Of a stretch of DNA of 64,000 nt, positions 1 through 64,000 are shown in pieces. Below the pieces are notes generated by a model that made no database searches, was not told the DNA's origin, and worked only from the letters and a program-made list of their open reading frames with translations. The DNA is from an uncultured Schlesneria sp. Its GTDB lineage: Bacteria > Planctomycetota > Planctomycetia > Planctomycetales > Planctomycetaceae. A program made the translations under genes and the position numbers. Every line of letters begins with the position of its first letter. Position 1 is the stretch's first letter. The stretch spans positions 1-64,000 of the forward strand of contig CAIMFH010000109.1 in assembly GCA_903840265.1 (NCBI GenBank), read 5' to 3'.

Positions 1-345
1 AGGCAGCTACCGGCCTGCAAAACTGAACCCGCACCAAATCCGGTAGTGCAGCCCGAAACAGCTAAGAAGGAGAGTGAAAACCCGTTGATTGTCGTGACTT
101 TCTGGACAGTTGCAGCTCTCTACTGGATGTTTGCCATTTCCAGCAGATCTGTGCCTGGCGCAGTGGTAATCAGCCCTTTTCCAGGGTTCTCGCCAGCTTC
201 ATATGGGTGGTCTATGGCAGTTGCGTTCGTTGTCTCCACAGTCGGGTTAGTGTGCGGCGGAATGATGTGGATTTCATCCAGCCGTCAGATCACGTTGACT
301 GTAACTGTCCGCAATCTGGTGGATCGTGCCGGTATGGTAGATTGA
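1..345 (+). CDS. Small membrane protein, possibly 5'-truncated by the window edge
   Basis: The reading frame is open from base 1 to the stop at 343-345, so the gene may begin outside the window. The first usable internal start is a GTG at 46, which would give 99 residues. Two hydrophobic segments are visible, around residues 13-33 (LIVVTFWTVAALYWMF) and 53-76 (SMAVAFVVSTVGLVCGGMMW), suggesting two membrane passes. No family was recognised and no function is proposed. It converges on the minus-strand gene ending at 442. Confidence is moderate because the membrane pattern is convincing but the start is unknown. Confidence 0.5.
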   Translation, partial: RQLPACKTEPAPNPVVQPETAKKESENPLIVVTFWTVAALYWMFAISSRSVPGAVVISPFPGFSPASYGWSMAVAFVVSTVGLVCGGMMWISSSRQITLTVTVRNLVDRAGMVD

Positions 346-441
346 AAACTGTTCTTCGAGATTTTGCAGGGGTATTTCCACAATGCATGCGACGGCGTCA
401 CTGCGCACGAGCGAGGTGCACGAACATTGCCCTTAGTACGG

Positions 442-906
442 TCAATGCCCCCGAAACTTCAGCCAAAAAATGATGATCCAGGCACCGACTACCATCGCGC
501 CAAGCCAATTGAGATACCCTCGTTCAAAATCAACCGGCATTCGTCTCACTGCGAATGGCAACGGGCCCTCCCAGTAGGAATGAACTTTCACTTTCCAGTC
601 CCATGCCGATTGCAACGGCAGGATGAACTGGTAGATCTGCTCCCCAGTGCTCACGATCAAGCGCCCATGCGTCCCGGTGCCAACCTGGATTGGAACCGTG
701 GCAATCACCGCATCTTCGATTTCCTCGTACGGGATCGACCAATCGCCGAACTTGAGCTGAGTCTTCGTCACGATCAGGTTGGCCCATCGGCAACGAGCCC
801 AGTTGAGCGAAGCGCGGACTCGGTAGCGTTCGCGAGTCGTTCCCCGCGCCCGACATTCGAAGAGCACATCATCCATCGAAAGCCCGATACACAGCGAGCG
901 AAGCAT
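442..906 (-). CDS. Hypothetical membrane-anchored protein (PH-like strand pattern)
   Basis: This frame encodes 154 residues. Residues about 45-95 (LIVTKTQLKFGDWSIPYEEI, then VPIQV and GRLIVSTGEQIYQFIL) show the alternating strand pattern of small bacterial PH-like or YcxB-like domains, in which a local sequence is followed by 'I-x-Y-E-E-I'. A single strongly hydrophobic helix near the C-terminus (LGAMVVGAWIIIFWL) would anchor it in the membrane. No Shine-Dalgarno decides the start. A longer plus-strand frame covers the same bases but reads as a low-complexity shadow. The function is unknown and the PH-like suggestion is inference. Confidence 0.5.
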   Translation of the reverse strand: MLRSLCIGLSMDDVLFECRARGTTRERYRVRASLNWARCRWANLIVTKTQLKFGDWSIPYEEIEDAVIATVPIQVGTGTHGRLIVSTGEQIYQFILPLQSAWDWKVKVHSYWEGPLPFAVRRMPVDFERGYLNWLGAMVVGAWIIIFWLKFRGH

Positions 907-1233
907 CTTGTCTGCGTTGGCCGACAGAAGCCCAAATGAGACCCTCGCATCTTGATCTGCCAGCCACTAGGGGTCAAGCGTTTCTCTCGCCCACAGGTGT
1001 GACACGAAGGTACTCCGGATTGACTGTGGACGACAACGTGGGTCACAGTCACCTGCCAGTTCACTGGTGCGAATTCAACCAAACTTCCGGGCCAGGTTAC
1101 TTACTCTTCACGTTCACGCATTCCGTCTGCTTAGAGACCAGGGCCGGTGGTACTCCCGGGGGCCAGCAAAGCGGTTGATTCCAGCCACGCTGCGTTAATG
1201 GAACCCTCGCTCTGCGACGTCTTCAGCAGTCAT
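907..1233. other. Gap without a convincing gene; holds one copy of an ~85-bp repeat
   Basis: No reading frame here has convincing composition. The main content is a repeat copy at about 971-1053 whose partner lies at 1976-2061. The remaining sequence towards the gene ending at 1234 shows nothing recognisable. Confidence 0.5.
971..1053. repeat. Imperfect intergenic repeat, copy A
   Basis: The segment runs from GGGTCAAGCG through CAGGTGTGACACGAAG to GTCACAGTCACC. The same order of blocks recurs at 1976-2061 in the same orientation: GGGTCGAGCG, then CAGGTGTGACACGAAG, then GACCACAGCCACC. The central 16 bases are identical. Both copies lie outside genes and flank the exported protein gene at 1234-1866. 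The origin is unknown; it is not a recognised insertion sequence. Confidence 0.6.
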
Positions 1234-1866
1234 TTACTGCTTCGGCGGCACAGGTTTCTTGCGAATGAACACTTGATAGATGACTAACCCAATCCCAAGA
1301 AGAACCCCGAACGCACCGACCTGTCCTGAGAGTTTGTTGATGTCGACACCTTCACCAAGATCGGTTGTGGCTGGACCCGACTCTGCCGGGGGCGGCGTGA
1401 TGGTCAACGAATTCAGGAAGCGATTGATACTCCCGACGTCTGGGCTGTCGGGCTGAGTGACGACCATCAATTTATAGATTACCGTGTTATGCCGCACGAT
1501 CGACTGAGTGACGTTGCCGATCGGAGCGTTCGCGGCCATCGTCCACACCTCGTGCCCCGACACTTGCTTTGTCGGCAATCGACGAACCGGCGCGCCGACC
1601 TCTTTGGAATATCCATCTTCCATCGCGTCTTGAACTAGCTGCATACCGCCAGGAAGATCCGCCTGCACGATGCCCATCATCGTTTCTTCGTCATCAGACT
1701 TCCAGATGATCAGAAAAGGAACTGGCGGCGTTGCCAAGCTGTGAAACCGAGCCGCGTCCGGCGACTCCACAGACAAAATCCCATCTGGAGAAGTCCATGT
1801 CTCGGCCCACACGCACGAGGGACCGATCATGATTAAGGCGGTCAGCACCAGATAACAAGATCGCAT
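1234..1866 (-). CDS. Exported protein with C-terminal membrane anchor, unknown function
   Basis: The 210-residue product begins with a Sec signal peptide (MRSCYLVLTALIMIGPSCVWA, cleavage likely after residue 21). A globular part of about 140 residues follows, containing the phrase WKSDDEETMMGIVQADLPGG. Near the C-terminus a hydrophobic helix (VGAFGVLLGIGLVIYQVFI) is followed by a positively charged tail (RKKPVPPKQ), giving a type I topology with the bulk outside the cytoplasm. The central part resembles small exported proteins that precede a one-helix anchor in planctomycetes, but no named family was recognised. It is monocistronic, with repeats on both sides. Confidence 0.7.
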   Translation of the reverse strand: MRSCYLVLTALIMIGPSCVWAETWTSPDGILSVESPDAARFHSLATPPVPFLIIWKSDDEETMMGIVQADLPGGMQLVQDAMEDGYSKEVGAPVRRLPTKQVSGHEVWTMAANAPIGNVTQSIVRHNTVIYKLMVVTQPDSPDVGSINRFLNSLTITPPPAESGPATTDLGEGVDINKLSGQVGAFGVLLGIGLVIYQVFIRKKPVPPKQ

Positions 1867-1975
1867 AGACCCCTCTCCAATGAACGGTACCCGGAAGTCC
1901 TTGCCTGCGGCTTCAAGCCGTGAACTTCACGATACCAAGTTTCTCCGTACAGTTTAGGTACGTGGTTGGGTGGTT

Positions 1976-2061
1976 GGGGTCGAGCGCTTCGCTCGCCCCA
2001 GGTGTGACACGAAGTCGTCCCCTAATCGACTGCCGGCGACGAAGCGTCGACCACAGCCACC
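1976..2061. repeat. Imperfect intergenic repeat, copy B
   Basis: This is a direct copy of the element at 971-1053, sharing GGGTC-AGCG, the identical core CAGGTGTGACACGAAG and a similar ending (CACAG-CACC). Compared with copy A it has several substitutions and a few indels, so the duplication is not recent. Confidence 0.6.
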
Positions 2062-2357
2062 GCGCTGCGTGCAGCACTGAATTTCGGCAAGTCGCGCTGA
2101 ATGCGATCTGTCACAAAACATCCACTTTTTTGAGGAAAACAGCCAAAAACAGGCCCTTTTTGTCCCCCAATGTCAAAATCTGTCCTGGGGTGTCAAAAAC
2201 TGTCAGTGCCTGTCGGCTTCACAAGCGAGCATCCACCGCGAGTGACGAGGCATTTCACGGAAAATGGCAAAATATCCAAAACACCGTCTAGCTCGACTCA
2301 CGCAAGATATGGCATAACGAACATCAAGTAGGTACCGAAAATCAGTGGACCGTAACC

Positions 2358-2411
2358 AACGGCCACACGTGTCGACCCGCCAAACCGGGGTCCACAGGTG
2401 TGGCCGTTTTT
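2358..2411. terminator. Long hairpin followed by TTTTT, possible terminator or palindromic repeat
   Basis: ACGGCCACAC at 2359-2368 pairs with GTGTGGCCGT at 2398-2407. The stem continues inward through TGT/ACA and GACCC/GGGTC with two single mismatches, closing a loop at 2379-2387. Five T residues run 2407-2411. This is a canonical intrinsic-terminator shape for the plus strand, yet no plus-strand gene lies immediately upstream, so it could be a mobile palindromic repeat instead. Confidence 0.45.
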
Positions 2412-2573
2412 CGTAGGAGGCAGATCGATGTGTCAGTGTCACACTGTCAATTCTCAAAATCTCGCTAGACATCTGATGACAAAATCGGACACCCCCCCAA
2501 AAACCTGCCATGGACTGACAAATTCTGCCATTTCGTAAGGTTCGAGACAGCAGGCGTGCCCCTCAGCCTTCCA

Positions 2574-3536
2574 CTACTTCAAGTACCGTTTCGGAATCTC
2601 GGCACCAGCAACATGTTCCAGTTTGCGGATCTTGCACATCTGATACACATTGATCCGGAAGTCCGGGCAGGTGCTGACCAGGCAATAGGCGTCCGTCGGC
2701 GTAAAACCGTATTCCGTAATCAGCCAATCCATCAGCATGATCGTCGCCGTTTCGACCGCGATCTCCAGCGGCCGCGAAGCAAAAATCGCCACGATCGAGT
2801 CGGGTTTGTCGATTCGCATGTAGGGGATCTTGCGCCCCTTGATCAGTTCGAACTTCAGTCTCGTCGTCGCCTTCGTCTCGGCTGCGGTTCCAGTGAATTC
2901 CGTATCCCCCTGGCTCGCATGAACATCGCCCATGCAGAACAACGCCCCCGGATGAAAGACCGGCAGATGAATTCGATGACCGGGCTTCACATCACGAATG
3001 TCGAGGTTCCCACCCCATTCCCCTTGGCCATCCAGGCTCGTCGTCACTTCGCGATCCGGGCAGACTCCCAAGGTGCCGATGAAGGGAGTGATCGGCCAAC
3101 TGATCTTGTCATTGAAGTGCAGCGTCCCGTCGCGCGTCGTCCCGCTTGGGCCGGGCGAGTGTGGGAAGATCTTCGTCGTATAGTCGCCGGACAGTTCCGG
3201 CCAGCGAGTCGATTCTCCCAAAGGTCCTCGCCGGGGACCAGTGGCGATCCACGAATAGCTGTCGACCAGAATGTCTTCGATCGTGACAACCAGCGTGTCT
3301 CCCTTTTCAGCCCCTTCAATAAAGATGGGTCCCGCAATCGGATTGGCCATGGCCGGGGTGCGATCAAAGCCGGGGCGTTTGCCCGGGATCGCCTTGTCGG
3401 ACTCGGACTTGAAGAAGCCCGTGCTGGCATCGTAAGTCTCGATCTCGACGCTTTCACCCGGCTGAATTTTCAGCAGTGGTTCGTCACGAAAGTCAAAGGC
3501 GTACTTACGAGCTTGTTCGCGATCAATGCGTTGCAT
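2574..3536 (-). CDS. Acetamidase/formamidase family protein
   Basis: The product matches the FmdA/AmdA amidase family, which hydrolyses short amides to carboxylate and ammonia in the cytoplasm. Recognisable blocks are GPIFIEGAEKGDTLVVTIED, the GxLGVCPD segment (GTLGVCPDRE), GGNLDIRD, LPVFHPGALFCMGDVHASQG and the C-terminal region DWLITEYGFTPTDAYCLVS. The family normally starts with a sequence like MQRIxRE, so the ATG at 3536 was chosen (320 residues, GGGGA about 10 bases upstream). A longer frame starts at 3629. The substrate is not determinable. It diverges from the metallo-hydrolase gene at 3747 and stands alone. Confidence 0.85.
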   Translation of the reverse strand: MQRIDREQARKYAFDFRDEPLLKIQPGESVEIETYDASTGFFKSESDKAIPGKRPGFDRTPAMANPIAGPIFIEGAEKGDTLVVTIEDILVDSYSWIATGPRRGPLGESTRWPELSGDYTTKIFPHSPGPSGTTRDGTLHFNDKISWPITPFIGTLGVCPDREVTTSLDGQGEWGGNLDIRDVKPGHRIHLPVFHPGALFCMGDVHASQGDTEFTGTAAETKATTRLKFELIKGRKIPYMRIDKPDSIVAIFASRPLEIAVETATIMLMDWLITEYGFTPTDAYCLVSTCPDFRINVYQMCKIRKLEHVAGAEIPKRYLK

Positions 3537-3746
3537 GCCACTGTCCCCGAAAACATGAACAAATTCCGATGCTCGCACAATAGCCGCCAACGGCGACAGA
3601 ATGAAGCGTTCGAGTCGAAGGTCGTCCATGCTGGAATTTATGTTCTGCCGGACCGATCAATATCCAGCATGTGACCATTGGAGCGTGCGGCTACGAGAGG
3701 TATCTTGCTCAGCATCACTTTCACTCACCTCTGGAGAATAACTGCC

Positions 3747-4784
3747 ATGCTTCGCACCGTGTTGGCTCTTGGGTTGTGCCTGCTCGCGACATCGCCATCC
3801 TTTGCGGGCAAGGATGATGGGCGACTAGATATCTATTTCATTGACGTCGAAGGAGGTGCCGCGACGTTGCTGGTCACTCCCGCGGGCGAGTCGATACTGA
3901 TCGACTCGGGCTATCCTGATAACGGAGGCAGAGACCGCGATCGCATTCTGGATGTCATTCAAAAGGTGGCGAAGCTGGATCATCTGGATCATGCCTCGGT
4001 GTCACACTGGCATCTGGATCACTTCGGCAACCACGCGTCACTCGCCGACAAGATTAAGATCCACAACTTCTGGGATCGCGGCATTCCTGATTCCCTGAAA
4101 GAAGACGACAAGTTCGACGAGCGGATCGCTCTGTATCGCGCGGCGGCTCAAAACCAGAGCAAAGCAGTCAAGGCGGGCGACACGTTTACGCTCGAATCGC
4201 CTGGTTTGCCACTGAACTTGAAAGTCGTGACCGCCAGCGGCGAAGTGATTCCGAACGAAGGGCCCGCCAACCCACATGCGTCGCTTCATAAGCCACAAGC
4301 AGATGATCCGACCGACAACGCGAAGAGCATCAGCACCCTGTTCACCTTCGGCAAATTTAAGTTCTTGACTTGTGGCGACCTGACTTGGAACACGGAAGCC
4401 AAGTTGATGACCCCGAACAACCCTGTCGGTCACGTGGACTTGTTTATGGTGACTCACCACGGCCTGAACGTCAGCAATAATCCCGCCTTTGTCCTGGCGA
4501 TCGACCCAACCGTCGCCGTCAGTTGTAATGGCCCAACCAAGGGTGGAGCCCCCGAAACAATTGCGACTTTGAAAAAGGTCAAATCACTGCAGGCCATGTA
4601 TCAGTTGCATCGCAACATCAAACTTCCCGAGAACGAACAGGCTCCAGCCGAGAACATTGCCAATCAAGAAGATTCAAACGCCTGCAAAGGAAAATGGATC
4701 AAGGCGTCGGTCGCAAAAGATGGCAACAGCTACACAATCCAAGTCGGTGCCGACGGAAAGCCAAAAGAGTACAAGACGCGGTGA
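3747..4784 (+). CDS. Exported metallo-beta-lactamase-fold hydrolase (ComEC/Rec2-like domain)
   Basis: The start at 3747 follows a GGAG Shine-Dalgarno (3732-3735) and opens with a signal peptide (MLRTVLALGLCLLATSPSFA). The mature protein carries the metallo-beta-lactamase fold: the N-terminal strand LDIYFIDVEGGAATLLVTP, the DSGYPD loop, and the zinc motif HWHLDH near residue 88. Later come a GDLTWNTE segment and MVTHHGLN. This order resembles the soluble hydrolase domain found in ComEC-like proteins, but here there are no membrane helices, so it is a free exported enzyme. The substrate is unknown; nuclease or phosphodiesterase activity would be inference. The frame can be extended to 3678 but that loses the signal peptide. 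Confidence 0.85.
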   Translation: MLRTVLALGLCLLATSPSFAGKDDGRLDIYFIDVEGGAATLLVTPAGESILIDSGYPDNGGRDRDRILDVIQKVAKLDHLDHASVSHWHLDHFGNHASLADKIKIHNFWDRGIPDSLKEDDKFDERIALYRAAAQNQSKAVKAGDTFTLESPGLPLNLKVVTASGEVIPNEGPANPHASLHKPQADDPTDNAKSISTLFTFGKFKFLTCGDLTWNTEAKLMTPNNPVGHVDLFMVTHHGLNVSNNPAFVLAIDPTVAVSCNGPTKGGAPETIATLKKVKSLQAMYQLHRNIKLPENEQAPAENIANQEDSNACKGKWIKASVAKDGNSYTIQVGADGKPKEYKTR

Positions 4785-4786
4785 AT

Positions 4787-4961
4787 GTGTTCGGGTGCCA
4801 CTGGCGACGGCTTTGAGTCGCCAGTGTCTTCTCGAAGTCAAAACCGGTCGACAACGCGTGGCGAGTCCGATTGTTGCATAGCATCTGCACGCGATCGCAA
4901 GGCTGTGCACGACACAAAGACACTGGCAGCCCAGAGCGGCCGCCAGTGCCACCCGAAAACG
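4787..4961. repeat. Composite element: two palindromes in inverted orientation
   Basis: The left unit (about 4787-4835) contains the hairpin CACTGGCGAC/GTCGCCAGTG at 4799-4808 and 4817-4826. The right unit (about 4914-4961) contains CACTGGC/GCCAGTG at 4921-4927 and 4942-4948. Read on the opposite strand, the right unit matches the left one across its length (TTCGGGTG-CACTGGCG...GCCAGTGTCTT). The two units are therefore inverted copies, separated by about 80 bases. It lies directly after the stop of the preceding gene. Confidence 0.65.
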
Positions 4962-5051
4962 AATGATGACAAGCGACCAACGGGAGCGACGAAGACGGTT
5001 CCGAGCGGAAGCTCGAAGCGGGTCAAGGGCGGTGCCCTTGGAGGGAGTGAC

Positions 5052-6089
5052 GTGGCACTGCTAATAGGCATGGATGAAGCCGGACTCGGCCCCAATCTGG
5101 GGCCGTTTGTTGTCGCGGTGACGGTGTGGGAAGTGAAAGGGCGGCCGGAGGATTTCGATTTCTGGACGGCCTTCGACACGATTCTCACCAATGCACCGAC
5201 GCCGACGGATTCGCGGCTACATGTCGCCGATTCGAAGCAGATTTTTCAGCCGCAACGTGGGCTGTCTGCACTCGAACGAGGGGTCTGGTCAGCAATGCAT
5301 CTCTGCGGAGCGGCGACTACTTCATTTGCAAATCTCTGCGCCACGATGCGACCAACGCCACCCCCGTCAATTCCGGCCCCCGTGACGACAGCTCCTCCAA
5401 AGCGGGGTGGACTTTTCAGCGAGGACGAACTCAGTGCTGCTCGTCCTCCTTGCGACACCGCCCGTATTGACGAAGACCATCATCCGCTCCCGTGGTACGC
5501 TGGCTACGATTGCCCGCTGCCTGTCGAAGCACATGATCTCGCCCTGCTCGAACCGTGGCAAAAGCTGTGCAAGAAGCTTCGAGTGAAATTGGTCTGTGTT
5601 CGAGCCGAAGTGGTCGAGCCACTGCGATTCAATCGGCTGGTTCGATATTACGACAACAAGGCGCAAGCGACTTCGCGACTGGCAATGAATCTGCTGCGTA
5701 GTGTTTGGCAGCCGGATCAAGCGGCGTTGATAGTTGCCGACAAGCACGGCGGACGAAATCGCTATGACGGGCTGTTATCGGAGACGTTCGGCCAGCCGGT
5801 AGACTGCGTGGAAGAGGGGGCCGAGCGAAGCACCTACCGCCTTGGTAAGGGAGAACTGCGTTTTCAGCCGCGAGCGGAATCTCACGGTCCTGTCGCTTTA
5901 GCATCTATGACCGCCAAGTATTTACGGGAACTGGCGATGCATCACTTCAACAAGTATTGGACCGAGAAGCTGCCGGAACTGAAGCCGACGGCTGGTTACC
6001 CCAATGATGCCAAGCGGTTCCGCGAAGAAATTGTGGTTGAACAACGCCGGTTGGGGATCCTCGACGATTACCTGTGGCGAGAGCGTTAG
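5052..6089 (+). CDS. RNase HII-like protein (divergent RNase H fold)
   Basis: The N-terminus LLIGMDEAGLGPNLGPFVVA resembles the first catalytic block of RNase HII (DEAGRGPLAGP), and ADSKQIF matches the usual DSK block. A later stretch, ADKHGGRNRYDGLL, holds a plausible third acidic residue. ESHGPVALASMTAKYLRELAM resembles the C-terminal part where RNase HII has SxAASIxAKxxRD. At 345 residues it is longer than typical RNase HII (about 200-260), with an insertion around residues 90-150. The GTG at 5052 was chosen because GGAGGGAG lies just upstream and the domain begins immediately; the longer frame from 4785 runs through repeat DNA. RNA-DNA hybrid cleavage is inferred only from motif order. 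Confidence 0.7.
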   Translation: MALLIGMDEAGLGPNLGPFVVAVTVWEVKGRPEDFDFWTAFDTILTNAPTPTDSRLHVADSKQIFQPQRGLSALERGVWSAMHLCGAATTSFANLCATMRPTPPPSIPAPVTTAPPKRGGLFSEDELSAARPPCDTARIDEDHHPLPWYAGYDCPLPVEAHDLALLEPWQKLCKKLRVKLVCVRAEVVEPLRFNRLVRYYDNKAQATSRLAMNLLRSVWQPDQAALIVADKHGGRNRYDGLLSETFGQPVDCVEEGAERSTYRLGKGELRFQPRAESHGPVALASMTAKYLRELAMHHFNKYWTEKLPELKPTAGYPNDAKRFREEIVVEQRRLGILDDYLWRER

Positions 6090-6282
6090 TCGACTACGGC
6101 AACTTTGCCGATAGGGCAACTCTTGCGGGCGAACAAGGTCGTAGGATCGCTTCGACGTTGCAATACCAGACGATCCCGCCACCTCAGATCGCGATATGGC
6201 AATTCAGGCGGTTTCCAGTTCTAATTCGATTTCACAACTTGGATCCGCATCACCCGCACCCACGCCTCAGGAGATTCTCCCG

Positions 6283-8226
<1,944 letters not shown>

Positions 8227-8235
8227 ACAGTTTTT

Positions 8236-8264
8236 GAACCACAGAGGCACTGCCTCTGTGGTTC
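8236..8264. terminator. Perfect 13-bp hairpin after acs
   Basis: GAACCACAGAGGC (8236-8248) pairs perfectly with GCCTCTGTGGTTC (8252-8264) around a three-base loop. It lies 10 bases after the acs stop. A T run precedes rather than follows it on the plus strand, so efficiency as an intrinsic terminator is uncertain. Confidence 0.6.
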
Positions 8265-8390
8265 AGATCTCTTCTTTGGAGGCCTGGTTCCATCCGCAGT
8301 CGTCGATGACTTGCGTCCGGCGTGTGGTCTCGGGACACTGCTGCAGCAGACCGCTCGTTCAGCCCGCCGTACTCTCTCCGAGATCCATTC

Positions 8391-9185
8391 ATGCGACGAA
8401 ACACCGTGAAGTCCGCGTTGAAAGCCGGCCAGCCTCAAGTTGGAACATGGCTATCCCTGGGTAACGTGTTCGCCGCCCGGCTGATGGCGCGAGTTGGCTT
8501 CAACTGGTTGACGGTGGATCTGGAACACTCTCCCATTGGCTGGGATAGCGCAGGTCAGTTGTTTGGTGCCGTCGCCGATGCCGGATGCATTTGCCTGGCG
8601 CGAGTTCCTCGCGGCGACCATGATTACATCAAGCGAGTGCTCGATGCCGGCGCGCACGGCATCGTGGTCCCGATGGTTAACACTGTTGAAGAAGCGAAGA
8701 TCGCCATCGCCGCGGCCAAGTATCCTCCGACGGGGAACCGATCGGTTGGTGGCGGGATGCACGCGATGAACTTCGACGCGACGGCTGGCGACTACTACAA
8801 GTATGCGAACGACGAGATCCTGGTCGTCCTGCAAACCGAGTCACCCGAGGGTGTCGAAAACGCCGAGGCAATCTATAGCCTGCCCGGTGTCGATGCAATT
8901 TTTGTCGGACCGAATGACCTGAACGCTCAAATGCGAACTCCAGACGGAGCTGATCCATCACCGGCCGAATTTGAAGCGATGCTGCAGCGCATCCTGGCCA
9001 CTGGCAAGAAGTGTGGGACACCGGTCGGGATTCACGTCACCTCGATTGAAGCCTGTCAGCAGCGCATCGCCGAGGGCTGGCAATTCATGGCGTTGGGTAG
9101 CGAGTTGCGGTTCATGGTGACTGAAGCCCAACACATGGTACAGGCCATGAACCTGACACAATCCGCGGACCTCGCCAGATATTAG
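8391..9185 (+). CDS. HpcH/HpaI aldolase family protein
   Basis: The 264-residue TIM-barrel protein matches class II pyruvate aldolases of the HpcH/HpaI type, which cleave 2-keto-3-deoxy or 4-hydroxy-2-oxo acids to pyruvate (or similar) and an aldehyde using a divalent metal. Visible landmarks are VDLEHSP near the N-terminus, [18 protein letters not shown], the metal-binding glutamate in LQTESPEG and the aspartate in FVGPNDL. The ATG at 8391 begins right before the conserved [16 protein letters not shown] block; an earlier start at 8322 adds unrelated residues. The true substrate cannot be told from sequence. Confidence 0.88.
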
Positions 9186-9234
9186 CGAGACATCGCCACG
9201 CCGCCCGACGAATAAGTTACCGAGGAGGGCCGCG

Positions 9235-9444
9235 ATGACTGCGTTTCTGATCGGTTCGCTGTTTCCCGTATTTGCGATCTTCCTTGGCGTCAAAGCACTG
9301 ACGCCCGCTGGGATCGAACTCTGGGACGGGAAAAAACTGCCACGAACCGCATCGGTCATCGTTGGTGTCGCGGCGCTTGTCTTCTCGGTCGGAGCGATTG
9401 CTTTTCTGTTTGCCTACTGCGTGCTTCGCATGCCGCTACTCTGA
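9235..9444 (+). CDS. Small two-helix membrane protein
   Basis: This 69-residue protein has a strong GAGGAGG ribosome-binding site about 8 bases before its ATG. Hydrophobic segments at residues 4-22 (FLIGSLFPVFAIFLGVKAL) and 41-64 (VIVGVAALVFSVGAIAFLFAYCV) flank a short polar loop (ELWDGKKLPRT). No family was recognised. It follows the aldolase gene by 49 bases and may be co-transcribed. It converges on the DUF1552 gene. Confidence 0.65.
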   Translation: MTAFLIGSLFPVFAIFLGVKALTPAGIELWDGKKLPRTASVIVGVAALVFSVGAIAFLFAYCVLRMPLL

Positions 9445-9456
9445 TTCCAAGTCAGG

Positions 9457-10803
9457 TCACAGGCCAGCCAGCTTGGTTTCGGCATCGCCAAATTGTTTCA
9501 TTGGCATTCCCATCCGATCGAGCAGCGACAGGTACAGGCTGCAAAGCTTGCGATCGTCATCGCCGCTCTTGGTGTAATCGAGGACTCGTCCTGTCTTGAG
9601 GGCGCCGCCGAGGCCGCCTGCTAGCAGGAGCGGCACTTTGGTCGAGTCGTGTTTGCTGCCGGACCACATGTTCGAGACGAACATCAGACAGGAATTGTCC
9701 AAGACCGTTCCTTCGCCTTCTTTCATGGCATCCAGTCGCGTGGCCAGATACGCCAGCTGGCTGACATAGTGACGCGACACACGTTCATATTCATCGGACT
9801 CGTCGTAGTGTGAAGCAGGATGATGAGCGGTGCGGACATCCAGGAACGGATAGAACAGCCCCGAAAGATCGCGACAGAGTAGCACCGTCGCCACTCGAGT
9901 CTTGTCGGTTTGAAACGCCAGGGCGATGATGTCGCCCATCAGTCGCATATGTTCGCGAAGATCTTCCGGCAGCCCGTTGTCAGGACGCTTCATCGTGATG
10001 GCCGACTGGCCTCGATCACGGGCATTGCTGTCCGCTTTGTCCTTGGCGTCGCGTGTGCGTTCGATCCGCTTCTCAACTTCTCGCACGCTGTTCAAATACT
10101 CATCGAGCTTGGCCTGATCGGCTCGACTGACTTGTCGATTCAGGTGGGCAGCATGTTCTTTGACGCGATCCAAAATACTTTTGGTTCGCTTCGTCCCCTG
10201 ATTGTCGAACAGACTATCAAAGGCGAGCGACGGATAAACCTCCATCGGCACAGGGGAATTGGCGTCCTGCCAGGAAATGTGAGAGCTGTAGGCCATCGAG
10301 AAGTTGCTCTCGTGATAGCCCGTGATTGGCTGCTCGCAACCCAGCACCAGGCTCGGCAGCGAAGTCTGTTCAGCGTAATGGTTGGCAATGACTTGATCGA
10401 CACTGATGCCCCCTTTCAGCACGGCTCCTTTTTGAAGAGCCGCTCCTGAAAGGATGTTCCCTGTCTGACCGGGATGGATCCCGACCCCGGTCGCGTGTTT
10501 GTTGAACAAGCCATTGATTACGTTCAACTTGGTCTTCACGGGCGCCAGCGGCTCAAGGCTTTTGCTGAGTTCCATGGCGGCCCCAGCTCCCGTGGCATAC
10601 CAGTGTTTGTGATTGATGCCGTTGCCCATGAACAGGGCCGCGAACCGCTTCGGGAAAGGGGCTGGGGTTCCGCTGCTCAAAGCGTCGGCGACCAGCGCTT
10701 CATCACCCCAGGCTGGTAGCGACTCCAGCCAGGGCAAGGCCATGGCTGTCCCAACACCCAGCAACACGGTACGACGGCTGACTCGTGACTTTGAAGTGCT
10801 CAT
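9457..10803 (-). CDS. Tat-exported DUF1552 domain protein
   Basis: The 448-residue product starts with a twin-arginine-like signal (SRRTVLLGVGTAMALPWLES) and continues with the DUF1552 pattern: FPKRFAALFMGNGINHKHW, GNILSGA, the GCEQPITGYHESNFSMAYSSHISW stretch and HHPASHYDES. DUF1552 genes in planctomycetes usually follow a gene for a DUF1587/1592/1588/1585/1595 cytochrome-like protein; no such partner is next to this one. The ATG at 10803 was chosen because it opens the signal peptide and has GAGGTGG upstream. The longer frame to 11019 overlaps the neighbouring gene. Biochemical function is unknown. Confidence 0.9.
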   Translation of the reverse strand: MSTSKSRVSRRTVLLGVGTAMALPWLESLPAWGDEALVADALSSGTPAPFPKRFAALFMGNGINHKHWYATGAGAAMELSKSLEPLAPVKTKLNVINGLFNKHATGVGIHPGQTGNILSGAALQKGAVLKGGISVDQVIANHYAEQTSLPSLVLGCEQPITGYHESNFSMAYSSHISWQDANSPVPMEVYPSLAFDSLFDNQGTKRTKSILDRVKEHAAHLNRQVSRADQAKLDEYLNSVREVEKRIERTRDAKDKADSNARDRGQSAITMKRPDNGLPEDLREHMRLMGDIIALAFQTDKTRVATVLLCRDLSGLFYPFLDVRTAHHPASHYDESDEYERVSRHYVSQLAYLATRLDAMKEGEGTVLDNSCLMFVSNMWSGSKHDSTKVPLLLAGGLGGALKTGRVLDYTKSGDDDRKLCSLYLSLLDRMGMPMKQFGDAETKLAGL

Positions 10804-10891
10804 CGACACCACCTCGTTAGGACATTGGTCGCGGAAAGCAGTATATCGCAAATCAGTGCCGTGCAGCGAGCAGAAGTTGTATTGGAGCGTT

Positions 10892-11860
10892 CTACAACAG
10901 ATCTCGCAGGTGGAAGTGGTGCTTGCCGAGTTTGCCTCCGTAGTTTCCGGAGGTGATGCGAATGACACCTGCGACCGCGGCGGCGGCGTGAAGCCCTCGG
11001 CGTGTCGCCGCCTGCACATCGTCGAAGCTCAGGCCGTCGATCACGATCTCATAGACGGCTTGGCAGTTGTCGGGCAGTTCGCTGGTGGTGACGCCGCGCA
11101 GCGTCGGGCAATACGCGTCGTTCGTACTCGCTTTGAGTTTCGGATATCGCGAGCCGACTTTGCTTCCCGACCGGACTAAGCCGCCTGGAAACGGTAGTGC
11201 GACGTTGATTCCTTGTCGGATCGCGTCGACAGCCGCCTCAGCCGCCTGCAGCGTCGACAACTGATCTGTGCCGCAGATAATGAGGTTGCCGCCGGCAACA
11301 CCCGTGATCGTCCCGAAGTAGTCTTCGCACAGGAACTCGCCGTCCATCACGGGGATCCGCCAGAAGCGACGATCTCCGAGCTTCTTCGATTTCTGGAACG
11401 AGTCACCGAAGTAACGGATCCCTCCGCCAATTCGGATCTGCTTTTCCTTCGGACAATCGAAGATGCCGTTGTAGCAGGCGGTGGTGGGACAGGTGAGCAC
11501 ACATTGTCCGACGCGACTTTGCAGAGCCTTGCCCAGTCCATCCACGCTGAAACCAAACGCGAGAACCGCCACGCCCGGCCGGCCGTCGGGGGTCTCGTCT
11601 GCGGGAATCACTCGTTCGATGGCGGCTTCAACGTCGCAGGCGATGACACTTGTCGCATTCCCGCAGAGCACGGTCGCCGCCGTCTGTGCCCACCGTGCAC
11701 TGGCCGCAGTGATGATCAATCGTGCCGCTTTAATCGGGAAGGCTTCCGCGAACGTGTCGACGATTTCGACGCCGTTCAAATCCAAGAGGGTGGTCACTGG
11801 CGAAGCCTCCAATGTCATTGCGGTTCCGAATGTTGAGTTGAGAGTTTCAGTTGGCATCAA
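10892..11860 (-). CDS. fhcD: Formylmethanofuran:tetrahydromethanopterin formyltransferase
   Basis: The product matches Ftr/FhcD, the D subunit of the bacterial formyltransferase/hydrolase complex, which moves the formyl group between tetrahydromethanopterin and methanofuran in C1 oxidation. Landmarks are VEIVDTFAEAFPIKAARLII near the start, CPTTACYNG, IRIGGGIRYFGDSFQKSKK, GTITGVAGGNLII and the ending SGNYGGKLGKHHFHLRDLL. The length of 322 is close to the family's usual 300. In most C1 clusters fhcA, fhcB and fhcC sit beside it, but here it is alone between an amidohydrolase and a DUF1552 gene. It starts 16 bases downstream of the amidohydrolase stop. Confidence 0.9.
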   Translation of the reverse strand: MMPTETLNSTFGTAMTLEASPVTTLLDLNGVEIVDTFAEAFPIKAARLIITAASARWAQTAATVLCGNATSVIACDVEAAIERVIPADETPDGRPGVAVLAFGFSVDGLGKALQSRVGQCVLTCPTTACYNGIFDCPKEKQIRIGGGIRYFGDSFQKSKKLGDRRFWRIPVMDGEFLCEDYFGTITGVAGGNLIICGTDQLSTLQAAEAAVDAIRQGINVALPFPGGLVRSGSKVGSRYPKLKASTNDAYCPTLRGVTTSELPDNCQAVYEIVIDGLSFDDVQAATRRGLHAAAAVAGVIRITSGNYGGKLGKHHFHLRDLL

Positions 11861-11875
11861 TATTTGATGAAGGAA

Positions 11876-13615
11876 TCAATTCGTCGACGAGTAGACGCGT
11901 TGCCCACCCACATAAGTTTCATCGACCGCGATGTCTTTGATTTCGTCGAGAGGGCAGGTCAGCAGATCGGTCTTCAATACAACAAAGTCGGCCAGCTTTC
12001 CTACCTCCAGCGATCCTTTTTCTTTTTCTTCAAACGTCAAGAACGCGTTGTTGATCGTGTAAAGCCGCAAAGCCTGTTCGCGCGAGATCGTTTGTTCGGC
12101 GTGCAGCGGCTGGTCAGTGCGCCGCGGCTGCCGTGCCAGCGTGATCCACATCCCCAGGAACGGATTGTACGGATTCACCGAGCGAAAACTGCCAATCCGC
12201 TGCATATGATCCGAACCGCCCCCCACGACCACGTTGTGCTCGAAGAGTGATCGGTACGGCTGGAAGTAAGTCAGACGATCATCGCCAAACTGTTTCCGCA
12301 GGGTCGTTCCGTCCAGCCACAGCCAGGCGGGCTGCATATCGGCGACGATCCCCAGCTGTTGCATCTGCTGGATGGCTTCGAGGCTCATGAAATTGCAGTG
12401 CGTAATACAGGGGCGGCAGGGGCGAACCAGGAACTCTTTGTTGATCTCGGTATATGCCTGGATCAAAGCATCGACCGCGCCATCGCCGACGGAATGAGCC
12501 GTGAACTGCAAATCACGCTGCAGGGCATAGCGGGCCATGTGAACCAACTCGTCCTGCGGAATGAATCGCAAACCGCGGTATTCGGGATCGGTAATCGAAT
12601 AGATCTCGCTCTTGCCCCACGGCTTCTGCAGATAGGCGCTCCCGGTCAGCATGCCGCCATCCAAGAAGACCTTGACCCCACGCAGCCAGACTCGATTGTC
12701 GTACTTGTGCAACCGATGATCTGCGGCCCTTTGAATTCCCGATTCGATTTCTTTTCGGCTTCCACTGCCATTGATTCCATACGACAGGAATACGCGACAC
12801 GAGAGTTCGCCACGATCCTTGAGCAGCCAGTAAGCAGCCACGGCGTCATCATTCGCGGCACGATCCGCGATGCTGGTCAGGCCGACGGAATTGTAATCGC
12901 GTAACAATCGCTTTGAGCGTAGCAGGCGATCGTCGAGAGAGGCCACTTTTTCATTCGACTTGGCTTTGACGAACCGAGATGCGTTCCGCAGCACTCCGGT
13001 TAACTCACCAGTCACAGGATCTTTTTCAATCTGCCCCGCCTTGCCGTCGGTGATCTGAAAATCCTTCGTGATACCGCTGAGCTCCAGTGCGAGGGAATTG
13101 CAGACGCAATCAGGATTCGTGCTGAACATCACGGGGTTCTTCGGTGCCACGGCGTCCAACTCTTTTCGCGTTGGGTAGCGTTGGTCTCGCAACCGCGTGA
13201 TGAACACTTGCCGCACCACGATCCATTCGCCGTCGTTCAACAATTCGGCCCTGGCCGCGACGTATTTCAGCACGTCGGCGACGGTGTCCATCTCGGGAAT
13301 CGGGTGGTCGTATTCGTAGAGGGAGGCGCCCGTCGCATGGACATGCGAATCGCACAAACCGGGGATCACGGTCCGCCCCTGCAAATCGATCCGCTTCGTT
13401 TCCGGTCCAGCCAGCTTGGCGACATCTTCGTGCTTGCCGACAGCGACAATCCGGTCACCTCGCACGGCCATCGCTTCGGCGATGGAGAAGTTCCCATCCA
13501 CGGTCACGATTTTACTGTGATGGACAATCAGATCGGGAGGTTGAGCAGGCGCGCAGGTTGATTGCGCGACGATAGAGCAGAGCATTGCCAGAGTTTGCAG
13601 CGTGCCTCGCATCAT
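11876..13615 (-). CDS. Exported amidohydrolase, YtcJ-like
   Basis: The product is a metal-dependent amidohydrolase of the YtcJ/NfdA branch. After a signal peptide (MMRGTLQTLAMLCSIVAQST) it shows the beta-sandwich start PDLIVHHSKIVTVDGNFS, then GRTVIPGLCDSHVHATG with the HxH metal pair, FTAHSVGDGAVD, ITHCNF and GGGSDHM, and it ends with GSLEVGKLADFVVLK. The start at 13615 (two consecutive ATGs, GGAGAG upstream) gives 579 residues; the frame extends to 13678 without a credible leader. Members hydrolyse amides such as N-substituted formamides. Adjacency to fhcD, a formyl-handling enzyme, is suggestive but not proof of a shared pathway. Confidence 0.88.
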   Translation of the reverse strand: MMRGTLQTLAMLCSIVAQSTCAPAQPPDLIVHHSKIVTVDGNFSIAEAMAVRGDRIVAVGKHEDVAKLAGPETKRIDLQGRTVIPGLCDSHVHATGASLYEYDHPIPEMDTVADVLKYVAARAELLNDGEWIVVRQVFITRLRDQRYPTRKELDAVAPKNPVMFSTNPDCVCNSLALELSGITKDFQITDGKAGQIEKDPVTGELTGVLRNASRFVKAKSNEKVASLDDRLLRSKRLLRDYNSVGLTSIADRAANDDAVAAYWLLKDRGELSCRVFLSYGINGSGSRKEIESGIQRAADHRLHKYDNRVWLRGVKVFLDGGMLTGSAYLQKPWGKSEIYSITDPEYRGLRFIPQDELVHMARYALQRDLQFTAHSVGDGAVDALIQAYTEINKEFLVRPCRPCITHCNFMSLEAIQQMQQLGIVADMQPAWLWLDGTTLRKQFGDDRLTYFQPYRSLFEHNVVVGGGSDHMQRIGSFRSVNPYNPFLGMWITLARQPRRTDQPLHAEQTISREQALRLYTINNAFLTFEEKEKGSLEVGKLADFVVLKTDLLTCPLDEIKDIAVDETYVGGQRVYSSTN

Positions 13616-13642
13616 GCTCTCCGAGTGATATGGGATGCCACC

Positions 13643-13846
13643 GAGGGACATTGGACGCACTCTTCGAATCGATCTCAAGGGACAGGGTGATCGCCATTGT
13701 CATAATGCAGGGAGTGTGTCACGCCATGAGTCTTCGAAGGGCGTGGGATTTCGGTTCCATTCATGACCACGCCCTTCGCAAGGCCTCAGAGCGTGCCACC
13801 CAAACGAGGGACATTGGACGCACTCTTTGAATTGATCTCAAGGGAC
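13643..13846. repeat. 41-bp direct repeats bracketing a 12-bp inverted repeat
   Basis: The unit starting GAGGGACATTGGACGCACTC and ending TCTCAAGGGAC occurs at 13643-13683 and again at 13806-13846 with only two C/T differences in 41 bases. Between them CGAAGGGCGTGG (13735-13746) is perfectly repeated in inverse as CCACGCCCTTCG (13767-13778). No gene is present. The structure looks like a small non-autonomous element or decayed insertion, but no transposase remnant was seen. Confidence 0.65.
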
Positions 13847-13880
13847 GCCGCGCGAGACGAAGTGAATTCGACGTGCTAAG

Positions 13881-14120
13881 ATGGATGGCATGAGCGACGA
13901 AGCAATCTCATGCCGTGACTGTGATTCCACTGCGACCAAGCAAGGTTGCCCACAATGTGGCACCTCTTTCGTGTGCGATCTCGCTCAAGGCAAGGAGCAC
14001 TGCTGGTGCATGAAGCTGCCCGCCGTTATGCCGGTCTGCTCCGGCGCCAAATGCCTTTGTGAGAGTTGTCTTCGCTCGGCGATTGAAGCCCAGAAGAATC
14101 AGCAGCAGCCAAGTTCGTAA
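13881..14120 (+). CDS. Cysteine-rich CWC family protein
   Basis: This 79-residue protein has the Cys_rich_CWC pattern: C-x2-C, then CPQCGTSFVCD, then HCWCMKLP, then a C-terminal CLCESCL. The spacing suggests a small metal-binding (probably zinc) module in the cytoplasm. The family is uncharacterised. Starts at 13881 (MDGM) and 13890 (MSDE) are both possible. It converges on the GNAT gene, whose stop lies 10 bases away. Confidence 0.7.
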   Translation: MDGMSDEAISCRDCDSTATKQGCPQCGTSFVCDLAQGKEHCWCMKLPAVMPVCSGAKCLCESCLRSAIEAQKNQQQPSS

Positions 14121-14130
14121 AGTGCGGCGA

Positions 14131-14856
14131 TCAAGGGCTGGCCAGGCTCTTCGGACTGCGGATCGGTGCTGTCAGCTCGGACAAGGAAACTCGTTGTCGC
14201 CCGGCTTGATCGAAGTTGTCGGGATGCAACCAGCGTTCGAAGGCGATCTTGAGCGCCGGCCATTCCGAATCGATGATCGCATGCCAGGCGGTATCGCGGC
14301 TGCGTTCTTTGTAAACCACAGCCTGGCGAAAAATCCCTTCAAACGAGAATCCCAGCCGCAAGGCCGCTCGATGAGACGGTTCATTGAGGGAATCGCATTT
14401 CCATTCGTAGCGGCGATAGCCGAGGTCGAACGCTCGCTGCATCATCAAAAACATCGCCTCTGTCGCGGCCGGAGTTTGCCGCAGTAGCGAGGTAAAGTGG
14501 AGATGGCCGACTTCGATCACTCCTTTGGCGGGGGTGATTCGCAGGTAGCTGGCCACGCCGACTGGTTGTTGATGAGCCGCATCGACAACGACATAAAAGA
14601 GAGGATCGTCGCCCAGGCAACTGGACTTCATCCACGCCACGTAAGCAGCCAAGTCCGCGAATGGACCGTAGGGCATATACGTCCATGACGGGCCGTCGTC
14701 GGCGTGCAACGCAAAGAGCGAGGCCGCATGCCGATCAGGGTCCAGCGCTTCCAGCCGACAGTAACGACCCAGCATCGGTTCGCGGCTCGGCACGGGCCGC
14801 GGCGTCCACCCCGGAAGTGGGGATCCAATGGGCTGGCCAAATTCATTTTGTCGCAT
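14131..14856 (-). CDS. GNAT family N-acetyltransferase (RimJ/RimL type)
   Basis: The 241-residue product resembles GNATs of the RimL-like branch. It opens with NEFGQPIGSPLPGWTPRPVP, typical of this subgroup, followed by GRYCRLEALDPDRHAASLF, the strand VGVASYLRITPAKGVIEVGH (acetyl-CoA fold core) and ALRLGFSFEGIFRQAVVYK, which matches the C-terminal acceptor region. These enzymes transfer acetyl from acetyl-CoA to an amino group on a protein or small molecule; the acceptor is unknown. The ATG at 14856 was preferred; 14868 (MSRVM) is an alternative. Confidence 0.8.
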   Translation of the reverse strand: MRQNEFGQPIGSPLPGWTPRPVPSREPMLGRYCRLEALDPDRHAASLFALHADDGPSWTYMPYGPFADLAAYVAWMKSSCLGDDPLFYVVVDAAHQQPVGVASYLRITPAKGVIEVGHLHFTSLLRQTPAATEAMFLMMQRAFDLGYRRYEWKCDSLNEPSHRAALRLGFSFEGIFRQAVVYKERSRDTAWHAIIDSEWPALKIAFERWLHPDNFDQAGRQRVSLSELTAPIRSPKSLASP

Positions 14857-14970
14857 CACGCGGCTCATTGAGTGGAGTGGAAAATGCCCTGCCAGACGGT
14901 TTTGCGATGATATCGGAGCGCTACGAAGAATCCTGCTCAACATTGACGAAATCAACAACCGATAGTATTA

Positions 14971-14995
14971 TTTTGAGTAATCAAAACTTTGTTTT
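14971..14995. promoter_or_regulatory. Tandem dyads upstream of the metal ABC operon (candidate DtxR/MntR operator)
   Basis: TTTTGA-gtaa-TCAAAA at 14971-14986 is a perfect inverted repeat, overlapped by AAAAC-ttt-GTTTT at 14983-14995. The AT-rich block lies about 42-66 bases before the start of the metal-binding protein gene, where a repressor of the operon would bind. Both downstream permeases carry DtxR-like domains, so autoregulation is plausible. No binding consensus is known for this organism. Confidence 0.4.
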
Positions 14996-15036
14996 CGAGC
15001 AATATGCCAGCCTAAAACCCTGCCGACTGAATTCCT

Positions 15037-16065
15037 ATGAGATCTCGGAACCGTATTTCTTGCTGGCTGATGGTCTGCGCCATTGCCGTCCATTTTGGAT
15101 CAGGTTGCAGTCCAACGCCGCCATCAACACAGTCGGCGACTTCCATAGCGTCGTCACCAAAAGAGATCAAAATCGTCACCACGACCGGGATGGTGACCGA
15201 CATCGTGCGGCATGTCGCCGGTTCGCGAGCGACGGTCTCGGCACTGATTGAATCGGGCGTCGACCCCCATCTGTTCAAGCCGACTCGTGGTCACATTAAG
15301 CAGCTCCAGGATGCCGATGTCGTCTTCTTTTCAGGGCTGACTCTGGAAGGGCGGATGGTCGAAACGTTTACGCAACTGAAGCGATCCGGCAAACCCGTCT
15401 ACGCCGTGACCGAGTCGCTCGATAAAGAATACTTGCGATCGCCGCCCGACTTCGCGGGCCACTACGATCCCCATGTCTGGATGGATGTTGCGGCCTGGAG
15501 CCAATGCGTCGATCATGTCGCACAGTCGCTCGCCAAGTTCGATCCGCCCCATGCCGAGGAATACAGCGCTAATGCGAAGGCGTATCGAGAAGAGCTGACT
15601 AAGTTGGATGATTACGTTCGCAAGTCGATCAAATCAATTCCGGAGAAGCAGCGAGTTCTGGTGACAGCTCACGATGCCTTCGAGTATTTCTCGCGAGCGT
15701 ATAAGATTGACGTGAAATCGGTGCAGGGTGTGACGACCGAATCGGAAGCGGGTGTGCTGGATGTCAATCGGCTGGTCGACTTCCTGGTCGAGCGCAAGCT
15801 GCCAGCCATCTTCATCGAATCCAGCGTGAATGCAAAGAACATCGAAGCGGTGATGGAAGGGACGAAGTCGCGCGACGTGGTGGTTCGCATTGGGGGAGAA
15901 TTGTACTCCGACGCCATGGGGGCTGAAGGAACCTATGAAGGAACTTACATCGGAATGATCGATCACAATGCCACGGTGATTGCGGCATCGTTGGGTGGTA
16001 GCGTTCCGGAAAAAGGGATGACCGGAAAGCTCGCCACCGCGATCAAAGGTGGTGAAGCCAAATGA
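15037..16065 (+). CDS. Metal ABC transporter substrate-binding lipoprotein (TroA/MntC/ZnuA family)
   Basis: This is the extracytoplasmic metal receptor of a Mn/Zn/Fe-type ABC importer. A lipoprotein signal ends at FGSGC, with Cys24 as the lipidation site. The expected four ligands are visible: His in [10 protein letters not shown], His in YDPHVWMD, Glu in FIESSVN and Asp in MIDHNAT. There is no long His-rich loop of the kind seen in many zinc-specific ZnuA proteins, which favours manganese or iron, though this is inference. The 342 residues are normal for the family. It is the first gene of the operon and overlaps the ATPase gene by four bases (ATGA). Confidence 0.92.
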
Positions 16066-16829
16066 GCAACCACCTGGATTCGTCGCCCCTGTCTATTCAC
16101 GACATGACTGTTGCCTATCAGCGCCGACCCGTGCTGTGGGACATCGATTATTCGGCTCCGTCGGGCAAGCTGATCGCCATCGTCGGACCGAATGGTGCCG
16201 GCAAGAGCACCCTCATCAAAGCCGTGCTGCAACTCATTCCAGCAGCATCCGGCGATGTTGTCTTTTTTGGCAAGCCCTACCGCGAGCAGGCTGGCCGAAT
16301 CGGCTACGTCCCTCAGCGAACCAGTGTCGATTGGGACTTCCCGATTGATGCTCTCGGTGTTGTCGCCATGGGCCTTTATCGCAAGATTGGCTGGTTTCGC
16401 CCCGTGACTAAGAAGTACCGACTGCAGGCCCTGGCCGCATTGGAGCGAGTCGGCCTGGCGGAATTCGCATCACGACAGATCAGCCAACTCTCCGGTGGGC
16501 AACAACAACGGGTCTTCCTGGCACGAGCCCTAGTCCAAGATGCCGATTTATATCTAATGGACGAACCGTTCGCAGGGGTCGATGCGGCGACTGAACGTGC
16601 GATTGTCGATCTGTTGCGAGAGCTCCGCGCCGCCGGCAAAACGGCCCTGGTGGTCCATCACGATCTGCAAACGGTCGCCGAATACTTCGACGAAGTCCTG
16701 CTGCTCAACATGCGACTCATTGCCAGTGGCCCTGTGGAACAGGTCTTTACGACCGAGAACTTGCGGCGGACCTACGGGGGCAAGCTCGCGTTGCTCGATC
16801 AAGTGGGATACCGGATGAGTCACAAATGA
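16062..16829 (+). CDS. Metal ABC transporter ATP-binding protein
   Basis: The 255-residue ATPase powers the metal importer. It contains Walker A (GPNGAGKST), Q-loop ([13 protein letters not shown]), the signature [15 protein letters not shown], Walker B (LYLMDEPF) and the switch histidine in LVVHHDLQ. The phrase [12 protein letters not shown] is typical of the MntB/TroB/ZnuC branch. Its start overlaps the stop of the substrate-binding protein gene, indicating translational coupling. The permease gene follows. Confidence 0.95.
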
Positions 16830-16892
16830 ATCTGATCCCGCAGTCCTTTGCATCTGCCTGAAACGAATCTCCCTGCTGCTTGCTCGTTGCCC

Positions 16893-18248
16893 ATGCTCAA
16901 TAGCGACATCTTTCGAGTCCTGACCCTGCAAGACTACAACACGCGAGTCGTGTTGTGCGGGACGATGCTGTTTGGTGCGTGTGGCGGGATCGTCGGCGCG
17001 TTTATGCTGCTTCGCAAGAAGTCGCTCGTTAGTGATGTGGCCAGTCACGCGGCGTTGCCCGGGATTGGGCTGGCCTATCTCATTCTCGAGGCACTTTCGC
17101 CGGGAACCGGCAAATCGCCAGTCTGGTTGCTGGTGGGGGCCGCGATCGGTTCGGCCAGCGGTTTGTTTTGCGCTGGGCTAATCCAGCGTACGCGTTTGAT
17201 CAAAGAAGACGCGGCCCTCGGAATTATTCTAAGTGTCTTTTTTGGTTTCGGCATTGTTCTGCTGAGCGTCGTGCAAAGTCTGCCAACAGGCAGCGCGGCG
17301 GGTCTAACTGAGTTTATCTTCGGCAAGGCGGCAGCACTCACGGCGGCAGATGTGACGACGATCGGCGTTGCGAGCGTGATCATCATGCTCGCGTGTGGCC
17401 TGCTGTTCAAAGAGCTCTCGTTGCTATGCTTCGACGATGCCTACGCGGCGGCACTCGGGTGGCCGACCTGGTGGCTGGACTTGCTGCTGACAACGCTGGT
17501 CGTCGCGGTCACCGTGATTGGAATGCCTAGTGTCGGCTTGCTGCTGGTTGTCGCTCAACTGGTCATCCCTCCGACCGCGGCGCGGTTCTGGACAGACCGC
17601 CATAGCGTGCTCACGATCATTGCCGGAGTGCTCGGCAGCCTGAGCAGTGCCGTCGGGATCCTGGTCAGCGCTGTCATTCCGCGGTTGGCGGCAGGAGCTG
17701 TCATCGTGCTGGCCGGAACGACGATCTTTTTAATCAGCATGCTGCTGGGAACGCGACGGGGCATCCTGTGGAATTGGCTGAGTCAGCGAGAATCGCATCG
17801 GCGTATCGGACAACTCGATCTGTTGCGAGCCTGCTTCGAAGTCTTGGAGCGCGAACACAGTTCCACGAGTGGCCTGGAAGGCGATCCGGGGACGATGCCG
17901 TTGACGTTCGAGCAATTGCAGGCGGCTCGATCTTGGACCGCTGCGCGATTGCGAAGCATCCTTTCTGTCGCTACCAGCGATGGCTCGATCCGTCAGGGCG
18001 CTGATGCCCAATATCGTCTGACGAGCGAAGGGATGCGATTGGCCCGCCGCGCCACGCGCAACCATCGCTTGTGGGAAATGTATTTGATTCACTTTGCTCA
18101 AACAGCTCCCAGTCGCGTCGACAGGGAGGCTGATGAGATTGAACATGTGCTGGCACCGGAATTAGTCGAACAGTTGGAAGAGTTGCTGGAACAGGATCGA
18201 GTGCGAACTCGCCTGCCGCCGGTGAGCCCGCACGCGCAACTGACGTAG
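16893..18248 (+). CDS. Metal ABC transporter permease fused to DtxR/MntR-like regulator domain (first)
   Basis: Residues 1 to about 290 form an ABC-3 type permease with roughly eight hydrophobic helices; GGIVGAFMLLRKKSLVSDVASHAALPGIGLAY is the family's opening. The remaining ~160 residues are soluble and read like a metalloregulator of the DtxR family: a helix LDLLRACFEVLE, a winged-helix-like part (LTFEQLQAARSWTAARLRSIL ... YRLTSEGMRLA), then RNHRLWEMYLIHF and ADEIEHVLAPELVEQLEELL, matching the metal-binding/dimerisation helices (HR-x2-E and EH pairs). The ATG at 16893 was chosen; a TTG at 16848 adds a non-conserved leader. The fusion recalls chlamydial YtgCR. Whether the domain binds DNA or is cleaved off is unknown. 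Confidence 0.88.
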   Translation: MLNSDIFRVLTLQDYNTRVVLCGTMLFGACGGIVGAFMLLRKKSLVSDVASHAALPGIGLAYLILEALSPGTGKSPVWLLVGAAIGSASGLFCAGLIQRTRLIKEDAALGIILSVFFGFGIVLLSVVQSLPTGSAAGLTEFIFGKAAALTAADVTTIGVASVIIMLACGLLFKELSLLCFDDAYAAALGWPTWWLDLLLTTLVVAVTVIGMPSVGLLLVVAQLVIPPTAARFWTDRHSVLTIIAGVLGSLSSAVGILVSAVIPRLAAGAVIVLAGTTIFLISMLLGTRRGILWNWLSQRESHRRIGQLDLLRACFEVLEREHSSTSGLEGDPGTMPLTFEQLQAARSWTAARLRSILSVATSDGSIRQGADAQYRLTSEGMRLARRATRNHRLWEMYLIHFAQTAPSRVDREADEIEHVLAPELVEQLEELLEQDRVRTRLPPVSPHAQLT

Positions 18249-18292
18249 AACTTCGTAGGAAACAACCGCTTTTTAATTCGCAAATCCATCGT

Positions 18293-19735
18293 ATGTTTAC
18301 CGAGTTTTTCAAACGCCTTTCCGTCTGGGAAGGGATCGACACCTGGATCGCCGTGACCGGCGCACTTGCCGCCATGGCGTGCGCGCTGCCCGGCACATGG
18401 TTGCTATTACGCCGACAAAGTCTGCTCGGCGATGCGCTCAGTCATGCGGTTCTGCCGGGAATTGTCCTGGCGTATCTCGGTGTGTCGTGGATGGAAGAAA
18501 TCGGTTGGCTGGCAGCTCCTGCCACGGGCAGCGGTGCCGCGCGTGTGGCTGAGGGGATGTCGCTGGTCGCTCGCCGTCAACTTGCCCTGTTCGCCGGAGC
18601 GGCGCTGTCGGGCGTGTTCGCAGCGGTGTTGTCGGAGGTGATCCAGCGATGGGGACGCGTCGAGCGGAGTGCGGCCCTGGGGGTCGTGTTTACATCCATG
18701 TTTGCCTTAGGCCTGCTATTGATTCGTCTGTTCGCCGATCGGGCGCATTTGGATCCCGGGTGCGTTCTGTATGGCAACCTGGAAGCAACCGCGTTCAATC
18801 GACTGGGCGATACAACGATCCCTCAAGCCGTCATCGTGAATGGAGGCATGCTGCTGGTGAACGCCTTGCTGACGTTGCTGTTCTTCAAAGAACTGCGACT
18901 CAGCACATTCGATCCAGACCTCGCCGCCGCTCAAGGGATGCGGCCGAGTTTGATCTCCGTCGCGCTCATGTCAGTGACTGCGGCGACGGTTGTTGCCGCT
19001 TTTGAATCTGTCGGTGCGATTCTGGTGATCGCCATGCTGATCATTCCCGCAGCCACAGCACGACTTCTTAGCGATCGGCTGTCGACAATCCTGTTCTTGG
19101 GGATTGTCGTGGCGGCGGTCGGTTCCGTGCTGGGACACGTCATGGCGATCACACTTCCAGCGATGATCTGTTCACGGTTGGGGATGCCTCAAGTTGAGGA
19201 TGCGAGTACGGCTGGCATGATGACTGTCGCGGCCTGCGGTTGTTTCCTATTGGCCGTCTTTTTGAGTCCACGGCATGGAATGGCACGAGCCTGGTACGAG
19301 CGATGGCGATTGAAACTGCGGATCGTTCGTGAAGATTTGCTGGGCGGCCTGTTTCGACGCGAGGAAGCAGCCAGTTCGCAACCGCACGCAGCCAATCGGC
19401 AGGCGACAGTCGGTGATCCGGTGCGCCTCAGTTGGTTTCAACGCCTAGGTCGACAAAGCCTGATCCGGCAGGGGCTGATCGATTCCGGATCTCACGGCGA
19501 TTCCCTCACGGAGTCTGGGACGGCCGCCGCGCAGGATCTTGTTCGATCGCACCGATTGTGGGAGTCGTATATGGCTCGTCACTTTGCTCTTCCTGACGCT
19601 CGCCTGCACGACACGGCCGAAAAAGTCGAACACTTTCTGGGACCAGAGCTTCAGGCGGAAATCGCGGCCGAACTCGATCAGCCCACGATGGACCCTCACG
19701 GAAAAGTAATCCCGACGCCGCCTGAGCGACTGTAG
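18293..19735 (+). CDS. Metal ABC transporter permease fused to DtxR/MntR-like regulator domain (second)
   Basis: This is a second ABC-3 permease (LPGTWLLLRRQSLLGDALSHAVLPGIVLAY at the start, eight or nine helices to about residue 330). It also carries a C-terminal soluble tail of about 140 residues. The tail shows RSHRLWESYMARHF, then HDTAEKVEHFLGPELQAEI, then DPHGKVIP. The last block matches the typical end of DtxR/MntR metal domains (C/DPHG-x-PIP). The wing-helix part before it (LSWFQRLGRQSLIRQGLIDS ... LTESGTAAA) is shorter and more degenerate than in the first permease, so DNA binding is less certain. The AEKVEH segment keeps the E-x2-EH spacing of MntR. The gene follows the first permease by 44 bases. 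Confidence 0.88.
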   Translation: MFTEFFKRLSVWEGIDTWIAVTGALAAMACALPGTWLLLRRQSLLGDALSHAVLPGIVLAYLGVSWMEEIGWLAAPATGSGAARVAEGMSLVARRQLALFAGAALSGVFAAVLSEVIQRWGRVERSAALGVVFTSMFALGLLLIRLFADRAHLDPGCVLYGNLEATAFNRLGDTTIPQAVIVNGGMLLVNALLTLLFFKELRLSTFDPDLAAAQGMRPSLISVALMSVTAATVVAAFESVGAILVIAMLIIPAATARLLSDRLSTILFLGIVVAAVGSVLGHVMAITLPAMICSRLGMPQVEDASTAGMMTVAACGCFLLAVFLSPRHGMARAWYERWRLKLRIVREDLLGGLFRREEAASSQPHAANRQATVGDPVRLSWFQRLGRQSLIRQGLIDSGSHGDSLTESGTAAAQDLVRSHRLWESYMARHFALPDARLHDTAEKVEHFLGPELQAEIAAELDQPTMDPHGKVIPTPPERL

Positions 19736-19867
19736 CGAGTGCGGCACTTCGGATGGCCCAATTCTCGACGAGATCAAAACAATCTCGTGGCGACGGACCG
19801 CAGTTCTCGATAACTTTTGAGAGGACTGAGTCGACCGATCCGCGATCTTTCAGGGCAAGAGATCCCG

Positions 19868-21011
19868 ATGGCCATCCCGCTGAGACCATGTTGTCAGTTG
19901 TTGCTGGTCGCCTTTGTGTTTGGGGGCTTGGCAACGGCACCCTGCGATGCCGAAGTCGATTGGCATCCCCAGCGAACGCGCGTCTTCGCCGTGGGGGTGC
20001 TTGAGTGGCAGCACCCCGATCTGGCCTGGAATGGCCTCGGCTCAGCATCAGCGGCGTGACGCTCAACTGGTTCAGCATTTTAAATCTGCTGGTGTCGCGG
20101 ACGATAGCATCACCTATCTGCAAGATCGCCAGGCGACAAGAAGCCATATTCAGAAGGAACTGCTCAATCAACTCGCGAAGACCAAACCGGGCGAGTTGCT
20201 GGTCTTCTATTTTACGGGCCACGGCTTTCGCGACCACAAGAATCACAGCGTCCACTTCGCGAACTACGATGCCGCAGATGGTGATACAGCCTGGCCGGTC
20301 ACTGCCATCTTGGACACGCTGGAAGCCAACTTCCATGGGAGTCACGTCCTGCTGATGGCGGACTGCTGCTATTCGGGCGGGCTGGTCGATGCGGCTCGGG
20401 CGCGCAAATCGCGACTGAACTATGCGTGTCTCTGCTCGTCGCATTCGCATAACTCGTCAACCGGGCAATGGACTTTCAGCGATGCATTGCTCGCTGGCCT
20501 GCGGGGAAGCCCGAAAGTCGATCTGAACGCCGATGGTGAGATCGATGTCGGCGAAGTGGGCCAGTATTCGGAACTGGAGATGGCTTTCGTCGAAAGACAA
20601 AAGTCCGTCTACGACACCGCCCCCGAATTCTCGCCACGCTGGCGGCTGTCAAATCCAACTCAGCGAAAGGCACCCCGACAGGGCGAACGCATCGAAGTGA
20701 AATGGAAAGAGAAGTGGTATCGAGGGGAAATCCTGGTGACGTCGGGCAACCAGTGCAAAGTCCACTACATCGGCTTTGAAGATTCGTGGGACGAGTGGGT
20801 CGGCCCCGAACGAATGCGAGCGTTCCAGCCGACGCATCTGGACCAGGGGACCGCAATCGAAGTCTTCTACCATAAAGATCAAAAGTGGTATCCGGCTCGA
20901 GTTGTCCGCAGTTGGTACGGACTGACCTTCGTTCACTATGACGGCTTCCCCAACGAATGGAATGACTGGGTCAGCCCGGAATTGATTCGCATGCCGGGGC
21001 AAAAGAAGTAG
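19868..21011 (+). CDS. Exported caspase-like (C14) protein with two Tudor-knot-like domains; frameshifted
   Basis: A signal peptide and the first caspase strand (MAIPLRPCCQLLLVAFVFGG then RTRVFAVGVLEWQHPDL) are read from the ATG at 19868, but this frame stops at 20059. The rest, RRDAQLVQHFKSAGVADDSI onwards, is in the +1 frame and ends at 21011. The switch lies around 20020-20050. The catalytic pair is intact: His in FYFTGHGFRD and Cys in MADCCYSGG. After the caspase come two repeats of about 50 residues, GERIEVKWKEKWYRGEI...DSWDEWV and GTAIEVFYHKDQKWYPARV...NEWNDWV, resembling Tudor-knot/chromo-like barrels. Without the shift the protein would have about 380 residues. Pseudogene, sequencing error and programmed frameshift all remain possible. 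Confidence 0.7.
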
Positions 21012-22193
21012 CTATTTGCTGACAGCGACTCGCTCAATCAGCGTCTCCAACTCCCGCATTCCCGTGCTGGCATCGTACCGCTGTCGAACGGATTCGCGAG
21101 CAAGCACAGCTCGCTGTTGCCATTCAGGATAGCAGTCCATTGCCGCTTGAATTGTGTCGGCGAGTGCCCCAGCGTCAGCCGGTGCGACTAAGCCACCCAG
21201 GCGACCCTCGTCCAGAATCTCACTCGGCCCGCTGGGACAATCCGTTGCTAGAGCTGGTGTGCCACAAGCGACGGCTTCAAGCAGCGAATTGGGAAGACCT
21301 TCAAACAGTGATGGCAATACGAACAGGTTCGCTTGTCGAAACCAGGGGAGTGGATTCGCGACAAATCCGGCAAACGTGACATGCTGCTGCAGGCCATGAT
21401 CCCGCACAAACTCTTCCAGTTGCGATTGCAGTTCTCCCGTTCCGAGGACGACAAGTCGCAATTGTCGCTGGCGTCGATTAACCAGTTCGTCGATTGCTTC
21501 CAGCAAGTAGTGATAACCCTTCTGCGCATGCAGACGCCCCGCTGCGACGAGCAGGAACGGTTCGCTCAACAAATTCATCGGCAACGGTTCATTCGCCAGC
21601 CGATCGAGACGATCCAGATCGAGTAGATTGCGACAGGTCACGACGTGATCTGGTGGCAAGCGAAAGTAGTCGATCACTCGTCCGCGCAGGCCAACTGAAT
21701 TGGCGAGGACAAGGCTCGCCCTGCGGTAGGCTGAACGAGCGATCTTCCAAATGAGACCGCGGCCGCGCCTGGCGTGCATTTCCAACTCTGGTTGTGGATC
21801 GATGACACAGCAGGAAAGGCGAGGCGTCGGCCGGAACCATGTTGCGCCGGCCGCGTCGAGCGTCGCGCGATAAGTGCGATCGTAAATGACATCGATTCGC
21901 TCACGCCGGAGTACACCAGCGAGATGGAGATAACGTGCCACCGGAGAGAGCTTGCATCGCCTGACGAACCTCTGCATCCACGTTTCTGGTGATTCGTCAC
22001 GAAACGCCAGAATCGGGACATCGCTGGGAATGCTTGCAAGCAATTCACCCGTGCGAGTTGCCAGGTACAGCAGCGGTTCGAATCGCGATCGATCGATGAG
22101 CCGCAGGATTTCGACCACCTGTCGCTCGGCTCCGCCGCCGCTCATCGTGCCGATGACGAACAGAACACGGAGGCGGCGAGTGGCGGCGGTCAT
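21012..22193 (-). CDS. Glycosyltransferase, GT4 (GT-B) family
   Basis: The 393-residue cytoplasmic enzyme has the two-domain GT-B layout. The acceptor half opens with VLFVIGTMSGGGAERQVVE. The donor half contains PFLLVAAGRLHAQKGYHYLLEAI, LVVLGTGELQSQLEEFV, VTFAGFVANP and the EGLPNSLLEAVACGTPALAT block with the E-x7-E motif that binds the nucleotide-sugar phosphate. Such enzymes add sugars to polysaccharide, lipid or lipopolysaccharide precursors; donor and acceptor cannot be told. It ends immediately after the caspase gene (convergent, no gap) and stands alone. Confidence 0.88.
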   Translation of the reverse strand: MTAATRRLRVLFVIGTMSGGGAERQVVEILRLIDRSRFEPLLYLATRTGELLASIPSDVPILAFRDESPETWMQRFVRRCKLSPVARYLHLAGVLRRERIDVIYDRTYRATLDAAGATWFRPTPRLSCCVIDPQPELEMHARRGRGLIWKIARSAYRRASLVLANSVGLRGRVIDYFRLPPDHVVTCRNLLDLDRLDRLANEPLPMNLLSEPFLLVAAGRLHAQKGYHYLLEAIDELVNRRQRQLRLVVLGTGELQSQLEEFVRDHGLQQHVTFAGFVANPLPWFRQANLFVLPSLFEGLPNSLLEAVACGTPALATDCPSGPSEILDEGRLGGLVAPADAGALADTIQAAMDCYPEWQQRAVLARESVRQRYDASTGMRELETLIERVAVSK

Positions 22194-22236
22194 GGGCAGA
22201 GCTTATCTGGGCGTCTCAACACATATTCGAGACGCC

Positions 22237-23346
<1,110 letters not shown>

Positions 23347-23429
23347 GGTGATCAATCAGGGAGTGAAAATCGTTGACTTCTAAAGCAGCCAAAGCATACC
23401 CGATCACTCAGTAAGCGAAAATGGCAGCG

Positions 23430-23462
23430 TGTTCCAATGCAGGCGGGAATCCAGCCATCCAA
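23430..23462. repeat. Half-unit of a CCCGC-GCGGGAATCC type palindromic repeat
   Basis: AATGCAGGCGGGAATCCAGCC resembles the right half of the palindromic repeat found complete at 25982-26003 (ATTCCCGCGCAGACGGGAATCC). It lies in the divergent spacer between the aminotransferase and apgM. Confidence 0.35.
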
Positions 23463-23589
23463 GACGAATTCGGATTCACGACACGAAGGTAAAGTTCCGA
23501 TCCATGACAGCTTGAGTCGACATCGGTTCTCTGACCAGTTAAAACGAGTCTCGACGGACATCTTTGCGGACTTACGAACTGAATCACTT

Positions 23590-24804
23590 ATGAAATACGC
23601 TCTAGTTATTCCCGATGGTGTCGCTGATGAACCTCAACCTTCATTGGGCGGAAAGACGCCACTGCAGGCCGCGAACATCCCCTTTATGGACGAGGTCGCG
23701 CAGGCGGGGTTTGTCGGTGAAGCCAATCACGTGCCGATTTCGTTGCCTTCAGGTAGCGATGTCGGAACGATGAGCTTGTTTGGTTACGATCCGCTCGAAT
23801 ACCACACGGGACGAGCACCGATCGAGGCGGCTGCGCAGGGAATTGAGCTCGGTGAACTGGATTGGGCCATTCGTTGTAACCTGGTCACCGTGGAGGACGG
23901 CCGCATGGCCAGTTTCACGGCCGAACAGATCCCCAACGACCTCGCAAAGACGTTGGTCGAACTCCTGCAACGCGATCAATGCGGCAGTGAGCATTGGAAG
24001 TTCTACACGGGTGTCAGCTATCGCAATCTGCTGGTCTACCGAGCCAGAAACATTCCTGCTCCATTCGGCCCGGACACACAGACGACTCCACCGCACGATA
24101 TTACCGACCAGTTGATCGAGCCTAATTTGCCTCAGGGCCCCGGAAGCGAATTACTGCGGGAACTGATGGAGCGCAGCAAACCATTGTTTGCCGCGTGCGC
24201 TCCCAATCAGGAACGAGCGGCAACTGGCACACACACGGCGACTCAGTGCTGGTTGTGGGGACAAGGACGACGCCCGGCCTTCAAGTCGTTCCTGGAACGA
24301 TTTGGCAAACGAGGTGCCGTGATTACCGCTGTCGATCTATTGCGCGGCTTGGGAAAACTGCTGGGCTGGCAGGTGATCGAAGTCCCGGGCGCGACAGGCT
24401 ATCTCGACACGGACTATGCAGCCAAGGGAAGAGCGGCAATCGAGGCGCTGCGTAACGATGTCACAGACTTTATCGTCGTTCACGTTGAAGCGACCGACGA
24501 AGCGTCACACGAGGGAAACGCGGCTGCCAAAGTTCAGGCGTTAGAAGAGATCGATCGGCACATCGTGGGCCCGCTCCACGCATACCTGAAATCACAAGGT
24601 GAGTACCGCCTGCTGGTTTGCCCAGATCATCCGACGTTCTTGCGTACGAAGACACACAGTCACGGATTTGTGCCATTCGCTGTTTGCGGAACGGGGATCA
24701 CAGCCGATTCGGCGACGACGTATGACGAAGTCGCCGCTGCGACTTCGTCGCTTCGGCTGGATCGCGGCTGTGAATTGATGCCGCTGCTGTTTCGTGAGGC
24801 GTGA
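23590..24804 (+). CDS. apgM: Cofactor-independent phosphoglycerate mutase (archaeal-type)
   Basis: The 404-residue product interconverts 2- and 3-phosphoglycerate in glycolysis. It belongs to the alkaline-phosphatase superfamily ApgM branch. The metal aspartate lies in IPDGVADEP, the nucleophilic serine (near residue 56) in LPSGSDVGTMSLFGYDP, and YHTGRAPIEAAAQGI follows as in the family. Further metal ligands lie in VHVEATDEASHEGN and in the C-terminal VCPDHPTFLRTKTHSHG. The ATG at 23590 starts directly at the conserved N-terminus; the frame extends upstream to 23437 through repeat-like DNA. It is monocistronic and followed by a hairpin. Confidence 0.93.
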   Translation: MKYALVIPDGVADEPQPSLGGKTPLQAANIPFMDEVAQAGFVGEANHVPISLPSGSDVGTMSLFGYDPLEYHTGRAPIEAAAQGIELGELDWAIRCNLVTVEDGRMASFTAEQIPNDLAKTLVELLQRDQCGSEHWKFYTGVSYRNLLVYRARNIPAPFGPDTQTTPPHDITDQLIEPNLPQGPGSELLRELMERSKPLFAACAPNQERAATGTHTATQCWLWGQGRRPAFKSFLERFGKRGAVITAVDLLRGLGKLLGWQVIEVPGATGYLDTDYAAKGRAAIEALRNDVTDFIVVHVEATDEASHEGNAAAKVQALEEIDRHIVGPLHAYLKSQGEYRLLVCPDHPTFLRTKTHSHGFVPFAVCGTGITADSATTYDEVAAATSSLRLDRGCELMPLLFREA

Positions 24805-24814
24805 AAGACCACAT

Positions 24815-24846
24815 GGGTAGCTAATCTCATGTTGGATTAGCCACCC
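24815..24846. terminator. Hairpin between convergent apgM and FHA genes
   Basis: GGGTAGCTAATC (24815-24826) pairs with GATTAGCCACCC (24835-24846) with one mismatch around an eight-base loop. It lies between two convergent stops, so it may act in both directions. No long T run follows on either strand. Confidence 0.5.
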
Positions 24847-24857
24847 AGTGGGCGAAA

Positions 24858-25619
24858 TCAGGCACTGGCTCGCAACTCTGTCGGAACCGATGCTTCATCG
24901 ATCTGATCTAGCAACGTCTCAATCTGACGCGAGACTCGTTCCTGCGTTTCTTCCAACAGCTCCGTCGCGGCAACCAATTCGGTCTCGCAGAGGTCCAGTT
25001 CCCGAGTCCGTCCGTTCATCATCTCGGACATCTCGTGGATCTGATCGAGCAATCGCTGGCATTCGTCGGAGAACTCCACTACGGGCGTGTTCGGGATGAT
25101 TTCAGCCGTCGAAGGCTCGGCAGTGATTACGGCCTTCATCGCTTCCATCAGCTTCTGCATCCCTAACAATCGGCCCGCTTCGAATTGATCGACAGCGGAT
25201 TGTTCCGAAAGAATCCGATCGCAGAGTTCGTCCGCGGTGAGCTGTGTGATGTTCTCCACCAGCTCGATGGCTCCGGCGTGAGCAGAAAAACTGGCAGTGT
25301 CACGGACCGTCATGTCCATTCCGCACACTGAAATGACATCGCCATCGCGAAGTGCCATGCGGCGACAGACTCGCCAGTTGACGTTCAGTTCGGCCGCTTC
25401 ATCGGCGACTTCGATCCAAGCAGCGCCCGCTTCTGTACGAATCACGCTGTGAAGCAGTGGCCCTTCCAGCAGATGAATCTCGCAGATGGGACTGGATCCG
25501 ATACGAATTTGATCGCGGTCGATGACCATCGATCCGTCATCAAACTCCAGCGTAAACTGGGCAGCGGGATTAGAGGTTTGTTCAATAGAAATATCATCCA
25601 GGGGAAGCGTCGATAGCAT
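24858..25619 (-). CDS. FHA domain protein with C-terminal coiled coil
   Basis: Residues about 20-110 follow a forkhead-associated pattern: FTLEFDDGSMVIDRDQIRIG (the strand leading to the G-x-S turn), SSPICEIHLLEGPLLHSVI, then NVNWRVCRRMALRDGDVISV. The usual phosphopeptide-binding arginine of the GR-x-xxxD-I turn is replaced (IGSSPICEI), so phosphothreonine binding is uncertain. The C-terminal ~100 residues (LLDQIHEMSEMMNGRTRELD ... SRQIETLLDQIDE) are strongly helical with coiled-coil character. The product is cytoplasmic, 253 residues from the ATG at 25619; the frame extends to 25694. Confidence 0.65.
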   Translation of the reverse strand: MLSTLPLDDISIEQTSNPAAQFTLEFDDGSMVIDRDQIRIGSSPICEIHLLEGPLLHSVIRTEAGAAWIEVADEAAELNVNWRVCRRMALRDGDVISVCGMDMTVRDTASFSAHAGAIELVENITQLTADELCDRILSEQSAVDQFEAGRLLGMQKLMEAMKAVITAEPSTAEIIPNTPVVEFSDECQRLLDQIHEMSEMMNGRTRELDLCETELVAATELLEETQERVSRQIETLLDQIDEASVPTELRASA

Positions 25620-26113
25620 AAGAAGTCTCGATCCAACATCTTGTCGGGCAGAGAAACGCTCGTGAAGGGCGTAGCACAGAGAGATGTGTGCCATTGATAG
25701 TTTCGTCCGGCGAAATCTGCCGTCGTGAATCTATCGGTGCCACGCCGCAAAGCCACTGGCGTCGTCCCGATTCGCCAAGACCGCAAGCTATGGTGAGTTT
25801 GCCGACTCGCGAAGATGAGCCGCCTGGAATACTCATTCGCCGGACATGCTGGAGAAGCCTGCGAAAAGATATCGGTTGTGCGATCCTCGATCGCGGTTCA
25901 CCGCTACTGGGGAGAAAGATCCGCGTTAACCCGGACGATTCAGGGCCTGATCGCTGCAACCTCCGACCAGTGTCTCCCATCATTCCCGCGCAGACGGGAA
26001 TCCAGTGAGCTGTCGGAAGGTAGCGATACAAGAACTCGGAACTTATCCCGCAACAATGGCTGGAGAAGATCCGCTAAGAAACTGAAGGGATCCCGCCTCA
26101 GCAGTAGTGAAGA
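25620..26113. other. Non-coding stretch upstream of the FHA gene, downstream of atpC
   Basis: No credible gene lies in this ~490-base stretch; the frames at 25594-26031 and 25688-26008 read as translated repeat DNA. It contains one complete palindromic repeat at 25982-26003 and presumably the end of the atp transcript. Confidence 0.5.
25982..26003. repeat. REP-like palindrome ATTCCCG...CGGGAAT
   Basis: ATTCCCG (25982-25988) pairs with CGGGAAT (25995-26001) around CGCAGA. Elements of this kind (CCCGCGCAGGCGGGAATCC) are scattered in many bacterial genomes. A related half-copy occurs at 23436-23452 and a decayed relative near 55895-55920. Confidence 0.55.
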
Positions 26114-26515
26114 CTACCGATGAGTGGCAAGTGCCAACATGCGGCGGGCACGCTGCTGATCGGCCAGTTTGGTCTTGATTTCTTCGTCGGTCTTGGCGAC
26201 TCGTGCCGAAGCTGCTGCCAGTTGCTTTTCCGCTTCTGCCGCGGACAGGTTGGCCACAGGGACAGCTCGATGAGTGAGCAGCGAGACCGTGGGGCCGAGA
26301 ACCTGGACGAATCCACCGTCGATGAAGAAGTGTTGCTCACCAGTCGCGGTCGTGACTTTCAATTCGCCGCAGCCCAGGCGACCAATCAATGGCAGACGGC
26401 CGGGCAGGATCCCAATATCGCCGTCATACAAGGGGAAGCGCAGCGCGGACACCGGCTCATCGAGCAACGTTCGCTCGGGAGTAACAATCACCAGCCGCAG
26501 CTTATCACCAACCAT
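26114..26515 (-). CDS. atpC: ATP synthase F1 subunit epsilon
   Basis: The 133-residue product is the epsilon subunit of the rotor stalk, which links gamma to the c-ring and can inhibit ATP hydrolysis. The N-terminal beta sandwich shows LRLVIVTPERTLLDEPVSAL, LYDGDIGILPGRLPLIGRLG and HFFIDGGFVQVLGPTVSLL; the C-terminal helical hairpin is AEAEKQLAAASARVAKTDEE. It is the last gene of the atp operon and is separated from atpD by a tRNA gene. Confidence 0.92.
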   Translation of the reverse strand: MVGDKLRLVIVTPERTLLDEPVSALRFPLYDGDIGILPGRLPLIGRLGCGELKVTTATGEQHFFIDGGFVQVLGPTVSLLTHRAVPVANLSAAEAEKQLAAASARVAKTDEEIKTKLADQQRARRMLALATHR

Positions 26516-26562
26516 AATTTATTAGCCGACTTCAGTTTTCAGTTGAGCGTTGCCGGGAAAAA

Positions 26563-26635
26563 TCCTCCCGGTCGGAATCGAACCGACGACCTTCCGTTTA
26601 TAAGACGGAGACTCTCACCACTGAGCTACGGGAGG
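26563..26635 (-). tRNA. tRNA-Ile (anticodon TAT)
   Basis: Read on the minus strand, the gene folds as a complete cloverleaf. The acceptor stem is CCTCCCG/CGGGAGG, the D-arm GCTC-AGTGGTGA-GAGT, the anticodon stem TCCGT/ACGGA with loop CTTATAA, and the T-arm GTCGG-TTCGATT-CCGAC. The discriminator is A73. The anticodon is TAT, reading the rare isoleucine codon AUA. The 3' CCA is not encoded, and five T residues follow directly. It sits between atpD and atpC in the same orientation, 48 bases before atpC, so it is probably processed from the operon transcript. Confidence 0.88.
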
Positions 26636-26707
26636 TATTTCCCCCGCGTATGTCGTTTTCAATCCTGACCATGGAAGTTGCTTTCCGACTTTGACCAATC
26701 GTTCCGA

Positions 26708-28207
<1,500 letters not shown>

Positions 28208-28252
28208 CTATGCTGTGCCTTCGTCGTCACAGCGGTGGCGAAGCCGGCAGCC

Positions 28253-29149
28253 TTATTCGAGGGCTGCTGCACCACCGATAATTTCGCTCAATTCCGATGT
28301 AATCTGTGATTGGCGAGCTCGGTTGTATTGAGCTCGAATTGCTCGAATCATGCCGTCGGCATTCTCTGTCGCACTCTTCATTGCCACCATTCGAGCGATC
28401 TGTTCGCTAACCCCGGCATCCAGGAAGCATTTGAACAGACGAGCTTTGAAGGAGGCCGGAACGATCTCTTCCAAGATCTCGCGTGGTGACGGCAAGAATT
28501 CGTATTCGACGGTCGTCTTGGGCTTCTCGGCCGCGGCCACCGTGGTTTGCTGGAGCTTGCCAATTGGCAGCAACGTTTCAACGACAGCCTTCTGTCGAGA
28601 CATCGTCTCGAACTTCGTGTAGGCCACATCCAGACGATCAATGTCGCCGCGAATGAAGCTGTCGATATAGCGAGAAGCCAACTCGTCGACTTGCTCGAAC
28701 GTCGGTTTGTCTTCGAAGTGCGTGTAACTGGCCGCGGTGGCGATCTTCTGGAACTTGAAGAACCCTATCCCGCGTTTGCCAGATACTTCGATCTTCGTGT
28801 CGACCTGATTGGCCTTCGCTTCTCGAATCCGCTGCTGAGTCAGTCGCAACACACCGCCGTTATAACCGCCGCACAGGCCACGGTTCGACGTGATCACTAG
28901 CAGGATGGCAGTCTTCTCGGATTCACGCTGTTGCAGCAACGGATGCGTAAAGTCAGAGCCTTCGCCTGCCATCGTCTGCGACAAGTCAGCGACGATTTCA
29001 GAGATCTTGCGAGTGTAAGCTGCGGCTTCGACCGCTCGATCCATCGCCTTCTTGAAGCGCGCCGTTGCGACCAGTTCCATCGTTCGCGTGATCTTGCGAA
29101 CGTTGCGAACGGCTTTCAACCGCTTGATGATCTTTCGCGCTTTAGCCAT
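28253..29149 (-). CDS. atpG: ATP synthase F1 subunit gamma
   Basis: The 298-residue product is the central rotor shaft of F1. The N-terminal helix (KARKIIKRLKAVRNVRKITRTMELVATARFKKA) and C-terminal helix (MVAMKSATENADGMIRAIRAQYNRARQSQITSELSEII) form the coiled coil inserted in the alpha3beta3 ring. The centre contains the typical VITSNRGLCGGYN block. It lies between atpA and atpD in the operon. Confidence 0.96.
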   Translation of the reverse strand: MAKARKIIKRLKAVRNVRKITRTMELVATARFKKAMDRAVEAAAYTRKISEIVADLSQTMAGEGSDFTHPLLQQRESEKTAILLVITSNRGLCGGYNGGVLRLTQQRIREAKANQVDTKIEVSGKRGIGFFKFQKIATAASYTHFEDKPTFEQVDELASRYIDSFIRGDIDRLDVAYTKFETMSRQKAVVETLLPIGKLQQTTVAAAEKPKTTVEYEFLPSPREILEEIVPASFKARLFKCFLDAGVSEQIARMVAMKSATENADGMIRAIRAQYNRARQSQITSELSEIIGGAAALE

Positions 29150-29225
29150 GACTTACTTCTGCCTGACCAGTAACTGACTTCACCGACCGACGGAATCTGC
29201 AGCCTGCTCAGGCTGCAGTGGAACT

Positions 29226-30746
29226 TCACTTCGCGTGCGTTCGTTCCCATTCCTTGCGCCACTCTTCAAGAGCCGTCTTCAGGCCGCTTTCCGTCTTGTC
29301 ATCCAGAACGCCCGTGTTGATCAGGGCATCGCGGATTTCGCTCTTCGTTTCACGCATGAATTGCAGCATGTTCGTTTCGGCGTCCTGCACTTGCGGGACG
29401 GGCACTTTGTCAAAGTAACCCTTCGAACCGGCGTAGATGCTCATCACCTGATCGGCGGCGGCCAGCGGTTTGAACTGCGGTTGCTTCAGCAATTCGACCA
29501 TGCGGTAACCGCGATCGAGTTGCTGCTGCGTGGCCTTATCGAGTTCCGTACCCAACTGAGCAAAAGCTTCCAATTCGCGGAACGCAGCCAAGTCGAGTCG
29601 CAGGCTACCAGCGACCTTCTTCATGGCCTTCGTCTGAGCGTTCCCACCGACGCGGGATACCGAGATACCGACGTTGATCGCGGGACGAACACCCTTGAAG
29701 AACAAGTCTGGTTCCAGATAGATCTGGCCGTCCGTGATCGAGATCACGTTCGTCGGGATGTATGCCGAAACTTCACCTTCCAGTGTTTCGATGATCGGCA
29801 ATGCGGTCATCGATCCGCCACCCAGTTCATCACTGAGCTTCGCGGCACGTTCCAGCAAGCGGCTGTGACAGTAGAACACGTCCCCAGGGTACGCTTCGCG
29901 ACCTGGTGGCCGTCGCATCAGCAGCGATAGTTGGCGATAAGCAGTGGCTTGGCGAGTCAAATCGTCATACACGACCAAGGTATGCTTACCCTGATACATG
30001 AAGTGTTCGGCGATGGCCGCACCAGCGTAAGGAGCGATGTATTGCAGCGGAGCCGGATCACTGGCCGAGGCACTCACGACGATCGTGTAGTCCATCGCGC
30101 CGGCTTTGGTCAACGCTTCAATCACGCCAGCCGTCGTACTGGCACGCTGGCCGCACGAGACGTAGACGCAAATGACGTCGCCGCCCTTTTGGTTGATGAT
30201 CGCATCGATGGCAACGGCCGTTTTACCGGTCTTGCGGTCGCCAATGATCAATTCTCGCTGACCGCGACCAACAGGCGTCATCGCATCAACAGCCTTGATC
30301 CCCGTCTGAAGCGGTTGCTTCACAGGTTGACGGCCAGCCACACCAGGTGCAGTCGTTTCCAATGGCCGAGTCGACTCGGCCATGACCGGACCTTTGCCGT
30401 CCAGAGCCACACCCAGTGGATCGACGACACGGCCGATCAGGGCGTTGCCGACTGGCACCGACAACAGGGCACCGGTCGTACGGACCTCTTCCCCTTCGGA
30501 AATTTTCAGGTAGTCGCCGAGGATGATCACACCGACGGAGTTCTCTTCCAGGTTAAACACCTGGCCGCGAACACCGCTGGCAAATTCGACCATTTCACCG
30601 GCCATGGCCGAAGCCAAGCCGTAAACTCGCGCGATACCGTCACCCACTTCGACGACGTGTCCAACTTCACTTGTTTGAAGCTGGCCACGAAAGTCTTCAA
30701 TTTCCTTCTGGATGACTGAAGCGATCTCGCCCGCGTTGAATTTCAT
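29226..30746 (-). CDS. atpA: ATP synthase F1 subunit alpha
   Basis: The non-catalytic nucleotide-binding subunit of F1, 506 residues. Visible features are [20 protein letters not shown] near the start, the P-loop [46 protein letters not shown] and the signature [13 protein letters not shown]. Its start lies inside the end of atpH: the two frames overlap by 50 bases, which suggests coupled translation. Confidence 0.97.
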
Positions 30747-31332
30747 TCAGACACCTCTCGCGCAATCGAGCGCGAAGTTGCTTAATTTGAGTCTTGAGGG
30801 AACCATCGTAGACCGTATCACCCACACGGATGACCAGCCCACCGATCAACGTCGAATCGACCCGTGTTTCCAAAATCGGCTCTATGGACAGCGATGATCG
30901 CAGTGTCGAGCGAATCGATTCCAGCGTTTGCTCGCTGATCTCGGCCGCACTCGTGACATTGACTCGTCGCTTTCCGGATCGCCATTCGAATTCTGCTTCT
31001 GCCAACTGACGGATCATTGGCAACAACGCCAACCGATCATGTCGCGCAAGCACTTTCAGGAAGCTTGTGAACCGTGGTGTCGCTCGTTCTGCGACGATTC
31101 GATCGATCAACTGAATCTTTTCATCTTGCCCGAGCGACGTCCCACACAGCAGTTGGCTGAAATCCGACTGCGACGCGAGCACATCGTCCACGAACGAGAT
31201 CAATTCTTCAGCCGCACCCGCACTTTCCTGGCCGGCAGCGTCCAGGTAAGCATTGACGTACACCGTCGCGATCGATTCCCCGCGAGGGTCTATCGCCGTG
31301 TTCGACTTCATCGTTTTTTGATCCACGTCCAC
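30697..31332 (-). CDS. atpH: ATP synthase F1 subunit delta
   Basis: The delta subunit caps F1 and binds the peripheral stalk. The 211-residue product shows the weakly conserved pattern [39 protein letters not shown] and the conserved C-terminal end [38 protein letters not shown]. The GTG at 31332 and the ATG at 31311 are both possible starts. The gene runs 50 bases into atpA, an unusually long overlap, adding a basic tail ([21 protein letters not shown]). Confidence 0.92.
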
Positions 31333-31403
31333 AGGTTCAGTCCTGTCCGCACTATGCTTACTGGCCTATTGAACAAGCCACCCGCAACCAAAGCAGATCG
31401 CCA

Positions 31404-32033
31404 TCAGTTTCGGCGGATGTTCATTTCCGACAAAGCTTGACCGACCAGGCGATCGTGATCGCCCTGATTCAAGCTTCGTCCGATCACCCGCTCGGTGGCA
31501 CCAACGACATTGTTGCTGACGAAGTCGAACAACTCGGCCAACGCCTGATCTCGCGATCGCTCGATCTCGGCAACAGCCCGCTGTTTCATCGCTTCCGACT
31601 CATTCTGAGCCGTGGTGATGATGTCCTGCTTCGTTCGCTCAGCATCTCGACGAGCTTCCGCCAGCAGTTCCCGAACTTCGTCCTGCACTGTCGCCAGCTT
31701 TGCTTCGCGTTCGGCGATCATCGCTTCCGACTTGATCCGATTGGCTTCGGCGTCAGCAATATCTTGACGGATGTGTCGTTCACGCTCGTTCAAACCGATT
31801 CGCAGCGGACCCCAGGCCCCGACTCGCAAGACGACGACGTAAATCACGAACGTCACCAGCGAAAAGAGAGCCAGATCCTTACTGAAGCTCATCGGAAGCC
31901 CAGTATCATGATGCTCAGCTGCGTGCTCAGCATCATGATGTTCTTCAGCTGCCGAAGCCCACGTGGCCGCACCACCCATCAGCACCAGGCTGAGAGTCAG
32001 CACACCAATTGATCGAACGAGAGACCCAAACAT
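31404..32033 (-). CDS. atpF: ATP synthase F0 subunit b
   Basis: The peripheral stalk subunit, 209 residues. An N-terminal signal-like segment (SLVRSIGVLTLSLVLMGGAATWASA) precedes a His/Glu-rich stretch (EEHHDAEHAAEHHDTG), then the usual membrane helix (LALFSLVTFVIYVVVLRVGAWGPL) and a long charged helix rich in Ala, Glu and Arg (REAKLATVQDEVRELLAEARRDAERTKQ). The extra hydrophobic N-terminus makes it longer than the classical ~160-residue b. It may be cleaved, leaving the His-rich part outside. Confidence 0.93.
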   Translation of the reverse strand: MFGSLVRSIGVLTLSLVLMGGAATWASAAEEHHDAEHAAEHHDTGLPMSFSKDLALFSLVTFVIYVVVLRVGAWGPLRIGLNERERHIRQDIADAEANRIKSEAMIAEREAKLATVQDEVRELLAEARRDAERTKQDIITTAQNESEAMKQRAVAEIERSRDQALAELFDFVSNNVVGATERVIGRSLNQGDHDRLVGQALSEMNIRRN

Positions 32034-32089
32034 GACTTGCCACCCGTGTCGCAGTTCTGTTCCGCCAAAGCCACTGATTTCAAGCCGTA

Positions 32090-32413
32090 CTAGTTGAACG
32101 GCTTGTAGTTTCCGTTGCTGCCCATACAGACGATCAGTGCGAAGAATGTCGCACCTTCGATCAGCGCGGCTGCGATGATCATGGCGGTCTGAATGTTGCC
32201 AGCCACTTCTGGCTGACGAGCCATTGACTCAACAGCAGCTTGACCGATGCGGCCAATACCCCAGGCAGCTCCGATGATCACCAGACCAGCACCGACTGCA
32301 GCGGAGAAGTGAATCCCGCTGTTCGTTGCTCCACCAGCTTGAGCAAAAGCTGGAGTTGCGAACACGAATAGCATGCAGACTCCGTACACCAACACTCGCA
32401 GATTCTGACTCAC
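32090..32413 (-). CDS. atpE: ATP synthase F0 subunit c
   Basis: The proteolipid forming the ion-driven rotor ring. The GTG start at 32413 has AGGAG a few bases upstream and opens with a signal-peptide-like leader (SQNLRVLVYGVCMLFVFATPAFA) before the two-helix hairpin: AVGAGLVIIGAAWGIGRIGQAAVESMARQPE, then IQTAMIIAAALIEGATFFALIVCMG. The ion-binding carboxylate is the Glu in LIEGATFF. It is followed by Gly rather than the Ser/Thr typical of sodium-coupled c subunits, so proton coupling is more likely. A longer frame starts at 32473. Confidence 0.93.
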   Translation of the reverse strand: MSQNLRVLVYGVCMLFVFATPAFAQAGGATNSGIHFSAAVGAGLVIIGAAWGIGRIGQAAVESMARQPEVAGNIQTAMIIAAALIEGATFFALIVCMGSNGNYKPFN

Positions 32414-32475
32414 AACAACTCTCCTCAACCTGAATTTCGGGAACGCCCCAAGACGCTTTAACACCAAACACACAC

Positions 32476-33441
32476 TCAGTGTGGATTTACCGCCGCACTG
32501 ATAAACAACGAAGTCAACAAGGCAAACACATACGCCTGCAGGAAGGCGACAAACAACTCAAGCATGCCGATTCCGACCTGCCCAAGAATACTCGCCGGCA
32601 TGACGATGCCCCACAGGGCGCCATCCACGAGAGCGATAAAACCAAGGAACACACCAAGCACTGTGTGGCCTGCCATGATGTTGGCAAACAAACGAATCGC
32701 CAGCACACCATGCTTAATCAACAAGCCACCCGCCTCAATGATCCAGATCATAGGCAGAAGAAGCACGGCGATCGGACCGGGCAGATCCATGTGAGGCACC
32801 AGCGACTTCCAGAAGCCAGTCACCCCTGATTGCAGCGTGCCGAAGTACACCACATGAAGGAATGTCACCACAGCCAGCACAGCCGTGACGTTGATATTCG
32901 CCGTAGGCGAACCCAGAAACGGAATCGCACCAAGCAGATTGCAGAACAGAACGTAGAAAAAGATGCTCCAAACAAACGGCAGGTATTTGTCCGCCGGATG
33001 ACCGACTTCAACTGCAACATGACCACCAGTGGCTACATGAGCCCCAGCCCCGTGATGAACATCGACCGCAAGAGCGTGATGAGCATCAGTCGCATGGGCG
33101 TCGCCGTGACCACGATCGTCATGATGATGCGGAATACCGATCGACGGCCGCACGACCTGATCGCGAATGAAAACAGCCAACGTTTCCCAGAAGTTCCACC
33201 ACACGCCGGAAACCGGCTTGCCGCCGCGAACTCTCCAGGCAAGGCCGTAGAACACCAGCACCGACAACACCAACGCCACCACCTGCAACACCATATACTT
33301 GGTCACGATGAATTCGTGGCCCATAATGGTATACACCGGCAGCCTGGGATAGCTGTCGAGACCGAATAGCCGCAACACGAAGACGGGAAGCTCCCAGACA
33401 TTCGCATCGCGGACGTGATGAAATGGGTCATCTGCCGACAT
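32476..33441 (-). CDS. atpB: ATP synthase F0 subunit a
   Basis: The stator channel subunit, 321 residues. The C-terminal half has the conserved helices, including the essential arginine in LAIRLFANIMAGHTVLGVFLG. Between the first membrane helix region and the conserved core lies an unusual ~55-residue insertion at about 100-155 that is very rich in histidine (PHHHDDRGHGDAHATDAHH and onward). Together with the His-rich stretch of AtpF it would put many histidines at the membrane surface of F0. The stop lies 62 bases before the atpE start codon. Confidence 0.94.
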   Translation of the reverse strand: MSADDPFHHVRDANVWELPVFVLRLFGLDSYPRLPVYTIMGHEFIVTKYMVLQVVALVLSVLVFYGLAWRVRGGKPVSGVWWNFWETLAVFIRDQVVRPSIGIPHHHDDRGHGDAHATDAHHALAVDVHHGAGAHVATGGHVAVEVGHPADKYLPFVWSIFFYVLFCNLLGAIPFLGSPTANINVTAVLAVVTFLHVVYFGTLQSGVTGFWKSLVPHMDLPGPIAVLLLPMIWIIEAGGLLIKHGVLAIRLFANIMAGHTVLGVFLGFIALVDGALWGIVMPASILGQVGIGMLELFVAFLQAYVFALLTSLFISAAVNPH

Positions 33442-33451
33442 GGCATTCCAA

Positions 33452-33889
33452 TCAGCTTTGATCGTCGAGCGGCTTTGGGGCAGTCACCGGAGGCAGCACC
33501 AATGCCGTCTCAAGCGCCAACGCCACCAAATAGCAGACAATCAACCACACCGTGAACTGGCGAAACCCAAGATCAGGGCGCAGTGCAGAAACTGCAAACA
33601 TCCCTAACAACACAAACAACATCCGAAACCCACCACCCACCAGCACAACATAGGCTGACAGATTGCGATGCCTCAGTAATTCACCCGCAAACACGGTCAG
33701 CAACCCCGGAATCAACGAGAGTATCAGCGAGTACGCCAACCCCTCCAATCCCAGCAGCCCAGACACCCCGTAGGCAATCACCGCCAGCAGCATTCCGACG
33801 ACGAGCATTCCTGCCGTCAGCGCCACCAAACGGCCGCCGAGTGTCTTCAACTCAATCTCCAACCACCAATTAAGATCTTGAGTCGCCAA
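33452..33889 (-). CDS. ATP synthase subunit I-like membrane protein
   Basis: The 145-residue product has four predicted membrane helices, e.g. LVALTAGMLVVGMLLAVIAYG and GLAYSLILSLIPGLLTVFAG. It sits 10 bases before atpB, the place where atpI-type assembly factors are found. Sequence conservation is low, and assignment rests mainly on topology and operon position. It starts with TTG. Confidence 0.65.
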   Translation of the reverse strand: MATQDLNWWLEIELKTLGGRLVALTAGMLVVGMLLAVIAYGVSGLLGLEGLAYSLILSLIPGLLTVFAGELLRHRNLSAYVVLVGGGFRMLFVLLGMFAVSALRPDLGFRQFTVWLIVCYLVALALETALVLPPVTAPKPLDDQS

Positions 33890-33901
33890 CAGTGCGAAGA
33901 A

Positions 33902-34129
33902 CTACTTATTATTTTTGGCAAACTTCAGTAGCTCGAGCATGGCGATCGAGAATCCAAACAGCACACCCACCACCGTCAACCACGGTGCCGTCGAATATTT
34001 TTGATCGAGCCACCAGCCGATCCCTGGCGGAATCGCCATTTGCAGACCGATGCTCATCACTTGCGTTGCCAGAACATAACCCTTGGCTGCAGAGTTACGG
34101 CCATCGCGATCATCATCGCTGTCAGCCAT
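33902..34129 (-). CDS. AtpZ/AtpI family protein
   Basis: The 75-residue product has the AtpZ pattern: a charged N-terminus, a first helix (YVLATQVMSIGLQMAIPPGIGWWLDQ, with the typical G-x-GWWLD loop) and a second helix (PWLTVVGVLFGFSIAMLELLKFA). AtpZ/AtpI proteins help F0 assembly and may carry Mg or Ca. It is the first gene of the atp operon, 12 bases before the subunit I-like gene. Confidence 0.85.
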   Translation of the reverse strand: MADSDDDRDGRNSAAKGYVLATQVMSIGLQMAIPPGIGWWLDQKYSTAPWLTVVGVLFGFSIAMLELLKFAKNNK

Positions 34130-34369
34130 ACGGCAGCCCCACCGGGATTACAAACTGGTAAGTCGGGGAATGCTAGCCTTGGCCCCATGCGATGTCAAAG
34201 GTGGGCTGTGGGAGCTAGGCGAATTCTCAATTTTGGTTTTGCCAGCCGATCAGCAAGTGACCTCAAACTGGCTGAAATGGCCGCAAAATCGATTCTCTCA
34301 AAACAATTGGCGGCAGAGCAATCGAGGGTGCTCTGCCGCCTGCGATATTTTGCAGAAGTGCTTCGTCCG

Positions 34370-35824
34370 TCACTCAGATTTTTCGGTGCGGCGACCGTCC
34401 GAGGGGGCTTCCTGCCGGGGGCGTGGCTCCGCTCGATCGCGCATCCGCTCACCCAACAATCCCGCTCCGACCCGGAATTCATCCAAACTGATGAATCCGT
34501 CACCGTTTGTATCGAGCATTCCAAAACGCTCTTTCAGTTGTTCTGGCGCTTCGTCCTTGGAGATTTTCCCATCGGAATCACGGTCCAATCTCTGGAAAAA
34601 CGGCGCAGACCGCTCACGACCCGCGGTCTCTCCATCCGGTCGCCGCATCCTTTCGTCGCGACCGACCTGCTGGGCTCTTTCAATTCGCGCCGCCTCCCGA
34701 CGAGGTTCTGGTTCGACCGCCAAACCACCGATCAGTTCAGCCGAGTCGAGCTGGCCATCGTGATTTTGATCTAACTCGTCAAATTTCTCGGCCGCCTTCG
34801 AGAGTTCGTCTTTCGAAAGTCGGCCGTCACGGTTGGTATCCAGCAATTGAACGAACGTCGGCGATCGTCCCAGCGATTGATCGCCAGCCACTCGTCGTTC
34901 GGGGCTGCGGCCATTATCGGCATTTGCGGCTGCTCGAGGCTCACGACCACTGTCGGGGCGACGCTCACCCGCTGGTGGTCGAGCACCGTCTCGACCTTGC
35001 GGCATGTTTTTGACGAACTCGTCTTTCGTGAGTGATCCGCTCACTTCTTTTCCCGCTCGACGCAATGCCGCCTCGACCATCGGCCGGGCTCGCTCGGGAG
35101 CCTCCTCGACGGTGAGCTTGCCGTCACGATTCGCGTCGAGCCTGCCAAACATTTCCTCTGGATTTCCCATGCCGGGGCGACCCATCGCGTCGCGAGCCCG
35201 TTCGCTGAACTGCTGGAACTGCTCCAACGTCACTTCGTCTTTGCCCAGGCGTTCGAACAGGGGTGCCAAGCGTTCACGAGCCTCTGGGGGAAGCTCCGCT
35301 TTGGAGACCTTTCCGTCCGCATTCGCATCGAAGCGTTTGAAGAACTCAGCCGGATCAGGGCGACTACCCCCTCCAAATTGGCCGAAATCTTCGATGCTCA
35401 ACTCCTTCTTTCCGGAACGATCAAAAAGCGGTTTTAGTCGATCACGAAGCGGCTCGGGAACTTCGTCCAAAGTGACTTTTCCGTCTTTGTTCCGATCGAG
35501 CATTTCGAACCGCTGGCGACCATCTGCGCGGCGGTCACCATCTTGGTTCAGCGGGACATTCGGGGACTCCTCGGGCTTGTTCGCCTGTTCGAACTCGTCC
35601 GCCGTCAGCTTTCCGTCGCCGTTCTTGTCACCCAGACGAACCAATCGCTGAAACAGCCGCTGCTGCTCTTCCGGAACTTCGTCGCTGGCCACCTGCCCGT
35701 CACGATTCTTGTCCAATCGCTTAAACAGCGCACCCGCGTCGGCGTCTTGTCCCCGTGCCGTCATGGCGCCACTGCATAAAATCGCGGCTGCCACCGCCGC
35801 CGTGCCCCAATGAGTTCGCTGCAT
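34370..35824 (-). CDS. Exported multi-EF-hand protein
   Basis: After a signal peptide (THWGTAAVAAAILCSGAMTARG) the 484-residue product carries about nine canonical EF-hand loops with D-x-N/D-x-DG-x-I/L/V-x3-E/D spacing. Examples are DKNRDGQVASDE, DKNGDGKLTADE, DRNKDGKVTLDE, DANADGKVSKAE, DANRDGKLTVEE, DTNRDGRLSKDE, DQNHDGQLDSAE, DRDSDGKISKDE and DTNGDGFISLDE. Degenerate hands lie between them (DRSGKKELSIED). The linkers are rich in Arg, Pro, Gly and Glu. It is likely a calcium-binding protein of the periplasm or cell surface. It is not part of the atp operon: a ~240-base gap separates it. Confidence 0.9.
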   Translation of the reverse strand: MQRTHWGTAAVAAAILCSGAMTARGQDADAGALFKRLDKNRDGQVASDEVPEEQQRLFQRLVRLGDKNGDGKLTADEFEQANKPEESPNVPLNQDGDRRADGRQRFEMLDRNKDGKVTLDEVPEPLRDRLKPLFDRSGKKELSIEDFGQFGGGSRPDPAEFFKRFDANADGKVSKAELPPEARERLAPLFERLGKDEVTLEQFQQFSERARDAMGRPGMGNPEEMFGRLDANRDGKLTVEEAPERARPMVEAALRRAGKEVSGSLTKDEFVKNMPQGRDGARPPAGERRPDSGREPRAAANADNGRSPERRVAGDQSLGRSPTFVQLLDTNRDGRLSKDELSKAAEKFDELDQNHDGQLDSAELIGGLAVEPEPRREAARIERAQQVGRDERMRRPDGETAGRERSAPFFQRLDRDSDGKISKDEAPEQLKERFGMLDTNGDGFISLDEFRVGAGLLGERMRDRAEPRPRQEAPSDGRRTEKSE

Positions 35825-36021
35825 GACTTTGGACCTTGTTTAAGAACGCTGGAACGCCACCCGCATTGAAGTCAGTGCCACTTACAAAATATCAAACCCC
35901 AGCCGCCGATCGCGGTTTCGCATGATTCAGATCTACATAAGCAGAAAGCTCGCACCTCAAGCGAGATACGAGCCATCTGATTTCGTAAACATTTTTGCCG
36001 CAACGCCTTGCAGCAAGACAG

Positions 36022-37725
36022 TTACTTATCGCCTTCCTTCAACTGGAACGTCACGAAGAGCGACCCCTTCTTGTCTGGGACGGCATAGGATCCACTGGGG
36101 CGCAGATACTTCTCCAGGGCTTCGAACGGTGGTAGCTTCTTCACGTCGATCCCCTCCAGAAATTCCGCGTTATCCGCGTTCTTCAGCATCTCGTAAGCGG
36201 CTTTCATTTGTGCGTCGGCTCGGGAGTAACCAATCATCGAGACTTTCGGGGGGAACCGCTTCGCAATCTTCCGATAGCCAGCCGATTCGGCGAGGGGCGC
36301 GGTCGAGACCGTACGCAACATCGCCTCCAGCGAAGGGGTGTCATTTGTGAAAACGACTTGGCCACCCGTCACGGCCATCGAAATAGTCTGATCATCGCCA
36401 GCACTCACTTCATAGATCGTTTCGCCGTTGAAATCGCGAGTTTCGAGGTTGGCTCCTTCGGACTTCGCGGCCTTGGCCAGGGTCTTCTTCATCTTGGCTG
36501 GGTCTTTGACATCGAATGCCATCAGGAATTTCGGCGCGGGCTCATCGCTGTCCTCCGACGCTCGTTGAGTCACATGGAACTTTCCGTCCAGCAAGTCCAA
36601 GACATCTTTCTTGATATGAAGTCCCGGACCATCTTCTGAATTGGCGAACTTATCCAATTGCTTCGCAGTCGCTCCACGACCCTGAATACTGTCCACCAGG
36701 GATTCGATCGCCTGATAAGCCTGAGGCACATTCCAATTGGCACTGAAATAGGCGGTGACATCGGCGGGAACCCACTTGGGCGGGGCTAGGTCGGTGGCTG
36801 GAAACTGGAAGACATTCAGCACACCTGTTGGTTGCTCGGCATGCACGAACGTCTTCGAAACTCCGTCGAAATCGTCGCTGCCATAGTAGCTTGCGCCGCC
36901 CCAACCCTTGAGCTTGTCGATTCCCAGAGATGGCAGGAACAACTTCGCCATCCCGACTTGCGGAGCGAATTCTGAAGCCATATCGAGGCTAGATTGAATC
37001 AATCCGATTGGATTAACGAACCACACCAGGGCCGGGTCACTGGATTCTTCTTTGCAACGATCCTGCACGTACTTGTAGATGTCGTTGTTCGCCAGGGTAT
37101 CGGTGCTGTCGCCGTCCCAGCGGTCAAGCACTTCCTTCAAGGCGTCGACTGATGTCGAGAAAACAAGGCACGAATCGTCATTGAAATATGCCAGAGTCTG
37201 GAACGGATTGTTCGGCTCCACGTTCTTGAAGGCATAAACGTGGACGCTGACATCGCCGACATCCTGCGTGGAGTGCTCCGCGACATCGTCCAGTCCGTCA
37301 TGCATCTTCTTCAGGAGCTTTTCGATCGTTTCCTTGTCGCCGTAGTCCATGATCAGCACGGGGGCCAACTTGCGAGCGGGCCGCTCCATTACGGCGATGG
37401 TCACTTCGCCCTTGGGGATGGCGAGCAACTCGGGGATCGTCACGCCGACTTCAGCCTGCAGTTTGTCTGACAGTTCGTCGATCTTCTTGCGGACATCATC
37501 AAGAAACGGCTTCAGTTCCGGGTCGCGCAGCATGCTGCCCGTCACCGACTTATCGAATTCTTCATTGAAGTCGGGAACGCTGGGAATACTGAAAAACAGC
37601 AGCGTATCCTTCGGAAGCAGTTGCGCGCCGGTAGGATCATCATCGGCGATCGCCACCTGCCCGCCGATCAGTGCCTGCGCCAAGCCGCAGATCACCAGGG
37701 TTGTCGCCAGCCACGCTTGCTTCAT
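36022..37725 (-). CDS. Large exported protein, DUF3352-like, function unknown
   Basis: The product (about 567 residues from the ATG at 37725) begins with a signal peptide (KQAWLATTLVICGLAQALIGGQVAIA). It then follows the pattern of planctomycete exported proteins in which a first domain (QLLPKDTLLFFSIPSVPDFNEEF ... LPELLAIPKGEVTIAV) is followed by a second (FLMAFDVKDPAKMKKTLAKAA ... QVVFTNDTPSLEAML). The phrases 'DTLLFFSIPSV' and 'GEVTIAVMERPARKLAPVLIMD' resemble DUF3352-type repeats. No catalytic motif was seen. The frame extends to 37782 but the extra residues are Cys-rich and unlike a leader. It stands alone. Confidence 0.7.
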   Translation of the reverse strand: MKQAWLATTLVICGLAQALIGGQVAIADDDPTGAQLLPKDTLLFFSIPSVPDFNEEFDKSVTGSMLRDPELKPFLDDVRKKIDELSDKLQAEVGVTIPELLAIPKGEVTIAVMERPARKLAPVLIMDYGDKETIEKLLKKMHDGLDDVAEHSTQDVGDVSVHVYAFKNVEPNNPFQTLAYFNDDSCLVFSTSVDALKEVLDRWDGDSTDTLANNDIYKYVQDRCKEESSDPALVWFVNPIGLIQSSLDMASEFAPQVGMAKLFLPSLGIDKLKGWGGASYYGSDDFDGVSKTFVHAEQPTGVLNVFQFPATDLAPPKWVPADVTAYFSANWNVPQAYQAIESLVDSIQGRGATAKQLDKFANSEDGPGLHIKKDVLDLLDGKFHVTQRASEDSDEPAPKFLMAFDVKDPAKMKKTLAKAAKSEGANLETRDFNGETIYEVSAGDDQTISMAVTGGQVVFTNDTPSLEAMLRTVSTAPLAESAGYRKIAKRFPPKVSMIGYSRADAQMKAAYEMLKNADNAEFLEGIDVKKLPPFEALEKYLRPSGSYAVPDKKGSLFVTFQLKEGDK

Positions 37726-38139
37726 GAGGGATTCCAATTCGTTCGACCAGAGGTTGAGATGACAGAGGAGACAGCAGCACACGCTGTCAAGATTTCGGAC
37801 ATTTGCCTATCTTATTCATCCCTTAAAGGGGGGCGTTCAATATCCTGACAATTTCACCACGGCCTGACAATCCTGGCTTGTGGTGATCGACGAACCCGCA
37901 TTGATGCCGCACTCGTACCCAATTTGAAACTTCGGGAACAGGAATGGAATATCAGGACTATTCTTGTGTACCTGTGTTCTGTCCCCAAGGTTTCAGAGTC
38001 CTCATCTTGGGTTGGCTTGCAACACAGAGTCAACTCGTGTTAGCGTCCTCGCTAACGTGCCCGGAATGTTGACGGGAGACGCCCCCGGTCGCTCACTGCC
38101 CTATTCGATTCCCGCTCCGCAGAAAGACCCAACAAAACC
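37726..38139. other. Intergenic region upstream of icd
   Basis: About 410 bases between divergent genes contain no credible reading frame. Two CCTGACAAT repeats lie about 22 bases apart near 37843-37872. A hairpin GTTAGCG-tcct-CGCTAAC lies at 38039-38056. No promoter was identified with confidence. Confidence 0.5.
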
Positions 38140-39321
38140 ATGGCCTACGATATTACGCTGATCCCCGGAGATGGAACTGGTCCCGAACTCGCCGAAGCCA
38201 CTCGCAAGTGTATCGATGCAACAGGCGTTAAGGTCAATTGGGACGTGCAGGAGTGCGGCATCGAAGTCATCGAAGCCCAAGGCAAGATTCCCGACGGCGT
38301 GTTCGCCTCAGTGCGAGCCAACAAGGTCGCCCTGAAGGCTCCGATCACGACGCCGATCGGCAAGGGATTCCGGTCCGTCAACGTGGCATTGCGACAAGAA
38401 CTCGGACTGTATGCCTGCGTCCGTCCGTGCAAGACTTATAAAGGTGTCCGCTCGTACTTCGACAAGACCAACGTCGACCTGGTCATCGTGCGCGAAAACA
38501 CCGAAGACCTTTACGCCGGCGTGGAATTCCAGGCTGGTGATGCCAAGACGAGTGAACTGATCAGCTTTATCAACGCTGCATCCACGGGCAAGAAGATCAA
38601 GAGCGGTTTGACGACAACTGGCGTCAGCATCAAGCCGATCTCTGTCGAAGGGACTCGTAACATCAGCCGGTACGCCTTTGACTATGCGGTGAAGTATGGA
38701 CGCAAGTCGGTGACGTCCATCTCCAAGGCCAACATCATGAAGTTCACGGATGGCCTGTGGTATGACGAAACTCGCGCCGTCGCCACTGCCTTCGGTGCCA
38801 AGTACGAAGAGAGCAAGTTGGCAAACGGTGTGATTGCTGACCCGACGCTGGCTGACCGAGCTGGGACTGGCGCTGGCATTACCTATATCGAACGGCTCGT
38901 CGACAATATGTGTATGCAGTTGGTCCAGAAGCCAGAGAACTACGATGTTCTGACGATGGGCAACCTGTACGGCGATATTCTCAGCGATTTGTGTGCAGGC
39001 CTGGTAGGTGGTCTTGGCGTCGCACCCGGAGCCAACATCGGCCCCAATTCGGCGATCTTCGAAGCGACCCACGGTTCGGCTCCGAAGTACAAGGGCCAGA
39101 ACAAGGTCAACCCGACAGCCCTCATTCTGTCCGGCAAGTTGATGCTGGAGCACCTGGGCGAAGCCGCTGCCGCCGCCAAGCTGGAACGGGCCGTCGCGAG
39201 CATCATCGAAGAGGGCAAGTATGTCACCTACGACATGAAGGCCGATCGCAATGATCCGACAGCCGTCGGGACTCGCGAAATGGCCGAAGCGATCTGCAAG
39301 CGCATGGCCGAACTTGGCTAA
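38140..39321 (+). CDS. icd: Isocitrate/isopropylmalate dehydrogenase family, probably isocitrate dehydrogenase
   Basis: The 393-residue enzyme belongs to the decarboxylating beta-hydroxyacid dehydrogenase family. Typical segments are [53 protein letters not shown], the metal-binding [17 protein letters not shown] and [20 protein letters not shown]. The serine-containing S-x-N-x-x-LR substrate loop (SVNVALR) and the [11 protein letters not shown] block favour isocitrate over isopropylmalate. The size and motifs resemble the NAD-dependent form; cofactor choice is not certain. It is monocistronic, followed by a strong terminator. Confidence 0.9.
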
Positions 39322-39346
39322 GCCCGCGGTTCACGCTTAAGTAATC

Positions 39347-39380
39347 GAAGGGCTGTCGCAACACGTTGTGACAGCCCTTC
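39347..39380 (+). terminator. Intrinsic terminator after icd
   Basis: GAAGGGCTGTC pairs with GACAGCCCTTC and the stem continues through a wobble and CAA/TTG, giving a hairpin of 34 bases. It is followed by TGCTTTTG. It lies 25 bases after the icd stop and before the convergent GNAT gene. Confidence 0.75.
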
Positions 39381-39392
39381 TGCTTTTGTGAA

Positions 39393-39809
39393 TTACAACA
39401 AAGGCTCGTGAGCGTCGATCGTCCAGGCGGAGGGATGCTGAGTGAACCCTAATTGAGGGTAGTACTCGACTGCCGCAGGGGCGGACAGCAAAACCAGCTT
39501 GGTTGCTGGCCCCAATTTCGTTCGGGTGAGCCGAATCAGTTCACGGCCAATACCACATTTCTGGTGCGTTTCCCGCACAGCCAGATCCGACAGGTAAGCC
39601 ACGAAACTGAAGTCGGTCAGGCTTCGAGCGACTCCCACCAGTAACGGGCCATCCCAAGCGGACACCGTCAGATTTCCGTGCTGCAATATATCGCGAATCG
39701 TTTGCAGATCCTCCACGGGACGACGTACGCCCAACGAGGTTGCCTTCAACAACTCAACAAAGGCGGCAGGATCCAGATCATTGCCAATGCGATAAGTGAT
39801 GTCCAACAT
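39393..39809 (-). CDS. GNAT family N-acetyltransferase
   Basis: The 138-residue product is a compact GNAT. The acetyl-CoA-binding core appears in LSDLAVRETHQKCGIGRELIRLTRTKLG (with the Q/R-x-x-G-x-G/A pattern CGIGREL), preceded by the strand LLVGVARSLTDFSFVAYLSDL, and followed by LVLLSAPAAVEYYPQLGFTQH, which is the usual YPxxGF end. The acceptor is unknown. The ATG at 39809 was preferred to the GTG at 39812. It converges with icd. Confidence 0.85.
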   Translation of the reverse strand: MLDITYRIGNDLDPAAFVELLKATSLGVRRPVEDLQTIRDILQHGNLTVSAWDGPLLVGVARSLTDFSFVAYLSDLAVRETHQKCGIGRELIRLTRTKLGPATKLVLLSAPAAVEYYPQLGFTQHPSAWTIDAHEPLL

Positions 39810-39868
39810 CACAAGTCCTTACGAGATCGCTCCCTTCGTTTGTGAAGGGAGCGTTGCAGAAAAAAGCC

Positions 39869-41167
39869 TTAGAACTTTTCGTCGTCTTCAATGTCGTCTC
39901 GCTGCGCCGCATCAATCAATGCGCGGCCCGCTTCAATTGACCGCTCGACTGGGGCGCGAGGGTCGTCGTTCGCTTCCAACTCCCAGCAGCAGTGCAGTGC
40001 GTAGATATCCTCGGGAGACATCTCGACGTTGGTTTCATCAATCAGCGAAAACGTGATGCTGCCTGTCATGCCGACGCCGTCGGTTTCCGATTCATCATCA
40101 CCTGCGACACGATAGTGATACTTGAACAACCACAGCGGCCGCCAGTCGTTGGTTGGCGGCCAGTAGAGTTCCCTCGCGTCGTAAAGTTCGATCTCGTCAG
40201 GGGGCAGGCCAAACTCCTGCGGATGCGAGAGCCAGTCGCACATTTCGGCCATCGCGATAAATTCCGGCTCATTCGCTTCGTCTGGAATTGCGTCCGCTCG
40301 CTTCAGCTCTTGCAGGTAGGTTCGAGCGGTAATCGCCAGGTTCCGATCCAACGTGAGCCTCGCCAGGAACTTGATCCCGGCGTCACTCCCCAGCACGGCC
40401 GAAGCCCAGGCCCCTTCCATCTGGACTCCGACATCGGAATGGTCCATCGCCAATGCCAGCAGTTCTGATCGCGGGGGATCGGTGACGAAGGGGACCGCTG
40501 CTGCCGCTGCATGCGCATAACTGAATTCGTCCTCATCGCTGCTGGCCAACCAGCCTCGCAACTTTCCAATTCCGTCAGGTGTATTGAACGGGTGTACAGA
40601 GATGACATGATCGCGAGCCAGTCGATTCACCCAGTCGAGAAGCGCCACGCAAACGAATCCGTCTGGCAATGGATTGCAAAGCCGGCGAATAAAGCTGGGG
40701 ATCACGGGATCGCTGTCACCCAATTGCTCGAAGATGACGGCCCACAGATAACCATCCTGCAACGCGACGCTATAGGCTGCGTCGACGACGCGATCGAGGC
40801 CTTCGTCTGTGCCATATCGCGTGAAAATCTTGAGAGCAAACAACAAGTCGCTGTCGCATTCGCTTGGGTCGATTAGCCTGGCATCATAAGCTTCGATCAG
40901 CAGGGGAATTCCCTTAACCGCCAGATGTCGATAAGCCTCCGCCAATGTGACCGATTGAAACATCCGCACAAATTCCGGGAATGCAGAGACCGCTTCGTCG
41001 CTATCCACGGCCCGATTGACGAATTCGGCCATCGCCTGAGTCAGCGCCTCCGCATCAGCCACCGAGGCAATCTCGTATTCGCCCAGTTCACTGAGCTCTT
41101 CGCACAGATCTCCATCGGGGGCGAGACCTCGCGTGAGTGCAGCTTGCAAGAGACTGGGTTTACTCAT
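39869..41167 (-). CDS. Hypothetical HEAT-like helical protein
   Basis: The 432-residue protein is predicted to be cytoplasmic and mostly helical in its first 300 residues, with repeats of about 35-40 residues suggestive of HEAT/ARM-like units (for instance LLIEAYDARLIDPSECDSDLLFALKIFTRYG and LLALAMDHSDVGVQMEGAWASAVLGSD). The C-terminal part (about 310-410) contains aromatic-rich strands (WPPTNDWRPLWLFKYHY, SITFSLIDETN). No family was recognised. It lies 60 bases upstream of the GNAT start on the same strand and may be co-transcribed. Confidence 0.6.
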   Translation of the reverse strand: MSKPSLLQAALTRGLAPDGDLCEELSELGEYEIASVADAEALTQAMAEFVNRAVDSDEAVSAFPEFVRMFQSVTLAEAYRHLAVKGIPLLIEAYDARLIDPSECDSDLLFALKIFTRYGTDEGLDRVVDAAYSVALQDGYLWAVIFEQLGDSDPVIPSFIRRLCNPLPDGFVCVALLDWVNRLARDHVISVHPFNTPDGIGKLRGWLASSDEDEFSYAHAAAAAVPFVTDPPRSELLALAMDHSDVGVQMEGAWASAVLGSDAGIKFLARLTLDRNLAITARTYLQELKRADAIPDEANEPEFIAMAEMCDWLSHPQEFGLPPDEIELYDARELYWPPTNDWRPLWLFKYHYRVAGDDESETDGVGMTGSITFSLIDETNVEMSPEDIYALHCCWELEANDDPRAPVERSIEAGRALIDAAQRDDIEDDEKF

Positions 41168-41554
41168 CGACAGAACACCTTAAATCCGGACAGATCAATA
41201 TCGCGGCCCACAGACAGCATTCTACCAATCATATGGCGGCTTGTCGTGAAGCAAGATCTTCCCGAATGACGGCTTCGAGCCGCGTTAATCTTCGGTTTCG
41301 TCCGTTGAACTGTCGTCGGATTTTGACGGCGGTCTGACAGAATCTGGCGACTGGCAAAAGCCACCACATCGCAGAATCGGCTGTCGAGGGTATTTTGGAA
41401 ACCGCGAGTCCGAGCTAGAGAGCGTACACATCAAAAAACGCGATCGTGGCGTCGCGACCACTCGCACCCATCGACACGTTTCGCACAGACTATTCGGCAT
41501 CCCTCAAAGGATAGTTGGTACTAAGAGAAAGTACACGCGCAAGAAATATACCTG
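41168..41554. other. Spacer with no recognised element
   Basis: About 390 bases between the HEAT-like gene and the end of the RND transporter gene. A 71-codon minus-strand frame at 41285-41500 has no family resemblance and is not called. No strong hairpin with a T run was seen. Confidence 0.4.
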
Positions 41555-44500
41555 TTACACCGCGGGTCGTGCCGCCGCGGATTTGCGGAACCCCAACAGA
41601 ATCGGCAATACGAACAGCGTGAAGACCATGCTGCTGATCACGCCCCCGATCACTACGGTCGCCAAAGGCCGCTGGACTTCGGCTCCTGAACCTTCGCTGG
41701 TTGCCATGGGGATAAATCCGACGCTCGCGACTAATGCGGTCATCAGGATCGTTCTGAGGCAACTGACGGCCACGTTCGTCACCTCGGGCATCGCCATGTC
41801 CTTCGAGGTCACCGCTTGAACGGCCGTTCGCCAGGCCGAGACCAGAATCATGCTGCTTAGCACCGACACACCGGACAGTGTGATAAATCCAACTGCCGCC
41901 GAAATCGACAAGGGCATCTCTCGCATCGCTACCGCCAGAATTCCCCCGACGCAGGCGAATGGAACACTCGCAAACACGATCATCGTGTCCGGCACACTTC
42001 GATAGGTCAGGTACAGCAAGCCGACAATCAACCCCAACGCGACCGGAACCACGATCATCAATCGTTTCTGAGCGCGCTGCATATTTTCGAACTGACCACC
42101 CCACTCGATCCGGAACTTGTCTTTGGGCAAATCCACTTCAGCCGAGATCTTTTTCTGGGCTTCGCCGACAAAGCTACCGACATCACGACCACGGACGTTA
42201 CATTGAACAGTGACGCGTCGCTTGCCCCATTCGCGGGTAATCATCTTCGGTCCGGTCAACCGACGGATATCGGCCACGCGAGATAACGGCAATCGTTCCC
42301 CGCCTGGTGCCGACAATAAAATCTGTCCGATCGCTTCAGGATCTTCACGCATCGAATCAGGTAGACGAGCGACGAGCGGGAAGCGAAGCTGACCCTCGAC
42401 GACTTCGCCAATGACCTTGCTGCCGATCGATTCAACGACGTCCAAGACGGCTTTCGCCGAAATCCCGTAACGAGCGATCTCGTCCTGTTGCAGCGAGATT
42501 CTCAGGATCGGCTGTCCAGTCACTTGTTCGGCGGTCAAGTCGTTACACCCTTGGATGCCAGCGAGAACTTTTTGCAGTTCCTGAGCCTTGGGGATCAACG
42601 TATCAAAGTTATCACCGAACAGTTTCAAGGCCACGTCTGCACGCACGCCCGAGACCATTTCATTAATTCGCAATTCGATTGGTTGAGTGAACCAGGTAAT
42701 CTGTCCCTTCATTTCGTTCACTTCAACGACCATTTTCTCGACCAGGGCCGATTGCGTTCGCGCTTGCTTCCATGAGGTGCGTGGTTTCAGTGCGACGAAC
42801 AAGTCGGTCACTTCCACGTTGCCTGCGTCGGTCGCTACTTCTGGCGAACCAACACGACTCCAGGCTCGTTCGACTTCGTCAGGGAACTTCTCAAGCAGCA
42901 TTCGCTCCAATCGTGTATTCATTTCGGCAGAGACATCCAAGCTTGTCCCGGGGGCTCGCATCACGCCGATGACGAGATCACCTTCTGACAGTCGAGGAAC
43001 GAACTCGGAACCCAGCCCCCCCGCCACGGTCAGGGCATATCCCAAAACGCAGACGGCGGCAGGTAACACAAGCCATCGTGCTTTGATCGCGCCTTTCAGC
43101 AGCGGGCGATAGATCCATTGAGCCAGCCGAACGAGGAACACGTCCTTCTCTTCGCAAACGCGAGGCAGGACGAGGCTTGCCAAGACCGGTGTGACCGTCA
43201 GCGAAATGACGAGCGATCCGATCAGAATGAAGATCACCGTCAGCGCCATCGGACGGAACATCTTCCCTTCGACCCCTTCCAGGGTCAGGATCGGCAGATA
43301 GACGATCATGATGATCAGCTGACCCATCACGGTGGGAATTTTCACATCTGATGCGGCCTGCCGAATGACTTGCAGTCGTTCTTCACCGGCGCAAGAGCCG
43401 CGATGCGCCAATCGCCAGATGATGTTTTCGATCACCACCACCGAACTGTCGACAACGATCCCGAAGTCGATGGCCCCCAGGCTCAATAGCGAGGCGGCGA
43501 TCCCCATGTACCACATGCCAATGAAACCGACCATCATCGAAAGTGGAATGGCGGCGGCGCAAATCAAACCAGCTCGCAGGTTCCCCAACAGCAGGAATAG
43601 CAGGATGACGACCAGGTATGCCCCTTCGCACAGGTTGTTCTTCACCGTCTCGATGACGCGATTCACCAGCGAGGTACGATCATAGACGATGTCCATATGC
43701 ACACCGGCGGGAAGGGTCTGCTGCACCTCGTGAAATTTGTTCCGTAGTCGATTGGTTACGGCATAGCTGTTTTCGCCCATCAGCATGAAGCCCAATCCCA
43801 GAACGACTTCGCCTTTGCCGTTCGCGGTCACAATCCCGCGCCGCATTTCATGCGAGACGACGACGTCGGCCACATCACGGACACGAATTGGAACGCCGTC
43901 GACAGCGGTGATGACCATCCCTTCAATCTGTGGCACATCGATCGTTCGGCCCACGCCATGGACGAGCACCGTATCGCCGGACTGTCGAATGCTGCCCCCG
44001 CCGACGTTCAGGTTATTCGAAGCAACCGCTTCCAGCACCTGGTCAAACTTCAAACCATGCTTCACCAGCCGAACGGGGTCCAGTCGCACCTGGTACTGCT
44101 TCTTCAAACCGCCCCAGGAGTTGATTTCTGCCGAGCCCGGAACCGTTCGCATCGTCGGTTTCACTTCCCAGTCGTGCAGCGTTTTTGCCTTGGTGAGGTC
44201 GCCGTCTTCGGAAATCAGTGTGTAGTGGAACACCTCGCCCAAACCGGTTGAGACCGGCCCCATTTCGGGACGACTGATCCCAGGCGGAACTTCCACACCC
44301 GTCAATCGCTCGTTGATCAGTTGCCTGGCAAAGTAGATGTTCGTGCCGTCGCGGAATGTCACGATGACTTGCGACAATCCGAACTGAGAAACCGAACGCA
44401 ATTGCTCCAATCCAGGAAGTCCGCCCAGTGCCATTTCGACGGGAAATGTCACCTGGCGTTCGACTTCTTCGGGAACCAGCGCCTGCGCCACGGTGTTGAT

Positions 44501-44644
44501 CTGCACCTGAACCGGCGTTGTGTCTGGAAAGGCATCCAAGTTCAGTGAGTTCAGGCTGAGGTAGCCGAGAAACGAAATCAGTGCAGCCCCCATCAGGATC
44601 ATCAATCGATGAGACAGGGACCAGGCAATCGTCGAATCCAACAT
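41555..44644 (-). CDS. Heavy-metal efflux RND transporter (CzcA/CusA family)
   Basis: The 1029-residue inner-membrane pump exports metal cations using the proton gradient. The N-terminus LDSTIAWSLSHRLMILMGAALISFLG is the first helix, followed by PDTTPVQVQINTVAQALVPEEVE, typical of the heavy-metal efflux branch. The family signature lies in SLGAIDFGIVVDSSVVVIENI, whose acidic residue is needed for proton transport; its DFG-x-x-VD form resembles Zn/Co/Cd exporters (CzcA) more than CusA. Two large periplasmic loops and 12 helices fit the family. The adaptor gene lies directly upstream (85 bases). No outer-membrane component is adjacent. Confidence 0.93.
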   Translation of the reverse strand: MLDSTIAWSLSHRLMILMGAALISFLGYLSLNSLNLDAFPDTTPVQVQINTVAQALVPEEVERQVTFPVEMALGGLPGLEQLRSVSQFGLSQVIVTFRDGTNIYFARQLINERLTGVEVPPGISRPEMGPVSTGLGEVFHYTLISEDGDLTKAKTLHDWEVKPTMRTVPGSAEINSWGGLKKQYQVRLDPVRLVKHGLKFDQVLEAVASNNLNVGGGSIRQSGDTVLVHGVGRTIDVPQIEGMVITAVDGVPIRVRDVADVVVSHEMRRGIVTANGKGEVVLGLGFMLMGENSYAVTNRLRNKFHEVQQTLPAGVHMDIVYDRTSLVNRVIETVKNNLCEGAYLVVILLFLLLGNLRAGLICAAAIPLSMMVGFIGMWYMGIAASLLSLGAIDFGIVVDSSVVVIENIIWRLAHRGSCAGEERLQVIRQAASDVKIPTVMGQLIIMIVYLPILTLEGVEGKMFRPMALTVIFILIGSLVISLTVTPVLASLVLPRVCEEKDVFLVRLAQWIYRPLLKGAIKARWLVLPAAVCVLGYALTVAGGLGSEFVPRLSEGDLVIGVMRAPGTSLDVSAEMNTRLERMLLEKFPDEVERAWSRVGSPEVATDAGNVEVTDLFVALKPRTSWKQARTQSALVEKMVVEVNEMKGQITWFTQPIELRINEMVSGVRADVALKLFGDNFDTLIPKAQELQKVLAGIQGCNDLTAEQVTGQPILRISLQQDEIARYGISAKAVLDVVESIGSKVIGEVVEGQLRFPLVARLPDSMREDPEAIGQILLSAPGGERLPLSRVADIRRLTGPKMITREWGKRRVTVQCNVRGRDVGSFVGEAQKKISAEVDLPKDKFRIEWGGQFENMQRAQKRLMIVVPVALGLIVGLLYLTYRSVPDTMIVFASVPFACVGGILAVAMREMPLSISAAVGFITLSGVSVLSSMILVSAWRTAVQAVTSKDMAMPEVTNVAVSCLRTILMTALVASVGFIPMATSEGSGAEVQRPLATVVIGGVISSMVFTLFVLPILLGFRKSAAARPAV

Positions 44645-44729
44645 AATCGTAACGAGGCTTTACTGTTGGCGGGACGTAATTTCAGCGGTCAATAGGCGGG
44701 CTAATCAAGGCGGATGCGTCAAACAGCGA

Positions 44730-46139
44730 TCACGGCGCAGATGCGACGTGATTCAACGTCCATTCGGACTTCAAGACATGGCCACCGCGCACCACGATCT
44801 CGGAACCCTGTTTTAGATCGCCTGATATAAGTTCCACGACACCACCATCGCGGACTCCCAGCGACACATTGACGCGTTCGAACGTCAAATTGTCGGTCTT
44901 GGCGAACACCAGGGCTTGCCGATCGTCGTGCAGGATTGCGGAGACGGGGACAACAAGTGCCGTTTCGCTATTCCGGAGGATGATCGTCCCAGTCCCGAAC
45001 GTGTTGGCTCGCAGAAGTCGCACTTCACTCCCCGTTTTGGGATCTGTCGAAACAACAGGATTGTCGACTTCCGCCCGGATCTGGAGAGTTCGAGTCTGCT
45101 GATTCATTTCCGTGCTGATCCAGGTAATCGTCGCATGCAAGTCCTTCTCGACTCCATCGGGATTGAACGTGACCTCCTGTCCCAACGCCAGTTGAGAGGC
45201 CCCTTCTTTGGGGACGTCCAACTTCAACCACATCCGACGAATATCAGCGATCTCTAGAATCGGCTTGCCGACTTCTGCAGTTTCCCCCAGCGCGACATCT
45301 TGACGCAGGACGATGCCGTCAAAAGTCGCCTTGATCGGCAGTAGATTTGAGGTCATCTTTTGCAACCCTTCCACGACAGTGTCGGGAAGTCCCAAAAACC
45401 GAATTCGCTCTGCACGAGCCGCATCGTCCAAAGACTGATAGTCTTCAGACTTGATGTTGAACCCCAGGTTCAGCAGCGTCTGTTCGGCGTTCAACAAGCG
45501 AATTTTTGCTTCTCGCATCGCGACTTTCGCTTCGCGAACTTGTCGCTGAGGAATGGCACCGCTCGAGATACTCTCCAGATTGGTCAGGATCTCGGTCTTG
45601 GATTCCAAGGCCACCAAGGCACTCAGAAATTCCGACTTGGACTGCCCCACTTCAGCTGCGTCGACCACAACCAGCACATCTCCCTTTTTGATCGCTTCGC
45701 CAACATGCTTGCAGACTCGCCAGACCGTACCAGTCGTACGAGCAGAGAGGCTGGCCGAGATTCGTTCGTCATAGGTGATCACTCCCGTTGTCTGGACGCG
45801 CTCGGCAATCGGCCTTTGCTGAAGAGGAGCGGTGGTGATCCCGGAGACCTCCAGCGAATGCTCGGACGGAAAGGTGACTTTCCAGTCTCCAGAGGCGGTC
45901 GGCCCAGCCTCTACTTTCTGCGCTGTGACGTTAGTCGCTGCGGACGCATGAGCAGCATCAGAATGAGTCCCTTCACCGGCATGAGTCGACGGCCGGAAGG
46001 TCCAGTGCGTCTGATGGCCGCACCAACCAACGGCGACAAGTGCTGCAAGGATGCCCAAATACCTTGCACTTTTGAGAACTGCGGTGGTCGACGATTCTGG
46101 CAGCGGCTTCACATGGACGGACGAATGAGCAGCGGTCAT
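44730..46139 (-). CDS. RND efflux periplasmic adaptor subunit (CzcB type)
   Basis: The 469-residue membrane-fusion protein links the RND pump to an outer-membrane channel. It has an N-terminal helix (ARYLGILAALVAVGWCGHQTH), a His-rich linker (HAGEGTHSDAAHASA) that may bind metal, the barrel/lipoyl halves (VWRVCKHVGEAIKKGDVLVVVD and FDGIVLRQDVALGETAEVGKPILEI), a helical hairpin between them (QRQVREAKVAMREAKIRLLNAEQTL) and a C-terminal SEIVVRGGHVL domain. It is transcribed just before the pump gene. Confidence 0.92.
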   Translation of the reverse strand: MTAAHSSVHVKPLPESSTTAVLKSARYLGILAALVAVGWCGHQTHWTFRPSTHAGEGTHSDAAHASAATNVTAQKVEAGPTASGDWKVTFPSEHSLEVSGITTAPLQQRPIAERVQTTGVITYDERISASLSARTTGTVWRVCKHVGEAIKKGDVLVVVDAAEVGQSKSEFLSALVALESKTEILTNLESISSGAIPQRQVREAKVAMREAKIRLLNAEQTLLNLGFNIKSEDYQSLDDAARAERIRFLGLPDTVVEGLQKMTSNLLPIKATFDGIVLRQDVALGETAEVGKPILEIADIRRMWLKLDVPKEGASQLALGQEVTFNPDGVEKDLHATITWISTEMNQQTRTLQIRAEVDNPVVSTDPKTGSEVRLLRANTFGTGTIILRNSETALVVPVSAILHDDRQALVFAKTDNLTFERVNVSLGVRDGGVVELISGDLKQGSEIVVRGGHVLKSEWTLNHVASAP

Positions 46140-46909
46140 ACAAAAAACTTCCTAACTTATTTCACAATAAGCAGTTCCGAAACAAATCGCCACTAAAATC
46201 GAAAGGCAATGTCGTAAACTGCGATGCCAAGGCGGGTCAAATAGTGATTTCCGAAGATCTAACGCAAACGGAAGTTGCCACGTCAGGCCAACTAATTGAC
46301 ACTGACTGAGCGGTCATTTTTCACATTCGCTTCCAACTCCCACGGTTACTTTCCCGCAAGAAATGGGAGCAAAGCGTATGCCAGCTACTATCTAGCCAGA
46401 TGGTGGCTACCTAGAGCCGCATGACCGCATCGCGGTTAGTTGCCGCCGAAAAATTGGAACCCTGTTCAGCTATCAGGCGACTGAAATTGACCGCAAGGCG
46501 CCAAGAAGGAGCCGTTCGTTCGCAGAAGCGACCGGCAAATGGTCTGCGTGAGACGGCTAAAATCCCGCGTTGGAGATCGTTCCCGATAGTCGACTCGAGT
46601 GAGCCACTGATTTCAGCCAAACCGACTGCAGCGAGCGTTGTGGCGAATTCCCCAGTTGGGACTTCAGGGCTGGTTCGAACCGCTGCCACAAGCAGAGCAC
46701 AAGTCATGATCAGGGGTGAGGACGACATGGCAAAGCATATCTGTAGTTCATTACTTTTTCAACAGCTTTACGTCCTTGCGCGTTGATGCGTCGTCGCAAC
46801 TGTTTTCCACAGAATATCTTGCACCGCGCAAGAAAAAAGCGGCTTAGCAGGACAAACCCCACCAAGCCGCTCGTTTTCAAATCGTCAAACTAACAGTTCG
46901 TCGACGGAC
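46140..46909. other. Long spacer upstream of the efflux operon and downstream of clpC
   Basis: About 770 bases between the efflux operon and clpC, both on the minus strand. A 105-codon minus-strand frame at 46411-46728 has a hydrophobic start (SSSPLIMTCALLVAAV) but no ribosome-binding site and no recognised family, so it is not called. The efflux promoter should lie near 46140-46400 and the clpC terminator lies at 46833-46871. Confidence 0.4.
46833..46871 (-). terminator. Intrinsic terminator of clpC
   Basis: On the minus strand AGCGGCTT (46871-46864) pairs with AAGCCGCT (46845-46838) and is followed by a run of T residues (46838-46833). It lies about 40 bases after the clpC stop, a textbook layout. 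Confidence 0.8.
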
Positions 46910-49429
46910 TTATTTAGTTCCGTCTCCTGCCGTCACGAGTTCTTCATTCGGCTGTTCCACTGTCGATGGTTCGAAGTCCAGTTGCTTCTGGTCGCCGACT
47001 TCCTTTACGCGAACCGTGATGGTGTTGTGGCCTTGGAAGATTCCTTGCAGCAGGTTTTCGGAAAGAGGATCTTCAATATAGGTTTCGACCGCACGGCGTA
47101 GCGGACGAGCTCCATATTCGGTGGCATTCCCCTTCTCGATGATGTACTGCTTCGCTTCATCGGTCAGAATCAGCGCCAGACCCTTCTCGCTGAGACGCTC
47201 GCGAACCTTCGCCAGTTCGATGACGACGATCTGCTTCAGGTTCTCTTCGGTCAACGAGCGGAAGACAACTACTTCATCGAGACGACCAAGGAATTCGGGT
47301 TTGAACTCGCGTTCAATCTCGTGCGTCAGTCGTTCCTTCATGCGTTCGTAGCTGGTGTCGTTATCCTTGGGTGCGAAACCGAATTCACTGGTAATCGCAT
47401 TCGCACCGGCATTAGTGGTCATGATCACGATGGCATTCTTGAAGTCGACCTTGCGACCGAAGCTGTCGGTCAAATGGCCTTCTTCCATGATCTGCAGCAG
47501 CATGTTGAAGACATCCGGGTGAGCCTTCTCGATTTCATCCAGCAGCACGACCGCATACGGTCGGCGTCGGATCTTCTCGGTGAGCTGTCCACCTTCTTCA
47601 AAGCCAACGTATCCTGGAGGAGCACCGATCAGGCGGCTGACATTGTGCTTCTCCATGTACTCGCTCATGTCGATCTGGATCAAAGCATCCTGATCGCCAA
47701 ACATGAACTCGGCCAGCGTCTTGGCCGTCAGCGTCTTACCAACCCCGGTCGGACCGGCAAACAGGAAGACCCCGGTCGGACGCATTGGATCCTTCAATCC
47801 ACTGCGGCTACGACGAACAGCTTTGGCAACTTGTCGGATCGCTTCGGTCTGGCTGACCACGCGGCGATGCAGTTCTTCTTCCATCCGCAGCAATCGGACG
47901 GCGTCTTCGCTGGAAAGACGAGTCAGCGGGATCCCGGTGATCTTGGAAACGACTTCCGAAATCACTTCGGCATCGACGACGCCATCTTTTTCCTTGGACT
48001 TTTCTCGCCAGTCCTTGTTCAGGTTTTCCTTCTTCTTCTTCAGCTTATCAGCCTGATCACGCAGCGATGCCGCCTTCTCGAAGTCCTGATTCGCGACGGC
48101 TTCTTCCTTCTGAGTATTCAGCCGTTCGATCTCTTCTTCGATTTCTTTCAGGTCTGGTGGTCGGACCATGGATTTGAGACGGACGCGAGCGCCCGCTTCG
48201 TCAATCACATCGATCGCCTTATCGGGAAGGCAACGAGCCGTGATGTAACGAGTCGACAGTTCGACAGCCTTTGCCAGCGCGTCGTCTGTGATCTGTACCC
48301 GGTGATGCTGTTCGTAACGATCGCGCAGACCCTTCAGGATCTCGATCGTCTGCACCGGTGATGGAGGTTCGACCACGACCATCTGGAAACGTCGCTCCAG
48401 AGCCGAATCCTTTTCGATGTACTTGCGGTACTCGTCCAGCGTCGTCGCGCCGATACATTGGATTTCACCACGGCTCAGAGCTGGCTTCAGCACGTTCGAG
48501 GCATCGATCGCCCCTTCTGCACCACCGGCACCGACCAGGGTGTGCAATTCGTCGATGAACAGAATCGTGTTCTTGGCACGCTTCACTTCGTTCATCACCG
48601 CCTTGATACGTTCTTCGAACTGGCCGCGATACTTCGTCCCGGCGACCATCATCGCCAGGTCGAGCACCACGATTCGCTTGTCGCGCAGCAGTTCCGGCAC
48701 TTCGCCGTTCACGACCATCTGGGCAAAGCCTTCGACGATCGCGGTCTTGCCGACACCCGCTTCGCCCAGCAGAACAGGGTTGTTCTTCTGGCGGCGGCAA
48801 AGGATCTGAATCACGCGTTCGATTTCATTGGCGCGACCAATAACCGGATCGAGCTTGTTCTGGCGAGCCAGTTCCGTCAGATCGCGGCCAAAGCTATCGA
48901 GTGCAGGCGTCTTGCTCTTGCCTGTCTTCCCAGCGGCAGCAGCAGCTTGACCTGCCCCACCTCGTTCTGTTGTCCCCTCGGCCCCTTCCATTCCATGGCC
49001 GAGCAGGTTCAGAACTTCTTCGCGGACGTCTTCCAGCTTCAGGCCAAGGTTCATCAGAACCTGAGCCGCCACGCCTTCTTGTTCGCGGATCAAACCCAAC
49101 AGCAGATGTTCGGTACCGACATAGTTATGGTTAAGGTTCCGAGCCTCTTCCATGGCATATTCGATGACCTTCTTCGCCCGTGGTGTCTGCGGCAGCTTGC
49201 CCATCGTGACCATGTCTGGTCCCGACTGAACAATCTTCTCGACTTCCAGACGGATCTTGCGCAGATCAACTTCAAGGTTCTTCAGCACATTAGCAGCAAC
49301 GCCCGAACCTTCTTTGACGAGGCCCAGCAGGATGTGCTCTGTTCCAATGTATTCATGATTGAATCGTTGGGCTTCCTGATTGGCCAGTTGCATCACCTTG
49401 CGGGCGCGATCGGTAAATCGCTCGTACAT
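46910..49429 (-). CDS. clpC: ATP-dependent Clp protease ATP-binding subunit ClpC
   Basis: The 839-residue AAA+ unfoldase feeds substrates to ClpP. It begins with the two Clp_N repeats ([20 protein letters not shown] and [20 protein letters not shown]), each with GTEHxLLGL. The first AAA+ domain has Walker A GEAGVGKT near residue 220. The middle region includes the UVR-like stretch [19 protein letters not shown] that marks ClpC. The second AAA+ domain has GPTGVGKT near residue 560 and [14 protein letters not shown]. The ATG at 49429 has GGAGG eight bases upstream; the frame extends to 49462. No mcsAB-type genes are adjacent. Confidence 0.96.
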
Positions 49430-49874
49430 TACGAAGCCTCCGGATTTCCAAGTGTGGGACAACCCACTGTTTATAACCGTCGTTTCACCACGAACCGTTT
49501 CACCGGCCGTGCCAGGGATTTTCAGTCGCCTCTTCGCGTACCCAACATTCTACGCCAGCGATCAAGGAGACGTCGTCACAAATCGTCTTTGGCCATTTCG
49601 CAGATCGAATCCCAGCACCATCAAACGAACTTGGTCCTCGATACCACCGGCATTATCATTCCAACAGCATTAATCGCAACTAACGTTTGTCTGATCATTT
49701 ACGGTTCCGGGGCGATTCTAGTTGCGTGTCTGACGAAGGGCAAGGAGCCGAGCACAACCGCACCTAACCCAAGGCAGCGTTCGACCTTGATTCGCCAGCC
49801 AAGGCATCGTACGACGTCCGTTTTACCACAAGTCTGTCGTCCTGACTTGGGCTGTTTCATCGCGAAAGGACCGA
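49430..49874. other. Divergent promoter region between clpC and thiE
   Basis: About 445 bases between divergent genes, which must hold both promoters. A long plus-strand frame ending at 49933 is a shadow of clpC reaching across it. No heat-shock operator (CIRCE or CtsR-like) was recognised. Confidence 0.4.
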
Positions 49875-50927
49875 ATGCCACCCTCGCTGGAAATATGGAG
49901 AATTCTGGACGCTGCGGCGAATCGGGCGGGTGAAGGGCTGCGTGTGGTCGAGGAATTCGCTCGATTCGCCCTCAACGACGCTCACCTCTCTCGCCTGCTG
50001 AAAGAGTGCCGCCACGACCTGACCGCTGCATTGGCCAGCATTCCCGATTCGAACCGCCTGGCGGCCCGCGATACTCTCGGCGACGTCGGCACAGCGATTG
50101 GTACCCCTTCGGAATACGCTCGCCTGACCCCCGCCGATGTCGCCCGAGCCTCATTCAAGCGAGTCCAAGAGGCCCTCAGAACGCTGGAAGAATACGGCAA
50201 GCTCATCGATTCGGCCCTCGCCCAGCGGGTCGAACAGCTTCGATATCGCCTGTACACCGCCGAAAAAGCCGTCCTGCACACAGCCATTGTTCGCGAACGC
50301 CTACATGATCGAGTTCTGTATCTGCTCGTTACGTCACAGTCGTGCCCTGGTGGCTTTGAACAGACCATTCGCGGTGCCCTCGCGGCTGGAGTCGGCATCA
50401 TCCAAATCCGCGAAAAGCAGATGCCCGACCGTGAACTGCTGGAACACGCTCGCCGCATTCGTGGCATCACCCAAGAATACGGTGCCTTGCTGATCATCAA
50501 CGATCGGCCGGATCTGGCCGTTCTTGCCGATGCGGACGGAGTTCACGTCGGTCAGGATGAACTCAACGTCCGCGACGCTCGTCGAATCCTCGGCCCGGAT
50601 CGCCTCGTTGGAGTTTCGACCCACTCTCTCGAGCAAGCCCGCCAGGCTGTTCTCGACGGGGCCGACTATCTGGGAGTCGGCCCCACATTCCCCAGCACCA
50701 CCAAATCGTTCAACGAATTCGCCGGCTTGGAATTCGTGAAGCAAGTGGCCGCAGAGATTAGTCTTCCCTGGTTCGCCATCGGCGGGATCACTTCTGAAAA
50801 CATCGCCACCGTGATCAAAGCGGGAGCGAAACGAGTGGCCGTCAGCAATGCCATCTGCGCGTCCGCCGCCCCTGGGCAAGCCGCGACCTCCCTGCTTCAG
50901 TCGTTGCGAACGACAGGCGTCGCCTAA
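49875..50927 (+). CDS. thiE: ThiD2-ThiE fusion: HMP-P kinase-like domain plus thiamine phosphate synthase
   Basis: The 350-residue product has two parts. Residues 1 to about 140 match ThiD2, an alternative hydroxymethylpyrimidine phosphate kinase domain: RILDAAANRAGEGLRVVEEFARF, LSRLLKECRHDL, RDTLGDVGT and FKRVQEALRTLEEYGKL. Residues from about 145 are thiamine phosphate synthase, which joins HMP-PP and thiazole phosphate: YLLVTSQSC, GVGIIQIREKQMPDRELL, IINDRPDLAVLADADGVHVGQDEL, VGPTFPSTTKS and WFAIGGITSENI. The fusion suggests the pyrimidine is channelled from phosphorylation to coupling. An AAAGGA Shine-Dalgarno lies just before the ATG. Confidence 0.92.
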   Translation: MPPSLEIWRILDAAANRAGEGLRVVEEFARFALNDAHLSRLLKECRHDLTAALASIPDSNRLAARDTLGDVGTAIGTPSEYARLTPADVARASFKRVQEALRTLEEYGKLIDSALAQRVEQLRYRLYTAEKAVLHTAIVRERLHDRVLYLLVTSQSCPGGFEQTIRGALAAGVGIIQIREKQMPDRELLEHARRIRGITQEYGALLIINDRPDLAVLADADGVHVGQDELNVRDARRILGPDRLVGVSTHSLEQARQAVLDGADYLGVGPTFPSTTKSFNEFAGLEFVKQVAAEISLPWFAIGGITSENIATVIKAGAKRVAVSNAICASAAPGQAATSLLQSLRTTGVA

Positions 50928-50933
50928 GAAAAA

Positions 50934-50969
50934 TCGCGGCCCTCTCCAGCATTGCGGAGAGAGCCGCGA
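50934..50969 (-). terminator. Intrinsic terminator for the isomerase-like gene
   Basis: TCGCGGC-c-CTCTCC (50934-50947) pairs with GGAGAG-a-GCCGCGA (50956-50969), 13 pairs with one mismatch. Read on the minus strand it is followed by TTTTTC, so it best serves the gene ending at 50996, but it may also end thiE. Confidence 0.75.
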
Positions 50970-50995
50970 GATCTTGTCAGTTCATCCAATCAGGA

Positions 50996-51940
50996 TCACA
51001 CGTCACAAAGCTTCACGGCCTGCTTCAGGCCCGCCAGCGGATCACGAGTCGGGATGAATTCCTGACCCACGAATCCGTCGTAGCCCAGTTCCAACAGCTT
51101 GCGCATGATCGGCGGGTAGTTGATCTCCTGCTTGTCATCCAACTCACCACGGCCAGGATTGCCCGCCGTATGAATGTGCCCGATCACGTCCTTGCATTGT
51201 TCCAGACGGCGGATCACGTCGCCGTTCATGATCTGCACGTGATAGATATCAAACAGAACCTTGATTCGTGGTGAACCGACGCGACGAACGATGTTTGCCA
51301 CGTAGTCGATGTCGTCCCCCTGATAGCCAGGATGTCCCTTCATCGGGTGCGAACCGTCGCGAGTATTCAGATGCTCGACGCACAGCGTCACTCCCTTTTT
51401 CTCGGCCAGCGCTGCAATCTTCTTCAGGCCCGCGACGCAGTTGTCGGCTCCTTCTTCCAGCGAGATTTCGCCGCTTTTGGGATCTTCCGCATCGCGCCAC
51501 TTAAAGCCGGTGAACCCGATCACAGCTGGAAAACCCGCGACCGCGCAGTCCTCGATCATCTTGCTCGTCCGCGTGCTCACTTCATCGTGATACTTCGGAT
51601 TGTTGAAGCCCTTTACGAATGGAGCTCCTGGCATCCCGTTCGGGGCGATCGCGCAGGTCAGACCGTGTTTCTTCAGCGTCGCCCAGGTGTCAGGCTCGCA
51701 GATCTCGATCGACTTGCAACCGAGTGACGTGGCCACCTGACAGGTCTTTTCCATGTCCCATTTTTCGCCGGCGACATTGAAGCACCAGAAGACGATCGAC
51801 TGCTTGATGCGTCCGTTCACAATGGTCTTTTCTTCAGCGGCAGACATGGTGTTAGTTCCCAAAGTGGTGAATGAGGCCGCGGCACCCGCCGCGACAGTGG
51901 CTTGAAGTAATTCTCGACGCGAAAGCTTTTCTGTAGACAT
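50996..51940 (-). CDS. Tat-exported hydroxypyruvate isomerase-like TIM-barrel protein
   Basis: The 314-residue product starts with a Tat signal (KLSRRELLQATVAAGAAASF). The barrel follows the hydroxypyruvate isomerase/xylose isomerase-like pattern with metal-ligand glutamates and histidine in LCVEHLNTRDGSHPMKGHPG, VLFDIYHVQIMNG, DVIGHIHTAGNPGRGELDD and FVGQEFIPTRDP. In most bacteria this enzyme is cytosolic; planctomycetes often export relatives. The substrate is unknown. It is followed by an intrinsic terminator. Confidence 0.88.
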   Translation of the reverse strand: MSTEKLSRRELLQATVAAGAAASFTTLGTNTMSAAEEKTIVNGRIKQSIVFWCFNVAGEKWDMEKTCQVATSLGCKSIEICEPDTWATLKKHGLTCAIAPNGMPGAPFVKGFNNPKYHDEVSTRTSKMIEDCAVAGFPAVIGFTGFKWRDAEDPKSGEISLEEGADNCVAGLKKIAALAEKKGVTLCVEHLNTRDGSHPMKGHPGYQGDDIDYVANIVRRVGSPRIKVLFDIYHVQIMNGDVIRRLEQCKDVIGHIHTAGNPGRGELDDKQEINYPPIMRKLLELGYDGFVGQEFIPTRDPLAGLKQAVKLCDV

Positions 51941-51991
51941 GAAACACCCCGAGGCTGAGGTTCTTCGAACAGCGATGACACCAAGCGGGCG

Positions 51992-52552
51992 TCAATCGCC
52001 ATGTTTCTGACGCAAGCGAGACGACGTCCGCAGCATCAACTGAATCCGCTCGATGTCATTCAACCAGTCCTGCGTCACATTGGCGAGCAACGATTGCCCA
52101 GGCGCAACCAACCCGGTCGGACAGAAGGCACCATCCAGGCTGCTGGCCAAGTCTCGATATTTCGAGATCGTGCGATCACCCCCTCGGCCGCACTGCGCTC
52201 CGTCTTCCGCCAGATAGACGATCGAGGGAACGCGCCGACCACCGCAGATTGACAGTTCGTCAGCCAGATCGGGATTGTCGTCGCGATCGAAGTACTTGAT
52301 CTGCAGCCGAGGCGTCTCGCGAGCGAAATGGTCCAGGATCGGGACCTGCTGAATACAATCGCCGCACCACGCTCCGGACACCACCAGCACCAGCATGTCA
52401 CGTCGGAAACTGGCCAGCAGTTCCTTCTGAGTCGCAGTCAGCGTCACACTGGCGTGAAAATCATCCCACCGCCGTCGCTGTTCGGGCGTGGCGTACTTGT
52501 CCAGAAATTCCGTGTATCCAAGGCCGCTAGGCCATTTCTGCATGAAGTCCAT
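51992..52552 (-). CDS. Thioredoxin-fold protein
   Basis: The 186-residue protein has the redox pair in SGAWCGDCIQQVPIL (Cys63 and Cys66) and RRVPSIVYL supplying the cis-proline, as in thioredoxins. An N-terminal extension of about 45 residues (WPSGLGYTEFLDKYATPEQRRRW) is typical of the bacillithiol/ BrxA-like or 'thioredoxin family' proteins that act in the cytoplasm. There is no signal peptide. It lies 51 bases upstream of the isomerase-like gene on the same strand. Confidence 0.85.
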   Translation of the reverse strand: MDFMQKWPSGLGYTEFLDKYATPEQRRRWDDFHASVTLTATQKELLASFRRDMLVLVVSGAWCGDCIQQVPILDHFARETPRLQIKYFDRDDNPDLADELSICGGRRVPSIVYLAEDGAQCGRGGDRTISKYRDLASSLDGAFCPTGLVAPGQSLLANVTQDWLNDIERIQLMLRTSSRLRQKHGD

Positions 52553-52740
52553 TCAACAGTACCGCTCGGGGAAGGATTCGTATTCAGCTCCTGTCGTCGA
52601 ACCGACAGGCTGCCCGAGAAATGTACGCCGTTCCCCAACGCATTCCAAGCATCAGGCGATCGCATGATCGGCGCTGGATGGAAGAGGGGCCTGCCTCGAA
52701 TTGGCAGACGTGGTGGCGAGAAGGTCCATCGGAGTTACAT

Positions 52741-54078
52741 CTATTCTGCCACATTGTATAACTTCGAAAGATCGTATTCGGACTCGATTTTAGCATCCGA
52801 GAGCATCTTCAATGAAGAGTTGCTCATTCGAATCCTGTTGAGTTCGCGACGAACCTTTCCCTTTGTGGTCTCATAGGAAGATGTTCCCGTGGCACTCCGG
52901 TCGACGACGCGGACCAATTGCAACTCTGTCGGCCGCTCGTAGACGCCGCTCCATTGACCGACAGGCATCTCAAACAGCAATAGCTCAAGCTTCTTATCTG
53001 CTAAGGTTCCGGCCACCATCGAATTCCATGCTCCCCCTTGTTTGGCGGTAGCGCCATCCGAGTAATTATTGGCGACTTCCTTCACGGAAACTTCGCTTCG
53101 CAGATCGTGTAATGCACGCCTCATTCTTTCGTGAGCCGCTTCTTTCGAGTACTCATCAAAAAATGTGATCTGAATTTGCTGCCAATCAATCTTCGCTGGG
53201 ATTGCGTAATTCGCACGGTGCGCCTTGTAGTACGCCTTCATCTCATCCTCGCTAACGACATCGTCACGGGCCAGTTCTCTGGAGACGAACTCACGTGCGA
53301 GTCCGCACATGATGAAGTTTTTCTGAGCAGTGCCCAGCGTGGTCCCCAGATCGTGCAGGACTGTTTCCAACTCGTCGCGAGTCTTGACACAGAACGTGTG
53401 CAGCAACTTGGGTACTTCCTCCTTTGCGAACTTCACTTCCAGCAGCGTTCGCATCTGCATCAATTGCCGGGAGGACAGTCTGGTTGCCATTGCGTCGGCA
53501 ACCACCCAATGTTGAATGTAGTACGGCAGATCACGTTCAACCAATGCATCACGCTGCTGCCGATATTCGGACTGTGGCCGCATTTTGGATCGCAGATAAT
53601 CGCGAACCTCTCGTAGGTGGGCGACGTACCGATCAAGGATTTCTCCTTTTAGAATTGGTACTCGATTCACGATGGCAGCCGTTTGCCGGTTGTACACCTC
53701 TGTATCATCGACCCATGGCGTTGGATCACTTGTCGCACTGTCTTCTTGGTAGTCTCGGTATGGAAGTAGTTTGGGTTTCGCGATAGCTGGTGCAAGACTT
53801 GGACTATCGAAAAATGGCACCGACTGCCGTCCGCGAGCCGAATTGCTTTCTGCACTAGCGTCTCGTGCTTGCTCGAAATATTTCTGCAAAGATGCTGGCT
53901 CGTTCAACGGATCCAGATTTGGCGTCGATAGCTCTCTGTAAGGATTCGAACTATTTTCCGGTAGGGTTGCATCGGCCGGAATTTCCCAAGCCGCGACGGG
54001 AACATCGAACGCTTCGTCGGCTTGGCAAACAGCGCCGAGTAATACCGTTAGTGCAATCAGAGTCATGTGATAGGCCAT
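52741..54078 (-). CDS. Exported SurA-like peptidylprolyl isomerase (parvulin type)
   Basis: The 445-residue product has a signal peptide (YHMTLIALTVLLGAVCQA), a SurA-like chaperone region (TAAIVNRVPILKGEILDRYVAHL ... SEDEMKAYYKAHRANYAIPAKIDWQQI) and a parvulin domain near the C-terminus (LHDLRSEVSVKEVANNYSDGATAKQGGAWNSMVAGTLADKKLELLLFEMPVGQWSG). It probably helps fold exported proteins. Key parvulin residues in the NYSDG-x-x-x-QGG block are kept. It stands alone. Confidence 0.85.
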   Translation of the reverse strand: MAYHMTLIALTVLLGAVCQADEAFDVPVAAWEIPADATLPENSSNPYRELSTPNLDPLNEPASLQKYFEQARDASAESNSARGRQSVPFFDSPSLAPAIAKPKLLPYRDYQEDSATSDPTPWVDDTEVYNRQTAAIVNRVPILKGEILDRYVAHLREVRDYLRSKMRPQSEYRQQRDALVERDLPYYIQHWVVADAMATRLSSRQLMQMRTLLEVKFAKEEVPKLLHTFCVKTRDELETVLHDLGTTLGTAQKNFIMCGLAREFVSRELARDDVVSEDEMKAYYKAHRANYAIPAKIDWQQIQITFFDEYSKEAAHERMRRALHDLRSEVSVKEVANNYSDGATAKQGGAWNSMVAGTLADKKLELLLFEMPVGQWSGVYERPTELQLVRVVDRSATGTSSYETTKGKVRRELNRIRMSNSSLKMLSDAKIESEYDLSKLYNVAE

Positions 54079-54295
54079 TGAATTCTTCCCTGAATCCCGG
54101 GCTCGCGAGTGAACCGGCCATCAACGTAGGCCGATCCCCAGATTCGGTCAATCGCAATGACAGTGCCAATTCTTACATAGCCTCAACGTGGAAAAAGGCT
54201 GTCGCCAGCACAATGTCAGGCCATGCTGATGTGATCACTGCGTGGCGGTGCTATCATCCGTCACAAAGAACCTCCGGCCAATTATCGAACTCGTC

Positions 54296-55876
54296 ATGCC
54301 CTTAATCGTCCTCGCCACCCTGAACGCTCGCTACCATCATTGCGCGTTCGGACTGCGCTATCTGCAGGCCAACATGGGCGCGTTGCGAGATGAAACGGCG
54401 TTGCTCGAATTCACGATCAACCAGCCGACGCTGGAGATCCTCGACGCGATCCTCTCTCAGTCACCCCGCATCGTCGGACTGGGCGTTTACATCTGGAATG
54501 TCGACGAGACGACGCGATTAGTTGCCGATCTGAAGCGAGTGGCTCCCGAGGTCACGGTCGTACTCGGCGGCCCGGAAGTCAGCTATGAGACGGACCACCA
54601 GTCCATCACACAATTGGCCGACGTCGTCATCACGGGTGAAGCCGATCTCGCATTCGCGGAGTTCTGCCGTGAACAACTTGCACCAACCGAAACGATTCAC
54701 GCAGGGACGATCCTAGGGCCGCGAATTATTCATTCTCCGGTCCCCGACCTCAATAAACTCGCACTGCCGTACGAACTCTATTCGGACAGCGACACGGCAC
54801 ACCGGGTGATCTATGTCGAGGCTTCGCGCGGTTGCCCATTCACGTGCGAGTTCTGTCTGTCGGCTCTCGACATTCCCGTCCGGCAATTTGCGCTCGAGCC
54901 ATTTCTCGATGCGATGAACCGACTGCTCGTGCGCGGAGTAAAGCAATTCAAATTCGTTGACCGAACGTTCAACCTGAACATTCGTGTCAGCCGTGCGATC
55001 CTTGAGTTCTTTCTGGAGCGTTATCAACCCGGACTGTTTCTGCATTTTGAGCTGATTCCGGATCGACTGCCCGACGCCCTGAAAGAAATCATCGCACGCT
55101 TCCCGGCAGGTTCGCTGCAGTTTGAAGTCGGCATTCAAACGTTCAACGACGACGTCTCGGATCTCATCAGTCGCAAGCAGGACAACGCGCTCGTTGACCA
55201 GAACCTGACTTGGCTGCGAGACAACACCGCGGTCCACGTTCACGCAGACTTGATCGTTGGCCTGCCCGGTGAGTCTCTGGAAAGTTTCGCACGCGGGTTC
55301 GATCAACTTGTTCGATTGGCACCGCATGAGATTCAGGTCGGAATCCTGAAGCGACTACGCGGAACGCCCATCATTCGCCACGATCAAACCTGGGAGATGG
55401 TCTATAGCCCACATCCGCCGTATGAGATCCTGCGAACCAGCCTAATGGACTTCAATACCGTCCAGGAATTGCGGCGATTCGCCAAGTACTGGGACACGAT
55501 TGCCAACAGCGGCAACTTTGTTGAATCAACAAAGCTGCTGTGGGCTCCCTCAGACGGCACGCCCCTCTCGCCGTTCGCAGAATTTCGCAAACTCGCAAAC
55601 TGGCTGTACCGCAGCGAAGGTCAGTTGCATGGCATCTCGCTAAGTCGACTCGTCGAGTTGATGTTTCAATACTTGACACAAGCAGCAGGGCTGGCCGCCA
55701 CAATCGTGGGACCGACTTTGTGGCGAGACTACCAACGTGGCGGTCGCAGCGACAAACCTGCCTGTTTGCGTCCATTCGCTGCCGAAGTTAACGACCTCGC
55801 CAAGTCGACAACGACATCCACCTCGCCCAAACGACAAAGCCGCCGTCTGGGCCTCGTGAACGAAGCTCAGCCTTAA
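54296..55876 (+). CDS. B12-binding domain radical SAM protein (DUF4080-type)
   Basis: The 526-residue product has an N-terminal cobalamin-binding-like Rossmann domain ([23 protein letters not shown], then [12 protein letters not shown]), followed by a radical SAM barrel with the cluster motif [12 protein letters not shown] near residue 180 and [38 protein letters not shown] and [13 protein letters not shown] follow as in DUF4080-containing members. Substrate and product are unknown. The ATG at 54296 opens directly into the first strand; the frame extends to 54242. Confidence 0.88.
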
Positions 55877-56167
55877 CTTCTTCACGTCGCTCTTCATTCT
55901 CGCGCAGAAGGGTATCCCGTCCTGACGCGATAAAATCATCACAGCGCTTGAAATCAGACGAGATCTATTCCTGCATCAATCCCATCCGATGACTTATGCC
56001 ACTCCAACCTGCGCCGGCGTGACAGAAGTAATAAGAACCCGTGAATAAGCGTTGTCAAAACGACGCCAGCATCTACTATGGGCGGAGTGCGAGACGAGTC
56101 CTCGTTCGCATCTGTCTGAATTGATGAGCGCTCGAACCTCATCGCTTCTGTTTCTGAAGGACTGTGA

Positions 56168-57607
56168 ATGATTCGCCGTATTGTGATAACGACTTGCCTG
56201 AGCTTCGCTTGTTCCGTTGGTGCTGCAGAGGTTCCTGAATGGCCTCAGTTTCGTGGTCCGAATGGATCGGGAATTGCCGCTGGGTCAAAGCCCCCCATCA
56301 CGTTTGGACCGGACAAGAATGTGAAATGGAAGGTGCCGGTCCCCGCCGGTGCGTCATCTCCTGTCATTGTCGGCGATAAACTCTTCCTCACCGCCTTCGA
56401 TGAAGGCAAACTCTTCACCATTGCCTATTCCATCGTCAGTGGTCAGGAACTCTGGCGAGCGGAAGCTCCTACCAAGGCGATCGAAGCGTACCACAAGACT
56501 GAGGGAAGCCCGGCGGCATCTTCTGTGGCAACCAATGGTAAGGCCGTCGTCGCTTATTTCGGATCATGTGGCCTTTTTGCTTACGACCTCACGGGAAAAG
56601 AGCTCTGGAAATATGACTTGCCGATGGCCAAAACGGCCGCGGACTTTGGTACCGGCGTCTCACCAATACTCGTCGACGGCATCGTGGTTCTTCAGCGCGA
56701 CGAAATGAATGAACCCAAAATCATCGCCCTTGATATCGCGACTGGTCGTCCAAAATGGGAAGTGAAGCGACCGCCCGCCACCAGCTATTGCACACCAGCA
56801 GTGTGGGATACCGAAGGAGGAAAGCAGATTGTCTGCGGAGGTTACGGCCGCATGGTGAGCTATGACCTGCAAACAGGGGAAGAGAAGTGGACCGTCGTCG
56901 GCATGCCCTCGGCCACCTGCACGACGCCTGTTGTCGGTGATGGAATGCTCTACTTTTCCGGTTGGTCCCCCGGTGATGCAGAGGACAGCGAGTTCAAGTT
57001 CCCGAAATTCGATGACCTTCTGGAGTCAGGCGATGTGAACAAGGACGGTCAGGTCTCTCGTGAAGAAAGCGAGAAGACATTTCTAAAGGGCTTCTTCGAC
57101 AGCAACGACACCAACAAGGATGGACAACTCACTCGGCAAGAATGGGATGACATCATCAAGTACATGTCGGCCGGAAAGAATTCCGTCTTTGCAGTGAAGG
57201 CGGGCGGCCATGGCGACATTACGAAGTCGCACGTTGCCTGGAAGAAGACGAAAGGAATGCCCTATGTTCCCAGTGCCATCCTGATTGATGGCCAGTATTT
57301 CATGGTGAAAGATGGCGGCCTCTGCACCGCATACGATGCGAAGACAGGCAAAGAAATCTACGTTCAGAAGCGGGCCGTGGCGAATGGTCGCTACTATGCG
57401 TCACCAGTTTCCGCCAATGGCAACATCTACGTCGTCTCACTCGACGATGGCACATTCACGGTGCTGAAAGCCGGAACAGCGAGCCCTGAAATCGTCGCAG
57501 AAAATCCCAAGCTCGACGAGAAGACCAGCGCGACGCCAGCGATCGTCGGCGACACGATTTACGTTCGCACCGCCAATCACCTGTGGGCCTTCGCAGAGAA
57601 GCCTTGA
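56168..57607 (+). CDS. Exported PQQ-type beta-propeller protein with inserted EF-hands
   Basis: The 479-residue product has a signal peptide (IRRIVITTCLSFACSVGAAE) and then the planctomycete pattern WPQFRGPNGSG. Repeats such as ASSPVIVGDKLFLTAFDEGK, VATNGKAVVAYFGSCGLFAYDLTGKELW and CTPAVWDTEGGKQIVCGGYGRMVSYDLQTGEEKW are PQQ/BamB-like propeller blades. Between about residues 285 and 325 two EF-hands (DVNKDGQVSREE and DTNKDGQLTRQE) interrupt a blade. Function is unknown; PQQ itself need not be bound. The ATG has AAGGA upstream. Confidence 0.88.
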   Translation: MIRRIVITTCLSFACSVGAAEVPEWPQFRGPNGSGIAAGSKPPITFGPDKNVKWKVPVPAGASSPVIVGDKLFLTAFDEGKLFTIAYSIVSGQELWRAEAPTKAIEAYHKTEGSPAASSVATNGKAVVAYFGSCGLFAYDLTGKELWKYDLPMAKTAADFGTGVSPILVDGIVVLQRDEMNEPKIIALDIATGRPKWEVKRPPATSYCTPAVWDTEGGKQIVCGGYGRMVSYDLQTGEEKWTVVGMPSATCTTPVVGDGMLYFSGWSPGDAEDSEFKFPKFDDLLESGDVNKDGQVSREESEKTFLKGFFDSNDTNKDGQLTRQEWDDIIKYMSAGKNSVFAVKAGGHGDITKSHVAWKKTKGMPYVPSAILIDGQYFMVKDGGLCTAYDAKTGKEIYVQKRAVANGRYYASPVSANGNIYVVSLDDGTFTVLKAGTASPEIVAENPKLDEKTSATPAIVGDTIYVRTANHLWAFAEKP

Positions 57608-57641
57608 TTGGATGCGGGCCGAACAACTGCGTGACAGCTTT

Positions 57642-57666
57642 GTAGGTTATGCTTCAGCATAACTTC
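57642..57666. repeat. Palindromic repeat GTTATGCT-TC-AGCATAAC, copy 1
   Basis: The 25-base unit GTAGGTTATGCTTCAGCATAACTTC forms a hairpin in its core. A second copy at 58534-58558 differs only in the two central bases (GA instead of TC). The two copies bracket the gene at 57724. Confidence 0.65.
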
Positions 57667-57723
57667 TTCACACCCAAGCATTTTTTCATTGATTCACCAG
57701 GCGGGATTACGTAAGAGTAATTA

Positions 57724-58467
57724 ATGAAACCTGAACCTAAGGTATCGTTGATTGCTGGTCTTCTCGTTCTGGTGGCAATTCTAGCTGCACTGATGTGCGG
57801 ATTTGCGTATCAGCCCCAATTCGATGGTGCAATTAGCCTTCAGAGCGGCGGCCCGGGGGGCATTGGTAAAGCAAGTGTCTTGTTTTTCGGTCCAGACGGT
57901 TCGATGGCCGCAATTGCGGTGATTAATTTTGTGTTCGATACAGATCACCAACAGCTTCCGCCCGTCATTGTCACGCAACGAGTCGATGTGGGACACGCAT
58001 TCCCCACTCAGGACAAAGTCTATCGCGTGGTCGGAATGGGGAAGTCTGGCTCTCACATGTTGCTGTACGTCGACCCTCAACCGGTTGAAGTTCCCGGATA
58101 CGTGATGACTCCAGGCTCTGTGTGTATCCCATTTGACTCTAGATGCCGTTTAGACGCTGAAAAGTTATGTTTTGATGTTGAGGCGATAAAATCTGACGAT
58201 ACGGATCGGACACATAGCGGTGGATGCTGGGTCCTGATCCATCCTGCCAACGCAATGCGAGGATGGTTACGCGAGCGCGCTGAAGTCGATTCCCGCCGAG
58301 TGTTCGCTCAGCCGGGTCGACAAGTCCCACTGGATTCCAATAATGCACTGGAGCTAATTCAGATTGTTCCTCGCGATGAAGAGAGGAAGATCGGAGGTTG
58401 GGCAGAATTTCAATTGCGACACGGCGAAGAGGTAATCAAAACGGATCCGAATGTGCCGACGACGTGA
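57724..58467 (+). CDS. Hypothetical membrane-anchored exported protein
   Basis: The 247-residue product has one N-terminal hydrophobic segment (VSLIAGLLVLVAILAALMCGFAY) that is either a membrane anchor or an uncleaved signal. The rest is soluble and rich in beta strands (VIVTQRVDVGHAFPTQDKVYRVVGMG, GWAEFQLRHGEEVIK) with several cysteines (CIPFDSRC, GGCWVL). No family was recognised. It is bracketed by two copies of a palindromic repeat. Confidence 0.6.
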   Translation: MKPEPKVSLIAGLLVLVAILAALMCGFAYQPQFDGAISLQSGGPGGIGKASVLFFGPDGSMAAIAVINFVFDTDHQQLPPVIVTQRVDVGHAFPTQDKVYRVVGMGKSGSHMLLYVDPQPVEVPGYVMTPGSVCIPFDSRCRLDAEKLCFDVEAIKSDDTDRTHSGGCWVLIHPANAMRGWLRERAEVDSRRVFAQPGRQVPLDSNNALELIQIVPRDEERKIGGWAEFQLRHGEEVIKTDPNVPTT

Positions 58468-58533
58468 GATTGAATCCCTCTGTTTTTTCGGTGAATTGAG
58501 GTTGTTCGATTGTTTAAGATCAGTAGCGATGTC

Positions 58534-58558
58534 GTAGGTTATGCTGAAGCATAACTTC
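58534..58558. repeat. Palindromic repeat GTTATGCT-GA-AGCATAAC, copy 2
   Basis: Same 25-base unit as at 57642-57666 with the central two bases changed, which makes its 18-base core the exact reverse complement of the first core. It lies downstream of the gene at 57724 and near the stop of the convergent sigma-54 activator gene. Confidence 0.65.
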
Positions 58559-58640
58559 CTTGGCGGTACTGGCGGCCTTGAGCTTGTGCGTGAAGAGATA
58601 TGCTACAAGAATTGGCTCGCGGTCGCTGGGCAACATGCTT

Positions 58641-61600
58641 TCACCGTGGTATTCGGCGAACCGGACTGACAAGCCCATCACCATCAGCCAGTCCGAATTT
58701 CTTCAGCTTGCTGAAGTACGTGCTGCGAGCCAACCCCAGCAGCCGCGCGGCCCGAGCTTTATTGCCGCCGCATTTCTGCAGGGCATCGATCAAGGCCTGA
58801 CGTTCGACCAGTGGATCGCCGCTGTCACTCGCCTGCAGGAAGGCGTCTGACATTGGTTTACGATGCTCGGGCAATGTGTCGTTCTGTAGATCCATCGGCA
58901 GATCGGTCGCTGTGATCGTCTCCCCTTCGGCCAGCACAACGGCGCGTTCAATCACATTCTGCAGTTCACGGATATTGCCCGGCCACGAGTAACGCGACAG
59001 CATATCGATCGCCTCATCCTCAAACTTGGCGAGTCGCTTGCCGGCCCGAGACGCGGCTCGACGCAGGAAGTACACTGCCAATTCCAGTACGTCTTCAGAT
59101 CGCTCCCGTAGCGGCGGCAACGTGACGCTGATCACGTTCAGTCGATAGTAAAGATCCTCGCGGAACTTTCCATCTGCGATCAACCGTTCCAAGTTCTGGT
59201 GCGTGGCAGCGATCAGGCGGACATCCACTTGAATCGTCTGCGTCCCGCCGACTCGCTCAAACTCGCGTTGTTGAAGGACACGTAACAACTTGACCTGAGT
59301 CTCGGGCGAGATGTCGCCGATTTCGTCGAGGAACAGCGATCCGCCGTTCGCCAGTTCGAACCGCCCCTGTTTATCGCTTTGAGCACCGGTGAAGGCTCCT
59401 TTTTCGTGCCCGAACAGTTCGCTCTCCAGCAGTCCTGCGGACAATGCCGCGCAATGAACAGTGATCAATGGTCCGTCGTGTCGTGCGCTGTTGTCGTGAA
59501 TGGCTTTGGCGAGCAGCTCTTTGCCGGTCCCGCTTTCGCCACGCAGCAACACGCTGGTTTCGCTTGCGGCCACTTTGCGAACGGTGTCCATGATCCCCTC
59601 GAGCGCGGGACTGTGGCCGATGATGCCGTCGCGGCGGAATTGATCTGACGGCGTATTCGTCTGATCTGGGCTGGCAACCGTGGCCAATTCGGCCTGCAGA
59701 ATCGAGATCTGCTGCCGCTGACGACCGATCAGATCGGTCTTCAAGCGCAGATCTTCGTTAAGCTGCGTGATGTCTTGATGAACCTTCGCACAATGCAGTG
59801 CGATCCCTGTAATCTGAGCGAGCGCTGTCAGGAACGTGAGATCCTCAGCCGAATACATCATCCCGTTTTCTTTCGGCCCCAGCACGACCAGCCCTGCCAG
59901 CTTGCCGTCGATTTCCAGGCCGTGAACGAGATCCGCGTGCCATTGTCGCAGCAGGTTCTGTACGGGCGAGATCCCGTCGCGCGTCGTCGGCGTGACACGC
60001 TGCAACGTGGGATCATCTGCCAGCGCCTGAATGAATTCGTCCGGCAACGACAACTGCATCGGCATCCCCGCCGACTGACCACCCGCTGCAGTGAGTCGGA
60101 ATCCATTGGGACGACCATCGCTCAAGTACAGACCAATCCGGCTGGACTGCAGGACGTCGCGGCACGTGACCGAAAGCCGTTCCGACAGAAACTGAACATC
60201 TGTCAGTCGACCCGCATCGCGATGGATCCGCTGCAGGGCCTTGTCCAGTTGGTATTTCTCTCGAAAGAATCTTCGATCGACGAAATGCTGCCACGAATCG
60301 CGCACCCAGATCAACAGGATGACTCCCAGCATCACGATGCCGGCAATAATCCAACTCGGCTGCTCGACTGTCGGCATTTTGCCGACCGCCACGGCCAAAG
60401 TTCCGACAGCGATACTGAGAGCGACCGTACCCGTGGCACCGTAGCTGAGAACGTAGTACCACATCCCCTTACTGATGATCTGGTCAATCAGCATCAGCTT
60501 ATAACGGATGATGCCGATCGCATAGGCGAACATGAATACCAGGCTGGCCAGGAACATCGGATAGCGTGCCCCGCCGAGCGCGAAATCCGTTCGGGAAAAG
60601 GCCGCCAGCACCAGGGCATAGCCGATGCACAGCGCGGCACCGACTCCGGCCCACAAGATCCAGCGTACCTGGCTCAGTTCGACAGGATTGCGAGTGGTAA
60701 ACAGGCTATGCGTCAATGAGGCAATGGTTGCCAGGAAGTACACGGCAGAGACGCACAGATAGACATACACGCCATAACGCAGGTAATTCAGCCACGTCAG
60801 GATCAACTCAGGGGGAAATCGAGCCGATTCCGCGCTGAGAGTCCAGATCAGCCCATCGGCCCACAAGAAACAGACGATTGCCGCAACTGGCGCGGTAAAC
60901 ACAAGCCAGTTCACTATCAATCGCCAGGATGATGTCAGTGGCAACTTGGAACGGGGGAATCCCAGAAAGAAATGCAATGTGACGGCCGGTAGCAAGATTC
61001 CGGAGACGGCAAACGGCAGCGTCAACCAGAAGCTCCCGGCGATCATCGCCCAGTGGAAACCGCCGACGAACGCTCCCAACGTCGCCGTACACATCGCGAA
61101 GAACCGGCGGGCGGCCTCGTCGAAAGGGCGACTCCAGAAAGCGATCGCGCCGACCGAAAAGATCAACAACTGCAGCAGGAACCACAGTAGTGTGACCCCG
61201 ACTTCGTCCGAAGGAACGGACTGCAGCTTGATCGAGCTCGTCAATCGTTCGCCACTAATGGGTCGCACGTATTCGATCTTCAACCAGCGATTACCTTCTT
61301 CATCCTGAACAAGCGGAGCTTCCGCTGCCAGTGGGTCCTTTTCACCATAAAGCGGGGATCCACCACGGTTTCGCAACGCCAATTGGGCCTTCGCAAAATC
61401 CAGAAAATTCGTCACCGGCCTACCGTCCATCGCGACCAATCGATCCCCCGGTTGCGGTGCCTGTAGACCCTTCCACTTAATCCCAGGCGTCTGCCGGATC
61501 TCAATTCCGGGGAGATTCGACGGCTGCGATGCCATCGCGCCACTCAAACTATCCACCAACAAAAACCGTAGCCGCAGATCCGGAGTTGTGGCCACAATGG

Positions 61601-61682
61601 CAAGAATCAGGACACAATAGCCAACGGCGAGTCCACCGAGGGTTGCGAGGATCCAACGAATAAATCGATGGTCGTTTTCCAT
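58641..61682 (-). CDS. Membrane-bound sigma-54-dependent activator (PDZ-like, multi-TM, GAF, AAA+, Fis HTH)
   Basis: The ~1013-residue product combines sensing and transcription activation. After one N-terminal helix comes a PDZ-like part (LQAPQPGDRLVAMDGRPVTNFLDF). About seven or eight membrane helices follow (residues ~165-480), and then a GAF-like domain (FLSERLSVTCRDVLQSSRIGLYLSDG). The sigma-54 interaction domain has Walker A GESGTGKELLAKAI near residue 712, the sigma-54 contact loop GAFTGA near 762, and FLDEIGD. A Fis-type helix-turn-helix ends the protein (LIDALQKCGGNKARAARLLGLARSTYFSKLKKFG). No separate kinase partner is adjacent. The start at 61682 was chosen over 61709. Confidence 0.92.
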   Translation of the reverse strand: MENDHRFIRWILATLGGLAVGYCVLILAIVATTPDLRLRFLLVDSLSGAMASQPSNLPGIEIRQTPGIKWKGLQAPQPGDRLVAMDGRPVTNFLDFAKAQLALRNRGGSPLYGEKDPLAAEAPLVQDEEGNRWLKIEYVRPISGERLTSSIKLQSVPSDEVGVTLLWFLLQLLIFSVGAIAFWSRPFDEAARRFFAMCTATLGAFVGGFHWAMIAGSFWLTLPFAVSGILLPAVTLHFFLGFPRSKLPLTSSWRLIVNWLVFTAPVAAIVCFLWADGLIWTLSAESARFPPELILTWLNYLRYGVYVYLCVSAVYFLATIASLTHSLFTTRNPVELSQVRWILWAGVGAALCIGYALVLAAFSRTDFALGGARYPMFLASLVFMFAYAIGIIRYKLMLIDQIISKGMWYYVLSYGATGTVALSIAVGTLAVAVGKMPTVEQPSWIIAGIVMLGVILLIWVRDSWQHFVDRRFFREKYQLDKALQRIHRDAGRLTDVQFLSERLSVTCRDVLQSSRIGLYLSDGRPNGFRLTAAGGQSAGMPMQLSLPDEFIQALADDPTLQRVTPTTRDGISPVQNLLRQWHADLVHGLEIDGKLAGLVVLGPKENGMMYSAEDLTFLTALAQITGIALHCAKVHQDITQLNEDLRLKTDLIGRQRQQISILQAELATVASPDQTNTPSDQFRRDGIIGHSPALEGIMDTVRKVAASETSVLLRGESGTGKELLAKAIHDNSARHDGPLITVHCAALSAGLLESELFGHEKGAFTGAQSDKQGRFELANGGSLFLDEIGDISPETQVKLLRVLQQREFERVGGTQTIQVDVRLIAATHQNLERLIADGKFREDLYYRLNVISVTLPPLRERSEDVLELAVYFLRRAASRAGKRLAKFEDEAIDMLSRYSWPGNIRELQNVIERAVVLAEGETITATDLPMDLQNDTLPEHRKPMSDAFLQASDSGDPLVERQALIDALQKCGGNKARAARLLGLARSTYFSKLKKFGLADGDGLVSPVRRIPR

Positions 61683-61711
61683 AACTGCTTTTCTTGATTG
61701 GCGAAGCAAAT

Positions 61712-61893
61712 AGCGCCGAAAACAGCGCCGAAACGCGATTTCGACACATTTCGGCGCTGCATTCGATACCTGACGAGCGCCGAAGCGGGATCTTGAACAT
61801 ATTCATCCTTGCCAGACCTGAGAAGAAAATCAATTAAAAAAGGACTTAGAGAGGCTGAATCCGAAGAACTCGCGATATTTATCAGCGCCGAAG
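61712..61893. promoter_or_regulatory. Cluster of five AGCGCCGAAR repeats, candidate activator-binding sites
   Basis: AGCGCCGAAA occurs at 61712-61721 and 61724-61733, its inverse TTTCGGCGCT at 61749-61758, and AGCGCCGAAG at 61776-61785 and 61884-61893. The cluster lies between the start of the sigma-54 activator gene and a sigma-54-like promoter, the usual place for enhancer sites of such activators. Confidence 0.5.
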
Positions 61894-61899
61894 CGAAAG

Positions 61900-61915
61900 T
61901 GGCACAATCTTAGCA
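61900..61915 (+). promoter_or_regulatory. Sigma-54-type promoter (-24/-12)
   Basis: TGGCAC-AATCT-TAGCA fits the sigma-54 consensus TGGCAC-N5-TTGCA with the GG and GC pairs at the required spacing and a single mismatch (TA for TT in the -12 box). It points rightward, away from the activator gene, into a region with no ORF. Confidence 0.5.
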
Positions 61916-61990
61916 ATGCTATTCACTCGATCTTGAAGCGAAAGTGATCTGAATCGACCCACCTTCGCTTCAATGACACGACCCAGCCCG

Positions 61991-62127
61991 AGTCCTCGAC
62001 GGAAGGTACTTCACTGCGTTTGCGAACTGACAATGGTTTCTAAGTAGCAGCTAGACCCACTCTGCTCCTCGGTTACAACCGCCAGTACACCCACCGCAAA
62101 TCTCTGAGGCAACTTCCGTCGAGGATT
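61991..62127 (+). ncRNA. Possible structured RNA downstream of the sigma-54-like promoter
   Basis: CCTCGACGGAAG (61994-62005) is perfectly inverted as CTTCCGTCGAGG (62113-62124), and the stem can extend to about 15 pairs. Nested inside are TTTGCG/CGCAAA (62019-62024 and 62095-62100) and AGCAG/CTGCT (62046-62050 and 62062-62066). The segment starts about 75 bases after the promoter. No clear terminator follows, so this is a suggestion only. Confidence 0.25.
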
Positions 62128-62320
62128 CTTTATTGCCACTCTGTGGCGAGAGACATGATCACTGGATGTGCGTTTCCCACAGCGCCAGTCAGTGCCTCGT
62201 GTTTCTGATAGTGTGCAGGATGCTTACGCCCTCACGGATGGGGGCGCTTTGCTCATCTTGCGCTTGGAGCCGGGTACTATAGACCCTCAAACTTAAATCT
62301 GACGACGATGTGGCAGCGCA

Positions 62321-62725
62321 TTAGCGATCTGAGTAGCTTGCGTACGATTTGAAAGTTTCCCAGAGGGCAACTTCTCGTACGGGCAGTCGATGCGACTTGG
62401 CGAAGTCGAAGATCAGCTTCGCGATGTTTTCCGCCGTCGGATTCGCATCGACCAGAAACATTGGCTCGCCTTGCTCTTGCAGCAACGGCACAATGGGATC
62501 GGCTTCGTTCAGGATCATTCGATGATCCAGATTGGCATCGATCCAACCCGAGACATGTCGCTTGATATCAGAGAAATCAACCAGCATTCCTCGATGATCC
62601 AACTCACTTGCTTCCAGCACAATCACGGCTTTTCCGTTGTGTCCATGCAGATGCTTGCACTTGCCATCATAGTTCAGCAGCCGGTGGCCGTAGCAAAACT
62701 CGATTTCCTGCGTCACACGGAACAT
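62321..62725 (-). CDS. queD: 6-carboxytetrahydropterin synthase (QueD/PTPS family)
   Basis: The 134-residue product makes 6-carboxy-tetrahydropterin from dihydroneopterin triphosphate in queuosine (7-deazaguanine) synthesis. The zinc and catalytic residues are in FCYGHRL (His14) and KCKHLHGHN (Cys23, His27, His29); LVDFSDIKR and LDHRMILN follow as in the family, and PTAENIAKLIFDFA and WETFKSYASY complete it. No other queuosine genes are adjacent. Confidence 0.92.
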   Translation of the reverse strand: MFRVTQEIEFCYGHRLLNYDGKCKHLHGHNGKAVIVLEASELDHRGMLVDFSDIKRHVSGWIDANLDHRMILNEADPIVPLLQEQGEPMFLVDANPTAENIAKLIFDFAKSHRLPVREVALWETFKSYASYSDR

Positions 62726-63493
62726 GGCGATCCTACCCCATCCTGGCCTGCGAATTGACAGTCATCTGCTCGGTCAGAATTCTAGAGCAGCCGCTGCCAG
62801 CAAGCAATCACTGCTCTCAACAACGCAAGTGCGATGGCTGACAATCACTACAGCTTGAGAGATTCGAGATTCACGACTTCCGCACGCCAACCGCTTATCA
62901 AACCGTGCCATAATCATCTATTTCAAAACACCTTATGACATTATGACCACATCAAACAGCAACCTCTCAACGACGCCGCTATCAGCCCTGAAACTTAATA
63001 GGTTCTTGACATTAACCCACAAATTCGGTGTAATTCCCGTGTTCGTCTCCGTCGATCTTCGTACGTAGCTTGCCGAATTCGCTGGGAGCAGGTGTTTCAC
63101 TTCGAACACTTGTTGAATTCAGTTTGTTATCGATCGATGGAAGCGGCTCGAAGTTTGGGTGTATTGGGATCGGCGGCTTAAGGCTGGCTGATCGGAGTGA
63201 ATCTGTAACGCGCGTCTCCATGGGGCTACACCTCAAACGGCAGATGGCAGCGCAGGATCTTCACTAATCAACGTTGTATTTCCGATAATTGGGACAGACA
63301 GGCTAGAGGGATCGATCAAATCGTCCTGAGGCCGGTGGTCTCGTATGTTGATATGCCACTGCTCTTGGTTGGTTGCGGAGTGCCTTCGGGTGGGACCGAA
63401 GTCGCTATGCAGTGGAATGGCAGGGACTGCCGTTGTGTGGGTCGCTGAACTTGGCGAGGTCAGATTCGCGAGTTCGGCTGTCAGGGTCAGGCT
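62726..63493. other. Long spacer upstream of the beta-ketoacyl synthase gene
   Basis: About 770 bases between divergent genes. A short minus-strand frame at 63012-63236 (74 codons) has plausible composition in its second half but no recognised family and no clear ribosome-binding site. The part at 62920-63010 is AT-rich relative to the surroundings and may hold promoters. Confidence 0.4.
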
Positions 63494-64000
63494 ATGACGG
63501 CTTGTTCCAGTTTGCCTCGTGTCGTCGTGACGGGTGTGGGCGTTGTCTCACCCATCGGGATCGGTACGGACTCGTTCTGGAAACGTCTTATTGCCGGAAG
63601 CACTGGCATAGACACCCTTTCCGCATTCTCTTCTGCCGGACTTCCTTCCAAACTGGCAGCCGAAGTTCGCGACTTCGACCCGCTTGAGCACATTTATCAT
63701 CGGAAGTTCCTGAAAGTCATGTCCCGTGACATCCAGCTGGGTGTTGCCGGTGCCTCCATGGCGATGAAAGATGCGGGGTTGTCCCGAGGTTCTGTTGACC
63801 CCGAGCGTTTGGGCGTTGAATTCGGTGCGGGTCACATTTCGACGACCCCCGAAGAACTCGCCGACGCCGCTCAACATCTGAACGATATCGCCGAAGGGGC
63901 AAATGTTGCTCAGTGGGCCGAAGATGGGCTGGGACAGATCGCCCCCCTCTGGCTGCTCAAGCAACTTCCGAACATGCCCGCCTGCCATGTTGCTATCGAG
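63494..64000 (+). CDS. Beta-ketoacyl-ACP synthase (FabF-like), 3'-truncated by the window
   Basis: From the ATG at 63494 the frame is open for 169 codons to the window edge. The start LPRVVVTGVGVVSPIGIGTD is the FabF/KAS II N-terminus, followed by FWKRLIAGSTGIDTLSAF, KFLKVMSRDIQLGVAGASMAMKDAGL and GVEFGAGHISTT. The catalytic Cys-His-His residues lie beyond the edge. It would elongate acyl chains with malonyl-ACP, in fatty acid or secondary lipid synthesis; planctomycetes carry several divergent paralogues, so the exact role is uncertain. Confidence 0.85.
   Translation, partial: MTACSSLPRVVVTGVGVVSPIGIGTDSFWKRLIAGSTGIDTLSAFSSAGLPSKLAAEVRDFDPLEHIYHRKFLKVMSRDIQLGVAGASMAMKDAGLSRGSVDPERLGVEFGAGHISTTPEELADAAQHLNDIAEGANVAQWAEDGLGQIAPLWLLKQLPNMPACHVAIE

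Follow-up and report, generated by a model that had tools for sequence, protein, structure and literature searches.

DtxR-type modules on both permeases of a planctomycete metal importer as possible allosteric metal sensors

Introduction

The genes at 15037-19735 of a 64,000-nucleotide stretch of DNA from an uncultured Schlesneria sp. (the window; family Planctomycetaceae) raise the question of what a module of a metal-dependent repressor does at the end of a membrane permease. Single permease-repressor fusions are already known; passages of PMC5599777 credit Thompson et al. 2012 with reporting them from 11 phyla. The C-terminal part of one of them, YtgCR (CT069) of Chlamydia, is described in sections of PMC5599777, PMC7755916 and PMC6504234 as being cut off and acting as a repressor. 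In the planctomycete operon both permeases are fused and, judged from their sequences, the tails seem not to be repressors. An earlier note on this DNA had suggested that the importer could sense cytoplasmic metal directly and either gate transport or release a repressor, and that two different fused regulators would allow heterodimeric control.

Both permeases end in a DtxR-type module on a stalk of fixed length

The metal-importer operon comprises four genes, all on the forward strand. The first encodes a periplasmic metal-binding protein of the ZnuA family (15037..16065; PF01297, 258.6 bits) and the second an ABC ATPase (16062..16829; PF00005, 100.3 bits). These are followed by two ABC-3 permeases with DtxR-type tails, viz., PermA (16893..18248; PF00950, 178.2 bits; PF02742, 53.3 bits), which has 451 residues counted from the ATG at 16893 and an alternative TTG start at 16848, and PermB (18293..19735; PF00950, 150.6 bits; PF02742, 69.5 bits), which has 480. 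The matches to PF01297, PF00005 and, twice, PF00950 all exceed the Pfam cut-off and together make up the gene set of an ABC-3-type metal importer.

Past the last hydrophobic core, PermA continues for 166 residues and PermB for 156, with no further membrane segments in a Kyte-Doolittle profile. The motifs read there by the earlier note are present: HRLWE in both tails, ADEIEH in PermA, and AEKVEH and DPHGKVIP in PermB. A Pfam search finds PF02742 (Fe_dep_repr_C; cut-off 27 bits) above cut-off at the C-terminus of both proteins and, together with conservation, delimits a metal and dimerisation domain at 18021..18194 (PermA) and 19508..19717 (PermB) of the forward strand; the winged helix PF01325 has no Pfam match in either tail at E-values up to 1. 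The predicted structures of both tails nonetheless contain a winged helix and a metal/dimerisation domain, the winged helix being complete in the PermA model, whereas in that of PermB its first HTH helix is reduced or absent. Foldseek searches with the predicted tails lead to DtxR/MntR-family repressors. Both tails belong to the DtxR/MntR type, in agreement with the assignment made in the earlier note. The best match of the PermB tail, in structure as well as sequence, is DR2539, a Mn/Fe-dependent DtxR-family repressor of Deinococcus according to portions of PMC3327659 and the entries PDB 8pvt, 8pvz and 8pw0. The two have in common the lack of Glu11 and the retention of the His98 position, but DR2539 is soluble and binds DNA, whereas the PermB tail is anchored to the membrane and is without the reading head.

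Each tail is joined to the last membrane helix through a stalk that the models show as a helix. The stalk and helix 1 measure 36 residues in 36/36 aligned relatives of PermA (17745..17852, forward strand) and 34 residues in 34/34 relatives of PermB (19268..19369, forward strand), with zero indels between the membrane helix and the tail in either set. The stretch that follows is variable, with 41 to 83 residues in PermA and 37 to 52 in PermB.

The tails seem to keep the metal site and to lose the DNA-reading part

Candidate metal ligands in the PermA tail (451-residue numbering) are H391, E395, D410, D414, E417, H418 and H447, the last of which sits just beyond the domain stretch given above. 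Those of PermB are H420, E424, H439, E443, E446, H447, D467 and H469, in addition to D348 in helix 1. A search of the open-licence literature for the ligand numbering of ScaR/SloR found nothing. The alignments of family tails hold 33 of the 36 PermA sequences (L063, L102 and L104 omitted) and 33 of the 34 PermB sequences (L063 omitted), and the tail-less PermB proteins of L103 and L104 do not enter the tail statistics. All six metal-site positions are conserved in 62 of these 66 tails (PermA 32/33, PermB 30/33); the PermB of L182 (G133) ends at the border of its sequence piece, which makes its absent ligands uninformative. The Glu99 position is occupied by Glu in just 17/33 PermB tails, and the Glu11 position by Arg or Gly/Ala. 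In the wider phylum, surveyed over 32 additional loci from 32 genomes with 47 fused tails scored, five metal-site positions are conserved in 41 tails. The PermA metal site is absent in G177, G264 and G255, so that not every tail need sense metal.

The recognition helix gives the opposite picture. Its triad is found in 0/66 family tails against 30/30 standalone planctomycete DtxR proteins, and in 1/47 fused tails of the wider phylum (G171) against 10/10 standalone regulators; a YtgR-like fused tail with an intact HTH was sought there and no clear case emerged. Mean information over the recognition helix falls from 2.97 bits in standalone proteins to 1.96 in PermA and 1.65 in PermB, whereas over the metal region the corresponding values are 3.38, 3.33 and 3.06 bits. 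The residues of the wing are degenerate in the tails as well. Judged from these patterns, the DtxR-type module seems to have kept its metal-binding residues and lost its DNA-reading part, and the tails would therefore probably report cytosolic metal to the pump itself. Where the reading head would be, PermA carries an R-S-W...R motif, which might serve for any sort of contact.

Operator type goes with the class of standalone regulator

An operator-like inverted repeat, TTTTGA-N4-TCAAAA (type I), lies at 14971..14986 and precedes the start of the binding-protein reading frame by 50 bases. The 7.49 Mb genome contains the exact repeat 3 times and its backwards control 0 times, and it encodes a canonical standalone DtxR. 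Of 33 operon loci, 28 carry a repeat scoring at least 10/12 (18 of type I and 10 of type II), as against 0/7 loci of lone PermB genes. The five loci without an operator (G320, G321, G331, G335 and G342) are pieces with no binding-protein gene ahead of PermA or contigs that start inside the operon. For G321, a type I site ahead of a binding-protein gene on another contig accompanies a long regulator, outside the table described below.

Tabulated against the class of the standalone regulator, which was set by the best PF01325 matches and by length with weaker matches left unclassed, operator type gives 15:0:0:8, a correspondence that depends on 2-3 independent events. The table omits G048 (type II) and G327 (type I), each of which carries both regulator classes, G087 and G313, which lie outside the regulator search, and G317, in which that search gives no PF01325 match and the operator is of type II. 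It reads 15:0:0:7 without G332, which was counted as short only and has a second, DtxR-like frame of 253 residues beside its short regulator. Of the 23 operator calls, 5 (G152, G266, G306, G340 and G334) reach just 10/12, a score that the other operator pattern attains by chance in 2/10 type II genomes, and removing them leaves 11:0:0:7. A paired test of operator against regulator, with G048 and G327 coded as short, draws on 2 pairs and is powerless (p 0.5). No usable MntR box resembling the type II operator was found in the open-licence literature, including sections of PMC9806134.

Mapped on the permease tree, operator type switches 3 times if the best tree is taken and at least 2 times if well-supported branches are counted, with both tails retained. 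These 2-3 swaps of operator and regulator with unchanged tails amount to a natural experiment that separates transcriptional control from the tails. Within the recognition helix of the regulators, 7/14 positions separate the two classes. Among the HTH columns of the tails in which both groups have residues, none tells the operator types apart in PermA or PermB. Covariation of the tail HTH with operator type was rejected accordingly: PermA offers 0 separating columns and PermB 1, a column with a gap in each of the 10 type II rows. The operator thus appears to track the standalone regulator and not the tails, which disfavours a tail as the repressor of the operon, as does the decay of the recognition helix. 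The heterodimeric control envisaged in the earlier note is likewise not supported at the DNA level, given the degenerate recognition helix and wing, the canonical standalone DtxR and the operator that goes with it. At 10/32 tail loci, and at L104, a standalone regulator lies a few kb from the transporter genes.

A possible sensor on the membrane subunits and its alternatives

The computation supports the fusion, the fold, the conservation of ligand positions, the loss of recognition helix and wing, the fixed stalk, and an operator that follows the standalone regulator; metal binding, the metal bound, tail pairing and the direction of the effect are what we infer beyond these. The importer would be of Mn type, or Mn/Fe type. 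Weighing against this, the best NCBIfam models of the binding protein fall below their own cut-offs, are mixed in metal and are headed by a zinc model; the open-licence literature on DUF1559 with manganese gave nothing usable. A standalone DtxR/MntR repressor would control transcription at the inverted repeat, and each permease would pass from its last membrane helix, by way of the helical stalk of constant length, to helix 1 of the DtxR-type module. High cytosolic metal might bind between helix 1 and the metal domain of one or both tails and shift the stalk, probably inhibiting the transporter rather than activating it, and the tails of PermA and PermB may pair physically on it. That the importer is under such two-level control, with the repressor acting on transcription and the tails as a sensor at the protein level, seems to us evenly balanced. 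Besides the supporting results listed above, the tails retained on widely separated permeases in G024 and G105 speak for it. Counting against it are the loss of tails or of the metal site in some genomes, the variable Glu99 position of PermB, the R-S-W...R motif of PermA, the lone PermB genes without an operator, and the few events, the 10/12 operator calls and the exceptions G332 and G317 behind the match of operator and regulator. The fuller claim falls a little short of that, and we put it forward tentatively: a DtxR-family repressor module became a paired allosteric sensor on both permeases in many planctomycete families, exerting trans-inhibition through the membrane subunits atop separate standalone DtxR/MntR transcriptional control.

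The tails might instead buffer or pass on imported metal, or aid the assembly or stability of the transporter, without any gating. The conserved ligand positions and the invariant stalk length speak for this, as do the genomes in which one tail is without a metal site; by argument, a rigid stalk and a complete DtxR-type module are unneeded for a buffer, and we regard this explanation as unlikely, with perhaps one chance in four or five.

A fusion of the YtgCR kind, in which cleaved or tethered tails repress the operon once metal-bound, is improbable. It has in its favour an architecture the same as that of YtgCR, whose released C-terminal part represses according to the passages cited above, and the complete winged helix of the PermA model. 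It is opposed by the absence of the recognition triad from all family tails, by an operator that tracks the standalone regulator across its switches, by a stalk that is helical and fixed in length, and by the existence here of a canonical standalone DtxR, unlike in Chlamydia, for which a section of PMC6504234 states that no iron-dependent regulator other than YtgR has been identified. Of the two outcomes offered in the earlier note, direct sensing by the transporter is still the best reading, and release of a repressor is what the degenerate recognition helix and wing and the standalone DtxR speak against. Most doubtful is a membrane decoy, in which the tails would use their dimerisation domain to capture the standalone regulator and, depending on metal or on the state of transport, keep it off DNA. 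A retained dimerisation domain with a lost reading head has the layout of a dominant-negative partner, and a regulator gene is close by at the loci counted above, but the class of the partner has changed 2-3 times, long DtxR giving way to short MntR, with the tails unchanged.

Comparison with known systems

The likeness to YtgCR drawn in the earlier note is apt: in both, a metal importer operon has an ABC-3-type permease that carries a DtxR-like domain at its C-terminus (in the planctomycete, PF02742 in both tails). YtgCR, taken here from its published description, differs in that the planctomycete operon has both permeases fused, a degenerate recognition helix, and a standalone DtxR/MntR that the operator follows; YtgR is cleaved and represses, whereas the sequences of the planctomycete tails speak against a released repressor. 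In operons of the troABCDR type, known from Treponema as an ABC metal importer under a separate DtxR-type regulator (as outlined in part of PMC2628430), the regulator is solely a separate gene, whereas the planctomycete has DtxR modules on both permeases besides its standalone regulator.

For the sensor proposed here, the nearer analogy would be the trans-inhibition of the ABC importers MetNI and ModABC (described in sections of PMC10710835). In each case the importer carries a fused cytoplasmic domain, which would exert feedback on transport after binding the imported substrate. The domains of MetNI and ModABC are of other folds and sit on the ATPases, and their inhibition is known from structures and biochemistry, whereas the planctomycete tails sit on the permeases and would inhibit by analogy. 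Among the best matches in the open-licence literature, which are no proof of absence, we recognised no prior report of paired fusions or of transporter gating by a DtxR-type domain. If the proposal is true, metalloregulator domains are reusable as protein-level sensors inside transporters, and permease-DtxR fusions should therefore not be taken for repressors by default. Mn/Fe uptake would then gain rapid feedback as a further layer, and the operon would provide a testable ABC importer inhibited through its permeases.

Distribution and loss of the paired tails

Relatives of PermB aligned to residue 474 or beyond occur in 55/61 genomes of the family, among the matches listed, and relatives of PermA aligned to residue 450 or beyond in at least 48/61. 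The tail architecture is not a product of chance, because it recurs across these genomes. The survey of other planctomycetes suggested in the earlier note finds the paired fusion in at least 31/294 sampled genomes of the phylum. A contig search with PermA gave 2 loci, both planctomycete. Among the 15 matches listed for a plasmid collection, which span mainly the membrane domain, the fusion is absent, and one of them is a permease joined to a separate regulator gene.

The tails have also been lost. PermB is without its tail in G304 and G313, PermA in G326 (judged from its 300-residue frame), and both permeases lack theirs in G311 as well as in the second operon of G334. In the one-contig genomes G024 and G105, megabases separate the sole two ABC-3 permeases, and each of the two keeps its tail.

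Two DtxR/MntR-type tails in one importer operon

Four genes make up the metal importer operon at 15037-19735: one for a binding protein of the ZnuA type, one for an ABC ATPase, and two for the ABC-3 permeases PermA (16893-18248, + strand) and PermB (18293-19735, + strand). The surrounding genome (G000, contig C109) is that of a planctomycete, the nearest named relative being a MAG named Schlesneria sp., with 97% identity in PermA. The last hydropathy segment ends 166 (PermA) and 156 (PermB) residues ahead of the C terminus, where each permease has a PF02742 domain above the cut-off; the coordinates, the sequence motifs and the two tailed permeases described in the earlier note are right. Its assignment of these tails to the DtxR/MntR type is borne out by structure prediction. 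AlphaFold2 models, each built from an input alignment of 33 sequences (mean pLDDT 86.1 for PermA and 87.5 for PermB), have in both tails a winged helix, a helical metal domain and a long helix made up of the stalk, which follows the last membrane helix, and helix 1. On the way from helix 1 to the wing, the PermB model has a single helix of at least 4 residues; in the loop preceding it, pLDDT drops to 57. Foldseek searches against the PDB found the DtxR-family repressor DR2539 as the top match of the PermB tail (E 6e-8) and DtxR, IdeR, ScaR and SloR as those of the PermA tail (E about 1e-4), with moderate query-normalised TM-scores among the matches listed (0.51-0.68 and 0.45-0.54, respectively). 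Sequence-only PDB searches lead to the same family, with 8pvt (8.5e-15) and ScaR (3.4e-7) as the best matches of PermB and PermA, respectively. The downstream frame at 19914-21011 (+) matches Tudor-knot above its cut-off and the caspase-like Peptidase_C14 slightly under its cut-off.

Among 294 genomes sampled from the phylum, 161 match PF02742, and the paired fusion, which the earlier note proposed to look for in other planctomycetes, occurs with its two tails side by side in at least 31 of the 294, from at least 11 family-level groups. All 12 paired loci read from outside the window's family have two adjoining tailed permease frames. The one-contig genomes G024 and G105 have just two ABC-3 permeases, each with a tail, and their genes are megabases apart. 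An ABC-3 search of 18 family genomes gave exactly two matches in 15, a weak third in G152 and G257, and four in G334, two of them tail-less. Variants with one tail or no tail also occur. In G064 (L180 1512-2738) and G058 (L181 124-1233), the tail of a PermB relative stops after the winged helix, without a metal domain, and adjoins a PermA with a full tail.

A retained metal site and a degenerate DNA-reading head

The metal ligands of MntR are given as Asp8, Glu11, His77, Glu99, Glu102 and His103 in PMC6860424, and for DR2539 PMC3327659 describes Lys in place of Glu11 and a need for His98. In a joint alignment of 30 standalone regulators, 33 PermA and 33 PermB, conservation reaches 32/33 or 33/33 in each kind of tail at the positions of His77, Glu102 and His103 and at the HRLWE Glu. 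The His98 position is His in 32/33 PermB and Asp in 33/33 PermA; that of Glu99 is Asp in 33/33 PermA and, in PermB, Glu in only 17/33, with His in 8 and Ser in 4. Asp8 is matched by Asp in 32/33 PermB and 22/33 PermA (His in 10 PermA). At the Glu11 position PermA has Arg and PermB Gly/Ala, and the standalone regulators of this set likewise depart from Glu, having Lys. Near the C terminus, a His is conserved both in the DPHG of PermB (30/33) and in the SPH of PermA (32/33); in ScaR and SloR this residue contributes to a second site. In L190 (G177), L191 (G255) and L192 (G264), part of the metal site is missing in the PermA tail and present in the adjacent PermB.

The standalone regulators conserve a recognition helix of the SPGTVTSMLK type and a wing of the Y.PY.GV type, and neither is retained in the PermA or PermB tails of the joint alignment. 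The information content of the recognition helix averages 2.97 bits in standalone regulators (phylum-wide set), 1.96 in PermA and 1.65 in PermB; that of the metal region averages 3.38, 3.33 and 3.06 bits, respectively. The [TS][VA][TS] triad of this helix is found in 30/30 and 10/10 standalone regulators, 0/66 family tails and 1/47 fused tails of other loci, with the alignment uncertain in so degenerate a stretch. PermA conserves an R-S-W...R motif in its place, which is perhaps a protein contact.

The operator and its probable reader

Upstream of the operon's first gene is a 6-4-6 inverted repeat (14971-14986 in the window) of two types, scoring at least 10/12 in 28 of 33 loci: type I, TTTTGA-N4-TCAAAA, is that of the window, and type II, TGTAGC-N4-GCTACA, is found in relatives. 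The regulators of these relatives are long DtxR-type (frames of 225-277 aa) or short MntR-type (145-213 aa). Both a called operator and a single regulator class are available for 23 genomes; of these, 15 pair type I with a long and 8 type II with a short regulator, without mismatch (Fisher 2e-6, kinship not corrected for). The pattern is unbroken without the 5 operators that score only 10/12, and without G332, which has a second DtxR-like frame besides its short regulator. The permease tree (tails excluded) requires three operator switches, at least two of them on well-supported branches; they fall to a clade with 8 type II rows, to G336 and to G024, and both tails are retained across them. 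An independent-pairs test goes in the same direction, with two pairs only and no power. Seven of 14 positions of the regulator recognition helix separate the long from the short class, and none of the tail HTH columns with residues in both operator groups separates the operator types. Taken together, the matching of operator and regulator, the persistence of the tails through the switches and the separation seen in the regulator helix and in no tail HTH column suggest, on evolutionary grounds, that the operator is most likely read by the standalone regulator and not by the tail.

Single permease-DtxR fusions are already known, those in 11 phyla being credited to Thompson et al. in a review (PMC5599777). 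We found no earlier account in the open-licence literature searched of a paired fusion, of tails with a metal site and no DNA-reading head, or of operator and regulator swaps.

Other operator sites

The operator also lies upstream of DUF1559 (PF07596) pseudopilin-like genes (L105, L108, L109, L150, L152, L154, L156, L157, L160 and L162). An exact type I search of 13 genomes gave 21 sites. The transporter accounts for 11 of these, including one in G321 that a divergent DUF1559 gene shares; 7 of the 10 others are at a DUF1559 gene. In G048 and G069, which are congeneric, type II pairs precede a DUF1559 gene. Despite the abundance of DUF1559 (98 matches in G000), the DUF1559 gene looks like a second member of the operator's regulon. 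A small lipoprotein-like frame comes next after it in G000 and G294. Exact operators without a nearby transporter or DUF1559 gene (L107, G000:C140:14058; L155, G152; L185, G321:C82; L110, G257:C13) are probably chance matches or other targets. A type II site in G332 (L112/L146, C1 about 5170196-5170433) adjoins a 253-aa DtxR-like open frame, possibly reflecting autoregulation. Seven pieces (L085, L087, L089, L091, L093, L095 and L097) carry PermB without binding protein, ATPase or PermA, and no operator was found at this gene in 7/7.

Possible function of the tails and the metal

The stalk and helix 1 together span 36 residues in 36/36 PermA and 34 in 34/34 PermB, and the stretch that follows is variable in length, at 41-83 and 37-52 residues, respectively. 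A fixed helical arm would link the last membrane helix to the helix 1 half of the metal site, an arrangement that fits an allosteric device. In the trans-inhibition of MetNI and ModABC, as described in PMC10710835, the imported substrate binds to fused domains that keep the ATPases apart or block cycling; the text does not mention 'dtxr'. Given this precedent and the fixed stalk, we favour metal trans-inhibition through the permeases as the role that the tails may play, by analogy. The best NCBIfam model for the importer's binding protein is a zinc one, under its cut-off. The short MntR-type regulators carry the complete MntR ligand set, which would speak for manganese in the genomes that have them.
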